Origin: Coriobacteriia bacterium
GTDB taxonomy: Bacteria > Actinomycetota > Coriobacteriia > Anaerosomatales > Anaerosomataceae
Length of the DNA: 64,000 nt
NCBI GenBank assembly: GCA_016938135.1
Contig: JAFGVD010000010.1
Location: 1-64,000, forward strand
Direction: 5' to 3'
Shown: one piece after another, positions 1 through 64,000 of the stretch
Layout of the letters: every line of letters begins with the position of its first letter
Numbering within the stretch: the stretch's first letter is position 1
Translations under genes and position numbers: made by a program
Notes under the pieces: model-generated
Told to the model about the DNA's origin: nothing
Seen by the model: only the letters and a program-made list of their open reading frames with translations
Database searches by the model: none

Positions 1-8
1 ATGGTGGG

Positions 9-512
9 ATGGAGCCCGAAGGAGTTCGAGAAGATGAGGCGCTCGTGAGCGACACCCCACTCATGCCAATCCCAGACGGCGGCTCTCTCATGCAGCGCCA
101 GGCGGAGCCGCTGGCTCGCAAACGCACGATCGCTGTCATAGGCGCCTCGGCCGACCGCGCCAAGTTCGGCAACAAGGCGGTACGCGCCTATGCGGCGGAG
201 GGCTGGGAGGTGTGGCCCGTCAACCCGAAGGGTGGCGTCATCGAGGAGCGGTCGGTCTTCACCGCTATCGCAAAGCTTCCTGATCTGCCGGACCGCGTCT
301 CGTTGTATCTCAAAGAAGAGGCCGCGCTCAAAGCGTTAGATGCGCTCGCTGCCCTGGAGAAGAAGCACGGTCGCACGATCTTCGACGTCTATCTGAATCC
401 CGGTGTAGGGCGCAAGTCCGTGCGTGAGCGCGCTGACGCATTGGGTCTTAACCGCGTGTCTCGCTGCTCGATCCGGGCGATTGGGCGCGTACCCAAGGAG
501 TTCCCTGCGTAG
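9..512 (+). CDS. CoA-binding domain protein (YccU-like)
   Basis: The protein has a Rossmann-like CoA_binding_2 fold. A glycine-containing nucleotide loop, IAVIGAS, sits at about residues 41-47, and the family's second motif, YLNPGVG, lies near residues 128-134. Members bind coenzyme A; the cellular role of this small stand-alone type is unsettled. The domain starts near residue 38, so the first 35 residues are extra or mis-assigned. ATG at 63 or 90 are alternative starts, and the frame is open to the window edge, so the true start may lie outside. It is convergent with dnaB, whose stop lies 5 bases away. Confidence 0.8.
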   Translation: MEPEGVREDEALVSDTPLMPIPDGGSLMQRQAEPLARKRTIAVIGASADRAKFGNKAVRAYAAEGWEVWPVNPKGGVIEERSVFTAIAKLPDLPDRVSLYLKEEAALKALDALAALEKKHGRTIFDVYLNPGVGRKSVRERADALGLNRVSRCSIRAIGRVPKEFPA

Positions 513-517
513 AGAGC

Positions 518-1879
518 TTAGGGTACGTCCCGGGCCATCGGTACGAACTTGGTGTACTGCGACAGATACGCAACGTGGCAGTTGTCGACCGGTCCGTTAC
601 GGTGTTTGGCAACGATGATCTCAGCCTCACCCTTACTGGGCCGTCCGTCCTCTTCCTCGCCACGCGGGTCCGTATTCCGGTCGATGAACATGACGACATC
701 AGCGTCCTGCTCGATGGCGCCGGACTCACGAAGGTCGGAGAGCTGGGGCCGCTTGCCGGCTCGCTGCTCCACCGCACGAGAAAGCTGCGATAGCGCGATG
801 ATAGGAACGTCGAGCTCCTTGGCCAAGATCTTGAGTCCACGGCTGATCTCGGCGATCTCCACCTGGCGGTTCTCGGACCGACGGTTCTGTGGCTGCATGA
901 GCTGGAGGTAGTCAACGATGATAAGGCCGTCTGACTTGTCACGAAGGAGCCTGCGGGCTTTGGCGCGCACCTCCAAGATCGAGATGGCCGGCGTGTCGTC
1001 AACGAACAGCGATGTGTTCGCCAACCGTCCCATGGCCTGCATGATCTGCGGCCAGTCGCTGTCTTTCAGATAGCCGGTGCGTAGGCGCTGACTGTCGATA
1101 CGTGCCTCAGAGCACAGGATACGCTGGACGAGCTGCTCGGCTGACATCTCAAGACTGAAGACAGCCACAGGATGTCCCGCCTTGGCAGCGTTGACGGCGA
1201 CGTTGAGTGCGAATGCCGTCTTGCCCACTGACGGGCGTGCCGCAAGGATTACCAGGTCTCCCCGATGCAGGCCCGCAAGGATCTTGTCCAGATCCGGAAA
1301 GCCGGTGGGGACGCCCGTGATGTGCGCCTTACGGTCATAGAGCTGCTCTATCTGGGCGAAGCCGGTCTTCATCAGCTCTTCCAGTCCGCGGAAGTTGCTG
1401 GAGACACGCTTATTGGTGACCTGGAAGACCGCTCGCTCAGACTCCTCGACCACCTGATCGATGTCATCAGGGTTCTCATACGACATCGTGGCGATCTTGT
1501 TCGAGGCGCCGATAAGCTGGCGCAGCATCGACGTGCGCTTCACGATCTCAGCGTAGTAGGTTGCGTTGGCTGCCGTTGGCACCATGCCGGTTATGTCCAG
1601 CAGATACGGCTTGCCACCGGCAGCGTCCAGACGACCCGTTGCTTCAAGCCGGTCTGCGACGGTGATCTGATCGATGGGTTCACCGCGGCTGTTGAGCTCG
1701 CTTATAGACTCGAAGATCCGTGCGTGCGCGGAACGATAGAAGTCCTCCGGCTCTACAAGACCCAGGCAGGACTCAACCGCATCCGCAGACAGGAACATAG
1801 AGCCGAGCAGTGACTGCTCAGCCTCGAGGTTGTGTGGCGGCACACGCTCTGCCAGCCTGCGCTCTGCGGTTCCTGCCAT
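518..1879 (-). CDS. dnaB: Replicative DNA helicase DnaB
   Basis: A 453-residue hexameric helicase that unwinds DNA ahead of the replication fork. The N-terminal collar domain starts at PHNLEAEQSLLG. The RecA-like motor has Walker A ARPSVGKTA near residue 215, Walker B LIIVDYLQLM, and the C-terminal QLSRAVEQR and DLRESGAIEQDAD motifs. Length is normal and there is no intein. It is the last gene of the leftward set rpsF-ssb-rpsR-rplI-dnaB, 71 bases after rplI. The DciA loader candidate is encoded at the other end of the window. Confidence 0.98.
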   Translation of the reverse strand: MAGTAERRLAERVPPHNLEAEQSLLGSMFLSADAVESCLGLVEPEDFYRSAHARIFESISELNSRGEPIDQITVADRLEATGRLDAAGGKPYLLDITGMVPTAANATYYAEIVKRTSMLRQLIGASNKIATMSYENPDDIDQVVEESERAVFQVTNKRVSSNFRGLEELMKTGFAQIEQLYDRKAHITGVPTGFPDLDKILAGLHRGDLVILAARPSVGKTAFALNVAVNAAKAGHPVAVFSLEMSAEQLVQRILCSEARIDSQRLRTGYLKDSDWPQIMQAMGRLANTSLFVDDTPAISILEVRAKARRLLRDKSDGLIIVDYLQLMQPQNRRSENRQVEIAEISRGLKILAKELDVPIIALSQLSRAVEQRAGKRPQLSDLRESGAIEQDADVVMFIDRNTDPRGEEEDGRPSKGEAEIIVAKHRNGPVDNCHVAYLSQYTKFVPMARDVP

Positions 1880-1950
1880 TCACACTCCCCCGTGGACCAC
1901 CGAGGGCGCCGCCCATCTGGGCGGTCGCCTCCGGTAGACCGTCCGGCTTA

Positions 1951-2505
1951 TTACTCCTGCTCCGCGACGTCCTCGGTGGCCTCTTCGGCCTCTTCGGCAA
2001 CGGGAGCCTCTTCAACCACGTCCTCAACGACTGGCTCTGCTGCGGCTACCTCTTCGGCACCCTCAGCTACAACCTGGACGATGAGAGTCGCCTTGACGTC
2101 ATAGTAGACGTTGAGCTGAACGGCGTGCTCACCAAGAACCTTGATGTGCGCGTGGACGTCGAGCTTCTTGCGATCGACTTCCACACCGAGCTGCTCGGCA
2201 ACGGCATCCACGATCATCGCGGATGTGATGGAGCCATAGAGCTTGCCCTCATCGCTGGCTTTCGCAACGATGACGACCTTCTTACCTTCGACTGCGGCCG
2301 CAACGCCTTCGGCATCACCGCGACGAGCCGTCTCGCGCTTCTGGATGTTGCCCATCCGCGCTTCAAGCTGCTTGATATTGCCCGCTGTCGCCGGAATAGC
2401 GATCTTGCGCGGCATCAGGAAGTTGACGGCGAAGCCTCGAGCGACATCGATGATGTCGCCTTCTTTGCCTCGTCCCTTCACGTCCTGTGTCAGGATGACC
2501 TTCAT
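1951..2505 (-). CDS. rplI: 50S ribosomal protein L9 with acidic tail
   Basis: L9 binds 23S rRNA near the L1 stalk. The start chosen is the ATG at 2505, giving MKVILTQDVKGRG, preceded by AAGGAGTAAC; a longer open frame upstream lacks conservation. The N-terminal RNA-binding domain and linker run to about residue 145, which is the usual full length. About 37 further residues are almost all Glu, Ala, Val and Asp, with repeats such as VEEAPVAEEAEEA. This acidic tail is unusual for L9. The gene sits between rpsR and dnaB. Confidence 0.97.
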   Translation of the reverse strand: MKVILTQDVKGRGKEGDIIDVARGFAVNFLMPRKIAIPATAGNIKQLEARMGNIQKRETARRGDAEGVAAAVEGKKVVIVAKASDEGKLYGSITSAMIVDAVAEQLGVEVDRKKLDVHAHIKVLGEHAVQLNVYYDVKATLIVQVVAEGAEEVAAAEPVVEDVVEEAPVAEEAEEATEDVAEQE

Positions 2506-2640
2506 TGTTACTCCTTGTTCGTTTACTCTCGGCCGGTCTTGCGGGCACGAGGTGCTCTCCACTCTAGGCTCACGACCCGTTCGCCACAAGCGAACAGTGC
2601 ATGGCCAGCAAAGATGCCTCACCCATCGACCGGTCGGCAG

Positions 2641-2662
2641 CGAACGGCGTCTGCGCCGTTCG
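2641..2662 (-). repeat. Hairpin between rpsR and rplI
   Basis: A perfect 9-bp inverted repeat, CGAACGGCG with a 4-base loop, lies 15 bases downstream of the rpsR stop. No T tract follows on the minus strand, so it may be an mRNA-processing or attenuating hairpin rather than a full terminator. The function is unknown. Confidence 0.45.
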
Positions 2663-2676
2663 TGTCAGCGGTCGAA

Positions 2677-2940
2677 CTAGCGGCCGCGCTTGCCGTCAAC
2701 CTTGCCGCTGATGACCGGCACGGTGTAGGGCACAAGTGCCATTTCACGGGCACGCTTCACGCAGGTCGAGATCTGGTGCTGGTGCTGGGCGCAGTTACCT
2801 GAGACACGACGCGGCTTGATCTTTCCGCGGTCGGTCATGAACTTGCGCAGCATGTTGACGTCCTTGTAGTCGATGTACTCAGCGTGATCTTTGCAGAACA
2901 CGCAGTACTTACGCTTGGGGCGTCGTGCGTAATCGCTCAC
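2677..2940 (-). CDS. rpsR: 30S ribosomal protein S18 (zinc-binding type)
   Basis: An 87-residue S18, which pairs with S6 on the platform of the small subunit. The start is a GTG (GTG AGC GAT TAC) with GGGAGGTAAGAA directly upstream. The sequence holds CVFC near residues 13-16 and further cysteines in SGNCAQHQ and STC, matching the zinc-binding (Cys-plus) paralog; many bacteria also carry a Cys-free copy induced under zinc limitation. It lies between ssb and rplI, the standard order, and carries a basic C-terminus ending KRGR. Confidence 0.97.
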
Positions 2941-3032
2941 TTCTTACCTCCCTTCGGGTCCTATCGCGGACCTCGGGCCTGTCGACCGGCGGGAGGGTAC
3001 CGCCGTCGACTGATCATTCAATGCAGATAAAC

Positions 3033-3452
3033 CTAGAACGGGATCTCTTCGTCGGGTTCACTACTGGGGCTCGAAGCAGGCGCCGTATATCCGCCGCTGG
3101 AGCCACCACCAGAACCACCATCCCGCGAGGAGAGGAACTCGACCTCATCGGCAATTACCTCGAGCTTGCTGCGCTTCTCGCCCTGCGGGTTCTCCCACTG
3201 GCTCCAGCGAAGCTTGCCCTCGATCGCGACCTTCGAACCCTTGTTGAGGAAGCGTGACAACGCCTCGCCACGCGCGCCGAAGACGGTGACGTCCACGAAG
3301 TTCGGAACGTCCTCCCACTCGCCGGTCTGCTGGTTCTTGCGACGGTCGTTGACTGCCACACCCATCTTGAGAACGCTCATACCACTGTTGGTGGAGCGCA
3401 GCTCAGGGTCTCTTGTTAGATTGCCGGTGATCATTACCCGGTTGATGCCCAT
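3033..3452 (-). CDS. ssb: Single-stranded DNA-binding protein
   Basis: A 139-residue SSB. The N-terminal OB fold begins MGINRVMITGNLTRDPELR and covers about 105 residues. A Gly/Ser-rich linker (GGSGGGSSGG) follows, then the acidic tip ending DEEIPF that docks partner proteins; the commoner form is DDDIPF. The ATG at 3452 was chosen because GAGG precedes it and because the OB fold starts there; an in-frame ATG at 3491 would add 13 unconserved residues. It is co-transcribed with rpsF and rpsR. Confidence 0.97.
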   Translation of the reverse strand: MGINRVMITGNLTRDPELRSTNSGMSVLKMGVAVNDRRKNQQTGEWEDVPNFVDVTVFGARGEALSRFLNKGSKVAIEGKLRWSQWENPQGEKRSKLEVIADEVEFLSSRDGGSGGGSSGGYTAPASSPSSEPDEEIPF

Positions 3453-3521
3453 AGTCCCTACCTCGTCTCTGCGACCATTGGCCGCCGTCAATCGCCCGCC
3501 CTGATCGGTCGGGTTGCAGCA

Positions 3522-3815
3522 CTACACCTTGATGTCGTCGCGCCGCACGATCATGAATCGGACGATCTGATCGGTAATACGCAGGACGCGGTCGAGTTCG
3601 GCAACGACAGCTGTAGTCGCGTGGAACTGAATGACGTGGTAGTCGCCGTCGGTGTGGCCTTCGATCTCGTAAGCCAGACGGCGCTTGCCCCATGCATCCT
3701 CAGAATCGACGGTACCGTCAACGGTTATGATGCCTCGAGTCTTCTCAAGGACAGCACTCCGAGCCTCGTCGTCGAGGGTGGGAACGATTATCAGCATAAG
3801 TTCATAAGCCTTCAT
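3522..3815 (-). CDS. rpsF: 30S ribosomal protein S6
   Basis: A 97-residue S6 with the typical opening MKAYELMLIIVPTLDDEAR and the central KRRLAYEIEGHTDGDYHVIQF region. GGGAGGTGAACC precedes the ATG. It heads the leftward operon rpsF-ssb-rpsR-rplI-dnaB, and a sigma70-like promoter lies about 75 bases upstream. S6 binds together with S18, whose gene is two positions downstream. Confidence 0.98.
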   Translation of the reverse strand: MKAYELMLIIVPTLDDEARSAVLEKTRGIITVDGTVDSEDAWGKRRLAYEIEGHTDGDYHVIQFHATTAVVAELDRVLRITDQIVRFMIVRRDDIKV

Positions 3816-3891
3816 TGGTTCACCTCCCTTGGGCTACAGCGGCTCCGGGACACTGAAGGCGTCTGCCCAGAGCAGGAAATGAAGCCCTCGC

Positions 3892-3920
3892 AGTGTATCA
3901 GAGACCGACCGCACCTACAA
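3892..3920 (-). promoter_or_regulatory. Probable rpsF operon promoter
   Basis: Reading leftward, TTGTAG (3920-3915) and TACACT (3897-3892) are separated by 17 bases, a good sigma70-like pair. The predicted transcription start is near 3885, about 70 bases before the rpsF ATG. The 155-base gap between rpsF and the M23 peptidase gene holds no reading frame of note. Confidence 0.6.
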
Positions 3921-3971
3921 CGCTTACCCCACGCCTCTGACACACTGCGATTTCCTGACACATCTTGAACG

Positions 3972-4895
3972 CTAATCAACGCCCTGAACTGCGGCGTTCT
4001 TCCAACGGGCCACTGCCAACGCGAAAGCGAACAGCATGGCTGCACAAGCTGTGACCGGCTCCGGAGCGCTTGAGCGCCCGAGCACGGGCGCTCCCAACCA
4101 TCTCCCCGACAGCCTCTTCGACGACGGGGACAGGCCCGCTTCATCGCAACCGAGCGCGGCGAGAACGGATTCGTCCGCTGCAGCGGGAACCCCCGCGTTC
4201 ATCATCCGCTGCACGCCGAACGACGCGGGCTGAGAGATCAACCCCACTGTCTGGGACGGTATCGCGGGTACAGGGGCTTCGGCAGCCGTCGGCACGGTGC
4301 CGCACCCGTACACAGGAGACGATGCGCCCGCTCCCTGAGTAGACGCGCTCAACCCGGGCAGCGGTGATCCCTCCAGGAAGGGGGCTGGCTCCGTGGCCTC
4401 ACTCAAGGGCGCAGGGTCTTGCATCTCAGGCTCAGCGCCCACGATCAGGAACGACGGGTCGACATACGCACCATCGCGACGAGCGCTCAGGTGCAGATGA
4501 GACTCGGCGACCGAGGCATCGCCTGTTGCAGCGACCATACCGAGACCGTCGCCCACGACCACGCTCTCCCCTTGCCGGACCCAGACCTCTGTAAGCGGGT
4601 GGAGAGTGACGAGCATGCCGTCATCGGTGCGCACGGTCACAGCAAGCACGCTCCCCCCAGCATCCGCAGGGATGCGGCCGCTGAAGCTGACTTCCCCGGA
4701 CACGAAGCTGAATGCGGCCTCCCCGGCAGTGGCTGCAAGGTCCGCTCCATGGTGAGCGCATGTGACACCCGCAAGATCATAGGATGCCCCGTAGCACAGG
4801 AGCACCTTCTCCTGAGCGCCCCACGCCGGGACAGGCAGTGCAACCGCCATGCATATGCCGAGCGCCAGAATCTGCAGAAACCGATGCCGCCTCAT
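3972..4895 (-). CDS. Secreted M23 (LytM-like) peptidase, membrane-anchored
   Basis: A zinc metallopeptidase of the peptidoglycan-cleaving M23 fold. The start at 4895 follows GGGAGGAGTGGTC. A signal peptide (MRRHRFLQILALGICMAVALPVPAWG) leads into the domain. All M23 landmarks are present: HHGAD (HxGxD), the TLHPL stretch, the G-ES-V-GD loop, and HLHL (HxH). The domain ends near residue 160. A long Pro/Ala/Ser-rich region follows, then a C-terminal hydrophobic helix (AAMLFAFALAVARW), so the enzyme is probably held at the membrane. Whether it cleaves peptidoglycan or acts as an amidase activator cannot be told. Confidence 0.85.
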   Translation of the reverse strand: MRRHRFLQILALGICMAVALPVPAWGAQEKVLLCYGASYDLAGVTCAHHGADLAATAGEAAFSFVSGEVSFSGRIPADAGGSVLAVTVRTDDGMLVTLHPLTEVWVRQGESVVVGDGLGMVAATGDASVAESHLHLSARRDGAYVDPSFLIVGAEPEMQDPAPLSEATEPAPFLEGSPLPGLSASTQGAGASSPVYGCGTVPTAAEAPVPAIPSQTVGLISQPASFGVQRMMNAGVPAAADESVLAALGCDEAGLSPSSKRLSGRWLGAPVLGRSSAPEPVTACAAMLFAFALAVARWKNAAVQGVD

Positions 4896-5033
4896 GACCA
4901 CTCCTCCCAATGTCCACCGGGGAGAGTGAGGGCGGCGGAATCGAACTGATGTTCGCTATACTACGACATCTCAAGAGGCGCAGCGCGGCAACCTGACGAG
5001 CGGAGTGATGCACGCGACATACGGCGCCAGGCG

Positions 5034-5060
5034 CAACAAAGGCCGCACACAGCGGCCCTT
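5034..5060 (-). terminator. Intrinsic terminator after tRNA-Gly
   Basis: On the minus strand, the stem AAGGGCCGC / GCGGCCTTT with a 5-base loop is followed by TTTGTTG, 13 bases downstream of the tRNA 3' end. It separates the tRNA from the M23 peptidase gene. Confidence 0.65.
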
Positions 5061-5072
5061 GGTCTACGCATA

Positions 5073-5148
5073 TGGAGCGGGCGACGGGACTCGAACCCGC
5101 GACCTAAAGCTTGGGAAGCTTTCGCTCTACCAGCTGAGCTACGCCCGC
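5073..5148 (-). tRNA. tRNA-Gly (anticodon CCC)
   Basis: A cloverleaf read on the minus strand. The acceptor 5' strand is GCGGGCG and the 3' strand CGCCCGC. The D arm is GCTCAGCTGGTAGAGC. The anticodon stem AAAGC/GCTTT closes the loop TTCCCAA, giving anticodon CCC. The T arm is GCGGGTTCGAGTCCCGT. The discriminator T is followed by an encoded CCA. It reads GGG codons, which are frequent in this G+C-rich sequence. Confidence 0.96.
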
Positions 5149-5207
5149 TTATACAACGCGTCGGGTATTGTAACACCGCCCGCCTCGGCGGCAAATCATC
5201 AAAACGG

Positions 5208-5798
5208 TCACCGGGCCAGCCACTCACGTATCCGGTCCAGATTCCTGTCCAGCAGATACACGCCGGCTGCCGCCAGGATGACGACGATAGCCGTCCACAG
5301 CTTGCCGTTGGAGACGGGGTCATCGACTTCTCGGCCAGCCCTGATCACGGTCAGATGCACCGCATGGATATCCATGTCGCCACCGTGCTCGGCACACGCC
5401 GCATTGAAGACTCCCCGGACCTCAACGATGTCACCCTCGTGCCGGTAATCACCGAACACCCCGATCTGGGCGACCTCAGGCGCAGGAACCCACACCGGCA
5501 TCCCTGAGTTCAGCCCGCCGAGAGGAGCGCCCTCCTCGATGTTGCGCTCCATGTAGGCATCGTCGTTGAGGTGAAGCCACGCCCAGTTGCCGCGCACCAT
5601 GGCCTCGCCGATGACCTCCCCACGATAGACGACGGTGGTGCCGTCGAAGATGTCGGGGAGCTCAACGAGCTCCGTGCTGGAAGGCGAGTTCTCCGAGAGC
5701 GGTATGTGCGGAGACACCGTGTGCTCCTCGGCCATCGCGAATGCGGGGACAGACAGCAGGAGCGCCAAGAAGAGGGTCATCCAGACGGCTCGCCTCAT
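5208..5798 (-). CDS. Membrane-anchored OB-fold-like exported protein
   Basis: A 196-residue protein with a signal peptide (MRRAVWMTLFLALLLSVPAFAMA), an extracytoplasmic domain of about 125 residues, and a C-terminal helix (AIVVILAAAGVYLLDRNLDRI) with a positive tail. The pattern DGTTVVYRGEVIGEAMVRGNWAWLH and EGDIVEVRGVF resembles the OB-fold of small periplasmic nucleic-acid or cytochrome-associated proteins, but no precise family is recognised. Its ATG overlaps the trkH stop by 4 bases, so it is translated with TrkH and is the last gene of the potassium-uptake operon. Confidence 0.7.
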   Translation of the reverse strand: MRRAVWMTLFLALLLSVPAFAMAEEHTVSPHIPLSENSPSSTELVELPDIFDGTTVVYRGEVIGEAMVRGNWAWLHLNDDAYMERNIEEGAPLGGLNSGMPVWVPAPEVAQIGVFGDYRHEGDIVEVRGVFNAACAEHGGDMDIHAVHLTVIRAGREVDDPVSNGKLWTAIVVILAAAGVYLLDRNLDRIREWLAR

Positions 5799-7300
5799 GA
5801 CTTCCCCCTAAGGATGGCGTAGAAGTGCCCGAACAGCGCCAGCACCGACATGAACTCGAGCCTGCCCATCCACATAGCGACGATGTAGGCCCACTTAAGC
5901 AGGTTGGGCATGTCCGGTGCGGTGATGCCGCATGAAAGCCCGGTGTTGGATGCCGCCGAGACACCCTCGAACGCGGCTGCGGTGAAGTCGTAGCCGAACA
6001 AGACACCCAGGACGGTCAGCACTGCGTACGCGGTCACGTACGCAAGCGTGATCGTGAATGCGGTAAGGACGATACGGTCTTCCAAGACGATGTCGCGAAT
6101 ATGATGATAGCGCTCCTGCACGACCGCCGAATCGGGCGATATCATGCGACGCACATCCTGGATGTAGGCCTTTGTCAGCACGCCGATGCGGATACCCTTG
6201 ATGCCGCCTCCTGTGGAACATGCCGATGCGCCGATGGCCATCGCCACCGTGGTCGCCAGCATGGCCACAGGTCCCCACTGGGTGACGAACGCCCGCGAGT
6301 ATATGGTGGAGAAGCCCGTGGTGGTATGCCCGGAGAGCACCTGATAGAACGCTTTGCGGAACAGGTTGACCGCGTCGGGGTAGATGCCCAGATGAGCGAG
6401 CCCGAAGGTGGCCACACTCACGGTGATGAAGGCAGTAGCGGTGAAGCTCAAGATCTCGATGTTGCGGCGAAGCTCCCGCCTGTCCCCTTGCCAGACCGCC
6501 CAGTGCAGCGCGAAGTTGAACGAACCCGCGATGAAGATGACCGTGCAGATGATCTCGTATGTCGCCGAGTGGAACCACATAGTGTTGTAGGACTGCGGAG
6601 CGAAGCCTCCTGTGCTCCACGCTCCCATGAACACCCACAGGCTGTGCAGCAGTGCCCGAACAGGCTCCTGCCCCAGCATCAGACCGGTCGCAGCAAGCGC
6701 CATCGTGCCGATTGCCAGCCACGTGAGGCTCACGAGCCAGATGGCTCTGGCGGTCCCAATGACATTGGGGAGCAGCCGCTCGTCTTTTCCCTCGCCCACA
6801 TAGAGCTTGTATGCTCCCGCGGTACCCTTCACGAGGAACGTCAGCGCGATGACAACGATGCCCTGCCCGCCCACATACGTGAGCACGTGTCGCCACATGT
6901 TGAGTCCGTATGAGATGTGGTCGAGGTCCTGTATAAGGTAGAGGCCCGTGGTGGTGTAGCCGCTCATGATGTCGAACATGGCGTCCAGGTAGCTGCCCTC
7001 ATGTCCCGAGAGCCAGTGCGGTATCGCGCCCAGGACAGTAGCGGCGATCCATGATCCGGATGCGACCACAAGTCCGTGGCTCCACTTGAGGTCTTTCTCG
7101 GTACGGCAGATGACCTGCAGCCCGAACCCGAAGACGAAGCACGCACCCATGCCGATAACGAAATCCAGCGCCGTGTCCCACTCGGCGAACACGAGAGACG
7201 TGACGAGAGGGACGACCATGAGCAAGCCGATGCCCACGATGATCTTCCCGAGGTATTTCCCAACGATGGCGTGATCGTCTCTGCGCGGTCGCAAGATCAT
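5795..7300 (-). CDS. trkH: TrkH-family potassium transporter
   Basis: A 501-residue potassium channel-transporter subunit with four repeated M1-P-M2 units. Selectivity-filter glycines are visible in SGYTTTGLYL, WSTGGFAP, SGHTTTGFS and SNTGLSCG, the four pore loops expected of TrkH/KtrB. The membrane pore is gated by cytoplasmic TrkA proteins, and two of those are encoded directly upstream. The start codon overlaps the stop of a 43-codon gene (ATGA), and the stop overlaps the next start in the same way. Confidence 0.95.
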   Translation of the reverse strand: MILRPRRDDHAIVGKYLGKIIVGIGLLMVVPLVTSLVFAEWDTALDFVIGMGACFVFGFGLQVICRTEKDLKWSHGLVVASGSWIAATVLGAIPHWLSGHEGSYLDAMFDIMSGYTTTGLYLIQDLDHISYGLNMWRHVLTYVGGQGIVVIALTFLVKGTAGAYKLYVGEGKDERLLPNVIGTARAIWLVSLTWLAIGTMALAATGLMLGQEPVRALLHSLWVFMGAWSTGGFAPQSYNTMWFHSATYEIICTVIFIAGSFNFALHWAVWQGDRRELRRNIEILSFTATAFITVSVATFGLAHLGIYPDAVNLFRKAFYQVLSGHTTTGFSTIYSRAFVTQWGPVAMLATTVAMAIGASACSTGGGIKGIRIGVLTKAYIQDVRRMISPDSAVVQERYHHIRDIVLEDRIVLTAFTITLAYVTAYAVLTVLGVLFGYDFTAAAFEGVSAASNTGLSCGITAPDMPNLLKWAYIVAMWMGRLEFMSVLALFGHFYAILRGKS

Positions 7301-7428
7301 CTGACGACCACCTGGGCGAGATGGGCGACCAGCAGCGCGAGTCCGGCCAGTATCAGCACATAGGCGGTCTCGAGAAGGATCGCGATCACATAACGACAGG
7401 CCCTGTTGTGGCCCTTCAGCACCTTCAC
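7297..7428 (-). CDS. 43-residue single-helix membrane protein in trk operon
   Basis: This small gene lies between trkA and trkH. It starts at GTG 7428, with GGGGAG 7 bases upstream overlapping the end of trkA, and its stop overlaps the trkH ATG (ATGA). The product is basic at the N-terminus (VKVLKGHNRACRYV), followed by one hydrophobic helix (IAILLETAYVLILAGLALLV) and a short tail. It is not a family I recognise. Size and topology recall KdpF or other accessory peptides of potassium transporters, but I see no sequence similarity. Coupling to trkH argues for a role in assembly or gating of the transporter. Confidence 0.7.
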   Translation of the reverse strand: MKVLKGHNRACRYVIAILLETAYVLILAGLALLVAHLAQVVVR

Positions 7429-7432
7429 GGCA

Positions 7433-8101
7433 CTACTCCCCTGTCAGCGCCTTCTTGAGCGCCTTCTCGTGATCCACACTGGTGAAAGCAATAACCGTAT
7501 CCCCCGGAGCCATCACCGTATCGCCGTTGACCGCGATCACTTCGTCTTCTCCACGCATCAATGCGACGAGGATGCAGCCCTTGGGGAGCGGAAGGTCCGC
7601 GACCTTCTTGCCGCAGACGACACAGCGGTCGACCGGCAGCGTGACCTCGACGATGGCCATATCGCCTTTACGCAACGCGCTGAGCGTATGGATATCGCCA
7701 ACGGTGGCCTCTTCCTGGATCATGCGCGAAATAATGGTGGTGGAAGAGATGGCCTCTATGCCGAGCGCGTTGAAGATGTGCTCGTTTTTGGGATTGTTGA
7801 CTCGGGCAACCGTGCGGGACACGCCAAAGGCGACCTTGGCAAGCTGGCAAGAGACGAGGTTGTCGTCATCATCGCCCGTTGCGGCAACGAAGACGTCCGC
7901 GCGGCTCATGCCCGCGTCTTCTTGGTATGAAGCGTCGCAGCCGTCTCCTCGCACGATCAGAGGCGAACCCGGCAACTCCCCGGAGAGCTTCTGCGCGACG
8001 TCCTCTCGCTTCTCGATGAGGGCGACGTTGTGCCCGCTCTCAAGAAGGGTCTTAGCCAGATACGAGGCGACCTTGCCGCCCCCGTTGATGACGATGTACA
8101 C
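7433..8101 (-). CDS. trkA: TrkA-family potassium uptake regulator (first copy)
   Basis: A 222-residue RCK protein. The Rossmann N-terminal domain (MYIVINGGGKVASYLAKTLLE) has the glycine motif and an acidic residue at the end of strand 2 (LIEKRED), and binds NAD or another nucleotide. A TrkA-C domain covers about residues 140-222. The start is a GTG at 8101, three bases after the stop of the second TrkA gene, whose end supplies the GGAGGA ribosome-binding site. A CxxC (CVVCGK) near residue 165 may give metal or redox sensitivity. Confidence 0.92.
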   Translation of the reverse strand: MYIVINGGGKVASYLAKTLLESGHNVALIEKREDVAQKLSGELPGSPLIVRGDGCDASYQEDAGMSRADVFVAATGDDDDNLVSCQLAKVAFGVSRTVARVNNPKNEHIFNALGIEAISSTTIISRMIQEEATVGDIHTLSALRKGDMAIVEVTLPVDRCVVCGKKVADLPLPKGCILVALMRGEDEVIAVNGDTVMAPGDTVIAFTSVDHEKALKKALTGE

Positions 8102-8104
8102 GGG

Positions 8105-8746
8105 CTAGTCCTCCATGTACTTCTTGATCTTGGAGTAGGCCTCATCTTTGACCGATGCAAAGATGATATCGCCTTCTCGCATGACCGTGTTGGCGTCAGG
8201 GATGAACGACATGGGACCGCGAGTGACCGCCGATATACGGAAGCGGTTCTCGATCTCAATGTCGCGGAGTTTGCGTCCTTCGATTCCTGCGTCCGCTTTG
8301 AACTCGATGAACTCGATGTCTCCGATAGCGAACAGATGATGTCCATGGCCCGAGCGGATCTTGTCCATCAGCGTCTCGGCCACGAGCGTGGTACCGCACA
8401 CATAGTCCAGATTGAGCTGCTGGTAGGTACGCTCCCGGACGGGGTTGTAGAGTCGCGCAACGACGTGCTTGACGCCGAAGAGCTTGCGGGCGACCTCGGC
8501 TGCCATCAGGTTGGTATTGTCGAGGTTGGTGACAGCGGCGAACGCGTCGGCCTCCCGGATACCCGCCTGCTCCAAGATGTCTTCGTCAAAGCCGAGGCCC
8601 CTGATGGTCACACCGTTGAATGTGCTGCCGAGACGACGGAAGGCGGTCTCGTCGCGATCGATGACCACGACGTTATGACCCTCGATCGAGAGCATTGTCG
8701 CAAGCTGTGAACCCACTCGACCGGAACCTACAACGATGATGTTCAT
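8105..8746 (-). CDS. trkA: TrkA-family potassium uptake regulator (second copy)
   Basis: A 213-residue RCK protein opening MNIIVVGSGRVGSQLATMLS, with the typical acidic VVIDRDE after strand 2 and a C-terminal TrkA-C domain. The chosen ATG at 8746 begins the conserved fold; the open frame continues 34 codons upstream without conservation. It heads the operon trkA-trkA-small membrane protein-trkH-OB-fold protein. Two distinct RCK subunits may form a hetero-octameric gating ring. Confidence 0.92.
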   Translation of the reverse strand: MNIIVVGSGRVGSQLATMLSIEGHNVVVIDRDETAFRRLGSTFNGVTIRGLGFDEDILEQAGIREADAFAAVTNLDNTNLMAAEVARKLFGVKHVVARLYNPVRERTYQQLNLDYVCGTTLVAETLMDKIRSGHGHHLFAIGDIEFIEFKADAGIEGRKLRDIEIENRFRISAVTRGPMSFIPDANTVMREGDIIFASVKDEAYSKIKKYMED

Positions 8747-8845
8747 GTTACGAGAATACCCCCTTGCCCGGATCATTGGGAGGAACGCCTTCGGGCAATA
8801 CCTACGAAACCTATTCCTGGCGAGCGCTCCCGTCAATACCCAGCA

Positions 8846-8886
8846 CACAAACGGGCGTTGCCCACGAAGGACGACGCCCGTTTGTG
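8846..8886 (-). terminator. Hairpin terminator after the DUF5679 gene
   Basis: A perfect 13-bp inverted repeat, CACAAACGGGCGT (8846-8858) and its complement (8874-8886), lies 22 bases downstream of the DUF5679 stop. The T tract is weak, but stem strength and position fit termination ahead of the trk operon. Confidence 0.6.
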
Positions 8887-8907
8887 CTTACAAAGCCCGA
8901 GGGCTCT

Positions 8908-9054
8908 TTACTTGCCGATCTTGAAGATCTTGGTCCCGCACTCAGGGCACAGACCCTGTGTTGCGGGCCGTCCGTTCTTCATTGTGATCTCCTGGGCATC
9001 CTTGATCTCACGCTTGGCCTTGCACTTCACGCAGTAACCTTCTTTAGCTGCCAT
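8908..9054 (-). CDS. DUF5679 zinc-ribbon protein
   Basis: A 48-residue protein with two CxxC knuckles, YCVKCKAKRE near residues 7-16 and CPECGTKIF near residues 36-44. It matches the short DUF5679 family common in Actinobacteria, whose role is unknown. The start at 9054 has a strong GAGGAGGTGA ribosome-binding site. A possible promoter on the minus strand is TTCACA-16 bases-TACACT (around 9130-9155). It is probably transcribed alone, given the downstream hairpin. Confidence 0.85.
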   Translation of the reverse strand: MAAKEGYCVKCKAKREIKDAQEITMKNGRPATQGLCPECGTKIFKIGK

Positions 9055-9168
9055 GTGTCGGCTCACCTCCTCGTTGATGGAATCAGACTAACCCCCGTAG
9101 CACGGGGGGTTCCCCCCTCAAGAGAACTTCCTGGAGCAAGTGTACACTTCTTGCTGGCTTTGTGAACA

Positions 9169-9828
9169 TTAAGGTCTCCTCAGCGAGATTCTTCCGACAA
9201 GCACAAGTGCGGTACCCAGGGCGGTCGAAATGACCCCTGTGATCTCCGCGGCCAGAATCCAGAACCCCGTCGGGAAGATCAGGATGAGCAGCGAGTCGGC
9301 CGGAAACGTCCATGTCCCGGCCTCGAAGAACACTCCGTGAAACGCCGCGAAGAAACGACCAAAGTCGGAAAGACCCGCCAGGACGGTCACGGTCATCCCC
9401 ACCAGCAAAGCGGCCCCTCCCCACCTCAGGCCGGCGCCAAGATCGGCACTCCGCCCAGCGGATGTGGCATAGAGGCCCGCGATGAGCAGCAGTGCTGCGG
9501 CGGCGAGCGTGGCCCACCTGCCGGCTATGACCACATCGCGCACATCGACCAGGTGGGACACCGCCGCCTCGTCAAATGCGGGTCGCCCATCAACGACCTC
9601 CGGCAGATCGGGTGCCTCGGTATCTGTGACGAACAGTCGGACGTCCTCGGCGAGCTGCACCATACGTTCTGACGACAATCCTGCAGAAGCGCTGTCGGCC
9701 TGGCCCGGTACAGCCATGGCGGTGAACCATGGGGCGGTCATGATCCACACCGCCAATCCCAACGCGGTGGTAGCCGAAAGGAGTGCGATCAGGGCCGCCC
9801 CGAGAAACGACCGGTTCTTCAACCTCAC
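9169..9828 (-). CDS. DUF1461 (TIGR01906-type) integral membrane protein
   Basis: A 219-residue membrane protein with about four transmembrane helices. Conserved DUF1461 features are visible: ERMVQLAEDVRLFV, HLVDVRDV after the first extracytoplasmic domain, and FAAFHGVFFEAGTWTF followed by LILIFPTGFW. No function is established for the family; members include an exported lipid-processing protein of lactobacilli. The GTG start overlaps the GGDEF gene stop (GTGA), so the two are translationally coupled. Confidence 0.75.
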   Translation of the reverse strand: MRLKNRSFLGAALIALLSATTALGLAVWIMTAPWFTAMAVPGQADSASAGLSSERMVQLAEDVRLFVTDTEAPDLPEVVDGRPAFDEAAVSHLVDVRDVVIAGRWATLAAAALLLIAGLYATSAGRSADLGAGLRWGGAALLVGMTVTVLAGLSDFGRFFAAFHGVFFEAGTWTFPADSLLILIFPTGFWILAAEITGVISTALGTALVLVGRISLRRP

Positions 9829-11075
9829 TCCCGCCCTTCGAGGTCATTGGCGTCGAGCTCCCAGGCGGCAACGACCCGGTTGCCCCCCGCCATAGACGCG
9901 GCGTACAGCGCTCTGTCGGCAGCATCCAGGAGCCTGACGGCGTTGTCGCCGTTGTCCGGCGCCACAGCCACGCCGATGCTGAGCGTGACGCCCAGACCGC
10001 GGAGCCGGAAGTCCTCCACGCGCTGGCGGATCTCTTCCGCAAGCGCGCTCACATGCTTTTGCGCCGGATCGCTCTCCGGGTCATAACGGAACGCCTCGGG
10101 AACGATGATCCCGAGCTCTTCGCCACCCACCCGGCACGCGACGTTGACCTCGTAGCCCTCGTCCACGTGGCCTTCTCGGAGGACGTCTTTGACTTCCGTT
10201 GCGATGGCGGCCAGGATCTCATCGCCTATCTCCAGGCCGAAGATGCGGTTGAACTCACTGAACTGGTAGATGTCCACGAGGATGAGGCCGAGCGTGCCCT
10301 GATCGCGCTGTGCGCGGTCCACCTCGGAATTGAGCACACGATGGAAGTACTGGCGATTGTACAACCCGGTGATCTCGTCCACGAAGGAGGACTCGCGCAG
10401 CTCACGCTCCCGTGCATGCACGCGCTGCATCATCAATATGCCGATAGTGCCGGCGCCACCGTAGAGCGTCACCTTCCACAGGTATCGCACCCACACGAAG
10501 GTGGGATTGTTGTAGAGCCCGTTCTCCACGAATGGCATGTCGACGTGCGGAATCCAGCCCCAGAACTCAGCCGCCAGCACAAAGCCGTAGAACAGCGCCG
10601 AGGCGAGCACCAGGAACCAGACGTGGTGGCGTTTGGGCAGGATGAATGCGCCCTCAAGGATGAACAGCAGATACATCGAGCTGAACCAGGAGTAGACACC
10701 GCCACTGTAGTAGACCAGCACAGAAGCCACGATGATGTCGAAGATCAGCTGCGCCTGGTTGAGGAATGCGACATTGCCGACCTTGTGCAGCGTGGCCTGG
10801 TAGAAGGAGTTGTACATGAGCACGAACAGGAGAGCGATCGCCGGGATGGTCATGTTCTGCACCAGCTGGTCGAACGCGACACTGGACCCATACACCAGAG
10901 CGGCGACCACGGAGAACACGGTGAGAGCTGCGACTATAGCCCATCTCACGCGGATGACCAGGGCCACACGCTCGAGATTCGCACGCAGCGCTTCGATGTC
11001 GTACTGCGTAGGCTGATCCCGCCACGAGACGACGGCTGTTCGCGCAAGCGTCTTTGCGATCCGACTCTGGTTCAA
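9825..11075 (-). CDS. Membrane GGDEF-domain protein (probable diguanylate cyclase)
   Basis: A 416-residue protein with about six N-terminal transmembrane helices (residues 40-220) and a C-terminal GGDEF domain from DEITGLYNRQYF. The signature loop is GGEEL instead of GG[DE]EF. In the substrate region, VDIYQFSEFNRIFGLEIGD keeps the metal Asp, the guanine-binding Asn and the later Asp but replaces the usual second Asp and His. It is therefore probably able to make cyclic di-GMP, though divergent. The start is TTG 11075 with GGAGG 8 bases upstream. No EAL or PilZ partner is in the window. Confidence 0.85.
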   Translation of the reverse strand: MNQSRIAKTLARTAVVSWRDQPTQYDIEALRANLERVALVIRVRWAIVAALTVFSVVAALVYGSSVAFDQLVQNMTIPAIALLFVLMYNSFYQATLHKVGNVAFLNQAQLIFDIIVASVLVYYSGGVYSWFSSMYLLFILEGAFILPKRHHVWFLVLASALFYGFVLAAEFWGWIPHVDMPFVENGLYNNPTFVWVRYLWKVTLYGGAGTIGILMMQRVHARERELRESSFVDEITGLYNRQYFHRVLNSEVDRAQRDQGTLGLILVDIYQFSEFNRIFGLEIGDEILAAIATEVKDVLREGHVDEGYEVNVACRVGGEELGIIVPEAFRYDPESDPAQKHVSALAEEIRQRVEDFRLRGLGVTLSIGVAVAPDNGDNAVRLLDAADRALYAASMAGGNRVVAAWELDANDLEGRE

Positions 11076-11170
11076 GCGAAGACCTCCGAACGACTACGGG
11101 CGCGCCGCAGCGCGCCCCCTGGTTGCCGAGTGTATCACCACCCGACGCACACTCACACGCACACCGGTGT

Positions 11171-12940
11171 CTACAGCTCGCGGATGAGCTTGGTCACGAA
11201 ATCCGCGGCCAGGGTGAGATTGACCTCGTCGACGTTCTCCACCGTATCGCTGTGCCAGTGCCAATGCGGCAAACGCCCGTTGATATCGAACGCCATCACG
11301 CTCATCGCCTTGAAGCGCCTGGCAAGCGCCGGCGTGGCGTCGGTAGAGAGGCCACGGTACTCTCGGCCACGCACGGCAAGCTCGTTCTCGCGAGCCACCC
11401 TCTTTGCCGATGATGCAAGCCTGCGGTCGCAGTGATACCGCCGGGCCATCCCCTCTGAGGTGATCCAGCACAGCGCACCCGAACCGATATTGTCGATGTT
11501 GATGAACAGCGCGTCGTGCAGGTCCTCGCCGTAGGCATCCAAGAATGCCTGCATGCCCCAGGTGCCCACCTCTTCAGCGCCGGTAGCGACGAACCAGATC
11601 TCCTTCTCGGCAAGCGCGCGGTCGATGCCGCTGGTCACACGACGCCTGATGCGTGAGGCCTCCTCGGAAGCGAACCGCGGATCATCGAACTCAGCGGGAC
11701 CCACAGAGCCGCCCTTGAACCCGAATCCGTCCGCATCGTCATCGTCTGCGAGCGCGTCCCAGGTGCCGATGTTCTTGCCTTCCTTGCGCACGTCGAAGCC
11801 GCCACCAAGTCCGAGCCAGTCACGGACTCCGTGCTTTTCGCTCTTCTCGGACGTACGTCCCCATCGTCTCTTCTTCTTGGGCTCCTCGTACGACTGGTCG
11901 TGGGGCTCGTCATAAGACTCAGAAGAAGGAACTGACGGTGCGGGTGCGTCGTCCCAGTCGTCATGGTCGTCGACGTATGCAGGGGCGGCCGGAACGGGCT
12001 CATCGAAGCTGAAGCTCGACTGCTGCTGGACCGGCGGCATCGCAGTGGTCTCCCACCCGATGTCATCGAAGGTGTCGAGCGTGGGCCGGGCAGGCGTCAC
12101 TTTTGCCGGCGCGTGAAGCTCCTCGTCTACCGGCGTATAGGTGAGCAGCGCATCCTCCAAGACGACATCCGCCTCGTAGGCCGCTTCAGGCGTGCGCCTG
12201 ATGGGTTGCGTGAGCTGCACGCGCTGGTCGGGCTCCGGGACCGTCTGCTCCATGATGCCCAGCATCGCTGCGACACCCGAGGCGTTGTCATTGGCGCCAT
12301 CGGTGGCCTGCATCGCAAGCTCGCGATGCAGGTTGATCAACAGCGGCACGACCAGATAGGCGCTCACGGCGAGGGCGGCATACCAGGTGTAAGGATGCAG
12401 ATCGCGGGTCCACGGAACAGCGTGGACCAAGATCGCTACGGGCGTGAGGAACGTCAGCCACTTCATGAGGCCGAACGTCAGATTGAAGTTCTTCACAAGG
12501 CCCGGGCTGAATGCGAGGGAGGCTTTGGCCGAATCGTAGTGCGCCACCACAACCACCTTGCGCAGGCGCTCGTTACGACGGGCCTTGGGGACGTGCCGGG
12601 CGATGACGTTCTGGCTTGGCCCCTTGGGCATCAGCCGGGACAGACCCCAGCGGGTATCCAAATCCGACCACATGACAACAGCCACCGCAACGGCGATAGC
12701 CAGTGCCGGCCAGGCGAACCAGTTCGCAAGCACCGCCGCACCGATGGTCAGCACATGGTAGATGATGAACGCCCACGAATAGGTGCGGGGGCAGTCGAAC
12801 TCCTGGCGCTCCACGGGCAGACCTCGCTCCGCGAACACACCCTCGATATATTCGGCGGCCTGCGCCTCAGCGTCAGTCGTGGCGGGACGGGGCCCGATTA
12901 CTTCGGCCAATTGATGCAGATGCTCAACGAGCTGCGTCAT
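11171..12940 (-). CDS. M28-family peptidase with internal membrane helices
   Basis: A 589-residue zinc aminopeptidase-like protein. Metal-site motifs are VAHYDS (His) near residue 132, GANDNASG (bridging Asp), ATGAEEVGTWG (catalytic Glu), NIDNIGSG (Asp) and HWHSDTVENV (His). The catalytic set thus looks complete. Hydrophobic helices interrupt the domain near residues 55-90 and 155-205. An acidic, Pro/Ser-rich low-complexity stretch of about 150 residues (roughly 250-400) is inserted before the second half. It starts at 12940 after CCCGGAGGAGCG. The substrate is unknown. Confidence 0.82.
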   Translation of the reverse strand: MTQLVEHLHQLAEVIGPRPATTDAEAQAAEYIEGVFAERGLPVERQEFDCPRTYSWAFIIYHVLTIGAAVLANWFAWPALAIAVAVAVVMWSDLDTRWGLSRLMPKGPSQNVIARHVPKARRNERLRKVVVVAHYDSAKASLAFSPGLVKNFNLTFGLMKWLTFLTPVAILVHAVPWTRDLHPYTWYAALAVSAYLVVPLLINLHRELAMQATDGANDNASGVAAMLGIMEQTVPEPDQRVQLTQPIRRTPEAAYEADVVLEDALLTYTPVDEELHAPAKVTPARPTLDTFDDIGWETTAMPPVQQQSSFSFDEPVPAAPAYVDDHDDWDDAPAPSVPSSESYDEPHDQSYEEPKKKRRWGRTSEKSEKHGVRDWLGLGGGFDVRKEGKNIGTWDALADDDDADGFGFKGGSVGPAEFDDPRFASEEASRIRRRVTSGIDRALAEKEIWFVATGAEEVGTWGMQAFLDAYGEDLHDALFINIDNIGSGALCWITSEGMARRYHCDRRLASSAKRVARENELAVRGREYRGLSTDATPALARRFKAMSVMAFDINGRLPHWHWHSDTVENVDEVNLTLAADFVTKLIREL

Positions 12941-13020
12941 CGCTCCTCCGGGAGGACGGCGTCATATCGGCGCGAGATGCGCCTCGTTCACTATCATACC
13001 GCGACGCACGCCGCATCGCG

Positions 13021-14403
13021 CTACGGAACCGTGGTTGGTTGTGTGACGGTTCGACGCAGAGAGGTCTCGTGCGTCACCCCGTTCACCTCGATGCGGTCGA
13101 TGGCCAGCAGCTGATGAGGGGTCGCTGACGAGTAGTACAGCACCGCCGCGGTGTATGCGGTATGTGGGCCCTCGGGTCCGCCGAAGGCGATGCCGCCGGT
13201 CGTTCCCGCATTCAGCCACCACGTGTCGTCTCGGAAATACAGCCGGGGCGAGTGCGTATGTCCGCTGAGGACGATTGGCGCGGCACCGGCGAAAGGCTCC
13301 TCCATTGCGGGATTATGCAGGGCGATGATGTCGGGCGCCTCGCTGGCGACATTGGAGCTCAAGACATCTGCCGCCTCCGCTGCGAGTTCCTCCATCTGGT
13401 CTTTGTCCGGCTCCACGTCAAAGCCTCGGCTCACCGGGTCCGGCACGCCGAACACCCTCAGCCCCGCCACCGTCGTGAAGGAGTCCTGCAGCACGGTCAC
13501 GTTGTCCAGCGCGGAGAGCACACGGATGATCTCGGGCGAGTCGTGGTTGCCCGGTACGAACACGAGCGGCCTGGAGCGATCGACGGTGGCGACCACCGCG
13601 GACGCCTCCACAGAGGTGCCGTAGATGTTGATGTCGCCGGTATGGATGACGAACGCCACATCGAAGGCCTCTGCAAGCTGGGATGCGAGCGCACCTCCCA
13701 CCGGGTCCAGGTGCGTGTCCGAGATGTGCAGCACCCTGATGGTCCCCGGCATGGCCCCACCCGCAGCGAACACCTGCGGAGTGCCGTAGTAGGACGCCAG
13801 GTCGCCGGCGACGTCGCGCACCTTCTGCTGCAGCGCGCCCACGTCCACCAGACGCTCCTGGACGGTGGTGATGAGTCCCGGCGCGTATGAGATCGCACCA
13901 TGATAGGTGGGCTCGGTGAACGCGTTGACGTCGAATCCCAGCATGCCCCAGGCGCCCATGGCCACAAGCGCCGCCGAGAGGAGTGCCGTCACAAGCACGG
14001 TCCGCCTGAGCCGGCTCCGGGCGGCAAGCATGACGAGCGCACAGGTGAGCGCAGCGGCGAGCACCCCCAGGCCGTAAGCCTGCACCAGGCCGATGGTCAG
14101 CTGATGCTGCAAGGACTCGAGCGTGTCACCGTTGGGCACGCCCTCGGCCACCCACCGTTCGATCTCGGTGATCGCGACGTCTTCCAGCCGAAGCTCCACC
14201 CGGACAGGCGCGTCGTGGGTGCGGGCATCAACAGAGCCGAAGGGCGGCAGAGCGAGGGTGGTGGCTCCCGCGCCCGGCCCGAAATCCGCACTGACCGTCA
14301 CCGGGCCGAGAGAGAAGACCGACTGTGCTGAAAGGGCGAATGCCACCACGGCAAGAAGCACCGCAGCGGCAACCACCAGAGACTCTTTGAGCCAGCGACT
14401 CAC
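13021..14403 (-). CDS. Membrane-anchored calcineurin-like metallophosphoesterase
   Basis: A 460-residue protein. An N-terminal helix (LVVAAAVLLAVVAFALSA) and two further hydrophobic segments near residues 112-155 place it at the membrane. The phosphoesterase domain carries all five metal motifs: HISDTHLD, HTGDI, PGNHDS, ALHNP and LSGHTHSP. Such enzymes hydrolyse phosphoesters, including cyclic nucleotides and lipid-linked substrates; this one's substrate is not evident. The start is GTG 14403 with GAGGAG upstream. It is transcribed toward the M28 peptidase gene, 80 bases away. Confidence 0.85.
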   Translation of the reverse strand: MSRWLKESLVVAAAVLLAVVAFALSAQSVFSLGPVTVSADFGPGAGATTLALPPFGSVDARTHDAPVRVELRLEDVAITEIERWVAEGVPNGDTLESLQHQLTIGLVQAYGLGVLAAALTCALVMLAARSRLRRTVLVTALLSAALVAMGAWGMLGFDVNAFTEPTYHGAISYAPGLITTVQERLVDVGALQQKVRDVAGDLASYYGTPQVFAAGGAMPGTIRVLHISDTHLDPVGGALASQLAEAFDVAFVIHTGDINIYGTSVEASAVVATVDRSRPLVFVPGNHDSPEIIRVLSALDNVTVLQDSFTTVAGLRVFGVPDPVSRGFDVEPDKDQMEELAAEAADVLSSNVASEAPDIIALHNPAMEEPFAGAAPIVLSGHTHSPRLYFRDDTWWLNAGTTGGIAFGGPEGPHTAYTAAVLYYSSATPHQLLAIDRIEVNGVTHETSLRRTVTQPTTVP

Positions 14404-14464
14404 TGCACTCCTCGGACATGTTCGAATCGTCCGACAAGCTTACACCTGAGCACTCGCGCAGTCG

Positions 14465-14749
14465 CTAGTGGCAGGCCCCGCAATCCCGCATGCGGTACTC
14501 CGCATGCGGGACGATCGCGGCCGGGTCATCGCTGTGACACGTACACCCGGGGATCGGCACCACGAAGTGCGATTCCACCGGCTCTTCAACACCCTGCGCG
14601 ACAAGCGAGTCGTACGCGTCGCGAGCGTCCGCGGACGGCGGCATGGAACCGCCGAAGAAGTACAGGACCGCCGCGACGACGACCACTACGAGCAGGGCGA
14701 TACCAAAGCCCGTGGCTATCTGACGCAATGCCGAGAGAAGCCCTTTCAC
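14465..14749 (-). CDS. Small membrane-anchored c-type-heme-like protein coupled to hcp
   Basis: A 94-residue protein with one N-terminal transmembrane helix (FGIALLVVVVVAAVLYFFGG) and an outer domain ending in two cysteine-histidine motifs: CTCH at residues 69-72 (CxCH) and CGACH at residues 90-94 (a true CxxCH heme c site that is also the C-terminus). The ATG overlaps the hcp stop (TAATG), so it is translated with hydroxylamine reductase. It may carry electrons between a membrane donor and another redox partner. Hcp itself is cytoplasmic, so direct contact across the membrane is not obvious. The family is not recognised. Confidence 0.7.
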   Translation of the reverse strand: MKGLLSALRQIATGFGIALLVVVVVAAVLYFFGGSMPPSADARDAYDSLVAQGVEEPVESHFVVPIPGCTCHSDDPAAIVPHAEYRMRDCGACH

Positions 14750-16389
14750 TACGCAGCTCCACCCAAGATGGTCTCAAGATCCTCACTGGCCGTCCGGGCG
14801 ATGGGTTTGATGTCGAACGCGTCCACAAGCACCTGGAGCACCGCGGGCGTGATGAACGCCGGCAGGGTGGGCCCAAGGCGGATGTCGGTGATGCCGAGGT
14901 GGAGCAGCGTCAGCAAGATCGCGACGGCCTTTTGCTCGTACCACGACAGGATCATCGAGAGCGGCAGTTCGTTCACGCCGACCTCGAACGCGTCAGCGAG
15001 TGCGACCGCGATCTTGATGGCGCTGTAGGCGTCGTTGCACTGGCCCACGTCCAGCAGACGCGGGATGCCGCCGATCTCGCCCAGCTGCTTGTCGAAGAAG
15101 CGGAACTTGCCGCATGCGAGCGTGAGCACGACCGTGTCGGCCGGAGCCTGCTCCACGAAATCCGTGTAGTAGCTGCGGCCCGGCTTGGCGCCGTCGCATC
15201 CACCCACCAGGAAGAAGTGCTTGATGGCGCCCGACTTCACGGCCTCGATTACCGTAGGGGCCACAGAGAGGACCGCGTTGCGGCCGAAACCGACCATCAC
15301 GGAACCGCCGTCGAACTCATCGGTGAACCCGGGAAGCTCGAGTGCGCGGTCGATGACAGCCTTGAACTGCCCGTTGTCCACGTGGATCGCCTTGGGGTGG
15401 GCCACCCGGCCGGTTGCGAAGATGTTGTCGGAATACGTGTCGCGCGGGTTTTGGATGCAGTTGGTCGTCATGAGGATGGCGCCCGGGAACGCATCGAACT
15501 CCTTGCGCTGGTTCTGCCATGCCGTTCCATAGTGCCCGTAGAAATGCGGGTACTTCTTGAGCTCCGGATAGCCGTGCGCCGGCAACATCTCGCCATGCGT
15601 GTAGATGTCGATGCCGAGGCCCTCAGTCTGCTCCAGGAGGTCCTTGAGGTCTTTAAGGTCGTGTCCCGAGACGACGATCGCCTTGTTGGGGCGATGCCCC
15701 AACGGCACGCTAGTGGGGACCGGATGCCCGTACGCACCGGTGTTGGCGGCGTCGAGCAGCTCCATCGTCCACAAGTTGACCTCGCCGGTCTTGAGCGCAA
15801 GCGCGACCCAGGCGTTCAGGTCCAGGCTCTTGTCGGAAAGCGCGGCCAGAAGCTCATGCTCGAAGGCGTAGATCGCAGGGTTCTCATGGCCAAGGATGCG
15901 CGCGTGATCCGCATACGCCGCGATGCCCTTGAGGCCGTAAACAGCCGTCTGCTGAAGCGCGACAACGTTCTCATCGCGGTCATGGTCCGAGAAGATCCCC
16001 ACCGCTTCGCCCTGCGCGATGAGTCCGGCGGTGTCGCCCGCGGGCTCGAAATCAACGGCCGGGTCATCTGCGGGTACCACGCCGCCAGCAGCTTCGACCT
16101 TGGCGCGCAGCGCATGCTTGACGGCTGCGCCCTCGCGGATGATGCCCGCCAGGTGCTCTTCGTCGAAGTCGACGTTGGTGACCGTAGTGAAGAGCCCGGT
16201 GGTGGTGAACACGTCGGCGTCGTGATCGACGACGCCCACCTTTGCACCTGCGACGGCGATCGCCGCGATGCCCTTCAGCTGGTGCAGCAGCAGGTCTTGC
16301 AGCGCCGCGACCTCAGCGGTCTTGCCGCAAACACCGACAGTGGTGCACCCGATACCCTTGCTCGTCTGTTCACACTGGTTACAAAACAT
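14749..16389 (-). CDS. hcp: Hybrid cluster protein (hydroxylamine/NO reductase)
   Basis: A 546-residue Hcp. The N-terminal cluster ligands are CNQCEQTSKGIGC and VCGK (four Cys within the first 21 residues). Later Cys that bind the hybrid Fe-S-O cluster appear in GGCDGAKPGRSYY, LACGKFRFF and VGQCNDAY. Known members reduce hydroxylamine and nitric oxide and drive protein S-nitrosylation. The gene follows ygbA and a ferredoxin on the same strand; the ferredoxin is a plausible electron donor in place of Hcr. CTAGGAGGCC precedes the ATG. An FNR-like site lies upstream of the operon. Confidence 0.97.
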   Translation of the reverse strand: MFCNQCEQTSKGIGCTTVGVCGKTAEVAALQDLLLHQLKGIAAIAVAGAKVGVVDHDADVFTTTGLFTTVTNVDFDEEHLAGIIREGAAVKHALRAKVEAAGGVVPADDPAVDFEPAGDTAGLIAQGEAVGIFSDHDRDENVVALQQTAVYGLKGIAAYADHARILGHENPAIYAFEHELLAALSDKSLDLNAWVALALKTGEVNLWTMELLDAANTGAYGHPVPTSVPLGHRPNKAIVVSGHDLKDLKDLLEQTEGLGIDIYTHGEMLPAHGYPELKKYPHFYGHYGTAWQNQRKEFDAFPGAILMTTNCIQNPRDTYSDNIFATGRVAHPKAIHVDNGQFKAVIDRALELPGFTDEFDGGSVMVGFGRNAVLSVAPTVIEAVKSGAIKHFFLVGGCDGAKPGRSYYTDFVEQAPADTVVLTLACGKFRFFDKQLGEIGGIPRLLDVGQCNDAYSAIKIAVALADAFEVGVNELPLSMILSWYEQKAVAILLTLLHLGITDIRLGPTLPAFITPAVLQVLVDAFDIKPIARTASEDLETILGGAA

Positions 16390-16421
16390 AGTGGCCTCCT
16401 AGTGGTCAGTGTTGTCAGGGA

Positions 16422-16808
16422 CTAACCGTGAATGAGCGCAGGCAGGCAGCGGGTACATACCCACGTGCTGCTGCCTTTGGTCCTCACCGGCAGCAACGGC
16501 GCGTTGTCCTCATCAACACCGCAGACGTGGCAGACCTGCGGGATGTAGGTCTTGAGCTTGGCGGCGATGATCTTCTCGGCGGCCTCGTGGTCGAACGCGG
16601 GGGCTTCGCGCTCCTCGATGGTCAACGCGCCCGTGGGGCAGACGCCCAGGCAGAAGCCCGCACCGTCGCACAGCTCCTCGCGGATGACTTTGGCCTTGCC
16701 GTCGATGATCTGGATGGCGCCCTCGGCGCACGGTGAGACACACAGGCCGCAGCCGGTGCACAGCTCCTCATCGATCTTCACGATCTGCCGGGTGGTGGTG
16801 GTGCTCAT
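16422..16808 (-). CDS. Ferredoxin-like 4Fe-4S protein with C-terminal CxxC pairs
   Basis: A 128-residue protein. The first motif is complete (CTGCGLCVSPC). The second reads CDGAGFCLGVCP, with the second Cys replaced by Ala, so one of the two clusters lacks a ligand and may be 3Fe-4S or absent. A C-terminal extension has CHVCG and CTRC, forming a likely zinc or iron knuckle. The ATG at 16808 was chosen for its GAGAGGA site and the fold start. It lies 32 bases upstream of hcp and is its likely electron donor. Confidence 0.87.
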   Translation of the reverse strand: MSTTTTRQIVKIDEELCTGCGLCVSPCAEGAIQIIDGKAKVIREELCDGAGFCLGVCPTGALTIEEREAPAFDHEAAEKIIAAKLKTYIPQVCHVCGVDEDNAPLLPVRTKGSSTWVCTRCLPALIHG

Positions 16809-16830
16809 GGGGGTGTCCTCTCGTCTTGCG

Positions 16831-17253
16831 CTACGCACCATTGGTGCGGCGCATCTCCTTTTTGTGTTTGCGTCCTTCCAGCAGGTGCTTCACGCCGTCC
16901 ACGGCGTGCCCGTGCCACATCGACCTCGGTCCTGCGTAGCGCATGACCTCGCGCATGTACTCGCGCATATCCGGCTTGTAGCAGTGGGTATCGCAGTGGC
17001 TGCAGAAAGGCTTGGGGTCTTTGGGACAGAAAGCGCGGCGTTTCTCGGCATAAACAAGCAACTCAGCGCATCTCTCACACACGACCGGCGGCTTCTTGCC
17101 ATAGACGCCAAGCGCGGCACCGTCGCTGACGAGTGGCGTGCGCGCCGCGTCCGGATGCACGCCCTTGCAGTAGATGACGGTGAAATCGCCCAGCAGGCGG
17201 GTGTCTTTGATGACCTCAGCGTCGCGCATTCGCTCCGTAAACCGATCGCTCAC
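16831..17253 (-). CDS. ygbA: YgbA-like nitrous-oxide-stimulated-promoter family protein
   Basis: A 140-residue cysteine-rich protein of the family named after the nitrous-oxide-stimulated promoter (YgbA). The middle part holds VVCERC, FCPKDPKPFCSHCDTHCY and then YAGPRSMWH, the family core. In enterobacteria ygbA is in the NsrR regulon with hcp and helps recovery from nitric oxide. The GTG at 17253 was chosen because GAGGAG lies 9 bases upstream; the frame is open 22 codons further. It is first in the operon ygbA-ferredoxin-hcp-heme protein. Confidence 0.88.
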   Translation of the reverse strand: MSDRFTERMRDAEVIKDTRLLGDFTVIYCKGVHPDAARTPLVSDGAALGVYGKKPPVVCERCAELLVYAEKRRAFCPKDPKPFCSHCDTHCYKPDMREYMREVMRYAGPRSMWHGHAVDGVKHLLEGRKHKKEMRRTNGA

Positions 17254-17321
17254 TGCCGGGTTCTCCTCACTCTGTCGCGTTGTGATTACAAGACCGTACC
17301 CCTGTTGGAACCCGGACATCC

Positions 17322-17335
17322 TTGACGAAGGTCAA
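17322..17335. promoter_or_regulatory. FNR-type palindromic operator (TTGAC-N4-GTCAA)
   Basis: A perfect 14-bp palindrome with the FNR/DNR spacing lies between divergent ygbA and the Crp/Fnr regulator gene. For the ygbA operon a candidate -10 (TACGGT, 17298-17293) would place the site near -41.5, the classic activating position. It lies 44 bases ahead of the regulator's start, so the regulator may also control itself. Confidence 0.65.
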
Positions 17336-17378
17336 ACTGACGGTGACTCTTTCAAGTGACCACCACTAAGGAGACAAC

Positions 17379-18086
17379 GTGCCCCACACCCGCACCGATG
17401 TGATAAAAGCCCTACGTGCGTGCCGACTGTGGCGCCCGGCGTCCGATGATTCTGTCAGGCGGCTCGCCTCAAAAGCCCACGTCATGGACGTGCCGAGAGG
17501 AGCGCCGCTTGCTGCCGAAGGTGACGCTGCCGAGCGCTTCGGGGTGCTGGTGGCCGGCAAGGCGCGCGTCTTCCACCTGCAGGCGGACGGGCGCACGATC
17601 ACCTTCGAGACACTCCAGACCGGTGACCCGCTCGCAGCGGTAGCCGCGCTGGCAGGCGGTCGCTACCCCGCACACATAGACGCGGTGACGCCTTCGACGA
17701 TCGCGTGGCTGCCCCGCGAGGCGCTCTACGACCTCATGGCCGCCGAGCCCGAGGTTGCACGCAGCCTGATCTCCGACCTCGCCTCGCGCGTGATCAACCT
17801 CACGAGCGTCGTCCAGACACTCGCCCTGGACGTCCCGGGAAGGTTGGCGCGCTACCTGTTCCAGCGCTCGCTGGCGGTTGGCGAGGCCACCACCGAAGGC
17901 CTGAAGGTGTCTCTGGGGATGACGAAGACCGAGCTTGCATCCTCACTGGGAACGGTGCCAGAAACCCTCTCGCGCGCCTTCGGCAAACTGCGTGACGACA
18001 GCGTCCTGGAAGTAAGAGGCGCCGACGTCATCGTGTTCGACGTCGGCGCACTCGCACGGCTTGGATCAGGTTACGAAGAGGACTAG
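17379..18086 (+). CDS. Crp/Fnr-family transcriptional regulator (HcpR-like role)
   Basis: A 235-residue regulator with an N-terminal cyclic-nucleotide-binding-like beta barrel, a dimerisation helix near residues 125-150, and a C-terminal winged helix. The recognition helix reads TVPETLSRAFGKL, keeping the E..SR residues with which FNR reads TTGA half-sites; a matching palindrome lies 44 bases upstream. It has no N-terminal cysteine cluster, so it is not an FNR oxygen sensor; a heme or NO-sensing role as in HcpR/DNR is inferred from neighbouring hcp. It starts at GTG after AAGGAGACAAC. Confidence 0.88.
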   Translation: MPHTRTDVIKALRACRLWRPASDDSVRRLASKAHVMDVPRGAPLAAEGDAAERFGVLVAGKARVFHLQADGRTITFETLQTGDPLAAVAALAGGRYPAHIDAVTPSTIAWLPREALYDLMAAEPEVARSLISDLASRVINLTSVVQTLALDVPGRLARYLFQRSLAVGEATTEGLKVSLGMTKTELASSLGTVPETLSRAFGKLRDDSVLEVRGADVIVFDVGALARLGSGYEED

Positions 18087-18091
18087 CGGCA

Positions 18092-19210
18092 CTACTTCTT
18101 TCGATTACTGTTGTTGGCCACTACCATGACATCGATCCACGTCTCGTTGCCGTAGACACCGGTGAGTTCCAGCTTGTTGCGGCTGAGATCCTCCATCTTC
18201 AGACCCAGCGGCATGCAGTAGTGCTCGTCATTGTTGACGATCGCACCCGCCAGCGTGATATCGGGGTCCGCCACCCTGAATACGATCCGGTGCATTCCCG
18301 GAACCGTAGGCATCCATCCGCCGCCGGCAGAGGCGAAGTTCATCTTGCCGCTTGGGCCAATAGCCGGCTCGAGGTCGACTTTGGCTATGGCACCAGTGGG
18401 TGAATGGACCTCAGCGTAGAAGTTGTTGGTGAGCACCGTGGCGTAACGAGACTGCCAGGTGAAGTCCCCATCGACGCTCGCGGTCCCAAACAGCTCCTCT
18501 TTGCTGCTCTGATACTCAAGGCACGCCATCCTGTATGCGGTCATCGAAGCTGCCTCATCGAGCTTCTGATAGAGAGCGATTTCCACGGGGAAGCGGTAGC
18601 CCACCGTGGGGCTGATATTCTCAAGCGGATTGCCCCAGTCGATGAAGTCGATGGCCACGATTTCATCGTCGGCCGTCTTCCGGGTATCTGCTTGCCATGC
18701 ATTCAGTGCGTACTGGTCTTGCACCGGCTGTGGATACCAGGGCCCGTTCTCGTTCAGGTACTCAACAAGGTCCTGGCTGAACCAGTACGCTTCTTCTGTG
18801 ACGTCGGTCGTGGAAACGTCGTCACCGGGAAGCCAGGCGCCGTATTCAAAACCATCCAGGCCTGGATGCGACCCCGAGTACTGCTGCGTGATGCTCTGGG
18901 TGACCTCGATGGGTATCGGGTTGCCGTCATCCCCGTATACAAAGACGGTCCGTTCTACTTCTTCCCCCTGATTGTTCAATTCAACGGTGGTGGTGGTCTC
19001 GTAGAAACGTTCCAGGTACTCGGTCATCACAACCGGGAACGAGAGGTTGGTCGTGAGTACGACCTCTTCATCCGGGTCCGGATCCGGTGCCGGTTTGCCC
19101 GGCTTCGGCTGATCCCCCGGAGTCGCCTTGCCCGCCACGGCCAATGGAGCCGACAGCGCGAACACCATGCTGAGCACAAGCATGAACACGAGTACGGTTG
19201 ACTTCTTCAT
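18092..19210 (-). CDS. Secreted protein of unknown function
   Basis: A 372-residue exported protein. The ATG at 19210 follows GAGGGG and begins a clear signal peptide (MKKSTVLVFMLVLSMVFALS). A short Pro/Lys/Asp linker (KPGKPAPDPDPDEE) follows, then a beta-rich acidic domain with many Thr, Tyr and Trp, including ETTTTVELNNQGEEVERTV and several Pro-Gly turns. No membrane anchor, cysteine motif or catalytic signature is evident. I do not recognise the family. It is convergent with the Crp/Fnr gene and preceded by a 250-base leader. Confidence 0.75.
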   Translation of the reverse strand: MKKSTVLVFMLVLSMVFALSAPLAVAGKATPGDQPKPGKPAPDPDPDEEVVLTTNLSFPVVMTEYLERFYETTTTVELNNQGEEVERTVFVYGDDGNPIPIEVTQSITQQYSGSHPGLDGFEYGAWLPGDDVSTTDVTEEAYWFSQDLVEYLNENGPWYPQPVQDQYALNAWQADTRKTADDEIVAIDFIDWGNPLENISPTVGYRFPVEIALYQKLDEAASMTAYRMACLEYQSSKEELFGTASVDGDFTWQSRYATVLTNNFYAEVHSPTGAIAKVDLEPAIGPSGKMNFASAGGGWMPTVPGMHRIVFRVADPDITLAGAIVNNDEHYCMPLGLKMEDLSRNKLELTGVYGNETWIDVMVVANNSNRKK

Positions 19211-19464
19211 CGCGCGCCCCCTCATCCCTTCGGTCGCACCGCATCGCCGAGGCATCAGTGGGTTGCTTACTCTCGGACGACGCTCGACAGCCGGTAAACC
19301 CCCTCTAGGTCTCCGACCGTAGACAAGATTCACTACCCGCTGGGACGAGGCATCAAACCGCTTTCAGCAGCACTCGACGAACGGGCTATACCGTCGGATG
19401 CATGCCTAGGATAAACGGCCAAATAGTGTCTCTAGCTGGGGTTTTATGAAGCAGTCTGCCTGCG
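19211..19464 (-). other. Long leader between the 7-helix gene and the secreted-protein gene
   Basis: A 254-base stretch without a gene. It contains the 10-bp direct repeat CGAGGCATCA (plus strand) at 19248-19257 and 19346-19355, 98 bases apart, and a weak -10-like TATAGC near 19390 on the minus strand. I looked for the cores of c-di-GMP, cobalamin and other common riboswitches and found none. Confidence 0.4.
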
Positions 19465-20205
19465 TCAGGCCCCTGCCTCCGCGGCCCTTCGCGCCTTGAT
19501 CTGCTTCGCGCCCTTCTCAAGCGTTCCCGCCATGAGAAAGCCCGCGAGCAAGACCGCCGAGGCAACCATCTCGCCCGGATACAGGCCGACCGTCTGACCG
19601 GCGCGCGCCATCGAGCCCGCACCTGCGATGAGCAGCGTGCCGATGATGATGAGCACGTTGGCCCATGCACGGTAGCGGTACTCCTTCTTAGGCCAGAACT
19701 TGAGAATGGAGTACGTGGAGCCACCCAGCAGCAGCAGGGTGCCCGGGATGTTGAACGCGAAGCTCATGACACGTGGGAACGACATGCTCGCGCCCAGCGC
19801 CTGACCTCCCACGGTGATGCCGGGGATAAGCTTGTCCATCATGAGATCGGCCGTGAAGGTGCCGTAGAGGAACACAGCGAGGCACACGATGTTGAACGCC
19901 AGGTACAGGTTGCCCAGCGTGCGCTTCTTAGTGATGAGATAGAGCGTCCCTAGGCCCAGAAAGCCGACAAGCGACGCCGCGAGAACGATGTAGACGCGAT
20001 AGACGGTCGGGTCCCAATAGAGGGTCTTCTCGGACCATGCCTCCATGACGGCCGCCACCGCATAAAACAGGAAGCCCACCGCCCACGCCGCCTGATGGGG
20101 CTTGCGCCGGCGGTACCACTGCACCGCAAGCAGTGTGACGTAGGCGAACCCGATGACTCCGGTAGCCAGCGGCCAGAGCCAGCTCGACCAGAACGCGTCA
20201 GACAT
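19465..20205 (-). CDS. Seven-helix integral membrane protein, unknown function
   Basis: A 246-residue protein with seven evenly spaced hydrophobic helices and short loops, ending in a basic tail (EKGAKQIKARRAAEAGA). Helix 7 (MVASAVLLAGFLMAGTLE) has no central Lys, so it is not a retinal protein. Residues that may matter include Trp/Tyr pairs near helix 3 and a conserved-looking FPRVMSFAFNIPGT. It is the last gene of a three-gene operon, 18 bases after the coiled-coil protein, with GGAGAGGAGC before its ATG. A receptor or scaffold role is possible but unproven. Confidence 0.7.
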   Translation of the reverse strand: MSDAFWSSWLWPLATGVIGFAYVTLLAVQWYRRRKPHQAAWAVGFLFYAVAAVMEAWSEKTLYWDPTVYRVYIVLAASLVGFLGLGTLYLITKKRTLGNLYLAFNIVCLAVFLYGTFTADLMMDKLIPGITVGGQALGASMSFPRVMSFAFNIPGTLLLLGGSTYSILKFWPKKEYRYRAWANVLIIIGTLLIAGAGSMARAGQTVGLYPGEMVASAVLLAGFLMAGTLEKGAKQIKARRAAEAGA

Positions 20206-20223
20206 ACGTGCTCCTCTCCATGG

Positions 20224-21204
20224 TCATTCCGCTGCAAGCGCCTCGCTCAATTCCTGTACCTTCTCATCGGCCGCGCGCGCCCTGTCCCGGGCTGCAAAGT
20301 AGCGGTCGGTCGGCTCGGCAGCCAGTGTCTCATACGCATCAGCGATGGCGATTTTGGGAGATGCGGGAAGCTCCTTGCCTCGGGCGATAAGCGCGGTCTC
20401 CTGCTTGGAGTACGCGTCCAGCATGTCGTTTGCGTCCTCCAGCTTGCCGTCCAGCCATGTGGAGTCGATCTTCATCGAGCTCTCCAGAAGCTCCTCGCGC
20501 GCGTCGATGTAATCGATGAACTGCTTGAGTTCCGCGTCGGGGAACGTGACCGACGCCGTCTCGATGCTAGACCGGGCCGCGGCAAGTTTCTCCACCGCTT
20601 CTTTAGAGAGCTTGGTGGAGCTCTCCACACCCTCCTTGGTGTGCTTGTTGTACTGCACGACGGCATCCTGGCTAAGCTTCTCGGCTTCGGCCACCAACGC
20701 CCACCCATCAGCTGCGGGCTGCAACGCACCGGCAGCAAGCTTGTTGGCTGCCAGGATCGTCTCGGCCTCCTGGAGCATGTCGGCCCTCGCCTCGGCCGCA
20801 GCCTGCAGCGCCTGGGCCAGCACCTGATCATCCTCTGTCAGGTCGATCCGGGCGGCTATCAGCAGCTCTATGGCGTCAGACAGGTCCTTGCGCGCCTGGG
20901 GCAATTGCTCCTGCGCCTCAGCGGCGGTGGACGCGAGGTCTGATGTGATCTCAGCCTGCACCACTTCGTCCGCAGCGATGACTACGTCCTCCACCTCCGC
21001 AAGCATCTCAACGGCGGTTTCCAGTTTATCCTCCGCGGCGCGTACCCGGGTGGTCTGCTGCAGCCCCATGTAGACTGCTGCAGCGACAAGCCCCAGCGCC
21101 AGCACCGCCACGATCCAGATCCACGGACTGATCCCTTTCTTGCGCGGAACGCTCTCGACGGCTGTCTCTCCGCCTTCGACGACGTTCTCATCTTGCATGT
21201 CCAT
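20224..21204 (-). CDS. Single-helix membrane protein with long coiled-coil domain
   Basis: A 326-residue protein. About 27 polar residues precede one transmembrane helix (IWIVAVLALGLVAAAVYMGL). The remaining 270 residues are Ala/Glu/Leu-rich helices with heptad character and almost no Gly or Pro, such as AAEDKLETAVEMLAEVEDV. This resembles extracytoplasmic helical bundles of sensors or stalk proteins, but no signalling domain is attached. It sits 10 bases after the pseudo-kinase gene and 18 before the seven-helix protein, so the three are probably made together. Confidence 0.7.
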   Translation of the reverse strand: MDMQDENVVEGGETAVESVPRKKGISPWIWIVAVLALGLVAAAVYMGLQQTTRVRAAEDKLETAVEMLAEVEDVVIAADEVVQAEITSDLASTAAEAQEQLPQARKDLSDAIELLIAARIDLTEDDQVLAQALQAAAEARADMLQEAETILAANKLAAGALQPAADGWALVAEAEKLSQDAVVQYNKHTKEGVESSTKLSKEAVEKLAAARSSIETASVTFPDAELKQFIDYIDAREELLESSMKIDSTWLDGKLEDANDMLDAYSKQETALIARGKELPASPKIAIADAYETLAAEPTDRYFAARDRARAADEKVQELSEALAAE

Positions 21205-21214
21205 GCCTACCCCC

Positions 21215-22678
21215 TCAGTTCGCCCTGGTGCCGGCGGGTATGGTCAAACGTATCTCGGTGGTGTCCCGCATGGAGCGTACACCGAATCGCCCGCCGTGAG
21301 CTTGCGCGCACAGCTGTGCAAGGTGTATCCCCAGACCGGACTCGGGATGCTCGCCGATTCCCACGCCCTCGCAGGACCTGGCGCTGAAGACGAATCCGAC
21401 GCCGTCCTGGCTCGACTCGACGACAGCCCTCAGCACCGCGTCTTCCGGACTCGACCGCAGAAGGCCGCGCAGAAGGCCGGTCAGGGCCCCATCGAGGCAG
21501 TCCGGATCCACGAGCATGGTGAGTCCCTCGGCCATCTGCACTCCCACCCTGCCGCTGCCCGCATCAGCCGAGCGATCCAGCGCTCGCGATAGAGCAGAAC
21601 GAGGATCCTCGGTCATCAACTGGAGCTGCAGGTCCGGTTCCAGGAGGCGTGCCGCCAGCCTTAGCTCCTCCGAGATATCCGCGATCTCCCCGCAGCGTCG
21701 CCTAAGGCCACGCAACACCCGCTCCCGAACCTCCGGGTCGTTCAATGCGTCACCACGCTGCAACAACTGCAGGTAACCTGAGACCGCCGTGACCGGAGCT
21801 GTCAGACGCGCCATGGCAGCACTGCTCACAGCCGGAGCTGCACACCCGTACTCGCACACTTCGGCGCTCTCGTCTTGAATGACGCAGATCGCCCCGCATA
21901 GATCTCCGTCATCGTCATGCATGGGAAGCAGGGTGACGCCGATCTGGAGCGCTTTGCCGTCGGCGGTCCTTTGCACGAGGCCTGCCACTCGTGCCATGCC
22001 ACCTTCGAACACACCCTGCCGTATGTGCGAGAGAACCGTGGTGTGGAGCTCGCGGTCCACCATCGGAAGAACGGTGCCGATGACCTCCTCGGCAGCCCAT
22101 CCATACAGACGTTGACTGGCCTGGTTCCAACGGACGACTCGCCCGTCAAGATCGATCGTGACGACCGGCTCGGAGGTCATAGTGAGAGCCACGTCAAGCA
22201 CGTCACGAAGTTGCCGGATGACGACCATGCGCTGTTGCAGTAGCTCCTGGGCCCGCTCCCGTTCCACACACTCGCCCAGAAGCTGCGCCCACGCGTCGAG
22301 GAACCGAAGGCATCGGGCGTCAGGCACATCATCTATGACTGCAGTCGCCAACATCCTGGCGCCGTCACCAGCCCGCACCGGCACGGTCACGATAGTGCTG
22401 GTCGGGGGATATGCGTGTGAGTCTGCAAACAGCATGCGTCGTCGTTCGTCCAGCACAGCAGCGCCCGCCGGCAGCTCACCGAGAAAGACAGGCGCGAAAC
22501 GTGCTTTGTCATGCGGCGCCACGCCATGGCAGTGCAAGACTCCATGGGGGTCCAGTGCGCCGACGAAGACGACCTCCGCGCCAAGGACGTTCTGCAACTG
22601 ATCTGCAGCACGCTGAAGGACGGAGGGAGCAGCCTCGGTATCCACGCCAACGCGTCTGACCACTATTCTTTGCTTCAT
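21215..22678 (-). CDS. GAF/PAS sensor protein with degenerate histidine-kinase core
   Basis: A 487-residue soluble protein. An N-terminal GAF-like domain covers residues 15-135, a helix 140-165, and a PAS domain 168-268 (VVTIDLDGRVVRWNQASQ). The region aligning to HisKA reads MARLTAPVTAVSGYLQLL at 289-306; the phosphoacceptor His of the usual SHELRTPLT is replaced by a small residue. The ATPase-like tail has a weak N box (LTGLLRGLL, no Asn) but retains ESGLGIHLAQLCAQAHGG. It looks like a pseudo-kinase, possibly a ligand-driven scaffold. It heads a three-gene membrane operon. Confidence 0.75.
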   Translation of the reverse strand: MKQRIVVRRVGVDTEAAPSVLQRAADQLQNVLGAEVVFVGALDPHGVLHCHGVAPHDKARFAPVFLGELPAGAAVLDERRRMLFADSHAYPPTSTIVTVPVRAGDGARMLATAVIDDVPDARCLRFLDAWAQLLGECVERERAQELLQQRMVVIRQLRDVLDVALTMTSEPVVTIDLDGRVVRWNQASQRLYGWAAEEVIGTVLPMVDRELHTTVLSHIRQGVFEGGMARVAGLVQRTADGKALQIGVTLLPMHDDDGDLCGAICVIQDESAEVCEYGCAAPAVSSAAMARLTAPVTAVSGYLQLLQRGDALNDPEVRERVLRGLRRRCGEIADISEELRLAARLLEPDLQLQLMTEDPRSALSRALDRSADAGSGRVGVQMAEGLTMLVDPDCLDGALTGLLRGLLRSSPEDAVLRAVVESSQDGVGFVFSARSCEGVGIGEHPESGLGIHLAQLCAQAHGGRFGVRSMRDTTEIRLTIPAGTRAN

Positions 22679-22793
22679 GCTGCGCGCGGCCCCTCATCGC
22701 CCCCGATATTCTCCTCCCTTTGTAGCCCCCGCACGCACGAAGGGCAAGGCACGCGGCCGGCTTTGACCGTTCATCAAATAACGAATTCACTTC

Positions 22794-22809
22794 TGGCACA
22801 TATATTGCT
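22794..22809 (+). promoter_or_regulatory. 6C RNA promoter, sigma-54-like match
   Basis: TGGCAC-ATATA-TTGCT matches the sigma-54 -24/-12 consensus (TGGCAC-N5-TTGCW) exactly. The embedded TATATT (22801-22806) could instead be a sigma70-type -10, but no good -35 lies 16-18 bases upstream (ATAACG at 22778-22783). Confidence 0.5.
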
Positions 22810-22812
22810 ACC

Positions 22813-22918
22813 ATGCGTGCAGGGCCAGTGCGACCCGTCCGCTCCTCCCCCCTCATGGACGGGGTATCGCCAGCCCGTGTTAACGAGGTGCGCTCCCCCC
22901 GCGCACCTCGTTTCTTTT
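22813..22918 (+). ncRNA. 6C-type small RNA
   Basis: Two hairpins each display a loop with six consecutive C residues, the defining feature of actinobacterial 6C RNA (B11 in mycobacteria). Hairpin 1 has stem CCCGTCC (22834-22840) with GGACGGG (22857-22863) and loop GCTCCTCCCCCCTCAT. Hairpin 2 has stem CGAGGTGCGC (22884-22893) with its complement (22901-22910), loop TCCCCCC, and TTTCTTTT after it. C-rich loops are known to pair with G-rich Shine-Dalgarno regions. The 5' end is uncertain, about 22813-22820. Confidence 0.82.
22884..22918 (+). terminator. Intrinsic terminator formed by 6C RNA hairpin 2
   Basis: A 10-bp perfect GC-rich stem with a 7-base loop followed by TTTCTTTT. It ends the 6C RNA about 100 bases before pafB, so pafB needs its own promoter or readthrough. 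Confidence 0.85.
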
Positions 22919-23016
22919 GCCCAGGGTACAAACCACCTCTGACACGCTGGCCATTGCGGTTGTCCGCAAGCCGTCTTGGAGCGGTAGAATCATGCGGAAA
23001 CCGACCGGGAGGCAGC

Positions 23017-24006
23017 ATGTCTGACGCAACAGAACGCCAGGTGAACCTGGCTCTCTATCTGTCTTCGACGCGCACGCCGGTGTCCGCCGAGACGATCCAC
23101 GCCGAAGTCTTCGGGTATCCCGCAGGTCAGGACGAAGACACCTTCTTGAGGATGTTCGAGCGCGACAAGAAGCAGCTGCGCGCCTGCGGGCTGATGCTCG
23201 AGGTCGTCGACCTGGAAGGCGTCCCCGGCTACCGGCTGGACGCCGACGCCAGCTACGCGGGAGAGCTCGAGCTCTCCGAGTCCGAGCGCACGACACTGCG
23301 GGCGGTCGCGGCGGCGCTCGCGAGCGATCCGGGCTTCCCCTTCGGTAGCGACCTCGCGATCGCGGTCGCGAAGCTGGGTGGGGCGCTGCGTGAGGCAGGC
23401 GGCGCAGCCGCCAGCGCGCCCGGCGCGCTGACCGACGAGGCCCCAAGCGCTCAAGGCGCCACGGCAGCCGTGCTGGCCGAGGCGGTCGCCTCGCGCAAGC
23501 GCGTGCGCTTCGGGTACACCAACGCTTCCGGCGAGATGCGCGATCGCGAGCTAGAGCCCTACGGCGTCTACTTCCAAGACGGCCGCTGGTACGCGGTGGG
23601 CCGCGACACCTCGCGGGAGGAGACACGCACGTTCGCGGTGCGCCGTATGCGCGGCGTCGAGGTGAACTCGCGCAAGCCCGCAGCGCCCGACTTCGAAGCG
23701 CCTTCGGACTTCTCGGTCGCCGACCACATGCTGCTGCCCTTCCAATACGGACCCGGAACCGTCGAGTGCGAGCTGCGCTTCTCGGCGGAAGAGGCCTGGC
23801 GCGCGCCGCGCCTGGTGGGCGGGCAGGGCACGCTCGAGATGCAGCCGGCCGGCAGCGCGCTGTGGCGCGTGAGCGCCGCGAGCCTGCCGCGTCTCGCTCG
23901 CTGGATCATCGAGAACGGACCCGGCATCACGCCGGTCTCGCCGCCAGAACTTCGCGAGACGCTTGCCGAAGGGTTGCGGAAGGTGGTGGCGCGCCATGGC
24001 GCCTAA
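23017..24006 (+). CDS. pafB: WYL-domain transcriptional regulator PafB
   Basis: A 329-residue protein with an N-terminal winged helix (ERQVNLALYLSSTRTPVSAETI), a middle WYL domain containing DGRWYAVGRD near residues 190-200, and a C-terminal WCX extension. With PafC it forms the heterodimeric activator of the LexA-independent DNA-damage response in mycobacteria, where single-stranded DNA is thought to bind the WYL domain. The ATG at 23017 follows GGGAGG; the frame is open far upstream through the 6C RNA, which is not coding. pafC begins 11 bases before the pafB stop. Confidence 0.9.
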   Translation: MSDATERQVNLALYLSSTRTPVSAETIHAEVFGYPAGQDEDTFLRMFERDKKQLRACGLMLEVVDLEGVPGYRLDADASYAGELELSESERTTLRAVAAALASDPGFPFGSDLAIAVAKLGGALREAGGAAASAPGALTDEAPSAQGATAAVLAEAVASRKRVRFGYTNASGEMRDRELEPYGVYFQDGRWYAVGRDTSREETRTFAVRRMRGVEVNSRKPAAPDFEAPSDFSVADHMLLPFQYGPGTVECELRFSAEEAWRAPRLVGGQGTLEMQPAGSALWRVSAASLPRLARWIIENGPGITPVSPPELRETLAEGLRKVVARHGA

Positions 24007-24949
24007 GACGACCGCCGCCGAGAGGACTCGCCGCCTGCTGGCGATCCTGCCGCAGCTCACACCCGGCGCGGAGATCCCGCTGGCATCGCTGGCCGCATCC
24101 GTGGGCGCAACGCCCGCCGAGCTCGCCGCCGACATCACGACACTCTCCATGTGCGGCGTGCCGCCGTTCGACCCCTACGACCTCGTCGACGTCTTCATCG
24201 ACGGCGACACCGTCTTCGTGGGCATGGCGCTTCCCTCGCTCTCCCGCCCCGTACGCCTCACGCCCGCCGAGGCCCGCGCGCTAGTGGCGGCGCTGCAAAC
24301 CGCTGGCTTCGCGCCCGGCGATCCGCTGCTTGCAAGACTTGCGACGGTCGCATCCGCCGAGACGGACACCGACGCCCTGGTAGATCGCATCCGCACCGCT
24401 GCGGGCACCGACGGCCTCGGCGACGTGTACGCGACGATCGTCTCGGCGGTCGACGAAGCCGAGAGCGTGGACATCACGTACTTCTCGGCATCAAGCGGCA
24501 CGACACGCACGCGCCGCATCCAGCCGCTGCGCGTCTTCAACAGCCGCGGGGCGTGGTACGTACAGGCGCTCGATGTGAGCCTTGCCGAGGAGCGCACGTT
24601 CCGCCTGGACCGCATGCGGGAAGCCATCGGAACGGGCGAGTACTTCGCGCGGACGGCGGCGAGCGGACCCGCGGGTGAGGCCGGCTTCCAGATGAGCGCT
24701 GCAGACGGGCGCGCGACCGTGCGCTTCGACGACGCGGCCGGACTCGAGGACCGCGACTGGCCGGGCGCCACGATGACGCGCACCGCTGACGGCGGCGCCG
24801 AGGCACAGGTGCCCTACGCGGGCACCGGCTGGCTGGCGCGCCGCGTGGCGGCCGCGATGGGCGGCGCCGAGGTCACCGCTCCTGCCGAGATGCGCGATGC
24901 CGTGCGCACGCTCGCCGGGGAGATGCTGCGCGAGCTCTACAGCGAGTAG
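23996..24949 (+). CDS. pafC: WYL-domain transcriptional regulator PafC
   Basis: A 317-residue partner of PafB with the same layout: an N-terminal HTH (LASLAASVGATPAELAADITTL), a WYL domain with RGAWYVQALD near residue 185, and a C-terminal WCX region. The start at ATG 23996 overlaps pafB by 11 bases, so the pair is translated together. In actinomycetes pafBC usually sits by the proteasome accessory genes; no pafA, prc or tat genes are in this window. Confidence 0.9.
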   Translation: MAPKTTAAERTRRLLAILPQLTPGAEIPLASLAASVGATPAELAADITTLSMCGVPPFDPYDLVDVFIDGDTVFVGMALPSLSRPVRLTPAEARALVAALQTAGFAPGDPLLARLATVASAETDTDALVDRIRTAAGTDGLGDVYATIVSAVDEAESVDITYFSASSGTTRTRRIQPLRVFNSRGAWYVQALDVSLAEERTFRLDRMREAIGTGEYFARTAASGPAGEAGFQMSAADGRATVRFDDAAGLEDRDWPGATMTRTADGGAEAQVPYAGTGWLARRVAAAMGGAEVTAPAEMRDAVRTLAGEMLRELYSE

Positions 24950-25114
24950 CCCGATGAGCGGTCGAGTCCACCAGGGCGTCATTGGGTATCCACCCCGATG
25001 GGACTGATACACCCGGCCATGCGGTCGGCGTAAAACGTGGCAAACGCGATGCGGGACACATCACGCGACAACGTCTTTGACTGACGCACCCCTCGGGAGG
25101 AGAGAGGGGCGGTC

Positions 25115-26899
25115 ATGCGCAGAAGGTCAGCTCTATCTGTACTGCTTGTAACGATGCTGTTGGCAACAACGCTTGTCGGGATGCCGATACAGGCGTCTGC
25201 GAACAGCAGGCCCGAGCCAAAGGTGGCTTTGTGGCTCACCATCCTGCACAACAGCGACGGAGAGTCCCAGCTAATAGACCTGGGTACCGGTCGAGAGGAC
25301 TTCGGCGGCGTCGCCCGCTTCAAGACGCTCGCTGACGAGCTGAAGTGGGACGCCACGCACTCCGTGCGGCCCTACGACCAGCTCGGTGCCAAGCGTGGCG
25401 TGCTGATGGTGTCATCGGGGGACAACTTTTTGGCGGGTCCCGAGTTCAACGTCAGCCTCGACAAGGGCGTGCCGTTCTACGACACCATAGCGATGGACTG
25501 GATCGGTTATGACGCCGTCGGCATTGGCAACCACGATTTCGACTTCGGCCCTGACGTGCTGGCCGACTTCATAAGCGGCTTCAGCAAGACCCGGCCAATG
25601 TATCTGTCTGCAAACCTCGGCTTCGAGGCTGAGCCGGCACTGCAGGCATTCGTTGACAGCGGTCAACTCGCCAAGAGCACCGTCATCAAGGAACGCGGCG
25701 AGTTCATCGGCATAGTGGGCGCCACAACACCTGCGCTCGCATACATATCGAGCCCTCGCAACGTGGAGATCATGGACGATGTGGCCGCCGCGGTACAGGC
25801 CGAAGTGGACAAGCTCGAGTGTATGAAGATCAACAAGATCGTGCTCATCAGCCACCTTCAGAGCGTTGAGGAAGACCTCTCGCTCATCGGTGAGCTTGAT
25901 GGCGTGGATGTCGTAGTAGGCGGCGGTGGCGACGAGATGCTCGCCAACGATGGCGACCTGCTCATCCCTGGCGACGAAGGTCTGATCTACGGGTCATACC
26001 CGCTGATGGGAAGCGACCTTGACGGCACCCAGGTACCCGTCGTGACCACACCCGGCGGCTATGCCTACATCGGAAGGCTGTCCGTTGCATTCGATCGGTG
26101 CGGCAACGTCATAGCCACTGGCAGCAACAGCGGTCCGGTACGAGTCGCTGGCGGAGACAACCCGGACGCGGTCAGCCCGGACCCGATGGTTCAGAAACTC
26201 GTTGTAGACCCGATCGTCGACGAGCTTTCTGACATGGCGGCAAACGTCATCGCCACAAGCGAAGTCGATCTGGACGGCGTGAAGTCACACGTTCGCACAG
26301 TGGAGACGAACGAGGGCGACCTGGTGGCAGATTCACTGCTATGGAAGTCCACGCTGCTGGCTCCCATATACGGAATGCCCGTACCGGACATCGCGATTCA
26401 AAACGGCGGCAGCATCCGTAACGACAGCATCATCCCTGCTGGTCCGGTGACAGAGCTGGACACGTTCTCCATGCTGCCTTTCCCGAACTTCGTGTGCATC
26501 GTGCCGAACATCCCCAGGACGCAGTTCAAAGACATCCTTGAGAACGCAGTCAGTCGCGTGGAGTTCGTCGACGGGCGCTTCGCCCAGATCTCCGGTTTCA
26601 AGTTCACTTACGACATGGCGCTTCCTGCAGGTTCACGCGTCGTGTCCGCAGAGCTTGATGACGGGACACCGCTCATCGCAGGCGGTGCCGTTGTGCCGGG
26701 GGCGGACCTGCATATCGCGACCCTGGACTTCCTCGCCAAGGGCGGCGATCAATATCCGCTCGCCGGAGCGCCATTCACTACGCTCGGGACTACCTACCAG
26801 CAGGCGCTGGAGGACTATCTGATCGACGGACTCGGCGGTGCTGTGACATCTGCCGAGTACCCTGAGGGTGGAGAAGGACGGGTCACGAGACTCAACTGA
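25115..26899 (+). CDS. Secreted 5'-nucleotidase/metallophosphatase-like protein
   Basis: A 594-residue UshA-type protein with a signal peptide (SALSVLLVTMLLATTLVGMP), an N-terminal calcineurin-like domain and a C-terminal nucleotidase domain (NGGSIRNDSI, DTFSMLPFPN). Phosphoesterase motifs SSGDNF and GIGNHDFDFG are present. The first motif is HNSDGES where classical enzymes have D-x-H, and the last is GGGGDEM where they have GGHxH, so two metal-binding histidines are replaced. A sub-branch of the family appears to share this, so it may act on other phosphoesters. It starts after GGGAGGAGAGAGGGG. Confidence 0.82.
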   Translation: MRRRSALSVLLVTMLLATTLVGMPIQASANSRPEPKVALWLTILHNSDGESQLIDLGTGREDFGGVARFKTLADELKWDATHSVRPYDQLGAKRGVLMVSSGDNFLAGPEFNVSLDKGVPFYDTIAMDWIGYDAVGIGNHDFDFGPDVLADFISGFSKTRPMYLSANLGFEAEPALQAFVDSGQLAKSTVIKERGEFIGIVGATTPALAYISSPRNVEIMDDVAAAVQAEVDKLECMKINKIVLISHLQSVEEDLSLIGELDGVDVVVGGGGDEMLANDGDLLIPGDEGLIYGSYPLMGSDLDGTQVPVVTTPGGYAYIGRLSVAFDRCGNVIATGSNSGPVRVAGGDNPDAVSPDPMVQKLVVDPIVDELSDMAANVIATSEVDLDGVKSHVRTVETNEGDLVADSLLWKSTLLAPIYGMPVPDIAIQNGGSIRNDSIIPAGPVTELDTFSMLPFPNFVCIVPNIPRTQFKDILENAVSRVEFVDGRFAQISGFKFTYDMALPAGSRVVSAELDDGTPLIAGGAVVPGADLHIATLDFLAKGGDQYPLAGAPFTTLGTTYQQALEDYLIDGLGGAVTSAEYPEGGEGRVTRLN

Positions 26900-27018
26900 C
26901 AAATCGGGACGAACGACTTGAAGCTCGACCGCGGGCCGTCCTTTGGGGCGGCCTGCTTGTCGACCACGCGCCCGCCGGCGCGGGGTCCTGTCCGGGCTAG
27001 AGACTCGACCTAATCTTC

Positions 27019-29913
27019 CTATTGCTCCCCGAACCGCCGCGCAATCTCCTCGGCCACGGTCTTTGCCGCCAGCGTCTCCACGTCGCGGACCGGCAGCGCC
27101 TCGAGGAACTGCTTCGCGTAGCGCTTGCCGCTCACGAGTCGAGCGTCCGCCAGCACCAGGCATCCGGTGTCCGTACTCGAGCGGATGAGTCGGCCGGCAG
27201 CCTGCTTGAGCTCGAGGACCGCCTCGGGCAGGTAGTAGTGGTCCCACGCACGCGGATCGCGTTCCCGCCGCTCCTCGTAAAGCGGGTCGCGCATCTGGCC
27301 GAAGGGCAACCGTGGGATCACCACGCAACGCAGCGTATCGCCCTTGGCATCAAAGCCCTCCCAAAACGACTTCGTGGCGAACAGTGAGAGTTTCTCATCG
27401 GCCAAAAACTCGTCGCGCAGCCGCTTGCGCGAGGCGCTGGAGCTCTGCACGAGCAGCCGCAATCCTTCACGCTCCAGCGGGTCCACGAGCCGCTTGTAGA
27501 GCTCCATCATGTCTCGGCGGTTGGTGAACAGCGTCAGGACCGAGCCACCCGTAGCGGCGTGCACGTCGAACAGCAGCTCTTCCAACGCGTCCAGGTACCC
27601 GCGCGTGCTGGGTTCCGGCAGGTCGCTCGGCACGAAGACCGCCATCTGGCGTTCGAAATCGTAGCTGGAGGCCAGGCGCAGCGTGTGACACGCCGCCTCT
27701 CCCACGCGGTCCAGCCCGACCGCACGCAGGAAGTGCCCGAAGTCATCGCCGGTCGCGATGGTAGCCGAGGTGTAGACCACTGAACGCAGCCGCGGGTAGA
27801 GCTCCTCGGCAAGCACCTCGCCCACGTCAAGGCAGAGAGCGGAAAGCGCCTCCGCGCGCTGGTCGCGCCGGCGGTCGGCGGTCACGCTGTAAACGCGTCC
27901 TTCGTCCTCACCCTCCAAGACGAGCACGAGCCCCTCCAGCTGCTGCGCGATGCCCGAGAGCTGCCCCGCCAGGTCGTAGCGCTGCTCGGTGTAGCCCTCG
28001 CCCAGCTCCTCGAGTCCGGTCACGACACCGCGCCCGGAGCGCAAGATCTCCTCAAGCCGCTTGGCAAGCGAGCGGCCCACACCCGCAGCCGTCCCCCAGG
28101 CGCCGGTCTCGCGCATTTGGGGCGTGATCCGCAGCTCCACGCGATCGTAGTCGCCCTCGCCGCGCGCGCTCAGGTCCTTCACGAAATCGAAGAACGACTC
28201 CGCCAACGTGCTCGCCAGCGCAACGGTCTCGCGCATCGAATCGATCGTCTCGGCAAGATGTGTGCCCGCTACCGACGGCTCCAACGCGGTGCGCGCGCGA
28301 AGCGCGTCCAGATAGCCGCCCCTGCCCTTCATGTGCAGCCCGAACAGCAGCCCCGCAAGTGTCACGTGTGAGGCGCTGTAGGAGAGCTGCTTGCGCGCCT
28401 CATCCTCGGCGCCATGTGCCTCGTCGATCACCCAGTGGCGCACCGGCGGCAGGATGCCGCCGTCAGTGGTGAGGTCGCAGAACAGCAGTGCGTGGTTGGT
28501 GACGACGATGTGCGCTTGCGTGGCGCGTCGCCTCTGCCCGTGCAGATAGCACAGCTGCGGCCAGTAGCGGCAGCGCTTCTTGGTGCAGTCTGATGCCGAG
28601 GCACCCAGCACGCGCCTCATCCCGGGCGGCCAGTGCAAGTTGACGGCGTCCATGTCGCCCCACGAGCTCTGCGCCGCCCACGCCACCAGCATCGCAAGCG
28701 CCTCGCGTGTCTCGGCGTCCGCCTCCTCCGCGGAGTCCAACGCGCGCTGCAGCTTGCGCAGGCAGATGTAGTGTTCGTAGCCCTTGAGCGCGACATAGCG
28801 CAGGCAGCCGCCCAGTGCATCGGAGAGCGCAGGCAGTTCGCCGTAGACGAGCTGGTCCATGAGCGTGTTCGTCTTAGTGGCCACGCCCACTGCCACGTGA
28901 TTGGCGAGCGAGAAACGCGCAGCCGGAACCAGGTAGGCCACCGACTTCCCGACGCCGGTGCCAGCCTCCACCGCCAGATGTGTGGATCCGCCGAAGGCCG
29001 TCAACACGGCCTGCGCCATCTGCGACTGCTCTCCGCGCTGCTCATATCCCGGATACATCTTGCCCACGATGCCGTCGCTTGAGAACTCCGCCAGTATCTC
29101 CTCGGCAGGCGGGCATACCAGCTCCAGCTCTGCCGCGTCCGCCATCGCTTCGTGCTTCTCGTGGCGTAACCGCTCCTGCCGCAGCGTCTTCAGGTCGAAA
29201 CCGCTTTTGGGCTTCCTTGCCGCCGAGAGATGCGCCACCACTGCGCCCAACGGCGATGCGGCGCCCAGGATGCGCGCGATCTCTGCGAGCACGGTGTCGG
29301 GCTGCGCATCCAGGCCACACAGCAGCACCCGCCACACGCCCACCAGAGCGTCAGTGTCATCGCACGCACGGTGGCAGCTGCCGCCGTCTATGCCGAAGGC
29401 GGCGACGATGTCGGTCAGCCTGTGGCTCCGCAGCCGTGGCAGCGCGAGACGCGAGAGTGGTAGCGAGTCCAGCCAGCGGCCGCGCAGCCGGGTGGGGCCA
29501 GCGCCGGCCGCCTCGAGGAACTGGCGGTCGAACGTGGCGTTGTGCGCTACCAGGTCACGCGTACCGACGACTTCGACGAGCTTGCTGATGACGCTCTCTA
29601 TGGGAGGGGCGTCGGCGACCATCGAGTCGTCGATCCCCGTAAGCTGTGTGGTCTCTTTGGGGATGGGGCGCTGCGGCTTGACCAGCGTGGCGTAGCGCGA
29701 CACTTCCTCCAGGCCGCGCATCACCACGACCGCCACCTCGATGATCTCATCGTGGAAGCGATCGAAGCCCGTGGTCTCCAGGTCGATGAAGGCCAGCTCG
29801 TCTTCGAATCCGAAGACGGCTGTGCGGGCACGCTCCGCAAAGGTCGCATAAACGGCCGAGATGTCCGGGTCCGTGCCCGGCACGAGCAAGCGCGAAAGCG
29901 CGTCAGTAGCCAT
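27019..29913 (-). CDS. dinG: DnaQ-like exonuclease fused to DinG-type helicase
   Basis: A 964-residue protein. Residues 35-200 form a DEDDh 3'-5' exonuclease (FIDLETTGFDRFHDEI, VAHNATFDRQFLEAAG, HRACDDTDAL). The rest is an XPD/DinG superfamily-2 helicase: AVEAGTGVGKSVAYLVP (Walker A), IDEAHGAEDEAR (DEAH), FWEGFDAKGD and AAGRLIRS. Four cysteines suited to an Fe-S cluster lie between motifs I and II: YICLRKL, then C-x4-C-x6-C in DCTKKRCRYWPQLC. Having both the exonuclease and the cluster is unusual. It acts on forked DNA or R-loops by family analogy. It is convergent with the nucleotidase gene. Confidence 0.93.
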   Translation of the reverse strand: MATDALSRLLVPGTDPDISAVYATFAERARTAVFGFEDELAFIDLETTGFDRFHDEIIEVAVVVMRGLEEVSRYATLVKPQRPIPKETTQLTGIDDSMVADAPPIESVISKLVEVVGTRDLVAHNATFDRQFLEAAGAGPTRLRGRWLDSLPLSRLALPRLRSHRLTDIVAAFGIDGGSCHRACDDTDALVGVWRVLLCGLDAQPDTVLAEIARILGAASPLGAVVAHLSAARKPKSGFDLKTLRQERLRHEKHEAMADAAELELVCPPAEEILAEFSSDGIVGKMYPGYEQRGEQSQMAQAVLTAFGGSTHLAVEAGTGVGKSVAYLVPAARFSLANHVAVGVATKTNTLMDQLVYGELPALSDALGGCLRYVALKGYEHYICLRKLQRALDSAEEADAETREALAMLVAWAAQSSWGDMDAVNLHWPPGMRRVLGASASDCTKKRCRYWPQLCYLHGQRRRATQAHIVVTNHALLFCDLTTDGGILPPVRHWVIDEAHGAEDEARKQLSYSASHVTLAGLLFGLHMKGRGGYLDALRARTALEPSVAGTHLAETIDSMRETVALASTLAESFFDFVKDLSARGEGDYDRVELRITPQMRETGAWGTAAGVGRSLAKRLEEILRSGRGVVTGLEELGEGYTEQRYDLAGQLSGIAQQLEGLVLVLEGEDEGRVYSVTADRRRDQRAEALSALCLDVGEVLAEELYPRLRSVVYTSATIATGDDFGHFLRAVGLDRVGEAACHTLRLASSYDFERQMAVFVPSDLPEPSTRGYLDALEELLFDVHAATGGSVLTLFTNRRDMMELYKRLVDPLEREGLRLLVQSSSASRKRLRDEFLADEKLSLFATKSFWEGFDAKGDTLRCVVIPRLPFGQMRDPLYEERRERDPRAWDHYYLPEAVLELKQAAGRLIRSSTDTGCLVLADARLVSGKRYAKQFLEALPVRDVETLAAKTVAEEIARRFGEQ

Positions 29914-29925
29914 GCCGAAAGACTA

Positions 29926-29957
29926 GCACGGCGCCCCGACTTTTCGGGACGCCGTGC
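29926..29957 (-). terminator. Hairpin terminator between the small membrane protein gene and dinG
   Basis: A near-perfect 32-base hairpin, GCACGGCG-C-CCCGA / TCGGG-A-CGCCGTGC with a 4-base loop, lies between the stop at 29985 and the dinG ATG. The T tract is weak. Confidence 0.55.
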
Positions 29958-29984
29958 GTCAAACAAATGCTGCTGTTTTCAGGG

Positions 29985-30539
29985 TTACTGAGCCATACCG
30001 ACTGCGCGGGACTGAACGACCCAGCCGCCTTCGTACATCTCGAACGTCCACATGGCTGACCATATTCCGTTGGCGCCAAGGTCCTGCTCGGCGCTGACGG
30101 TAGCGATATCGCCATCCTCAGAGGATTCCCCGATAGTGAACGAGGTCATGCCGTAGCCGGTCTGAGTGGCGCCGAAGTCCTCGGCGTTGTTGCCCTCCTG
30201 GCTGGTGGCCGGCTGCATCGCGAAGGCCTTCTCGAAGTCCTTGTCGAGGATCGCCTGGTAGTACTGAGCGACGTACTCCTCGGGGGTGACTCCCTCGGGG
30301 ACCTTAGTCGCAGTCGCAGGGTCGAACTCGACGCCGGTGGACGCGCCCATACCCGGCTGGCTCATGCTACCGGTCGTATCGGCATCCGTGGTGGCCGTTG
30401 CGCCTGTGTCGGCAACGGGAACCGTGGTCTCATTGCCGTTGTTCAACACGAGCAGTACCACGATGGCGAGCAGCAGAACCGCTACGACACCAAGCAGCAT
30501 CGGCACCGTCTTATTGCGGGCGGCATTCGTTTCGGACAT
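29985..30539 (-). CDS. Single-helix exported protein, unknown function
   Basis: A 184-residue protein with a short cytoplasmic stretch, one transmembrane helix (VPMLLGVVAVLLLAIVVLLVL) and a Thr/Ala/Asp-rich linker. An outer domain of about 100 residues begins VTPEEYVAQYYQAILDKDFEKAFAM, a pattern like DUF4878/NTF2-like lumazine-fold domains that follow a lipobox or helix in actinomycetes. The ATG at 30539 follows AAAGGATC. Function is unknown. It diverges from sdaAB. Confidence 0.65.
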   Translation of the reverse strand: MSETNAARNKTVPMLLGVVAVLLLAIVVLLVLNNGNETTVPVADTGATATTDADTTGSMSQPGMGASTGVEFDPATATKVPEGVTPEEYVAQYYQAILDKDFEKAFAMQPATSQEGNNAEDFGATQTGYGMTSFTIGESSEDGDIATVSAEQDLGANGIWSAMWTFEMYEGGWVVQSRAVGMAQ

Positions 30540-30608
30540 GGTGATCCTTTCGTCTCGCTTGCCTGAACAGCGCTTGCGCGCTGAAAGAGCATACTCCCCG
30601 CGGTTACC

Positions 30609-30637
30609 TTGCTCAACCGCCGAGCGGTGTATATACC
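30609..30637 (+). promoter_or_regulatory. sdaAB promoter
   Basis: TTGCTC (30609-30614) and TATACC (30632-30637) are separated by 17 bases, 20 bases ahead of the sdaAB ATG. The short leader leaves little room for a ribosome-binding site, and none is evident, so translation may be near-leaderless. Confidence 0.55.
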
Positions 30638-30650
30638 GTTTGCTATACAC
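30627..30650. promoter_or_regulatory. Palindromic operator candidate over the sdaAB -10
   Basis: GTGTATA-N10-TATACAC is a perfect 7-bp inverted repeat covering the -10 element and transcription start. The position suggests repression. GntR- or TetR-like repressors use sites of this size; no such regulator is adjacent. Confidence 0.5.
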
Positions 30651-30657
30651 TCAGCAC

Positions 30658-31329
30658 ATGACACGCCAACGCAGTCTTTTCGAGATAGTCGGCCCCGTGA
30701 TGATCGGGCCATCTTCAAGCCATACGGCGGGTGCAGCCCGTCTTGGCGGACTTGCCCGCGCCATCATCGGTCAAACGCCCTGCTCCGCGCGCATCCTGCT
30801 GCACGGCTCGTTCGCCACCACCGGCCAAGGACACGGGACCGACCTGGCCATCGTTGCAGGGCTTCTCGGGATCGCACCGGATGATCCCCAGATCCGTGAC
30901 GCATTCGCCCTTGCCGGCGCAGCCGGACTCACCTTCTCTTTTGACGAAGCGGATCTGGGAGAAGTTCACCCCAATACCGCGCAGCTCGAGATGACGGATG
31001 CCCAGGGCCGCGAGTGGATCGTGCGCGGCTCGTCACTGGGTGGCGGCGACGTCATCGTGACGCTCGTCAACGACTTCCCCGTGCAGATCACCGGTGAACT
31101 GCCGGTGCTTCTGGTCGTGCACCACGATCAGCCCGGCGTCGTAGCGGCGGTGACGGCCCGGCTTGCCGCAGACGTCATCAACATCGCAGGCATGCAGGTA
31201 TCGCGCGAACGCCGTGGGGCGCGCGCGCTCATGCTCATCGCAACCGATCAGCCGGTGGCCGAGGAGATAGCCGCGTCGGTCGCGGCTATCAACGGCGTGA
31301 CGAGTGTCAGGCAGGTCCCTGCGGTCTAG
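30658..31329 (+). CDS. sdaAB: L-serine dehydratase, beta subunit
   Basis: A 223-residue subunit of the iron-sulfur L-serine deaminase (serine to pyruvate plus ammonia). It opens with SLFEIVGPVMIGPSSSHTAGAARLGG, the family signature with the SSSHT substrate loop, and ends in an ACT domain (VLLVVHHDQPGVVAAVTARL) that can sense serine. The alpha subunit is not adjacent; it lies 3.2 kb away on the same strand, beyond the feo-mrp genes. The stop codon shares CTAG with the mrp stop on the other strand. Confidence 0.95.
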   Translation: MTRQRSLFEIVGPVMIGPSSSHTAGAARLGGLARAIIGQTPCSARILLHGSFATTGQGHGTDLAIVAGLLGIAPDDPQIRDAFALAGAAGLTFSFDEADLGEVHPNTAQLEMTDAQGREWIVRGSSLGGGDVIVTLVNDFPVQITGELPVLLVVHHDQPGVVAAVTARLAADVINIAGMQVSRERRGARALMLIATDQPVAEEIAASVAAINGVTSVRQVPAV

Positions 31330-32066
31330 GAGACCGCTTCGGCCACCTTGAGCTCCGCCAGGATCGTCTGGGCGACTGCGTCGAACTCCTCGTTGGCCAC
31401 TTCTCCTGAACGACCGGCATCGGCAAGCTCGGCCCATGCAGGGCTCAACGGGAGCGTAGCCAGCCGGGGCATATCGCCCTCTTTGCTGCTGTCCACGGGG
31501 CCGAAGACCTCGATACGCTCGTCGCAGTGAGGACAAACGGCGTACGCCATGTTCATCACAAGACCGAAGACGCCGACCTCTGACTGACGGGCCATGTCCT
31601 GTGAGCGCCGCGCGACGTTCGTGACCATATCCTGCGGGGTCGTCACCAGGACGATGCCGTCGGGCTTGAGCGTCTGCAGCACCGTCAGCGCAGCGTCCGA
31701 CGTGCCAGGAGGCATATCCACCACGAGGTACTCAGAGTCGCCCCAGTCGGTATCGTTGAACAGCTGGGTTATCGCGCTTGAGATAAGCGGACCACGCCAG
31801 ATGATGGCCTTGTCGTCGGCCGGAAGCATCAGGCTCATGGATGCCACCCGGATGCCGTCAGGGCTCATGCCCGGCACCAGGTTGCCCTCGGCGTCCACGT
31901 GCGCGCCTCTCGGCACACTCAGAAGGTGCGGGACCGAAGAGCCCGTGATGTCGGCGTCAAGCACTGCCGCCTTGCCCGTGCTCCTGTGCAGCGCCGCTGC
32001 CAACCCTGTTGCGACAAAGGACTTGCCCACACCGCCCTTACCACTCATTACTGCGATGATCCGCAT
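31326..32066 (-). CDS. mrp: Mrp/NBP35-type P-loop ATPase, Fe-S cluster carrier
   Basis: A 246-residue SIMIBI ATPase. The deviant Walker A is MSGKGGVGKSFVATG near residue 7, the switch region includes DADITGSSVPHLL, and VVDMPPGTSDAAL is the family hallmark. The CPHC motif (residues about 175-178) binds a bridging Fe-S cluster at the dimer interface. Mrp proteins deliver clusters to target enzymes, and the window encodes many. It is the last gene after feoA-feoB and a Cys-rich small protein, suggesting a link between iron import and cluster assembly. Confidence 0.93.
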   Translation of the reverse strand: MRIIAVMSGKGGVGKSFVATGLAAALHRSTGKAAVLDADITGSSVPHLLSVPRGAHVDAEGNLVPGMSPDGIRVASMSLMLPADDKAIIWRGPLISSAITQLFNDTDWGDSEYLVVDMPPGTSDAALTVLQTLKPDGIVLVTTPQDMVTNVARRSQDMARQSEVGVFGLVMNMAYAVCPHCDERIEVFGPVDSSKEGDMPRLATLPLSPAWAELADAGRSGEVANEEFDAVAQTILAELKVAEAVS

Positions 32067-32086
32067 TGATACCCCCGATTCTTTGG

Positions 32087-32248
32087 TCAGTTGCACTTAC
32101 TTTTGCACGAACGACACGCCCCTGTACACGCGACGAGTTTAAGGGAATTGCACCGCGGGCAGCGGATACCGCTAGCCACCAGACCGCACTGGGAGCAACG
32201 GCTCCGCTCGCCCGCGGTGAAAGTTGTCATGTCCTTGTTCCGGGTCAT
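32087..32248 (-). CDS. 53-residue Cys-rich protein between feoB and mrp
   Basis: A small gene starting at ATG 32248, directly after the feoB stop (TAGATG), with GGAGGCG inside the end of feoB. The product has eight cysteines: CSQC at 18-21, CPRC at 30-33, then C41, C45, C48 and C52 (CTGACRSCKSKC). The first four look like a zinc ribbon; the last four could hold another metal or cluster. It lacks the membrane helix of the known FeoB-associated Cys-rich proteins. Position between an iron transporter and an Fe-S carrier suggests metal handling. Family not recognised. Confidence 0.75.
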   Translation of the reverse strand: MTRNKDMTTFTAGERSRCSQCGLVASGIRCPRCNSLKLVACTGACRSCKSKCN

Positions 32249-34108
32249 CTAGAACGCCTCCAGGGCGCGGGCGAGCAAGCCGCCCACCAAGAACGCGAGT
32301 CCGATAGAGCTCGCGAGAAGGCCGGTAAGATAGCGCACGCCGCGCTCTTTCAAGATCACCATGATGCTTGCGATGCACGGTACGAACAGCGTGATGGTTG
32401 TCATTCCCACCAGCAGCTGCGAAGGGGTGAGCCCCATCGTGAAGAAGCCCGCGGCTCCGAAGTCCCGTCGTACGAAACCCATGACGAAGGCCGTGGCGGC
32501 CTCTTTGGGCAGGTGCAGCCAGCTCACCGTGAGCGGAACGAGCGCGTCTTGGATCCACGCCAGCGCGCCAACCACGTCCAGCAGCGAGATCAACATGGTC
32601 CCGAAGAGGAAGAAGAGCGCCACTTCCTTCATGAAGTTCCAGGCCTTGGTAACCGTCTTGCGCAAGACGTTGTCCGCGCGGGGAAGCCGGAGGCTGGGAA
32701 GGTCGATCAACAGATCGGTCGACACGCCCGGCGTGATCTTGTTGAGCACCGTGCCCACGGTCACGAACACGGTCAGCAGTACCCCGAAGTACCCCAGGGC
32801 ATAGCCCGGGCCTACACCCGCCATAAGCGCGGCGATCACGGCGATCTGTCCCGAGCACGGCACGGCGATAGCCATCAATGCCGTGGCGATGAAGCGTTCC
32901 CGCTTGCTGCCAAGGATGCGCGTGGTAAGCGTTCCCATGGTCACACAACCGAGCCCGAGTATCAGCGGAATGACCGCCCGGCCGTTGAGGCCCAGCGAGT
33001 TGAGCGACCTGTCCGCAAGAGCGGCGATCCTCGGCAGATAGCCCGAATCCTCAAGCAGGGCCATCAGCAGGTAGAAGCCGGTGACCAGCGGCAGGATTAC
33101 GCCTACAAGGTAGGTGGGCGTCATGGTGAGTACGCCGAACTCGCCCGCGAGGACTGTGTAAACGGCCGAGCCAACGGGAGCGACGCTGCTCACGATCTCG
33201 CGCACCAGCGGCTCCCAGTACGCCTGCATCAGCCCTTCTTCAAGCAGGCCAACCACTCCACCGGCAAGCCACTGACCAAGCACGATGTACATGGCCCACA
33301 GCAACAAACCAAGCAGAGGGATACCGGTAAGCGGGTTCATCATTGCCCGGGACAGCCTGGCCGAGAAGCGTACGCCCTCCTGCGTCTCGGTGAGCACGTG
33401 TCCCACGATATCGTTGACCCGTGCGCGACGCTGCATATATATAGGGTCCCGCTGCGTGCCGACGGGCACGCTGTGCCTCTCGGCAACTATCTCGTCGCCT
33501 TCCAGCACCATCACGGCTTCAGCACGTGAGCCCACCTGCGCCGCCATGAGCACGAGCTCCTCTTCCAGCTCAGGCGAACCGTGACCGGTCCGTGCATGCT
33601 CTATCGCCGAGACGAGCTGGGGGATGCCGGTGCCTTTGGTGGCCACGGCTTCGATGACCGGCACACCCAGTAGGTCTTCGAGTAGGTCGCGGTCGATGTT
33701 CACACCAAGTGCACGGGCCTCATCGGCCATATTGAGCACCACGACCATGCGCTTGCCCATGTCCAACAGCTGAAGAGTGAGGAACAGGTCGCGCTCGATA
33801 TGAGCGGCATCGACCACGTTCACCACGATGTCGGCGTCCAGGATTACGTCGCGGGCGACCGCTTCCTCGTCGTTGAACGAGGAGACACCGTACACGCCGG
33901 GTGTGTCTACAAGATCGCGGCCCTCGATGGCACCGCGCGTGAGCTCAACGGTTGTACCGGGGTAATTGGAGACATCAACATAGATTCCCGTGAGCGCGGC
34001 GAACACAACGGACTTCCCCACGTTGGGGTTGCCGGCGAGCACAACGGTCTCAACGCCATCGCGGGCGATGAGAGAGTTGGGGCCGTGACAGTGAGCTGTC
34101 TTGGCCAT
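32249..34108 (-). CDS. feoB: Ferrous iron transporter FeoB
   Basis: A 619-residue inner-membrane Fe2+ transporter. The cytosolic G domain has GNPNVGKS (G1), VDTPGVYG (G3) and NMAD (G4), followed by a helical GDI domain. The membrane part begins near residue 270 with two Gate repeats containing VTGFYLLMALLEDSGYLPRIA and GLGCVTMGTLTTRIL; a conserved Cys sits in the latter and another in AIAVPCSGQIA. It is at the short end for the family. It starts directly after the feoA stop (TAAATG). It provides iron for the many Fe-S and heme proteins nearby. Confidence 0.97.
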   Translation of the reverse strand: MAKTAHCHGPNSLIARDGVETVVLAGNPNVGKSVVFAALTGIYVDVSNYPGTTVELTRGAIEGRDLVDTPGVYGVSSFNDEEAVARDVILDADIVVNVVDAAHIERDLFLTLQLLDMGKRMVVVLNMADEARALGVNIDRDLLEDLLGVPVIEAVATKGTGIPQLVSAIEHARTGHGSPELEEELVLMAAQVGSRAEAVMVLEGDEIVAERHSVPVGTQRDPIYMQRRARVNDIVGHVLTETQEGVRFSARLSRAMMNPLTGIPLLGLLLWAMYIVLGQWLAGGVVGLLEEGLMQAYWEPLVREIVSSVAPVGSAVYTVLAGEFGVLTMTPTYLVGVILPLVTGFYLLMALLEDSGYLPRIAALADRSLNSLGLNGRAVIPLILGLGCVTMGTLTTRILGSKRERFIATALMAIAVPCSGQIAVIAALMAGVGPGYALGYFGVLLTVFVTVGTVLNKITPGVSTDLLIDLPSLRLPRADNVLRKTVTKAWNFMKEVALFFLFGTMLISLLDVVGALAWIQDALVPLTVSWLHLPKEAATAFVMGFVRRDFGAAGFFTMGLTPSQLLVGMTTITLFVPCIASIMVILKERGVRYLTGLLASSIGLAFLVGGLLARALEAF

Positions 34109-34402
34109 TTACGCCACACCTTGCTGGCAGCGTCGCACGCGTATGCGGCGAGCGAGCTGGCGGCCCACGGCGATCTCCTGTCGCCCGCTTCGAAGGATTA
34201 TCGGTCCGGCCGGGATCCGGGTCACACAAGAGACACGCGCGCCTTCGGCCATGCCGAAGCGAAGGGCATGCATCCGTGCACGCTCGTCACCAACCTCGAC
34301 GATTTCAAACTCATCGCCCGGCCGGGTCTGGTCAAGCGAGACTTCTCCGTCCCACATCCAGGTCCGGCGTCTGAACCCACGCCCGTGTCCGCGTCCCTGC
34401 AT
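34109..34402 (-). CDS. feoA: Ferrous iron transport protein FeoA
   Basis: A 97-residue SH3-like protein that docks FeoB. The core is SLDQTRPGDEFEIVEVGDERARMHALRFGMAEGARV and RSGRQEIAVGRQLARRI. An unusual basic/aromatic N-terminal extension of about 20 residues (MQGRGHGRGFRRRTWMWDGE) precedes it. AGGAGG precedes the ATG. It is first in feoA-feoB-Cys-rich protein-mrp. A DtxR-like box overlaps its likely -10 element. Confidence 0.93.
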   Translation of the reverse strand: MQGRGHGRGFRRRTWMWDGEVSLDQTRPGDEFEIVEVGDERARMHALRFGMAEGARVSCVTRIPAGPIILRSGRQEIAVGRQLARRIRVRRCQQGVA

Positions 34403-34423
34403 GTGAACCTCCTGTAACGTACA

Positions 34424-34440
34424 GAATTAGTATACCCTAA
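34424..34440 (-). promoter_or_regulatory. DtxR/IdeR-like operator at the feo promoter
   Basis: On the minus strand TTAGGGTATACTAATTC agrees with the DtxR/IdeR consensus (TTAGGTTAGSCTAACCTAA) at 11 of the first 14 positions and includes TATACT as probable -10. The second half-site is degraded. Iron-dependent repression of feoAB is inferred. Confidence 0.45.
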
Positions 34441-34542
34441 CTTGTCGGCACAGCTAAAGCTACTACCGTGCCAAACAAGCGTCAAGCGCATCAGGCTACC
34501 GGCTGTCGTACAATCCATGCAGTACTGACGAATGGAGGAACG

Positions 34543-35424
34543 ATGGCGTACACCAGCTTCGCTGAACTGCTGAAGGCCGCCGAGACGCACGGCTCGCTTG
34601 GCGATGCAGCGATCCACCGCGAGGTCGAGGACGCCAACAGCGATAGAGACACCGTCTTCGAGCGCATGTCACAGACGTTCTGTGTGATGGAAGAAGCGAC
34701 GACTCGCGGTCTTGCCGAGACAGAGCTCTCGCGATCCGGGCTCACCGGCGGACAGGCAGCCGCCCTCGACTCGGCAACACCCCGCATCATCGACGGCCGC
34801 ATGCGCAAAGCCATCGCGGCCGCGCTTGCGGTGGCCGAAGTCAACGCGCGCATGGGCCGCGTAGTAGCGGCCCCCACCGGCGGCGCCTCGGGCGTTCTGC
34901 CCGCCGTGCTGGTCACCGGCATCGGGTCGGCTGGCGCGACACGTGACGATGCCGTCCGGGCGCTGTTCGCAGCCGCCGCGGTGGGCGGAGTGATCGCAGC
35001 ACGAGCCACCCTCTCCGGTGCGGCCGGCGGCTGTCAGGCCGAGATAGGCTCGGCCGCTGCGATGGGCGCGGTCGCGGCCGTGGAGCTCGCCGGCGGCACA
35101 CCCCAACAGGCAGGGCACGCGGCGGCCTTCGCGCTGCAAGGACTTCTGGGCCTGGTGTGCGATCCGGTAGGCGGGCTGGTAGAGGTCCCTTGCGTGTCTC
35201 GCAACGCCACCGGGACGGCCGTCGCGCTCTCCTCGGCAGAGATGGCGTTGGCCGGACTGCGCTTCCCTATCCCGCTTGATGAGGTGATCGACGCGATGGG
35301 CCAGGTGGGCCGGAGTCTGCCACCTTCGCTTCGCGAGACCGCGCTGGGAGGCCTTGCGGCCACACCCACGGGGCGTGGACTGAGTTCTCGCCTGTGTCGT
35401 GGCGTGGGATGCCCAAACGGGTAA
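34543..35424 (+). CDS. sdaAA: L-serine dehydratase, alpha subunit
   Basis: A 293-residue catalytic subunit. MGRVVAAPTGGASGVLPAVL is the substrate/active-site loop. Three cysteines that hold the labile 4Fe-4S cluster are visible in GGCQAEIGSA, LVCDPVGG and VPCVSRNA. GGAGG lies before the ATG. It pairs with SdaAB encoded at 30658-31329; the two genes point the same way but are separated by four oppositely oriented genes. No copy of the sdaAB palindrome was found upstream of this gene. Confidence 0.95.
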   Translation: MAYTSFAELLKAAETHGSLGDAAIHREVEDANSDRDTVFERMSQTFCVMEEATTRGLAETELSRSGLTGGQAAALDSATPRIIDGRMRKAIAAALAVAEVNARMGRVVAAPTGGASGVLPAVLVTGIGSAGATRDDAVRALFAAAAVGGVIAARATLSGAAGGCQAEIGSAAAMGAVAAVELAGGTPQQAGHAAAFALQGLLGLVCDPVGGLVEVPCVSRNATGTAVALSSAEMALAGLRFPIPLDEVIDAMGQVGRSLPPSLRETALGGLAATPTGRGLSSRLCRGVGCPNG

Positions 35425-35455
35425 ACCTCTTGTGAGAACCACCGCTTTCCACTAG

Positions 35456-35548
35456 CCTGTTCCGCGAAGGGGAGTAGCCCCCGCCTTCGGGCGGAGGCAG
35501 GCCGACAATCTCGGGCGATGAGCCCCGGCCCTGCCATCACAGAACTTT
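35456..35548 (+). ncRNA. yybP-ykoY (Mn2+-sensing) riboswitch
   Basis: The leader of the P-type ATPase carries the family core: AAGGGGAGTAG at 35467-35477, a GC-rich hairpin, then GCCGACAATCTCGGGCGATG and the closing CTGCCATCACAGAAC. yybP-ykoY aptamers bind Mn2+ and turn on exporters. A strong intrinsic terminator follows directly and is the expression platform. End points are approximate. Confidence 0.85.
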
Positions 35549-35558
35549 GTGACCGCGA

Positions 35559-35598
35559 GACCTTCGGCGAATCACCTCGCCGAAGGTCTTTTTCTTTT
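35559..35598 (+). terminator. Regulated terminator of the yybP-ykoY riboswitch
   Basis: A 12-bp perfect stem, GACCTTCGGCGA (35559-35570) with its complement (35577-35588), 6-base loop, then TTTTTCTTTT. It ends 16 bases ahead of the ATPase ATG, so it would block transcription unless Mn2+ binding refolds the leader. Confidence 0.88.
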
Positions 35599-35613
35599 CC
35601 GAGAGGACACGCG

Positions 35614-38340
35614 ATGCCAGAGCTCAGCAGTCTGAAGACCGCAACGGTCGCCCCCGAGGCCCACGCCCTCACAAGCGCTGAGGTGGTCGAGCGTCTCGAC
35701 ACCGACAGCGAGGCCGGGCTCACCTCAGAAGAGGCGATCCGCCGACTGGCCGAGTACGGCCCCAACGAACTGCAGCAAACGGAGAAGTCCCCTGCCTGGC
35801 GCATGTTCGTGGCGCAGTTCAACGACTTCATGATCTGGGTGCTCATGGCCGCCGTGGTCATCTCGGCAGTAGAAGGCCAGATGATCGAAGCCATCGCAAT
35901 CACAGCGATCCTGCTGCTTAACGGCATCCTGGGCTTCATCCAGGAGTACCGGGCGGAACAGGCGCTCGATGCGCTCCGGCAACTCTCGGCGCCGACCGCG
36001 ACCGTCATGCGTGACGGTGTGGAGCAAGACATCGCCGCGGGCACGCTTGTGCCCGGCGACATCGTCTTGCTGGAGTCCGGCGACAAGATACCGGCAGACG
36101 GCCGCCTGCTGGAAGTGGCGGCGCTGCGTATAGAAGAGGCCTCGCTCACCGGCGAAAGCCGCCCGGTCACCAAACATGTGGAAGCCGAGGTCACCTCCGA
36201 CGCGGCGCTGGGAGATCGCACCACGATGGTGTTCGCCGCCACCTCCACCGCGGTGGGCCGCGGTCGCTACGTGGTGACCGGCACCGGGCAGAACACCGAG
36301 ATGGGGCACATCGCGGACCTTCTCGCCGCGCAAGAAGACGAGAAGACACCGCTCCAGACCGAGCTCAAGGGCGTTGGCAAGCGCATCGCCGTCCTCATCC
36401 TGGGGATAGCGGCGATCGTGTTCGCTGTGGGAGTCTTCCAGGCGTGGCAGGCCACCGGCGAGACCTTCACCCAGGCGCTCACGCACGAGGCCTTCCGCAC
36501 GCGGCTGACCGTCGCCCTGCTGGTAGCCATCTCGCTGGCAGTCGCGGCGATCCCCGAGGGACTGCCTGCCATCGTGACGGTGGCGCTCTCCCTGGGCGTA
36601 CGCAAGATGGCTGAAAGCAATGCGATCGTCCGCAAGCTCCACGCAGTGGAGACGCTGGGCTCCACGAGCTTCATCTGCTCAGACAAGACCGGCACCCTGA
36701 CCCGCAACGAGATGACGGTGCGCAGACTGCTGGTAGGCGGCGACCTCATCTCGATCACGCCGGACTGGGGCCTGTCTCCCGAGGACCGCAAGGCTGATCC
36801 GGCAGACCTCGAGCTGCTGGTGGAGATCGCGGCGAACTGCAACGATGCGCACTTCACCGCCGACGACCAGCTTGTGGGCGACCCTACCGAGACCGCGCTC
36901 ATCGTTGCGGCAGACGAGCTGGACACCGGCCGGAACCGCCCGAGGCGGCTTGCGGAGGTCCCCTTCGATTCCGAGCGCAAGCGCATGACGACCGTGCACG
37001 CCATCGAGGGCGCCCGTGTCGCGTACCTGAAGGGCGGCGCCGACGTGGTGCTGGGGCTCTGCACTTCGGCCCGCATCCACGGCGAGCTCATCCCCATGAC
37101 CGATGAGCTCCGCAAAACGCTCGCCTCCGCAAACGAATCGCTGGCCTCCGGCGGATACCGGACGCTGGCGTTCGCCTTCCGCACGCTTGCTGAAGACGAA
37201 GCGCTGGAAGGAGAGCACCTCGAACGCGATCTGACGTACGTGGGCATCATGGGCCTTGTGGACCCGCCGCGTACCGAGGTCACCGAAGCCATCGACGTCT
37301 GTCACAAGGCCGGCATCCACGTGGCGATGGTCACCGGCGACCACGCACTGACAGCGCAGGCGATAGGCGCGGAGATCGGGCTGCTCGAAGGCAAGCGCGT
37401 CGTCACCGGCCGCGACCTTGAGGCGATGTCCGATGAAGACCTCTATGAGGCCGTTGAAGACGTCCGGATCTACGCCCGCGTGAACCCTGAGCATAAGCTG
37501 CGCATCGTCGATGCGCTCAAGAAGCGCGGACACATCGTGGCCATGACCGGCGACGGTGTGAACGACGCGCCGGCGCTCAAAAAGGCCGACATCGGTGTGG
37601 CCATGGGCAAGGTGGGCACCGACGTCTCCCGTGAGGCGGCGGACATGGTCCTTGCCGACGACAACTTCGCCACCATCGTGGACGCAGTCAGCCTCGGCAG
37701 AAGCGTTTATGACAACCTGAAGAAGTTCATCCTCTTCCTGCTGTCATGCAACGTCTCCGAGGTCTTGATCATCTTCATCACCACGTTCTTCGCCGAGACA
37801 CCCGCGCTGCTGCCGCTCCAGATCCTGTGGATCAACCTGGTGACAGACGGCTTCCCGGCCCTGGCGCTTGGCGTGGACCCGGCATCACCCAACGTCATGG
37901 ATCGCAAGCCCCGCGACGCCAAGGAGTCGATCCTGGCAAAGCGCCGTCAGGTACAGGTGCTTTGGCAGGGAGCGTTCATCACGTTGGCCGGCCTGATCAT
38001 GTACGTGTGGGCGGACTTCTACATGCCCGGGCACGGCGCCGAGCGCGCGCAGACCATGCTCTTCACGGCGATGGTCCTCGCCCAGCTTCTCCACGCGTTC
38101 AGCTTCCGTTCCGAGACACGCACGATCTTCTCGGCGTACTCCTTCAAGAACAAGTGGCTGAACTACTCGCTGCTGGGCTCGATGTCGCTGCAGATGCTGG
38201 TCATCTATCTGCCGCCATTGCAGGCCGTATTCAAGACCCAGCCGCTGTCGATCACCGACTGGGGCGCGGTTATCGCCGCGGCACTGGTGCCTACGATCCT
38301 CATCGACATCTTCAAGCGTAGGGCGGCGCGTCAGGACTAG
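35614..38340 (+). CDS. P2-type cation ATPase (Ca2+/Mn2+ export)
   Basis: A 908-residue P-type ATPase. Landmarks are LTGES, PEGLPA in M4, the phosphorylation site CSDKTGTLT (Asp near residue 357), and MTGDGVNDAPALKKADIG. M5 has NVSEVL and M6 has INLVTDG, matching the Asn/Glu and Asn/Thr/Asp that form SERCA cation site II; site I ligands in M8 are not obvious, as in single-site Ca2+/Mn2+ pumps. The ATG at 35614 follows GAGAGG. The yybP-ykoY riboswitch upstream points to Mn2+ export as its main task. Confidence 0.93.
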   Translation: MPELSSLKTATVAPEAHALTSAEVVERLDTDSEAGLTSEEAIRRLAEYGPNELQQTEKSPAWRMFVAQFNDFMIWVLMAAVVISAVEGQMIEAIAITAILLLNGILGFIQEYRAEQALDALRQLSAPTATVMRDGVEQDIAAGTLVPGDIVLLESGDKIPADGRLLEVAALRIEEASLTGESRPVTKHVEAEVTSDAALGDRTTMVFAATSTAVGRGRYVVTGTGQNTEMGHIADLLAAQEDEKTPLQTELKGVGKRIAVLILGIAAIVFAVGVFQAWQATGETFTQALTHEAFRTRLTVALLVAISLAVAAIPEGLPAIVTVALSLGVRKMAESNAIVRKLHAVETLGSTSFICSDKTGTLTRNEMTVRRLLVGGDLISITPDWGLSPEDRKADPADLELLVEIAANCNDAHFTADDQLVGDPTETALIVAADELDTGRNRPRRLAEVPFDSERKRMTTVHAIEGARVAYLKGGADVVLGLCTSARIHGELIPMTDELRKTLASANESLASGGYRTLAFAFRTLAEDEALEGEHLERDLTYVGIMGLVDPPRTEVTEAIDVCHKAGIHVAMVTGDHALTAQAIGAEIGLLEGKRVVTGRDLEAMSDEDLYEAVEDVRIYARVNPEHKLRIVDALKKRGHIVAMTGDGVNDAPALKKADIGVAMGKVGTDVSREAADMVLADDNFATIVDAVSLGRSVYDNLKKFILFLLSCNVSEVLIIFITTFFAETPALLPLQILWINLVTDGFPALALGVDPASPNVMDRKPRDAKESILAKRRQVQVLWQGAFITLAGLIMYVWADFYMPGHGAERAQTMLFTAMVLAQLLHAFSFRSETRTIFSAYSFKNKWLNYSLLGSMSLQMLVIYLPPLQAVFKTQPLSITDWGAVIAAALVPTILIDIFKRRAARQD

Positions 38341-38433
38341 CTTGCGGGCATTGCTTCGGCCCCTACATGATAAGATGCCGACTGTCCTGTGAAGTGCGCC
38401 GTCCGTCGGCGTACATGGCACCTTGGAGCGTAC

Positions 38434-39909
38434 GTGCGAGGGGACCGGAAGATCTCAGTATGGCCGGCAACGCTCAGGGGGCGCTTCAGCGCCTCGCTGG
38501 CGCTGGGCTCTGTGCTTCTGTTCATCGTCATCTACTCTGCCACATCACTGGTGACCGGCGTCAGCCCATGGCCCACCGCGACAGGCAACATCACAGACAT
38601 GCTCGTGCCCCTCGGGATGGGCGGCCTGGCGCTTGCCTCCGGATTCCTTCTCGGTCTATGGCTCACATCGGTCATCAGCACACCGCTTGAGCGCTTTGCA
38701 GACCATATTCGCCAACGCGGTATCGCTGCCATCGAGGGCAACAGCGAGGATCTGCACGGTGAGCTGGGCGTCGACGTACCGGCGGAGTTCAAAGAGCTGG
38801 GCGATACCGTAGACCAACTCCTCCAGCAGCTCTCCTTGCGACAAGCCGGCCTGCGCGCCGTGACCGACCGTGCATTGGATTCCGAGAGGACCTTCCGGGC
38901 CGTGGTCGACGCGTCATCGGAGATGAAGCTCCTCATTCGCGACGACGTCATCGAGATAGCAAACCCTTCGGCCGCCGCATTCCTCAGCCAGCCGGTCGGG
39001 GCGCTTCTCGGCCGTCCCCTGGCTCATGCATTGAGTCCGTTCACTCTCTCTCGCGAGAACGGCGCACCTCTGGAGCCCGAAGCGCTTCTCTCTCTCACCG
39101 ACGCCAACAAGCTCTTGATCCACTGCCTGGCCCAGGATGGGCTGGAGCGGTGGGTAGAGTGCACGCTGACACATCCCAGGGAAGACTCAGCGCTCTCTTT
39201 GCTGACGGTCACCGATGTGACGGAACGCAGGAAGCTTGAACGGCTGCGGGCCGAGGTCGTCTCTGTGGTCTCTCACGATCTTCGGGCCCCGCTCACGGTG
39301 GTCTCTGGATATCTGGAGATGCTTGGCGGCGACCTCTCGACCGAACAGCGCGACACTGTGATCACCAAGGCCCGTGCGGCCACGTATCGAATGGCTCAGA
39401 TGTTGGAGGACTTGCTTGACGCGGCCAGGGCCGAACGCGGCCTACTTTCAAACCGTCGGGCTCCGGTGCCACTGGGTGAACTGGCAACTGACGTGGCGTC
39501 TTCCCTTCCCACGCATCCGGACCATGAGCTCATCATCGAGCGTCATGCCGACGCGGTCATCATGGGAGATGCGGACCGTCTCAAACAGGCATTGACCAAC
39601 CTGCTCATGAACGCCATCAAGCACACGCCCGGAGGGACTACCATCTCCCTGAGGGTGGACGTGGACGGCGACTTCGCCCTGCTTGTGGTCGAGGATGGCG
39701 GTGACGGCGTACCCGCCGAATACCGCGAACTCATCTTCGAGCGCTACGTCCGGCTAGACTCGGACTCAGACAACGGAGCAGGGCTCGGTCTCTACATCGT
39801 GAAGACGGTAGCCGAGAGCCACGGCGGCAAGGCCTATGTGGCCGAAAGCAACGGCGGAGGCGCCCGGTTCGTGATCGAGCTCCCGCTGGAATCGCCTCGG
39901 GCAGACTAG
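38434..39909 (+). CDS. Membrane PAS sensor histidine kinase
   Basis: A 491-residue kinase. Two transmembrane helices lie near residues 20-42 and 57-80 with only a short outer loop, followed by a HAMP-like helix, a PAS domain (about 150-265), HisKA (VVSHDLRAPLTVVSGYLEML, His near residue 281) and a complete HATPase (NLLMNAIKH, VEDGGDGVP, GAGLGLYIV). The GTG at 38434 was chosen for the GGAG 5 bases upstream. No response regulator gene is adjacent. Its stop shares CTAG with the convergent ddl stop. Confidence 0.9.
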   Translation: MRGDRKISVWPATLRGRFSASLALGSVLLFIVIYSATSLVTGVSPWPTATGNITDMLVPLGMGGLALASGFLLGLWLTSVISTPLERFADHIRQRGIAAIEGNSEDLHGELGVDVPAEFKELGDTVDQLLQQLSLRQAGLRAVTDRALDSERTFRAVVDASSEMKLLIRDDVIEIANPSAAAFLSQPVGALLGRPLAHALSPFTLSRENGAPLEPEALLSLTDANKLLIHCLAQDGLERWVECTLTHPREDSALSLLTVTDVTERRKLERLRAEVVSVVSHDLRAPLTVVSGYLEMLGGDLSTEQRDTVITKARAATYRMAQMLEDLLDAARAERGLLSNRRAPVPLGELATDVASSLPTHPDHELIIERHADAVIMGDADRLKQALTNLLMNAIKHTPGGTTISLRVDVDGDFALLVVEDGGDGVPAEYRELIFERYVRLDSDSDNGAGLGLYIVKTVAESHGGKAYVAESNGGGARFVIELPLESPRAD

Positions 39910-40841
39910 CCCTCCAGCGCGAGCTCCACGAGCTTCTCGCACAGTTGCGGAAACTCAATGCCGGCAGCACGGGCGGAATCCGGCAGCAGGCTCGTGGAAG
40001 TCATGCCGGGTATCGTGTTCACTTCCAGCAGGTACACCGATCCGTCTTCGCCTACGATGGTGTCTGCCCGGGACATACCGCGGCACCCGAGAAGCCGGTG
40101 CGCCTCAAGCGAGATACGCTGGCATTCCTCGGCAGTCTCTTTGCTCACACGAGCAGGGATGATGTGACTGCACATGCCCGGGACGTACTTGGACTCATAG
40201 TCATAGAACTCGTGTGCGGGAACGATCTCCAGCGTTGGCAACGCTATGAGATCGCTGTTGCCCAGGACTCCCACGGTGACCTCGACGCCGGGGATGAAGC
40301 GCTCTACGAGCACCTGCGCATCATAGGTGAGCGCCAGCTCGATAGCGGCGGGCAGCTCGGCGGGCTCGTGCACGATGGACATCCCGAACGAGGAGCCTTC
40401 CTTCGCGGGCTTCACGACCGACTTCGGGCCGACCGCACGCACGATGCCGGCGATATCGGACTGTTCGCCCTCCTGCACAACGACGTACTCGGGCGTGGGT
40501 ATCTCGGCAAGGGAGAAGAAGTGCTTTGACATCACCTTGTCGATGGCGAGCGCGCTTGCAAGAACCCCGGACCCCACGTACGGGATGTTGAGGAGTTCGA
40601 GCAACCCCTGCATCGTGCCGTCCTCGCCGAACCGACCATGCAGGCAGATGAAGGCGACGTCGAAATCGCCTTGCTGGAGAGAGGCGATGAACGTGGGGGT
40701 CGCGGTGTCGATCAACTCCACAAGATGCCCGGTCGACGAGAGCGCGGTCGCCACCTGTTCCCCGGTGTGGAGAGAGACGTCCCTCTCGGCGGAGCGTCCA
40801 CCCATGAGTACCGCCACCTTGCGGCCCTGAAGCTCTGACAT
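39906..40841 (-). CDS. ddl: D-alanine--D-alanine ligase
   Basis: A 311-residue ATP-grasp enzyme that makes D-Ala-D-Ala for peptidoglycan. The start VAVLMGGRSAERDVSLHTG is the substrate loop. KPAKEGSSFGMS, VERFIPGVEVTVGVLG and YLLEVNTIPGMT are ATP-grasp motifs. YDYESKYVPG keeps the Tyr associated with D-Ala (not D-lactate) specificity. The ATG at 40841 begins the conserved part. It lies 31 bases after a small membrane protein gene and probably shares its transcript. Confidence 0.96.
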   Translation of the reverse strand: MSELQGRKVAVLMGGRSAERDVSLHTGEQVATALSSTGHLVELIDTATPTFIASLQQGDFDVAFICLHGRFGEDGTMQGLLELLNIPYVGSGVLASALAIDKVMSKHFFSLAEIPTPEYVVVQEGEQSDIAGIVRAVGPKSVVKPAKEGSSFGMSIVHEPAELPAAIELALTYDAQVLVERFIPGVEVTVGVLGNSDLIALPTLEIVPAHEFYDYESKYVPGMCSHIIPARVSKETAEECQRISLEAHRLLGCRGMSRADTIVGEDGSVYLLEVNTIPGMTSTSLLPDSARAAGIEFPQLCEKLVELALEG

Positions 40842-40872
40842 CAGAAGCGACCTCTCTCCCACGCTCGACGAC

Positions 40873-41370
40873 CTAGACCAGTGCGCCCATTGCGAGCGCA
40901 TCGAGGATATACAGCGCCACGATCCAGAGCAGCACTCCTGTGAACGTCACCACGGCGCCCTTGACCAGCGCCGAGACGAACAGGCCGCGGCGGCCGTCTT
41001 CCTCGCGACGGGCACGCACCACGAGCCAGACGACAAGCGCCAGGACCGGGCCCAGGGCGGTCATGCCCAGACCGGCATAGACCGCGTACAGATACTCAGG
41101 AACCCAGCGCGCACCCCCGTCGAGAGCCGCAGGCCTCAGAAGCACGACAGCCGCGACACACAGCACCACCCATAGTGCCAGATACGCCATGAACGGCGTC
41201 CAGCTGATACCGACCGCCTCTTCTACCGCGAGAGCCTCAACAGACCCATCGGCGACCACGCGCCCGGTTTCGGGTACAGCCTCATCAACAGGCGCCGACT
41301 CTTGCGGTGGCGTGGGGTCGTCGGTCTGTGTCGACTGCTCCGTGGCCTCGGTCTGTGTCTGTTCGTCCAC
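40873..41370 (-). CDS. Three-helix membrane protein upstream of ddl
   Basis: A 165-residue protein. The first 55 residues are acidic and Thr/Glu/Pro-rich, probably disordered. Three hydrophobic helices follow (FMAYLALWVVLCVAAVVLL, AVYAGLGMTALGPVLALVVWLVV, AVVTFTGVLLWIVALYIL). The GTG start at 41370 has GGGAG 8 bases upstream. No family is recognised. Being just upstream of ddl it may have a cell-envelope role, which is only inference. Confidence 0.65.
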   Translation of the reverse strand: MDEQTQTEATEQSTQTDDPTPPQESAPVDEAVPETGRVVADGSVEALAVEEAVGISWTPFMAYLALWVVLCVAAVVLLRPAALDGGARWVPEYLYAVYAGLGMTALGPVLALVVWLVVRARREEDGRRGLFVSALVKGAVVTFTGVLLWIVALYILDALAMGALV

Positions 41371-41563
41371 TGCATGACTCCCGGGTCGGCATCCTCGGGA
41401 AAGTTTAGTCGAGGGTGCGAGGTGCGTCCAACATAGACAACCCGTGGAACGGATGTGGAGCTTTGATGTGGAACCGGTAAGACCTGATTCAGATTTGGAA
41501 AGGCAGCGTACTATACGGTATGAGGACTCCCGCCATTGAGCGGTTCACACAGAGAGGTGAAGC

Positions 41564-42874
41564 ATGGAAGAGCACGACAACAGCAAAGGCATTGAACCCG
41601 CAAAGCCCGACACCCCCCGCCCGGAGCCTAGCGCTCTGGAGCCCGACACTTCGGAGCCCAGCGCTCCAGAGGCAGCCAGCACGGATGCAACACCGAGCAC
41701 TCCGGTCGCACTGCCCGTCGCCCCCGTCACTCCCCCGCCGGTCGCAGTGGCCGAGAAACCCCGGCGGCGCGGAGCAAGCCTCGTGGTGGCGGTGGTGCTG
41801 CTAGCCGTGACTGCAGGCGGCGCAGCCGGCCTCGGAGCCTACTACTTTGCACCGAGCCTGGTTGGAGACCTGCCAGAACGCGAGATCACGGTCACATCCA
41901 CCACAGACGAGGCCGTCGTCGCTGCGGCCGCCAAGGCCCTCCCTAGCGTCGTGAACATCGATATGACGAGTGATGCGACCTCCACGGACCTGCCGGATGA
42001 ACATCCGTCGGTCCCCATGACGGGCAGTGGCTCCGGTGTGGTCTACAAGCTGACGGGTGACGGCGGCAGTTATATCGTCACCAACGACCATGTCGCCGGC
42101 GAGGCGACACGCCTTGTGGTCACAGATGCCGAAGGTGACAAGCACGAAGGTGAGCTTGTGGGTACCGATCCGGAATCAGACATCGCCGTCGTCAAGGTAG
42201 ACGTTGAGCTCCCTGTGGTAACGCTCGGAAGCTCGGAGGATGTCCAGGTGGGACAGATGGCCATAGCCATCGGCTCGCCCTTCGGCCTTCAGCACTCAGT
42301 CACGTCCGGTGTGGTCTCGGCGATCCATCGATCCCTACCCGACTCCATCACCGATGGCACCACGTACCCGCTTGTGGACGTCATCCAGACTGATGCATCG
42401 ATCAACCCCGGCAACTCTGGCGGCGCTCTCATCGATCGCACCGGAAGGCTCATTGGCATTCCCACCGCTATCTTCTCCGACACCGGCGGTGCCGACGGTG
42501 TCGGGTTCGCCGTGCCGGTAAGCACGGTCACCCGCGTTGCCGACCAGTTGATCGAGACCGGCACAGCCGAGCATGCGTTCCTCGGCATCGTGGGCCAGAC
42601 CGTCAGCGAAGCTTTGGCCGAAGAGCTGGACCTGCCCGTGGAAGAGGGAGCGTTGGTCGTGGAAATCACTCCCAACACCGGAGCGGCCAAGGCCGGCCTG
42701 AAGGCCGACGACATCATCACGCAGCTGGACGACGAGAAGATCCGCTCGATGGATGACCTAATCTTGGCAGTGAAGCGCCGGGCCGTGGGCGATGAAGTGA
42801 CGGTGAAGTTCTACCGTGACGGAAAGGTCACCGAGCTCTCGATGACGCTTGGGGTCAAGCCCACCAACCTATAG
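41564..42874 (+). CDS. htrA: HtrA/DegP-type membrane serine protease with PDZ domain
   Basis: A 436-residue protease. A Pro/Glu/Ser-rich cytoplasmic N-terminus of about 70 residues leads to one transmembrane helix (SLVVAVVLLAVTAGGAAGLG). The trypsin-like domain has the full triad: His176 in TNDHVAG, Asp206 in SDIAVVKV, Ser285 in GNSGGAL. A PDZ domain (AFLGIVGQTVSEALAEEL to the end) follows. It acts outside the membrane in quality control of misfolded proteins. AGAGAGGTGAAGC precedes the ATG. Confidence 0.95.
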   Translation: MEEHDNSKGIEPAKPDTPRPEPSALEPDTSEPSAPEAASTDATPSTPVALPVAPVTPPPVAVAEKPRRRGASLVVAVVLLAVTAGGAAGLGAYYFAPSLVGDLPEREITVTSTTDEAVVAAAAKALPSVVNIDMTSDATSTDLPDEHPSVPMTGSGSGVVYKLTGDGGSYIVTNDHVAGEATRLVVTDAEGDKHEGELVGTDPESDIAVVKVDVELPVVTLGSSEDVQVGQMAIAIGSPFGLQHSVTSGVVSAIHRSLPDSITDGTTYPLVDVIQTDASINPGNSGGALIDRTGRLIGIPTAIFSDTGGADGVGFAVPVSTVTRVADQLIETGTAEHAFLGIVGQTVSEALAEELDLPVEEGALVVEITPNTGAAKAGLKADDIITQLDDEKIRSMDDLILAVKRRAVGDEVTVKFYRDGKVTELSMTLGVKPTNL

Positions 42875-42905
42875 GTGAGACCTGCAGCAGAGTTGGAATA
42901 AGCAA

Positions 42906-42941
42906 CACGGAGGGCGCGTCTGCCGGGACGCGCCCTCCGTG
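42906..42941. terminator. Strong bidirectional hairpin terminator
   Basis: A perfect 15-bp inverted repeat, CACGGAGGGCGCGTC (42906-42920) and its complement (42927-42941) with a 6-base loop, lies between the convergent htrA and cytochrome genes. T tracts are short on both sides. Confidence 0.75.
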
Positions 42942-42976
42942 CTTCAGTCGGCGATACTCCAACATAGACCTCTACA

Positions 42977-44329
42977 TCACCTACGCTTGCGCGCCCGACG
43001 CACGAACTGGACGCCCGCAACGACCAGCACCACAAAAATGAGTGCGATGACCCAAACCTCCAGGCCGACCGCTTCGGCGTCATCGTCGTCATCCGAAGCG
43101 ACACGTGCCGCCGCCTGTTCCTCCTCGCTAACAAACACCAGAGCCTCGGCGCTCGCCATTGTGGTTGTGGGGATCTCCACTCCCGCCTTCTCCGCCATCT
43201 CCTCGGAGGCGGATCGGTAATAGAGTGTTGCCGAAACGGTCACGCCACCGTCTCCCGCCATCGCGAAGGAGTACTCGTTGGTGGTGGACTCCTGCGGAGG
43301 GATCCGGTCGTCGCTCTGGATGCCTGCGGCATCCCATAGGTCAACGGGATACTTGCCCTCGGCATCCTTAAGAACGGTGCCGAAGTCACGCCTTTCACGT
43401 AGCAGCTCATCGCCATTGTCAGCGGTAGCAACTACCTCGAGCCACATCTGACGAACCTCCGTCAGCCCGGTTGGGATGTAGTGCCCGGCACCGACGTTGG
43501 TGATAGTAGTGGTCACGTCCACTGTCTGGCCAGACGCCACGATCTCTGGCATCGCGAGCTCCACAGTCGCAGCTGCTTCGAGGCGTTCTTGCGCAAGGTC
43601 GGCGTCGCCCAGCCCCACGTTGCCGCCCGCGAACGTCATCGTGTAGATGTGCTCGCGATCCGGACCGGTTCCCGCCGCCTTTCCGGCGTTGGGCTTGGTG
43701 ACACCGGGACCGGGCGTCATGTGACAGTCCTGGCACACGATCCCTTGCTCGGCGTAGGGTCCTTCTTTCCACTCGGTATACGTCATCTCCAGATGCATGC
43801 CGTTGCCGGGATGGTCGACGTTATGGCAATTCCCACAGAATTCGGCACTCTGGTGAAACGCCGAGAACTCGGTCTCATGAACCGGCGACACCGCATCGTC
43901 GAACTGTGCACGCTTAGTGCCGTCCGCATCCACCAGTACCGAGGTGTTTCCAAGCGGACCATCGGTACCCGTCACCTGATGGCAGAAGTCGCATGTGATC
44001 GCCTCGGCAGAGACATCAGGAAGATCGGCGATCTCTGTCCCCGGCAACTCCCCGGCCATGACAGCGACCGGTCCATGGCAGCCCTCGCAAAACGGTCCAA
44101 GCGCGCCATCGGTGGCCTCGTTGGCTTCACCGAGCTTATATCGGTACAGCGGGTCGCTCAGTGCCTTGGCGTGCATCGACGGTCGCCACTGCTCCAGGAG
44201 CGCCGCATGACACCCGCACCCATCGGAGGACTGGAAGGAGCTTGAGGGTATCTCGGGTAACCCAAGCACAACCCCTGCGATTCCAAATGTCAGCACGAAC
44301 ACCAAGAACGCTGGCGCGACACGTCTCAT
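42977..44329 (-). CDS. Membrane-anchored multiheme cytochrome c
   Basis: A 450-residue exported cytochrome. After a signal sequence (APAFLVFVLTFGIAGVVLG) come CGCH at 38-41 (a CxCH variant), then four CxxCH sites: CEGCH 81-85, CDFCH 113-117, CGNCH 165-169 and CQDCH 199-203. The context of the first (HAALLEQWRPSMHAKAL) matches heme 1 of cytochrome c554-like proteins. Residues 230-400 are beta-rich without heme sites; a C-terminal helix (VWVIALIFVVLVVAGV) anchors it outside the membrane. A role in extracytoplasmic electron transfer is likely, partner unknown. AAGGAG precedes the ATG at 44329. Confidence 0.88.
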   Translation of the reverse strand: MRRVAPAFLVFVLTFGIAGVVLGLPEIPSSSFQSSDGCGCHAALLEQWRPSMHAKALSDPLYRYKLGEANEATDGALGPFCEGCHGPVAVMAGELPGTEIADLPDVSAEAITCDFCHQVTGTDGPLGNTSVLVDADGTKRAQFDDAVSPVHETEFSAFHQSAEFCGNCHNVDHPGNGMHLEMTYTEWKEGPYAEQGIVCQDCHMTPGPGVTKPNAGKAAGTGPDREHIYTMTFAGGNVGLGDADLAQERLEAAATVELAMPEIVASGQTVDVTTTITNVGAGHYIPTGLTEVRQMWLEVVATADNGDELLRERRDFGTVLKDAEGKYPVDLWDAAGIQSDDRIPPQESTTNEYSFAMAGDGGVTVSATLYYRSASEEMAEKAGVEIPTTTMASAEALVFVSEEEQAAARVASDDDDDAEAVGLEVWVIALIFVVLVVAGVQFVRRARKRR

Positions 44330-44491
44330 GAGGCACTCCTTGTTGTCTGCGGTGGCATCTACCAAACTCGAGGCCATACTCTTTTCTACCCCAACAGCCA
44401 CGGTGGTGCCTGCCCCTTGAGGTACGCTGACCTGGAGACGGGTAGAATACAACGACCCGATCACGGGTGGTTCCCTATGAGAGGAGAAGCC

Positions 44492-44989
44492 ATGGTAGAA
44501 ACGTACCGCTGCAAGGCCTGTGGCTACTACCACGTTGGTCCTGCTCCCGAGAAGTGCCCTGTTTGCGGCGCGCCGCAGTCATTCTTCGTGGAATACGACG
44601 GCCCCGGCGACCTGAGCGGCTCCAAGACGCTCGAGAACCTGCAGGCTGCGTTCGCCGGCGAATCACAAGCGAACCGCCGCTATACGCTCTTCAGGCGCAT
44701 CGCAGAACTTGAGGGCGACGAAGCGGCAGTTGCGGCATTCGAACGCGCCGCTGCCGAGGAAACCGCGCATGCCCTGGGTCATCTCGCCTACATGAGTGCC
44801 TTCGGTGTCACCGCCGAGAATCTCAACGCTGCCTGGGAAGGCGAGAACTACGAGACTGTCGACATGTACCCCGGTTTTGCTGAGACCGCCGAGGCAGAAG
44901 GCCATCCCGAGATCGCGCAGTACTTCCGCGCCCTGGGTGGCTTCGAGAAGCAGCACCGTGATGAGTACAAGAAAGTCCTAGAGGACTAG
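44492..44989 (+). CDS. Rubrerythrin with N-terminal rubredoxin-like domain
   Basis: A 165-residue peroxide-reducing diiron protein. The rubredoxin-like Fe(Cys)4 site comes first (YRCKACGYYHVG, EKCPVCGAP), followed by a ferritin-like four-helix domain with diiron ligands in FAGESQANRRY, AAAEETAHALGH and GGFEKQHRDEY. This is the reversed domain order found in many anaerobes. It removes H2O2 in the cytoplasm. GAGAGGAGAAGCC precedes the ATG. rlmN begins two bases after its stop. Confidence 0.93.
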   Translation: MVETYRCKACGYYHVGPAPEKCPVCGAPQSFFVEYDGPGDLSGSKTLENLQAAFAGESQANRRYTLFRRIAELEGDEAAVAAFERAAAEETAHALGHLAYMSAFGVTAENLNAAWEGENYETVDMYPGFAETAEAEGHPEIAQYFRALGGFEKQHRDEYKKVLED

Positions 44990-44990
44990 C

Positions 44991-46022
44991 TTGACCGGAC
45001 TCCGGGACATCAAAGCACTGGATCGCGCACGTATGGCGGCTGTCGTAGGCGAAATGGGACAGCCGCCATACCGCGTGCGCCAACTCGTGCGGTGGCTGTA
45101 TGCCAGAGGCGTCACGGCCTTCTCCCAGATGACGGATCTGCCCTCGGACTTCCGTGACCGGCTCGATGCGCGATTCGTTCTCCATACCCCCGTACTGGCT
45201 GATCAGCAGGTGTCATCGGATGGGACCCGCAAGTACCTCTGGACACTGGGCGACGGGGTGGCAGTGGAGAGCGTCGGCATCCCCGCCGAAGGACGACTAA
45301 CGGTCTGCTTCTCAACTCAGGCCGGTTGCGCCATGGGCTGCAGCTTCTGCGCAACCGGGATGGGCGGGCTGGTCCGTGACCTCACCACGGGAGAGATGCT
45401 CGACCAGGTCCGGCTTGTGGGCACGGACTTCGGCCAGCGCATCACCAACGCGGTCGCTATGGGTCAGGGCGAACCCTTCGCCAACTACGATGCCTCCATC
45501 GAGGCACTACGCCTGATGAACTCGCCCGATGGTCTGGGCATCGGAGCGCGTCACATCACCGTCTCGACGTGCGGACTTCTTCCGGGGATCGAGCGCTTCG
45601 CCGAGGAGCCCGAGCAATTCACGCTCGCAGTGTCCCTCCATTCAGCTGTGCAGGCGACCCGCGACAGACTCATGCCGGGCGTCCGGGGCTTCAAGCTGCG
45701 TATGCTGCGCGAGACGCTACTCCACTACGTAGAGAGCAGCGGACGCCGGGTGACACTGGAATACGCACTCGTTGATGGCGTCAACGATAGTGACGCCGAA
45801 CTTGAGGCGCTGATCACGTTCACCCGGGGTCTCCTATGTCACATCAACCTCATCCCGGTGAATCCGGTGTCCGGAGCCGGCACCGAGCGGCCCGGGAACC
45901 AGAGCATTCGGCGCTTCGCGGATCGGCTGGTGGCATCAGGAGTGGAGACCTCAATCCGCACAGAGCGTGGCGTGGACATCGACGCAGCGTGCGGCCAGCT
46001 CAGCCAGCGCCACCAGGCGTAA
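44991..46022 (+). CDS. rlmN: 23S rRNA/tRNA adenine-C2 methyltransferase RlmN
   Basis: A 343-residue radical-SAM enzyme that methylates C2 of A2503 in 23S rRNA and A37 in some tRNAs. The cluster motif is CAMGCSFC, and the catalytic cysteine lies in VDIDAACGQL near the end. It opens with GLRDIKALDR. The start is TTG 44991 with GAGGAC in the end of the rubrerythrin gene as ribosome-binding site. Its last 23 bases overlap the 3' end of addA on the other strand. Confidence 0.96.
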   Translation: MTGLRDIKALDRARMAAVVGEMGQPPYRVRQLVRWLYARGVTAFSQMTDLPSDFRDRLDARFVLHTPVLADQQVSSDGTRKYLWTLGDGVAVESVGIPAEGRLTVCFSTQAGCAMGCSFCATGMGGLVRDLTTGEMLDQVRLVGTDFGQRITNAVAMGQGEPFANYDASIEALRLMNSPDGLGIGARHITVSTCGLLPGIERFAEEPEQFTLAVSLHSAVQATRDRLMPGVRGFKLRMLRETLLHYVESSGRRVTLEYALVDGVNDSDAELEALITFTRGLLCHINLIPVNPVSGAGTERPGNQSIRRFADRLVASGVETSIRTERGVDIDAACGQLSQRHQA

Positions 46023-49000
46023 CGGGGCACAACGATCCGCTCACCTGGCACTCCTTGCAGACGGCCGCATCATACCGGGGCAGAGGCTGATACTCCCCTT
46101 GCGACATCAGCACAAGCGAACGGGCGACTCGCGCCTCGATCGCATCTGCATCCCCGGCGCAGCTCACGAACACGATCTGGCGCCCATCGCGCTCAGGTTC
46201 AAAGAAGACGACGCGCACCGTCTCCGCGCCCGCCCGCAATACAGCCAGCGCATAGCACGACGCCTGCATCTCGTATCGATCACGTGCGTCGTCTTCGGAA
46301 AGCTCACTGTCACCCGTTTTGTAGTCCACCACAAGGGCGTCTTGACCACTCCAAGCCAGCAGGTCGATTGAACCAACCAGGACGCTGCTACCTACAGGAG
46401 CATTGATCGCACATTCTGTGATGACCTTGTCGGCTGCACAGACCTCTGCAGCAAGAGAGGACCCGCCAAACGCCTTCACCGCCCTGTAGAGCCGCTCGAC
46501 CTCGGATCCAGCCAATCCATGTGCCTGTCCGATGACCTCCAGCCGCGATTCCTCCCAACCAGAGCCACCGAACATCTCCGCCAGCGCCTCGTGCACCGCA
46601 TTGCCGAACTCCCTTGGATCCGTTCCGCCAGCGCTGCCGACATCAACACCGCGCGGAATGCCCGCGATCTTCTCGGCATAGAACCGGTATGGACACCTCG
46701 CGTAAAGTGCGAGACCGCTATACGAGATGGTCGCGGGTACGACGGGAGGCATGCCCTCGAGCTCTGGGGGCTCCTCAAGCGCAGAGGGCACTTCACACGT
46801 GGCCGGAAGATCCGTGGGGTCGTCTTCAAGGCTCTCAGTATCAGGAGCCACGATGCGCACGTCGACCCTGACACCGCCCGGGAGCACGCATGGCTGGACA
46901 GACTCGGTTGGCTCATCAAGACCAAGCGCTTTACGCACAAGATCGGGAGGACGGTCTCCGGAAGCCGTCTTCCCCAGGTTAGAGCGCATGCAGAGCACAA
47001 GCCCTCGCTCTGCCCGCGTGCACGCCACATACAGGAGCCGCTTCACTTCCTCGGACTCGGTGTTGGTGCGCTTCTCAGCGAGATACGAGTGAGCCGCCGT
47101 TTCCACAGAACGGCTCTTCGAACCTTCAGACATCGGCAGCCTCATGCCGAGAAGCACTGCGCCGTTCGACTCTCCCACAAGAACCGAACCGGGCCCGGGG
47201 GTAGCACTGGAGAAGGATGCGACTCCGACCACCGGGAATTCAAGCCCTTTGGCCGAGTGCACGCTCATGATGCGCACCGCCTTGGCCCGCTCTCCAGCGA
47301 CCGTCGCCTGTTGCTCGGATGCCACATACTCTTGCCTGAGTGATAGATAGTCCAGAAACGACCCCACATCACCGTGCGCCGTTTCCTGGAACTCCCCCGC
47401 CATACGCACCAGCTTGAGCACGTTGGCCCACGCACGCACGCCCGAATCACCCGTGGCAAGAAGCGCTAGATCGTAGTCGAGGTCTTCGAGCACTGATAGC
47501 AAGAGATCACGGAGGGGGATCGACCCGCGCGCCGCACGTGCACGCTCTATGATCCCAACAGTCCGCGCGATCATCGTCTTGTCCGCCGTGCAGATGGACA
47601 ACTCCGCCGCCCTGCGTGCCGCCGCCCACAAGTTGCCGTGCCGTCCCGCACTCTCGCGCAGACCGAACAGCCCGTCATCGCTCACGCCCGTGAAGCGGCC
47701 AGCCAAGACGATCAAGGCGGCCGAGCTGTCCGCAGCGTTATCGATCAAACGGAGCAGCGAGACGACCTCTTCTATTTCCTGGGTGTCATGAAACGTGCCC
47801 CCCGACGCAATGAACACGTCAAAGCCCCTGCGCTTCAATTCTCGCTCGAACACCTCGGCAGCTCCGCTCATCTTGCGAAGCAGGAGCACCATGTCCTCCT
47901 GATCGACACCTTCGTCCCTAAGGGCGACAAACTCGTCAGCCATGGCGACCGCTTCGGCCTCCACACCCGAGAGCTCGCTGTCCGCGCCCGTGTCCACCAG
48001 GACGACTCTCGCGCGATCCCGGTCTTCGGGCCAGCCTCGCTCATCGGGCTCCTGGGCGCCAGGATGCAGCTGCATGAAGTCTGAGCCGAAGAGCGACTCG
48101 TGACCGAACAGCCCGTTGAAGAAGGCCAGAAGCTCCGGGTGGGAACGATAGTTGTCCGCAAGTCGTTCTACTCGCTGTCCGCTGCGCTCGCGTGCCTTGA
48201 AGACCTCCACGTTGGCGTGCCTGAACGAGTAAATGGACTGCTTGTCATCCCCCACGGTGCACAGGCGGTCTGCGGCCAGATCATGTGCGATCCTGAGTTG
48301 TAGCTCGTTTGTGTCTTGGAACTCATCGATCATCACCATGCTGAAACGGCGACGATACTCGGCGGCGATATCCGGCCTCTGTTCGAAGAGCTCGGCCACC
48401 AGGACCTGTAGGTCTTCGAAGTCCAGCAGGCTCCTGTTGGACTTGAGCTCGGTGTACGCTCCATGAAAAGCAACCAGCAGCTTGATGATCGCCCTCTCAA
48501 ACGGCTTCACAAGGAGCTGTGCGTGAAGCGACGTCAGGCGCTCGAGCAGCACGTTGGCCTGATCTGCGATCTCCTGTTGCACCTCATCGCCACGGGCGCG
48601 CCTCACTTTGGGCAGCTCGCACGGGCCCTCTGTGCCCGCGCCTCCCCCATTCCTGAGCGCGTGCCCGACACTGATGGCTTGTTCGAGTCGCTCCATATTG
48701 TCCGACAAGGTCTTTCCTTGAGCCTGAGACCTGATGCTGAGCCGTTCGCGGACTTCCACAAGCGCGTTCACTACTGCCGCGATTTCTGCATCCACCTGCT
48801 GCCCGGACAATCCGTGGACTTCAAGCAGTTGCCTGCCCATGGAGCGAACATCGGCATACGCTCTGATCACGGCGCTCACGATCTCGTCATATCGCATAGC
48901 ATCCATGAGGCGGTCAACGTCCTTGTCCCCCGCTGCCATGGCGTCTCGGACGACCTTCTCGAACGCCTCACGGGCGAGCACGCCCGCCTCGACTTCGCTG

Positions 49001-49356
49001 GCCACAGCAAACTGCGGATCAAGACCCGCGTCGAACGCATGCTGACGCAGGATCTTGCTGCACATGCCGTGAATGGTTGAGATCCATGCTTCCTCAACCC
49101 GGCGTGCACCCTCCATCGAGCCTTCTGCGATAAGCGCACCGCGAATCCTCTCGGCAAGCTCGCCGGCGGCACGATCGGTGAATGTGACAGTGAGGATGTC
49201 GCGAGGCGAGGTCTTACGATAAGGCTCCACACCAAGAACCGCGTGCACGAAGCGCGCCGTTAGCACCCGCGTCTTGCCGGAACCGGCGCCTGCACCGATA
49301 AACAGATCAACCGCGCCGGCGTCAACCGCCGCTCGCTGTTCTGCGCTAAGACGCAC
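46000..49356 (-). CDS. addA: AddA-type helicase-nuclease
   Basis: A 1118-residue UvrD-family subunit of a double-strand-break processing enzyme. Motifs are GAGAGSGKTRVL (Walker A), VMIDEFQDTNE (Walker B), VEDMVLLLRK-like and VHSAKGLEFPVV. The C-terminal PD-(D/E)XK nuclease has ALVVDYKTGD and QASCYAL. Four cysteines, CPYRF before the nuclease and C-x2-C-x6-C (CKECQVSGSLC) after it, fit an Fe-S staple normally seen in AddB. The start is GTG 49356 overlapping the addB stop (TAGTG) with GGAGGGAGGG upstream. The mycobacterial AdnAB type is an alternative name. Confidence 0.88.
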   Translation of the reverse strand: MRLSAEQRAAVDAGAVDLFIGAGAGSGKTRVLTARFVHAVLGVEPYRKTSPRDILTVTFTDRAAGELAERIRGALIAEGSMEGARRVEEAWISTIHGMCSKILRQHAFDAGLDPQFAVASEVEAGVLAREAFEKVVRDAMAAGDKDVDRLMDAMRYDEIVSAVIRAYADVRSMGRQLLEVHGLSGQQVDAEIAAVVNALVEVRERLSIRSQAQGKTLSDNMERLEQAISVGHALRNGGGAGTEGPCELPKVRRARGDEVQQEIADQANVLLERLTSLHAQLLVKPFERAIIKLLVAFHGAYTELKSNRSLLDFEDLQVLVAELFEQRPDIAAEYRRRFSMVMIDEFQDTNELQLRIAHDLAADRLCTVGDDKQSIYSFRHANVEVFKARERSGQRVERLADNYRSHPELLAFFNGLFGHESLFGSDFMQLHPGAQEPDERGWPEDRDRARVVLVDTGADSELSGVEAEAVAMADEFVALRDEGVDQEDMVLLLRKMSGAAEVFERELKRRGFDVFIASGGTFHDTQEIEEVVSLLRLIDNAADSSAALIVLAGRFTGVSDDGLFGLRESAGRHGNLWAAARRAAELSICTADKTMIARTVGIIERARAARGSIPLRDLLLSVLEDLDYDLALLATGDSGVRAWANVLKLVRMAGEFQETAHGDVGSFLDYLSLRQEYVASEQQATVAGERAKAVRIMSVHSAKGLEFPVVGVASFSSATPGPGSVLVGESNGAVLLGMRLPMSEGSKSRSVETAAHSYLAEKRTNTESEEVKRLLYVACTRAERGLVLCMRSNLGKTASGDRPPDLVRKALGLDEPTESVQPCVLPGGVRVDVRIVAPDTESLEDDPTDLPATCEVPSALEEPPELEGMPPVVPATISYSGLALYARCPYRFYAEKIAGIPRGVDVGSAGGTDPREFGNAVHEALAEMFGGSGWEESRLEVIGQAHGLAGSEVERLYRAVKAFGGSSLAAEVCAADKVITECAINAPVGSSVLVGSIDLLAWSGQDALVVDYKTGDSELSEDDARDRYEMQASCYALAVLRAGAETVRVVFFEPERDGRQIVFVSCAGDADAIEARVARSLVLMSQGEYQPLPRYDAAVCKECQVSGSLCPVTPGGAG

Positions 49357-52271
49357 TACACCCTCCCTCCGCAGTAGGCTCGGGCGGTGCAGTATGAAGG
49401 ACATGACCTCGCGTTGCTTGCAGGCTCGATTCGACCAGACCGCATTCCCTCAACCGCTTCTGATGCCCGGGAGATGGCATCCTCGATCAAGCCGGACACC
49501 TCCCGGGGACTGCATGCGTCGGTCCTTGTGACCTGACACGCATCGAGCGCCCCCGCACAGAAGAAACCCCTTGGCTTGCCGGTGCTCAGGATGGAGCGGT
49601 AGAAGCCCGCCACGGGGTCCCCAAGGCCAAGTCGCCGCCGCACCACCTCAGCGTAGAGAGGGAGCTGCACGAGCCCCTCCGCGGCAAACTTTGCCTGTTG
49701 CTTGCCCGTGACGCTCCCCGATTTGTAGTCCGTTATCACGAAACCGTCGACGCCGGCGTCTATACGGTCGACCCTTCCCCGCAATGCGAAGGTGCCGAAA
49801 TCCTCGGGCGGGTCGTCGCCCATTCCAAAGCTCCATTCGTGCGCCGCGGGAGCGAAGCCCTCCAACAACAGCGCATCCTCCTCGACCATCCGGCGCGTGG
49901 CACGAACAACACGGCGCAGGGCGATCTCCTCGGCCACTCCCACTGCCCTGAGAGACGCTAGCACCTCGCTTGAGACATCTGCATGCACAGCTACTGCCGC
50001 ACGCAGTGAGGCTGGGGTGACCCGTTTCTCCCCTGTCGTCGCTTCATATCGCTCATAGAAACGACACATGATCTCGTGTGCGGCACTACCAATAGCACCT
50101 GCATCGAGTTCCGCGTCCAGCGCATCAGGGGCGAGAACCCGATCGACGTACCAGCGGTAAGGGCACGTCAGGTAGAGCTCGATGTCACTCACCGAATAGA
50201 CCATGCGTCTTGCAAGGCTCTCAATGGTTGCCTCGCCAAGGCACACTGCCCGCCCACGGCTTCGCCATCGCGCATGAACTAGGCGCGAAGCCCCGCCGTT
50301 GTCCATGACATTACCATTATTTCCCAGTGCCTCCCTCAGTGCTCGCCTGGGGGTGATCGGTGAATCACCAGTGGCCCCCATATCAGAGAGGGTCACGACC
50401 CTTACAGGGGGCGCTCCGCGGTACCAGGCTCCATCCCCAACCGACGGATCCCGATAGAGGTCCAGGAACTCCTCAAGAAGCGGCGACGGCCGGACTGGAT
50501 GCCCATCGGCATCAGACACGCAGCGGCTGAGCACCAACCTGTGCCGTGCCCGGGTCACCACCTGATAGAAAAGAAGACGCTCGGCATCGAGGTCAACACG
50601 TGGCGACATGTCGATTCCCCGGGAAGCCAGCCCTTCCAGGATAGCGGGAGCCGACAACGCGTTCTCGGCCGGGAGAGACGGGAACTCGCCCGCCGTAAGT
50701 CCTCCCAAGATAACGCGAGAGAATCGGCGACCGCGCATCCGCTCTGCCCCCAGGACCTGAACACAGTCTCGATGCTCTTCTGAAGACACTGCGACGCTGG
50801 CCTCGTTGAGCAGCGAGAGAACATCGTGCGCGGTGAAGTCGAGGTCATCCATTGAGGCCATCTCTTCAGTCGCCTCGCTGATCAGCCGCATCACGCGCGC
50901 ATCCAAGCGGCCCTCTGGACCGAGATCCGAAGCTGGCCTATACGCATTAGCCATCATCCCGGCCATGAGACGACGCCACTTCGCCAACGAAGCCACATCC
51001 ACTGGCGAGGAGCACAGGTGTTCCACAAGGCTGAGGACCTCGGCCAGCTTAGGCTCTGTGCCTTTCGCACGTGAGCTCAATCCGCGCATGTCAGTCACTC
51101 TATCCCGACGCATGTAGGCATCGATCTCGTCGAGCTTGTCACTGCCTCCTGGGACAAAAGGCGTCCTTAGAAAGCCGACGAGATCGCGTCTGGACCCGCC
51201 CCCGCAGAAGAACGACAGCGCCTGCCCAAGCGCTCGGCCCAGACCTGTTCTGGCTGCCGGCACGTAGAGGTCGTACTCTGCAACGATCCCGGCATCTGAG
51301 AAAGCCGAACGAAGTGCGTCAACATGACGCAGCGGATCGCGGAAGACAACAGCGATGTCGCCTGGCGCCGCTCCCTCCGCACACGCATCCTGAATCTCAC
51401 GGGTGATTCGCGCTGCCTCAGCCTCGCTCCCCCATGCCTCCGACAGAATCACGGCCCCGACCGGAACAACATCCAGCTCTCGCCCGACTCCAGGCGAAAA
51501 CAGTGACCTCTCGAGCACTGTAAGCTCCGCTGGGGCATCTTCGGGGGGACTATAGACGGGAGCTTGCTCTAGCATGCCGAGGCGGCTAAGCCGGTCGATC
51601 AGTGGACCAGCCGAAGCGGTGGCTGCCACTCCCTCATCCCAGGTGAGCGCAATCCACACATCACTGTGCGGCGCAGCCGCACACAAGAACCGCTCCTGAA
51701 GTGGGGTCAGATTGCCGAATCGGTTGGCGGCGATCACATCCGGCAGCCGTAACTCCCTGATCCGGCTGATCGCGGAGTTGTGAGCCTCTGCGCGTTCGAT
51801 AAGTCCTGCGCGCGTGAGCAGCTTGGCATAGCCGGCCATGACGTGAAAGAGCTCGTCCGCCATGCCCTCCCCCGGGGGCGATGCTGCCCTGAGCAGATCC
51901 GCCTCTGCCGCACGCTGGACCACGCCGTCCATCAGGCGCACGAAGCCCGGGCGCTGCGCCGACTTCGACAGATGGCAAAACTTGGTTTCTCCAACCGCCT
52001 TCTGTAGAAGCAGTAATCGTTGGGTATGGCCGATAATGGCTCGATCGTCGTACAACTGAGCCCATAAGGAGTCTAGGAAGTCGTCGAAGCCGCCTACGGA
52101 CAGCCCTAGTGCGCAGTCAGCCGACATCTCTCGTCGCGCACGCACCACGTCGGGACTGGACGGTAACAACAACGTCGCCGTCTTGCGGCTGTGGGAGGCC
52201 GCACGAAGCGCATCATGGAGAACGCCTGTCTTGCCGGCGTTTGCTGCGCCGGTGACGATATGTAAGCCCAA
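49356..52271 (-). CDS. addB: AddB-type nuclease subunit
   Basis: A 971-residue partner of AddA. It has a helicase-like N-terminal region with Walker A TGAANAGKTGVL near residue 7, and a C-terminal PD-(D/E)XK nuclease (FVITDYKSGSVTG, VQLPLYAEVV). Cysteines in CPYRWYVDR and CPSYCTARAYC form the family Fe-S staple. The complex resects breaks and loads RecA. The start is TTG 52271 with GGGGGAG. addA follows by a 1-base overlap. Confidence 0.86.
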   Translation of the reverse strand: MGLHIVTGAANAGKTGVLHDALRAASHSRKTATLLLPSSPDVVRARREMSADCALGLSVGGFDDFLDSLWAQLYDDRAIIGHTQRLLLLQKAVGETKFCHLSKSAQRPGFVRLMDGVVQRAAEADLLRAASPPGEGMADELFHVMAGYAKLLTRAGLIERAEAHNSAISRIRELRLPDVIAANRFGNLTPLQERFLCAAAPHSDVWIALTWDEGVAATASAGPLIDRLSRLGMLEQAPVYSPPEDAPAELTVLERSLFSPGVGRELDVVPVGAVILSEAWGSEAEAARITREIQDACAEGAAPGDIAVVFRDPLRHVDALRSAFSDAGIVAEYDLYVPAARTGLGRALGQALSFFCGGGSRRDLVGFLRTPFVPGGSDKLDEIDAYMRRDRVTDMRGLSSRAKGTEPKLAEVLSLVEHLCSSPVDVASLAKWRRLMAGMMANAYRPASDLGPEGRLDARVMRLISEATEEMASMDDLDFTAHDVLSLLNEASVAVSSEEHRDCVQVLGAERMRGRRFSRVILGGLTAGEFPSLPAENALSAPAILEGLASRGIDMSPRVDLDAERLLFYQVVTRARHRLVLSRCVSDADGHPVRPSPLLEEFLDLYRDPSVGDGAWYRGAPPVRVVTLSDMGATGDSPITPRRALREALGNNGNVMDNGGASRLVHARWRSRGRAVCLGEATIESLARRMVYSVSDIELYLTCPYRWYVDRVLAPDALDAELDAGAIGSAAHEIMCRFYERYEATTGEKRVTPASLRAAVAVHADVSSEVLASLRAVGVAEEIALRRVVRATRRMVEEDALLLEGFAPAAHEWSFGMGDDPPEDFGTFALRGRVDRIDAGVDGFVITDYKSGSVTGKQQAKFAAEGLVQLPLYAEVVRRRLGLGDPVAGFYRSILSTGKPRGFFCAGALDACQVTRTDACSPREVSGLIEDAISRASEAVEGMRSGRIEPASNARSCPSYCTARAYCGGRV

Positions 52272-52317
52272 AACTCCCCCTCTTACGACGAGGAGATCAT
52301 ATCGCCAGGGTCTGACA

Positions 52318-52620
52318 TCACGAAGTCATCACCGTACGCGAATAGCGCTGGACACCTTCCCTGATCTCGCGCACCTTGCGCCAAGCCACCTGTTCGTCGC
52401 GCCCAAGGTAGTGATCCACGCGCTCCCCGACAAGCTCTGCTGTATGTTCTGCGCGTTCAGCGACCGCGCGCGCAACATCTGCCATATGCAGGGCTTCGTC
52501 GGCCAGGCGGCGTCGCGTTCTGGCGCCACTCTCCGGCGCGAACAGTAGACCGGCGACAAAACCGCCAACCGCGCCAAGTACTACGCCTATGACAAAATAT
52601 TCCAGTCGGTGTGGTTTCAT
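52318..52620 (-). CDS. YtxH-like single-helix membrane protein
   Basis: A 100-residue protein with the YtxH pattern: one N-terminal glycine-rich helix (YFVIGVVLGAVGGFVAGLLFAP), ESGARTRRRL, and a charged helical tail (ADVARAVAERAEHTAELVGE). The role is unknown; family members are stress-linked in Firmicutes. The ATG overlaps the parB stop (ATGA), making it the last gene of the rsmG-parA-parB cluster. Confidence 0.75.
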   Translation of the reverse strand: MKPHRLEYFVIGVVLGAVGGFVAGLLFAPESGARTRRRLADEALHMADVARAVAERAEHTAELVGERVDHYLGRDEQVAWRKVREIREGVQRYSRTVMTS

Positions 52621-53492
52621 TCCGCGTCCCTCCCTGATGGATCTTCTCCCTCTGTCAGCAAGCGGAATATGTGCTCAAGCTCTTGCTCGCTATGGAAGTC
52701 GATCTCGATCTTCCCCTTCTTCGCTGTCTGCCGGACACGAACAGTTGTGTCCAGGAGCCGCCGGAGCTTGCGTGCAACCACCTTGTAGGACTTCGGCGTG
52801 ACCGGCCGAGCAGGCCTATCGGCTGTCTGCCCAGCCGCATAGAGGCGAGCGAGTACCTCCGCCTCCCGCACCGACAGGCCCTCATCAACAAGTTTGGTTG
52901 CGAGCCTGATGCGAAGCCCTTCGTCCGGCACTGCAAGGATGGCTCGAGCATGACCCGAGCTCAGCTTGCCGTCGTAACACAACTCCTGGACCTCCTCAGG
53001 AAGATCCAGCAGTCTCAAGGTGTTTGTCACGGCAGATCGCGACTTCGAGACCTTGTCAGCGAGTTCTGCTTGCGTCATGTCATATTCTGTCAATAGTTTC
53101 CTGTAGCCCCGGGCCTCTTCAATCGGATTCAGGTCCTGGCGCTGTAGATTCTCGATCAATGCAATGGCCAGGGCTTCGGTTTCAGTTGAGGCCATGATTC
53201 GAACCGGTATCTTCTGGAGTCCGGCTGCCTTCGCCGCTCTCCAGCGTCGCTCGCCTGCGATTATCTGATATCCCTCACTTGTGGCCCTGACCAAGATGGG
53301 CTGTAGGACCCCAACCTTCTGGATCGAGTCGCTCAGCTCAGCAATATGATCTCCATCCATCGCCGTCCTGGGCTGTTCTGGATTAGGGAATACCTCGTCA
53401 ATAGATAGCTCATGGAGCTCACCCCCGGAGACCTCTTGGCCTGCTCCCGGTATGAGGGCCGAAAGTCCTCGACCCAACCCTCGCTTAGACAC
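52617..53492 (-). CDS. parB: Chromosome-partitioning protein ParB
   Basis: A 291-residue CTP-dependent clamp that loads at parS. The N-terminal ParA-contacting peptide is KRGLGRGLSALIPG. The ParB/CTP domain has QPRTAMDGDHI and VRATSEGYQIIAGERRWRA (the GERRxR loop). The HTH (MTQAELADKVSKSRSAVTNTLRL) reads parS, and a C-terminal dimer domain follows. Three parS sites lie 1.6 kb away ahead of rsmG. The GTG start overlaps the parA stop by 8 bases. Confidence 0.97.
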   Translation of the reverse strand: MSKRGLGRGLSALIPGAGQEVSGGELHELSIDEVFPNPEQPRTAMDGDHIAELSDSIQKVGVLQPILVRATSEGYQIIAGERRWRAAKAAGLQKIPVRIMASTETEALAIALIENLQRQDLNPIEEARGYRKLLTEYDMTQAELADKVSKSRSAVTNTLRLLDLPEEVQELCYDGKLSSGHARAILAVPDEGLRIRLATKLVDEGLSVREAEVLARLYAAGQTADRPARPVTPKSYKVVARKLRRLLDTTVRVRQTAKKGKIEIDFHSEQELEHIFRLLTEGEDPSGRDAE

Positions 53493-54276
53493 GATCCATC
53501 ACTTCCTTCGCAAGACTGCGGTACGCCTCAGCGCCCCGTCCGGATGAGTCATATACGGTCACTGGCTGACCAAAGCTTGGTGCCTCGGAAAGCCGAACGG
53601 AGCGCGGGATAATTGTCGAAAAGACCCTTTCCCCAAAGAAGTCCTTCACCTCGTCAACCACCTGAGAGGAGAGTCGGGTCCGAGCGTCATACATAGTCAT
53701 GAGAACGCCAAACACCTCTAGAGAGCTATTCAGGTGCGTCTTCACGAGTTTCACGCTCTCCAGGAGCTTGGACAACCCTTCGAGAGCGTAGTACTCGCAC
53801 TGCACGGGGATTATCACACCATCAGCGGCCGTCAGCGCGTTTACGGTGAGCAGACCAAGGGATGGGGGACAATCAATGATCACATGATCGAAGTCCCCTA
53901 GAATCGGTGCAAGCACGCTCTTGAGCTTTGCCTCCCTGCTAAAGGCGGACACTAGCTCGATCTCCGCACCGGCAAGCTGGATAGTAGAAGGAACTACGAA
54001 CACATGTTTCACATCAACCGGCTCTATTAGCTGCTCGATGGGTGTGTCCCCGAGAAGGGCGTTGTAGATGCACTCCTGTCGCTGGTTCTTGTCCAGACCG
54101 TACCCAGAGGTCGCATTGCCTTGAGGATCAAGGTCCACCAACAGGACTCTGGACCCTCTTTCGCCTAGTCCTGCTGCCAGATTGACCGCAGTGGTGCTCT
54201 TGCCCACACCGCCTTTCTGGTTAACAACAGCGAATACTCTCGCCGTCTTAGCAGTGGGTGCTTGGGCCTCGTCCAC
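53485..54276 (-). CDS. parA: Chromosome-partitioning ATPase ParA
   Basis: A 263-residue Soj-type ATPase. The deviant Walker A is NQKGGVGKSTTAVNLA, switch I is DLDPQGNATSG, and Walker B is VIIDCPPSLGLLTVNAL. With ParB it segregates origins and modulates DnaA in Bacillus. The start is GTG 54276 with GAGGAGGAACG upstream. Confidence 0.97.
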   Translation of the reverse strand: MDEAQAPTAKTARVFAVVNQKGGVGKSTTAVNLAAGLGERGSRVLLVDLDPQGNATSGYGLDKNQRQECIYNALLGDTPIEQLIEPVDVKHVFVVPSTIQLAGAEIELVSAFSREAKLKSVLAPILGDFDHVIIDCPPSLGLLTVNALTAADGVIIPVQCEYYALEGLSKLLESVKLVKTHLNSSLEVFGVLMTMYDARTRLSSQVVDEVKDFFGERVFSTIIPRSVRLSEAPSFGQPVTVYDSSGRGAEAYRSLAKEVMDRV

Positions 54277-54342
54277 CGTTCCTCCTCAGTTGGCTGTATC
54301 CACATCAGTATAGGCAAGAGACCGGACGCTTGGAAGCGCCGT

Positions 54343-55065
54343 TCATGCTAGAGGGTGTCTTTGGGCCAGGCCTGACCTTCTAGGCAGCCTCATTTGAGGG
54401 GATTTCGTGCGTCGGTACGTGACAATCGTTCGTATCTCGTCTCCACCAGGAAGAATGAACCTCTCTGTGGTCTCGTGCGCCAGCCCGCAGATCATCGCGG
54501 CATTGCGTCCCGACTGCAGCTCATCGGAGCTGGGGCTGCCTTTCATCGACACAAGAAGCCCCCGCTTGGCCAGAAGTGGTGCAGCAAGCTCGACAAGTGC
54601 AGGAAGGCTACTTAGTGCACGCGCTGTCACGGCTGCATAAGCAGCACGTTCACTGAGTGCCAACTCCTCGGCTCGCAAGTCAACCACACGGACGTCAATG
54701 TCCAACTCATCTGTGATTTCGCGAAGGACGGCAGCCTTCTTCTTCACAGACTCCACCAATGTAACCTGCCTACCGGTGAGAATAGCCAGAGGTATCCCCG
54801 GATAGCCAGGACCGGAGCCCAGATCCGCCACAGGTCCGTCAGGTGCGGCAGCTAGGAAGCGAGCGGCCAGCATTGAGTCGACGATATGAAGCCTAACCAC
54901 CTCTGATGGCAGGACTATACGGGTAAGATTGACCTTCTGGTTGTGCCGAAGGACGGCCTCGGCATGTTGCACCAGCTGGGTGATCTGAAGGTTCGTAACG
55001 GTCAGACCCTCAGCGGAAGCGACCGATTGCAGCTCGTCCGCTTCAATCGTATTGGAATCAGACAT
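54343..55065 (-). CDS. rsmG: 16S rRNA (guanine-527-N7) methyltransferase RsmG
   Basis: A 240-residue SAM methyltransferase. The SAM site is VADLGSGPGYPGIPLAIL, with VTLVESVKKKAAVLREI after it and AVTARALSSLPALVE further on. The ATG at 55065 begins the RsmG N-terminal helix; the open frame extends 45 codons upstream but that part translates the parS sites and is not protein. No mnmE or mnmG neighbours are present, as in actinomycetes. Confidence 0.95.
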   Translation of the reverse strand: MSDSNTIEADELQSVASAEGLTVTNLQITQLVQHAEAVLRHNQKVNLTRIVLPSEVVRLHIVDSMLAARFLAAAPDGPVADLGSGPGYPGIPLAILTGRQVTLVESVKKKAAVLREITDELDIDVRVVDLRAEELALSERAAYAAVTARALSSLPALVELAAPLLAKRGLLVSMKGSPSSDELQSGRNAAMICGLAHETTERFILPGGDEIRTIVTYRRTKSPQMRLPRRSGLAQRHPLA

Positions 55066-55087
55066 CTCATTCCGTTCGGTTAGACGA

Positions 55088-55103
55088 TGTTCCACGTGAA
55101 ACA
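55088..55103. promoter_or_regulatory. parS site 1
   Basis: TGTTCCACGTGAAACA differs from the consensus TGTTTCACGTGAAACA at one position. It is the ParB loading site ahead of rsmG. Confidence 0.93.
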
Positions 55104-55112
55104 TACCATGTG

Positions 55113-55128
55113 GGTTCCACGTGGAACA
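55113..55128. promoter_or_regulatory. parS site 2
   Basis: GGTTCCACGTGGAACA has the perfect core palindrome GTTCCACGTGGAAC, 9 bases after site 1. Confidence 0.9.
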
Positions 55129-55137
55129 TCCTCCGAA

Positions 55138-55153
55138 GGTTTCACGTGGAACA
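55138..55153. promoter_or_regulatory. parS site 3
   Basis: GGTTTCACGTGGAACA keeps the CACGTG centre and both arms of the consensus with two changes. It lies 9 bases after site 2, so the three sites are evenly spaced at 25 bases. Confidence 0.9.
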
Positions 55154-55613
55154 TTGCTCAACATTCCACAAGACTTGACTCCGGAACCTGAGAGATGCAA
55201 CGGGCCCTACACGATAGCCGCCAAAGAGCCACCGACTCCATGATCGCGGAGCCGGACATACGGCCTACATCCTTCCACCAAGTAGCGATTGGTAGGGGAG
55301 GAGTGCCTCCAAGGTATGACCACTTAAGAGAATCGGAAGCTATCTCTGACTGAACACCTTGGTTCGATGAGCTCCGTCAATACTCCCGCGGATTCACTGT
55401 TGGGAACAGATCCTGGCATCCGTTCAACCAGCATGCGGACTTCAGGGCCAATCATCATAGGACCAGATTCCGAAGTCACAGCGAGACAGGGACCAACTCC
55501 AACCGACCTACGATCTGAAGATTGTCCCCCCGATGGCTCCTCGTCGCAGCAATACCGGTGCACCGCACCCAAGGGGGCGACACCACGGACTAACCGGCAG
55601 GTCGAGTTAGGGT
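55154..55613. other. 460-base gap between parS and the jag terminator, no confident gene
   Basis: Short open frames exist on both strands (the longest 98 codons, minus, 55324-55620), but they lack a clear ribosome-binding site, domain or typical codon pattern. The promoter of the rsmG-parA-parB unit should be here, yet no strong -35/-10 pair stands out. Confidence 0.5.
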
Positions 55614-55649
55614 GGAACAAAAGAAGGGGAGCCAGATGGCCCCCCCTTC
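55614..55649 (-). terminator. Intrinsic terminator after jag
   Basis: Reading leftward, the stem GAAGGGGGGGCC / GGCTCCCCTTC with an ATCT loop is followed by TTTTGTT, 25 bases after the jag stop. It ends the rpmH-rnpA-yidD-yidC-jag unit. Confidence 0.8.
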
Positions 55650-55673
55650 CTAAGTAATCATGTCGCTTTCAGG

Positions 55674-56405
55674 CTATTTGGGTGAGACCACCACGTGTCG
55701 GAATGGCTCTTCACCGTCACTGCCCGTTGTAACCCGCCTATCATCTCTGAGAGCCATATGAACGACTTTTCGCTCAAAGCTCGTCATTGGACGCAACTGC
55801 ACCGGTCGACCCTGACGGGCGGCGCGTTCTGCAGCTCGCCGGGCGATCTCTTCGACCTTCAGCCGGCGGCGATGCTTATACCCAGAGACATCAACCATGA
55901 TGGGGTAGCGTCGCTCGATCTGTCTGTTGGTGATTGCTGAAACAATAACCTGAAGTGAGTCCAGCGTCTTTCCGTGTCGGCCGATGAGTATGCCGAGGTC
56001 TTCGCCGACGATATCCATGATGATCTCGCCATCATCGCCCTCATACTCTTCAATACCGGGCTCAAGGCCGTAGCAGCCGGCTATCCGGTTGATGACTCCA
56101 ACAGCCACGTCGGCAATGGCATCGAGTTCCTCATCGGTGAACTCATCGGACTCTTGCACTACGAGCTCCGCAGGAAGTGCCTCCTCGATGCTACCGTCAT
56201 CTTCGAGCTCCAGCGCTTTCGCTGCCCCCGGCTTGAGCCAGACAGAAACGCGTGCTTCTTTGTCTGACTTGATACCGAACATCCTCTTTCCTGGCTCATC
56301 GAGGACTTCGTACTCAACCATGTCTTGCTGAACACCCATTTCCTCAAGCGCCGCGTCCAGCGCATCCGCAACGGAGGGACCGGCTTTCTCGATCTTCTCA
56401 ATCAT
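55674..56405 (-). CDS. jag: Jag/KhpB RNA-binding protein
   Basis: A 243-residue protein with three parts: an N-terminal Jag domain (ADALDAALEEMGVQQDMVEYEVLDEP), a KH domain (GEDLGILIGRHGKTLDSLQ with the GxxG loop) and an R3H domain (RPMTSFERKVVHMAL). It binds RNA and affects cell division in Gram-positive bacteria. The second ATG (56405) was preferred because AAGGAG lies 8 bases upstream; the first ATG would be only 2 bases from it. It follows yidC as usual. Confidence 0.94.
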   Translation of the reverse strand: MIEKIEKAGPSVADALDAALEEMGVQQDMVEYEVLDEPGKRMFGIKSDKEARVSVWLKPGAAKALELEDDGSIEEALPAELVVQESDEFTDEELDAIADVAVGVINRIAGCYGLEPGIEEYEGDDGEIIMDIVGEDLGILIGRHGKTLDSLQVIVSAITNRQIERRYPIMVDVSGYKHRRRLKVEEIARRAAERAARQGRPVQLRPMTSFERKVVHMALRDDRRVTTGSDGEEPFRHVVVSPK

Positions 56406-56454
56406 ATGCATGTCTCCTTGATAAAGGCGGACTTCGCTATGGGAACTGTCCGAC

Positions 56455-57183
56455 TTAAGCGTTTGACTCGTGCGACTTGTAATAACGCATCGTAGCCAAC
56501 TGCTGAACGAGGGCCAGCACGGCCTGTGTGATCCAGTAGATCAGAACTCCAGCGGGCGTGATCCAACCGAACCAAAGCATCAACACACCCATGTAGATAC
56601 CGATCATCTTCTGCTGGCGCTCTCCCGGCTGGATGAGCTGGGGCACCACGATGCTCAGTCCGAACAGGGCCACAAAGATGATGTAGGGAAGTGCTGCAAC
56701 GAGTCCATCGGCAGCAAAGACGTCCCTAGGCGCCATGGTGATATCTGGAAGAATTATCCAGAACCGGCGAGCAGCTTCAGCCTGAACGTCGGGCAAGGAG
56801 GCAATATATGCAAGCAGGAGCCCGGGCACCGGCTGTTTGTCCTTGGTAACCGAGCCCAGCATACGGAAGAGCGCAAAGAATATCGGCATTTGCAGAATGA
56901 GGGGTAGGCATCCGCCGAGTGGATTGACCTTGTTCTCCTGATAGAACTTCAAGGTCTCTTCCTGCAGCTTCTCCTTGTTGCCCTTGTACTTCTCCTGGAG
57001 GGCCTTGATCTTCGGTTGAATCCGCTGAAGCTCGTAGGTTGACTTCGTCTGCTTCTGAGTAAGTGGGAACAATATCAGACGTATGGCCACCGTGAGCAGG
57101 ATGATTGAGAAACCATAATCCCCAACCCACCCATTGAAGTACTGCAGTACTTCGAATAGAAACTTCTCAATAGGCTCAAGCAC
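56455..57183 (-). CDS. yidC: Membrane protein insertase YidC (Oxa1 family)
   Basis: A 242-residue insertase with five transmembrane helices and no large outer domain, as in Gram-positive YidC. The conserved positively charged groove residue is the Arg in AIRLILFPLT, and QPKIKALQEKYKGNKEKLQEE is the C1 coiled coil. There is no N-terminal lipobox Cys. The GTG start lies downstream of AAGGAGGT. It inserts small membrane proteins, alone or with SecYEG. Confidence 0.95.
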   Translation of the reverse strand: MLEPIEKFLFEVLQYFNGWVGDYGFSIILLTVAIRLILFPLTQKQTKSTYELQRIQPKIKALQEKYKGNKEKLQEETLKFYQENKVNPLGGCLPLILQMPIFFALFRMLGSVTKDKQPVPGLLLAYIASLPDVQAEAARRFWIILPDITMAPRDVFAADGLVAALPYIIFVALFGLSIVVPQLIQPGERQQKMIGIYMGVLMLWFGWITPAGVLIYWITQAVLALVQQLATMRYYKSHESNA

Positions 57184-57315
57184 TATGCGGACTACCTCCT
57201 TATTAGGGCGAGGCGCCGAGGGTCAATTCGCGTAATCCACTCCGGGTACATGCCCCCGGGGGTTGCCCGTGGCGTTCTCATTTCACTGTATGATATGCGC
57301 CCCACGCCACTAGCG

Positions 57316-57534
57316 CTACGGCACAGGGTCGAAGCCTCCTGAATTCCAGGGATGGCATCGGCTGATCCGCTTCACAGCCAACCACCCCCCAGCAACCACA
57401 CCATAGCGTTCAATCGCAGTTATCGCATACGTGGAGCATGTGGGGTGAAAGCGACATGTAGGCGGGAGCAAAGGGGAGATGAGTCGCTGGTACAGCCTGA
57501 TTGGAAGAACAAAAACCAGCCTGAGCCACTTCAT
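57316..57534 (-). CDS. yidD: Membrane protein insertion efficiency factor YidD
   Basis: A 72-residue protein with the hallmark [32 protein letters not shown] and [12 protein letters not shown]. The ATG overlaps the rnpA stop (TGATG). It assists YidC-dependent insertion. Order rpmH-rnpA-yidD-yidC is standard; a 132-base gap before yidC may hold a further promoter. Confidence 0.95.
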
Positions 57535-57866
57535 CAAATCACCCCCAGTTGCCTCACGCTTGCCAGTAGATCGCTATCGAGTCGCCCCGCATCTGCGCTC
57601 GCGGTACCCTTGCGCGCGATCAAAGCAATGTCGTAGCCCGCCCAGGGGCCTCCGACACGGCGGCATGCGGCCCGCAGAACCCGTTTCGAGCGATTGCGAA
57701 ACACCGCACCCCCAAGTTTCTTCCCCGCAATGAAAATCACGCGCCCCTTGCTTGGGTCGCGTGATTCATCAGTGGGCACACTCAATACCACTATCGTATG
57801 TCGGGATGCCCTATTGCCTTCGCGAAAAAGCCGATCTACATCGCGGGGCACGGTGATTGTACGCAC
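57534..57866 (-). CDS. rnpA: Ribonuclease P protein component
   Basis: A 110-residue RnpA, protein partner of RNase P RNA in tRNA 5' maturation. The core [26 protein letters not shown] is the RNR motif region. The GTG at 57866 gives [17 protein letters not shown], the usual opening, with GAGGGTGA upstream; GTG 57896 is an alternative that would overlap rpmH sequences. Confidence 0.92.
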
Positions 57867-57899
57867 TATCGTCACCCTCGGCCTGCGGCCGAGCACGAG

Positions 57900-58043
57900 C
57901 TAGGCTGCGCTCGGGCAAAGAACCTTGCGGCCCTTGCTGCGGCGGGCGGCGATAACCGCACGGCCTGCTTTGGTCGACATGCGCTTGCGAAAGCCGTGCG
58001 TCTTAGCACGCTTCCGGTTGTTCGGCTGGTATGTCCTCTTCAT
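57900..58043 (-). CDS. rpmH: 50S ribosomal protein L34
   Basis: A 47-residue L34 opening [22 protein letters not shown], followed by [20 protein letters not shown]. The last residues (CPSAA) replace the common short ending. GGAGGAATGC precedes the ATG at 58043. It is first in the leftward unit and is driven by a consensus promoter 50 bases upstream. Confidence 0.97.
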
Positions 58044-58092
58044 TGCATTCCTCCACTCCACGGCATCCATCGTCCGGACGCCAAGACAAGTG

Positions 58093-58122
58093 ATTATAGA
58101 GGTGGCATCTTACGTGTGTCAA
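58093..58122 (-). promoter_or_regulatory. rpmH promoter (consensus sigma70 type)
   Basis: Reading leftward, TTGACA (58122-58117) and TATAAT (58098-58093) match the consensus perfectly with an 18-base spacer. The predicted start is near 58086, about 43 bases before the rpmH ATG. Confidence 0.88.
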
Positions 58123-58207
58123 CGACCCGACAGAATGCATCTTTCCACAGTCTGGTGATGGTACACCGCACTCTTTCCTCAACCATGCCGAAAAATAGTC
58201 TGGAATC

Positions 58208-58720
58208 TGTGGATAATGTGGAAAACCCAGGACTCACCCTTGTATCCCCTGTGGATAACTCATTCCCACGCGTTGTTGCCCAGCGCAGGGTTTGTTAGAA
58301 TCGGCGCGACCTCCCGGGGCCTCATTAGCCCTAGAGTTACCTTGAAAAAGCCCTGTTTGGCGCACACAAGACTCCCTGTTAGCAGATATCGTATTGAGTG
58401 ACAACCGTTTTATCCACAGCTTTCCCACCCGGGATCCCTTGGGATGAACACCTGTCCACAGCTCAGTGATGTTTCTTAGGGGTGGGAAGGGGACTGGAAG
58501 CCTCTTTTTCCTCCAAAATCGCTCTCACCAGTGCGTTTATCGATAACATGGAGTTCGGAACTGAGATTCTTTCCACAGTTGTGGAAAGCTTTGTGGATAA
58601 ACAAAGAAAGACCAGCGTAAGCGCTTCCAGCCAGCGGGGCTTGAGTACGACAAGAGGGTTGGAGATACGCCCCTCACCTGCGGCTTATCTGTTTGGCAAC
58701 TGACCAACTGTTGTTGATAA
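58208..58720. other. oriC, left DnaA-box cluster
   Basis: The 716-base gap between rpmH and the GHKL gene has no reading frame of note. It holds four perfect DnaA boxes: TGTGGATAA at 58208-58216, 58250-58258 and 58592-58600, and TTATCCACA at 58410-58418. TGTTGATAA at 58712-58720 has one mismatch. A 20-bp perfect palindrome of box-like sequence (CTTTCCACA-GT-TGTGGAAAG) lies at 58569-58588. The A+T content rises sharply here. Confidence 0.9.
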
Positions 58721-58759
58721 CTCTGTGGAACCAGCACACCGATGATCGGAGGGGGAGCG

Positions 58760-59593
58760 ATGAAGACATTCTTTGACGGTCGGCCGTCTTCATTCACCCC
58801 CACTGATACACATGTTGTGGTTGATGCCTCGGTTCCTCATCTAATGGATAGACCGGAGGGTGGCAACGTCCCTCCAGTTCGAATCGCCGTCTATGACGGC
58901 TTGACCGCACCACCGCGGGTAGAGGACATCTTTGGTGACAACCCACGCGCATTGATTGAATCCTTGTCGTCTCGCGCATATCAGTTGTCGCATGACGCCG
59001 GGGGCAGTCTGCCGTATGTGGTCATTCGTGAGATCGTGGAGAACCTGATACACGCCCACTTTTCTGAGGTGGTCGTCTCGATCCTTAATCAAGGCAACAC
59101 GATCAGGTTTGCTGATCAAGGACCTGGTATAGCCAACAAGGAGAGGGCTCTTGAGCCCGGCTTCTCTACAGCAACTGAAGAGATGAAGACAGTCATAAAG
59201 GGCGTTGGGTCCGGCCTGCCTGTAGCGCGTGAGTGTCTGATTTTTTCTGGAGGAACCGTTGTGATCGAAGATAATCTCGAACGCGGGACTGTGGTCACAC
59301 TTCAGACGGTTCCCAAGCAAGACCCTGTTCATGGCGAAGATATATCGACGCCCACGCCGGATCTTGAGCTTCCTTCATTATCCACTCGGCAAAAACGAGT
59401 TCTCTCTTTAACTATGGAGTGTGGATCTGTAGGACCCACAGTCGTATCGAAAGAGCTTGGCGTGGGATTGTCGACGGCTTATAGAGACCTGGCTTCTCTA
59501 GAGGCTGAAGGCCTTATTTGCTCAGATGAAACTGGGAAGCGGACCCTGACCACAGTTGGAGTCCACTGCCTGGATGCGCTCTTCAATGGATAG
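58760..59593 (+). CDS. GHKL-ATPase/winged-helix protein inside oriC
   Basis: A 277-residue protein between the oriC box cluster and dnaA. Residues about 70-185 form a GHKL ATPase fold: EIVENLIHA (N box, 91-99), [12 protein letters not shown] (G1, 107-118), KGVGSGLPV (G2, 137-145) and RGTVVTLQT. No HisKA or sensor domain is attached, so it resembles an anti-sigma-factor-type ATPase. Residues about 207-270 are a winged helix ([26 protein letters not shown]). The ATG at 58760 follows GGAGGGGGAG. dnaA starts 13 bases downstream, so they likely share a transcript. It may regulate dnaA or origin firing; this is inference. Confidence 0.8.
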
Positions 59594-59606
59594 ATCAGGG
59601 GTTACT

Positions 59607-60986
59607 ATGGAGGTTCAGCAGGTTTGGCAAGAAACGCTTGATGTCGTCAAGCAGGAGTTGAATACTCCGACTTTCAAGACATGGTTTGAACACACCACAC
59701 CCTTAGGGTTAGTGGACGAGATGATGGTCATCTCGGTACAGAACGATTTTGCCAGGGATTGGCTTGAGTCGCGCTATGCGGGCCTCTTGTCCTCAGCTCT
59801 CACACAAGTCACAGGGCAGTCTATGTCTGTATCCTTCCAGGTGGTTGGTGAGTCGGCTACACCCGCATCTGTTGAACCAGAACCAGAACCTGTCGCGGTG
59901 ACGCCTGATCCTGAGACTGAAGAGAGAGTCCGGGTCAGAGAGGCGACCCAGGGCGATTTTAATCCCAAGTACACATTTGACTCTTTTGTAATGGGCTCTT
60001 CTAACCGATTCGCACATGCAGCAGCACTTGCGGTTGCCGAAACACCGGGTGGAGCCTATAACCCCCTCTTTATATATGGAGGGGTGGGTTTAGGTAAGAC
60101 CCACCTTCTGCAGGCGATCGGTCACTACGTAAAGACCAGCTTTCCTCATATGAATGTGAAGTATGTCTCTACCGAGCAGTTCACAAATGACTTCATCAAC
60201 TCGATCGGTAATCGAGACAAGAGCCGTATTGAGGGATTCAGGCGTAGTTACCGCACGAATGACGTATTACTGGTCGATGATATTCAATTCCTGGCCGGCA
60301 AAGAGGGTACACAAGAAGAATTCTTCCACACCTTCAATACTCTGCAGCAAGCCGGGAAACAAATAGTCCTTTCTTCCGATAGACCCCCAAAAGACATTGG
60401 GAGTATTGAGGATCGGTTAAAGAGTCGTTTTGAGATGGGTTTGATAACCGACATCCAGCCCCCGGACCTTGAGACACGCATCGCCATCCTCAGAAGAAAG
60501 ACTGAGGCGGAGAACCTAGTGATTCCCAGCGAGGTTCTGACTTTTGTTGCCGACCGTATCTCTTCAAACATCAGAGAACTCGAAGGCGCCTTGATCCGTG
60601 TAGTCGCATTCAGTTCACTGACGCGTCACGCAATAGACCTTGATCTCGCTCGAAGCGTCTTGAAAGACATCTTTCCTGAAAGAACACTAAAACCGATCTC
60701 TATCTTAGTGATCCAACAAGAAGCCTGTAAGTTCTATGGGATTACCAAGAGCGAGCTCATAGGAAACAAGCGTTCACAAGCTATCGTCTACCCCCGGCAA
60801 ATAGCAATGTATCTCTCACGTGAACTCACTGATCTCTCACTCCCAAGAATAGGAAGTGAGTTTGGCGGCAGGGACCATACCACCGTGATGCACGCCACTA
60901 GTAAAATCCAGAAGCTCATGAATGAACAAAGAGAGGTCTACAATCAGATACAGACCCTGACGAACCTTGTTAAACAACGCAATTAG
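59607..60986 (+). CDS. dnaA: Chromosomal replication initiator DnaA
   Basis: A 459-residue initiator. Domain I ([16 protein letters not shown] to about residue 85), an acidic Pro/Glu linker, the AAA+ domain with [15 protein letters not shown] near residue 160 and [12 protein letters not shown], and domain IV with [12 protein letters not shown], which reads DnaA boxes. The ATG at 59607 follows AGGGG and begins the conserved domain I; upstream in-frame ATGs overlap the GHKL gene. Box clusters flank it on both sides. Confidence 0.98.
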
Positions 60987-61032
60987 TGTTGTGGATGGAA
61001 TAGGGATAACTCTGGGGACAAACGGTTGTTGC

Positions 61033-61144
61033 TGTGGATAAAGAGAGGGGCCTGTGGAGATGTTGATAACCAGGAGCGTTTCATCGACAAGTAATCAACA
61101 ATAGACACACCCGTATCAACCAGGGAAAAAACGACTTATCCACA
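61033..61144. other. oriC, right DnaA-box cluster
   Basis: In the 214-base dnaA-dnaN gap, DnaA boxes are TGTGGATAA (61033-61041), TTATCCACA (61136-61144) and the one-mismatch TGTTGATAA (61061-61069). Together with the left cluster this gives a bipartite origin around the GHKL and dnaA genes. Confidence 0.88.
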
Positions 61145-61171
61145 TCATCCCCACCACTATTACTACTACTA
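61136..61171. other. Basal unwinding system: DnaA box, GC spacer, DnaA-trios
   Basis: TTATCCACA (61136-61144) is followed by a C-rich spacer and then, on the minus strand read 3' to 5', the trios GAT-AAT-GAT-GAT-GAT at 61157-61171. This is the 3'-[GA]AT-5' repeat that DnaA follows when it melts DNA in Bacillus. Order, polarity and spacing match. Melting should start here, just before dnaN. Confidence 0.85.
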
Positions 61172-61200
61172 CTGATAGATATTGAAAGAAAGGAACAGTA

Positions 61201-62301
61201 ATGAAGGTCTCTGTTGCCCGTGGAGAACTCCTAGAAGCACTCTCAGCCGTTTCTAAAGGCCTTTCTACCAGGACCACTCTTCCAATCCTGTCAGGAATAC
61301 ATATCTCCACAAGAGATGGTTCTTTGGTGCTGCAATCAACAGACCTGGAGATATCGATCAAGACCAAGACTAAAGCGAGAATAGAAGATGCCGGGCAAAC
61401 AGTCCTTCCAGGCAAACTACTTACAGATATTGTAAGAAGCCTTCCTGAAGCTGCCGTGACTATCGACACAAGCAGTACCGGTTCTGCAATCGTTACTTGC
61501 GGACAATCATCTTTCACTGTGAAGACACTTTCCCCGGAGGATTTTCCTAAGTTCCCCGTGATCTCCACTGATGAGATGATCTCTCTTCCAAGTTCTTCTT
61601 TCTCAAAGATCGTCCACCAGGTTTCTAAAGCGGTAAGCAGAGACGAGACTAGACCGATCCTTACAGGAATCCTTGTTGTGATCGAAGAGGGAATGCTACG
61701 GATGGTCGCAACTGATTCGTACAGGTTGTGTCTAAGAGAAACGACTATTGAAGGAGTTGCCGGCTCACTAGAGGTCGTCATACCCGGCCGCGGTATTGAA
61801 GATGTGGCGAGATTGGCTGCTTCAAGCGAACAAGTGTCTCTTGGTGTGTCAGACAATCAAGTTATCTTCCAATTTGGTGAGACTGTATTCATCTCGCGCA
61901 GAATCGAAGGGTCCTTCCCCAACTACCGGCAGCTGATTCCTAAAGACCATCAGACACGAGTAGTGATCGATAGAGCTGAATTCTCCGAAGCTGTGAAGAG
62001 GGTGTCATTGCTGGCACAACATAATGCTCCATTGAGGGTTGCTGTGAACACCGCTGATCACATACTGACTCTGACGGCACAGACTCAGGATGTTGGTGAA
62101 GCAAAAGAAGACATTGAGATCTCACCTGTAGGGGAAGATGTAGAGATTGCTTTCAATCACACGTACCTGATGGATGGTATCTCGGTGGCGGAGGGTGAGA
62201 AGATCGCGATTGAGATAGTGAGTCCTCTAAAGCCCGGTATTCTTAAATCAGTAGATAACTCAGAGTTCATATACCTTCTCATGCCGGTACGTCTTGGTTA
62301 G
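61201..62301 (+). CDS. dnaN: DNA polymerase III beta subunit (sliding clamp)
   Basis: A 366-residue clamp with three repeated domains. It opens MKVSVARGELLEALSAVSKGLSTRTTLPILSG-like and ends YLLMPVRLG, the typical C-terminus. AAAGGA lies before the ATG. The recF frame begins 8 bases before its stop. Codon use is less G+C-rich than in the left half of the window. Confidence 0.98.
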   Translation: MKVSVARGELLEALSAVSKGLSTRTTLPILSGIHISTRDGSLVLQSTDLEISIKTKTKARIEDAGQTVLPGKLLTDIVRSLPEAAVTIDTSSTGSAIVTCGQSSFTVKTLSPEDFPKFPVISTDEMISLPSSSFSKIVHQVSKAVSRDETRPILTGILVVIEEGMLRMVATDSYRLCLRETTIEGVAGSLEVVIPGRGIEDVARLAASSEQVSLGVSDNQVIFQFGETVFISRRIEGSFPNYRQLIPKDHQTRVVIDRAEFSEAVKRVSLLAQHNAPLRVAVNTADHILTLTAQTQDVGEAKEDIEISPVGEDVEIAFNHTYLMDGISVAEGEKIAIEIVSPLKPGILKSVDNSEFIYLLMPVRLG

Positions 62302-63412
62302 CAAGCATGTGCTGATATCCAAACTCGAGTTCAGAGGAGTAAGAAACTACGATCATTTCTTGGTTGAACCTGACTCGCATCTCACGATTCTGGTTGGGCC
62401 TAATGCGGTAGGTAAGACGAACGTGATCGAGGCAATACAACTACTGACAACCAACCGTTCATTTAGAAACCCACAATGGGTGGACGTCGTGAAATGGGAC
62501 GCCAGCGAAGCAAACCTTAGGATGACGCTGGATGATGATGGGGTGCTAACCATCTTTGAAATGGTGATCACCCTGGAGAATAAGCGGTCCTATAAGTTCA
62601 ATGGTTTAACGAAGCGTGGATTCTCTAATATCCCAAAGGTCCTCCCCAGCGTTGTCTTCACACCTGATGATCTGCTGCTAGCCAAAGGACCAGCAGAAAA
62701 CAGACGAAAAGCTATCGACGATCTAGGTGAAAGACTCTCGAAGACTTACGGGAGTATCAAGCGCGACTACACCCGAACCATAAGACAACGCAACGCTGCG
62801 CTGAAAGAGAACCAAACACACAAGGCGACACTACAGGCCTTGGATGAACAACTGATCTCAATAGGATCATCGCTTTGTCTACATCGCCGGCGTCTCCTTC
62901 AGAGGATGTCACCGATCACCACGTCGATCTATGGGACTCTAGCTACCGGTGAAGTACTAGATATCCAATACGAATCACGAGCGTTAGGTGATATTCCTTT
63001 TACCGAGAAGCTTAGAATCGAAGACATTCAGATAGCGATGTTTTCAACCCTGCAAATCCGGAGAAATGAAGAAGCTGCTCGTAAAACCACACTGGTAGGG
63101 CCACACAGGGACGATGTCATCTTCAAAATAAACGGAAGAGACGCACGCTCTTTTGCCTCGCAAGGACAACAACGGACCATCGCATTAGCCTGGAAATGTG
63201 CAGAGGTCCGCATCATCCAAGAGATCGCACGTCAAACACCGGTTCTACTCTTAGATGATGTTATGTCGGAATTGGACTCAACCCGCAGGGAAGCTTTAAC
63301 CACGCTGGTGAAAGATGGGGTTCAGACGATAGTGACGACCACTAACACCGGCTACTTCGCACCAGACCTGCTTGCCCAGGCAAAGATCATTGAGATACCC
63401 GGGAGAGGCTGA
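62294..63412 (+). CDS. recF: DNA replication and repair protein RecF
   Basis: A 372-residue SMC-like ATPase that helps load RecA at gaps. Walker A is VGPNAVGKTNVIEAIQLL, the signature is SFASQGQQRTIALAWK, and Walker B is VLLLDDVMSELDSTRR. The start is uncertain: TTG 62294 (overlapping dnaN by 8 bases) or GTG 62309, neither with a strong ribosome-binding site. The dciA gene follows by a 1-base overlap. Confidence 0.95.
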   Translation: MVSKHVLISKLEFRGVRNYDHFLVEPDSHLTILVGPNAVGKTNVIEAIQLLTTNRSFRNPQWVDVVKWDASEANLRMTLDDDGVLTIFEMVITLENKRSYKFNGLTKRGFSNIPKVLPSVVFTPDDLLLAKGPAENRRKAIDDLGERLSKTYGSIKRDYTRTIRQRNAALKENQTHKATLQALDEQLISIGSSLCLHRRRLLQRMSPITTSIYGTLATGEVLDIQYESRALGDIPFTEKLRIEDIQIAMFSTLQIRRNEEAARKTTLVGPHRDDVIFKINGRDARSFASQGQQRTIALAWKCAEVRIIQEIARQTPVLLLDDVMSELDSTRREALTTLVKDGVQTIVTTTNTGYFAPDLLAQAKIIEIPGRG

Positions 63413-63933
63413 TGGTAAGGCGTCGAAAGATCGACCAGGTCAGCGAAATAGGACGAGATATGCTGACCCGAATCGACCCACACGGCAAACGATATGAATC
63501 AAAAGCCGTTCAGGTCTGGCCGGAGGTCGCAGGAGAAGAGATTTTAAAACACACAAAAGGCTTCGCTATGCGCGAAGGCGAACTCATCGTCTTCGTTGAT
63601 TCTCCCGCCTGGGCCAATGAACTGACATTGATGGCGGAGCACCTCAAGAAGGATATCAACACAAGAATCGGTGAGGGTTCAGTAAGGGCTATCAGGTTCA
63701 ATGTGTCGAAACAGGTGAAAGAGGCACGCCGCTGGGAGGTCATGAAAGAAGAGCACGAGGCGTTCTACGCAAAGGACCAGACTGAACCCGTGGCGCTTTC
63801 GCCTAGTGAGTTGGAACAAGCACAGTACATAGCGGGAGCGATCGAAGACCCGGAACTTCGAGAGCAAGCGCTTAAGGTCATGGTTAAGGACCTGGAGTGG
63901 AAAAAGGGTGTACGCCACACCAAAAAGGCGTAG
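63412..63933 (+). CDS. dciA: DciA-like helicase loader (DUF721)
   Basis: A 173-residue protein. The DUF721 core covers about residues 15-100: ESKAVQVWPEVAGEEILKHTKGFAMREGELIVFVDSPAWANELTLM by parts, including the WPEVAG and SPAWANEL motifs. DciA is the ancestral DnaB loader in bacteria without DnaC or DnaI. A charged helical C-terminal extension of about 70 residues ends KKGVRHTKKA. The ATG overlaps the recF stop (TGATG). gyrB would be expected next, beyond the window. Confidence 0.88.
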   Translation: MVRRRKIDQVSEIGRDMLTRIDPHGKRYESKAVQVWPEVAGEEILKHTKGFAMREGELIVFVDSPAWANELTLMAEHLKKDINTRIGEGSVRAIRFNVSKQVKEARRWEVMKEEHEAFYAKDQTEPVALSPSELEQAQYIAGAIEDPELREQALKVMVKDLEWKKGVRHTKKA

Positions 63934-64000
63934 AGAGCCATAGAGAGGCTTAGGGGCACTGTTTTGAGTCCCCAGTGATACCACGTGTGGTACACTGTGG

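Follow-up and report, generated by a model that had tools for sequence, protein, structure and literature searches.

Introduction

The described proteins closest to the one studied here are GHKL ATPases. GHKL proteins with ATP hydrolysis or serine phosphorylation activity (MutL, PDK, SpoIIAB) typically have an ExxxN pattern in the N box. The glutamate of this pattern is the general base in MutL, PDK/BCKDK and SpoIIAB; histidine kinases generally do not have the pattern. Proteins of the SpoIIAB/RsbW class are small and soluble, carry the ExxxN glutamate and, to our knowledge, do not include a winged helix. A further type is represented by DIP2311 (PDB 3lmm), which we take to be an AlbA_2 and HATPase_c_4 protein with a winged helix; we know of no link between proteins of this type and dnaA.

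Outside a few model species, little is understood of how dnaA expression and initiation are controlled. Autoregulation by DnaA is known from Streptomyces lividans and from slow-growing mycobacteria (PMC8203912), and a DnaA box followed by DnaA-trios is a described type of origin unwinding element (PMC8287927). That metabolism can act on replication control at the rpmH-dnaA region is known from PrpR of M. tuberculosis, a transcription factor that binds there and couples metabolism to dnaA; it is encoded elsewhere, binds the region weakly and is not a GHKL ATPase (PMC3982210). In this work, we describe an unrelated protein, GHKL-wH, in which a GHKL ATPase is joined to a winged helix and whose gene directly precedes dnaA in a 64-kb stretch of Coriobacteriia DNA (the window, by which the whole stretch is meant). 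No description of this protein was found in the open-access papers searched, and the author of an earlier note on this DNA knew of no replication regulator with such a layout.

Results

Domain organization and relation to other GHKL proteins

The open reading frame encodes a product of 277 amino acids (Table 1), and its start codon at 58760 is backed by a GGAGGGGG ribosome-binding site and by an MKxFF N-terminus kept in relatives. In an AlphaFold2 model made from nine input sequences (mean pLDDT 74), a poorly conserved N-terminal tail (residues 1-38) is followed by an arm (about 39-58), the ATPase domain (62-183), a linker (184-206) and a winged helix (207-277). The ATPase domain matches Pfam HATPase_c with an E-value of 2.4e-11 (44.5 bits, cutoff 26.4), as do all 56 aligned family members at E <= 0.01, and its fold and profile matches in the PDB include the domains of histidine kinases, PDK/BCKDK and MutL. 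GHKL-wH belongs to the GHKL ATPase superfamily, and all three of its N, D and G boxes are intact. For the C-terminus, single-sequence Pfam scores stay under the cutoffs; family members match TrmB, HTH_IclR, HTH_5 (ArsR) and MarR, and the family profile finds the winged helices of IclR, AdcR/ZitR and PhiH1-like proteins in the PDB. As modelled, this part has the winged-helix fold, with block pLDDT values of 73-92, and it agrees with the family profile matches. PADLOC matches of the protein cover mainly the generic winged helix.

Table 1. Features of the GHKL-wH locus (positions in the window; residues are those of GHKL-wH).
Feature	Position	Strand	Basis or remark
rpmH, divergent upstream neighbour	57904..58047	-	approximate ends
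rpmH-to-GHKL-wH DnaA-box cluster	58208..58720		4 exact, 2 one-mismatch
DnaA-box triad TTTCCACA-N2-TGTGGAAA-N4-TGTGGATAA upstream of GHKL-wH	58570..58600	+	
GHKL ATPase and winged-helix protein gene (GHKL-wH)	58760..59593	+	ORF, translation, family conservation
Beta-hairpin arm (RIAVYD...PRV), residues 39-58	58874..58933	+	model strands 40-44 and 53-57; R41, A43, Y45, P52 conserved
GHKL ATPase domain, residues 62-183	58943..59308	+	HATPase_c match; PDB fold and profile matches
N box EIVENLIHA, residues 91-99	59030..59056	+	E91, N95, H98 identical 115/115
D box DQGPG, residues 119-123	59114..59128	+	D119, G121, G123 identical 115/115
G box GVGSGL, residues 148-153	59201..59218	+	G148, G152 115/115; G150 114/115
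Variable linker, residues 184-206	59309..59377	+	pairwise identity 0.10; pLDDT <50 at 188-201
Winged helix, residues 207-277, wing G259-K260-R261	59378..59590	+	model, family matches, conservation
dnaA	59607..60986	+	13 nt 3' of GHKL-wH
Predicted origin unwinding element (DnaA box and DnaA-trios) in dnaA-dnaN	61136..61173	+	sequence; definition from PMC8287927

The best Foldseek and profile matches are the CA domains of histidine kinases (HATPase_c), which have the GHKL fold and the G2 box in common with GHKL-wH. Unlike histidine kinases, however, GHKL-wH has no DHp domain, H box, membrane or sensor part, and it possesses the ExxxN glutamate and a winged helix. HisKA/DHp was absent among the Pfam matches listed for the protein and its family members, and a single helix, not a helical hairpin, precedes the ATPase domain in the model; on these grounds an identity as histidine kinase was rejected. 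Both parts of the earlier description, intact ATP-binding motifs with no kinase dimerisation domain and a C-terminal winged helix, were thus borne out.

The N box (P..VIRE.VEN) is similar to that of MutL, and the match to the MutL model is confined to this region (18.9 bits, cutoff 180). The family profile also matches the N-terminal regions of PDK/BCKDK and MutL; in contrast to these proteins, GHKL-wH carries a winged helix, and neither a MutL transducer nor a PDK domain was seen. The DIP2311-type structure 3lmm was the second-ranked Foldseek match, over about 270 columns and with a poor fit (rmsd about 13), which points to a broadly similar domain order at most. AlbA_2 and HATPase_c_4 are absent from the Pfam matches of GHKL-wH and from the 25 listed of the 31 families matched by its family members.

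Distribution and conservation of the family

In the sampled genomes of the phylum, to which the profile search was confined, a search with the single protein gave matches in 119 of 296 genomes at 1e-10, and a profile of 56 sequences matched 161 of 396 at 1e-12. The E-values fall into two widely separated groups: about 157 proteins at about 2e-42 or better, which we count as orthologs, and a few kinase-like matches near 1e-13. GHKL-wH proteins form a real family. The set comprises 158 loci, with a few species counted twice via two collections, and covers 25 family-level and 81 genus-level groups, Coriobacteriia included; every genome of the same class that was listed has the gene, and none is among the negatives listed. 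Among the named relatives are Actinobacteria HGW-Actinobacteria-1 and -6, Coriobacteriia OKU8, a Coriobacteriaceae MAG and Candidatus Oleimmundimicrobium americanum, and an insensitive contig scan with exact short peptides returned Actinobacteria records only.

Residues E91, N95, H98, D119, G121, G123, G148, G152 and G165 are invariant in all 115 distinct sequences, G150 and G134 show one change each, and the G-K-R of the wing is largely retained across the family. The loss of N-box or G-box residues in relatives, which the earlier note would have held against its reading, is therefore not seen. The ATPase core has a mean pairwise identity of 0.52 and the winged helix one of 0.41, far above the 0.10 of the linker, indicating that both domains are under selection.

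The presence of the gene requires 6 changes on a quick DnaA tree, compared with 26 when shuffled. Because the branches of this tree are long and no root was inferred for it, gains and losses are indistinguishable on it. Pairwise distances of GHKL-wH and DnaA correlate at 0.61, a value reached in none of 999 permutations. Together, the clustering on the DnaA tree and this correlation suggest that inheritance has been mainly vertical. No homolog was found in phages and viral contigs, and the plasmids searched gave a histidine kinase only; thus, an origin as a mobile element or defence gene was rejected.

The gene is absent upstream of dnaA, with no remnant, in one species (G015, locus L151, family f18) whose genome is 99% complete and whose congener (G044, L117) retains it; such a clean loss implies that GHKL-wH is not indispensable everywhere. 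The most diverged copies occur in this same family f18. A second apparent absence (G020) concerns an assembly that also has no dnaA. Some copies are irregular: in L124 (G293) the winged-helix end is out of the family register, possibly through a frameshift or an assembly error, and L053, L160, L163 and L167 (G291, G337, G364, G395) have one stop codon each inside the profile match. Some Coriobacteriia (L098, L100, L102, L105 and L107-L109) have frames of about 415-520 amino acids that contain a long insertion within the linker or close to it; these frames are separated from dnaA by 200-470 nt.

Position beside dnaA

Of the 158 loci, 150 show dnaA, and in every one of these it directly follows GHKL-wH on the same strand; in the remaining 8 the contig stops short of dnaA, in several because the genome is opened at or near that gene. 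Homologs scattered at unrelated loci, the other finding that the earlier note had named as adverse, did not appear. The gap between the two genes is mostly below 30 nt. In many Coriobacteriia it amounts to 200-470 nt, which leaves space for a separate dnaA promoter.

The neighbours are almost equally constant, with rpmH in place at 140 of the 142 loci where it was seen and dnaN at 107 of 109. As the rpmH-dnaA-dnaN block is rigid anyway, a fixed position by itself says little about a functional link, and general rigidity of the origin region could explain part of the positional conservation. In both species seen of genus g11 (L095, L155), GHKL-wH and dnaA are inverted as a unit between rpmH and dnaN; the inversion breaks the adjacency to rpmH and dnaN and changes the orientation to the other neighbours, whereas the GHKL-wH-dnaA pair stays intact.

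Two further observations concern the surroundings. On the minus strand before rpmH (58093-58122) is a promoter that fits the sigma-70 consensus perfectly (TTGACA, 18 nt, TATAAT), and a small protein encoded after recF (63412-63933, plus strand) resembles the DUF721/DciA family.

DnaA boxes and the origin region

The window contains six exact TTATCCACA DnaA boxes, all in two intergenic regions: four between rpmH and GHKL-wH (58208, 58250, 58410 and 58592) and two between dnaA and dnaN (61033 and 61136). The position 13 bases ahead of dnaA, with DnaA boxes on both flanks, is therefore as the earlier note had given it. Of 107 dnaA-dnaN regions across the family, 32 contain a DnaA box followed by DnaA-trios; none of 133 rpmH-GHKL-wH regions and no shuffled sequence does. 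From its sequence surroundings, GHKL-wH is placed inside a bipartite origin region and away from the predicted unwinding site. The claim that the gene is encoded inside the origin thus holds for the bipartite region as a whole, but the predicted unwinding element itself falls in dnaA-dnaN.

In the triad upstream of GHKL-wH, two DnaA boxes stand head to head with 2-3 nt between them, and another box follows downstream. Of 152 loci, 78 have a head-to-head pair within 500 nt upstream of the gene; among the 28 genomes of the phylum that do not have the gene, 16 carry such a pair upstream of dnaA. None was found between GHKL-wH and dnaA in the 19 loci with a gap above 60 nt. Since the pair precedes GHKL-wH, or dnaA when the gene is absent, a shared DnaA-responsive operon promoter would fit, and GHKL-wH probably opens a dnaA operon that DnaA itself regulates. 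Co-expression with dnaA, as claimed earlier, is accordingly probable, and the two genes would be co-transcribed.

K-mer, palindrome and anchored alignment analyses upstream of GHKL-wH gave DnaA-box motifs only and no protein-specific operator. The palindrome TCCACA-N2/3-TGTGGA was considered as such an operator and rejected because it is also found upstream of dnaA in genomes without the gene; we take it instead to be a head-to-head pair of DnaA boxes. No Rfam match to a structured RNA was obtained at the locus.

Discussion

We propose, with a probability of about 0.5, that GHKL-wH is a nucleotide-gated DNA-binding regulator of dnaA expression, and of its operon, or of initiation. The proposal starts from the domain architecture, the invariant ATPase residues, the conserved wing and the placement between the DnaA-box triad and dnaA, all of which are directly supported. 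GHKL-wH would be a soluble protein and the first product of the dnaA operon. Its GHKL domain would bind ATP, and hydrolysis is plausible given that E91, the general-base glutamate, does not vary in the family. Whether ATP or ADP is bound may then alter the geometry or the oligomeric state of the winged helix, perhaps via the N-terminal arm and dimerisation, and the winged helix would contact DNA, most simply its own operator or the oriC region. Once bound, the protein could tune transcription of its own operon and hence the supply of DnaA, or change how accessible the upstream DnaA-box cluster is. In either way it might tie initiation to energy state or stress, as the earlier note suggested. 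A larger claim, that GHKL-wH stands for a class of initiation regulators in which a GHKL ATPase sits on origin DNA via its winged helix and its nucleotide state licenses or blocks DnaA at oriC across much of Actinomycetota, is put forward only tentatively.

Rather than controlling transcription, GHKL-wH might act directly on the initiator, as an ATPase or Ser/Thr-type kinase that touches DnaA or the orisome and uses the winged helix as an origin tether. The invariance of E91, the presence of PDK/BCKDK and MutL among the better profile matches and the co-inheritance with dnaA are in line with this idea, which we nevertheless regard as unlikely; the correlation of GHKL-wH and DnaA distances is what vertical inheritance alone would produce.

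About as likely as direct action on DnaA is a housekeeping role, in which GHKL-wH would regulate the transcription of other genes and stand beside dnaA simply because the origin region is rigid. Neighbours about as fixed as the gene itself, its clean loss in one species and the absence of a specific operator at the locus would all be expected under this explanation. It accounts less well for a gene that is never elsewhere in 150 informative loci, that moved with dnaA in the g11 inversion and that lies within the presumed dnaA operon, 3' of the DnaA-box triad.

The earlier note had compared GHKL-wH to anti-sigma kinases. A partner-switching anti-sigma factor kinase of the SpoIIAB/RsbW kind would, like GHKL-wH, have a short GHKL domain without a dimerisation domain, and the SpoIIAB model does give a weak match. 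This match (TIGR01925) reaches 18.3 bits against a cutoff of 135, however, and HATPase_c_2 is matched by only 3 of 56 members, with a best E-value of 0.0012. Moreover, 10 of the 20 tested genomes bearing GHKL-wH have neither STAS nor STAS_2 (Pfam), and the genome of the window (G000) has a separate frame with STAS and HATPase_c_2 (contig C47:5170-5901); GHKL-wH also differs from the class by its added winged helix. The analogy did not hold up, and an anti-sigma role, which we consider very improbable, was rejected on the failed SpoIIAB model and the missing STAS domains. The single frame on C47 is a more typical RsbW-like part than GHKL-wH.

Similarly remote is the view that the placement is a gene-dosage or timing device, keeping an ordinary regulator in step with origin firing to act on cell-cycle genes and not on dnaA, which the origin-proximal location and the upstream DnaA boxes would suit but for which no target gene was found.

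Across 25 family-level and 81 genus-level groups, the dnaA locus has retained at its front a catalytically conserved ATPase joined to a DNA-binding domain. GHKL-wH is thereby a specific protein with which to ask how replication is tied to nucleotide state in these bacteria, and a promising candidate for a so far unrecognized control of DNA replication through much of one large phylum.
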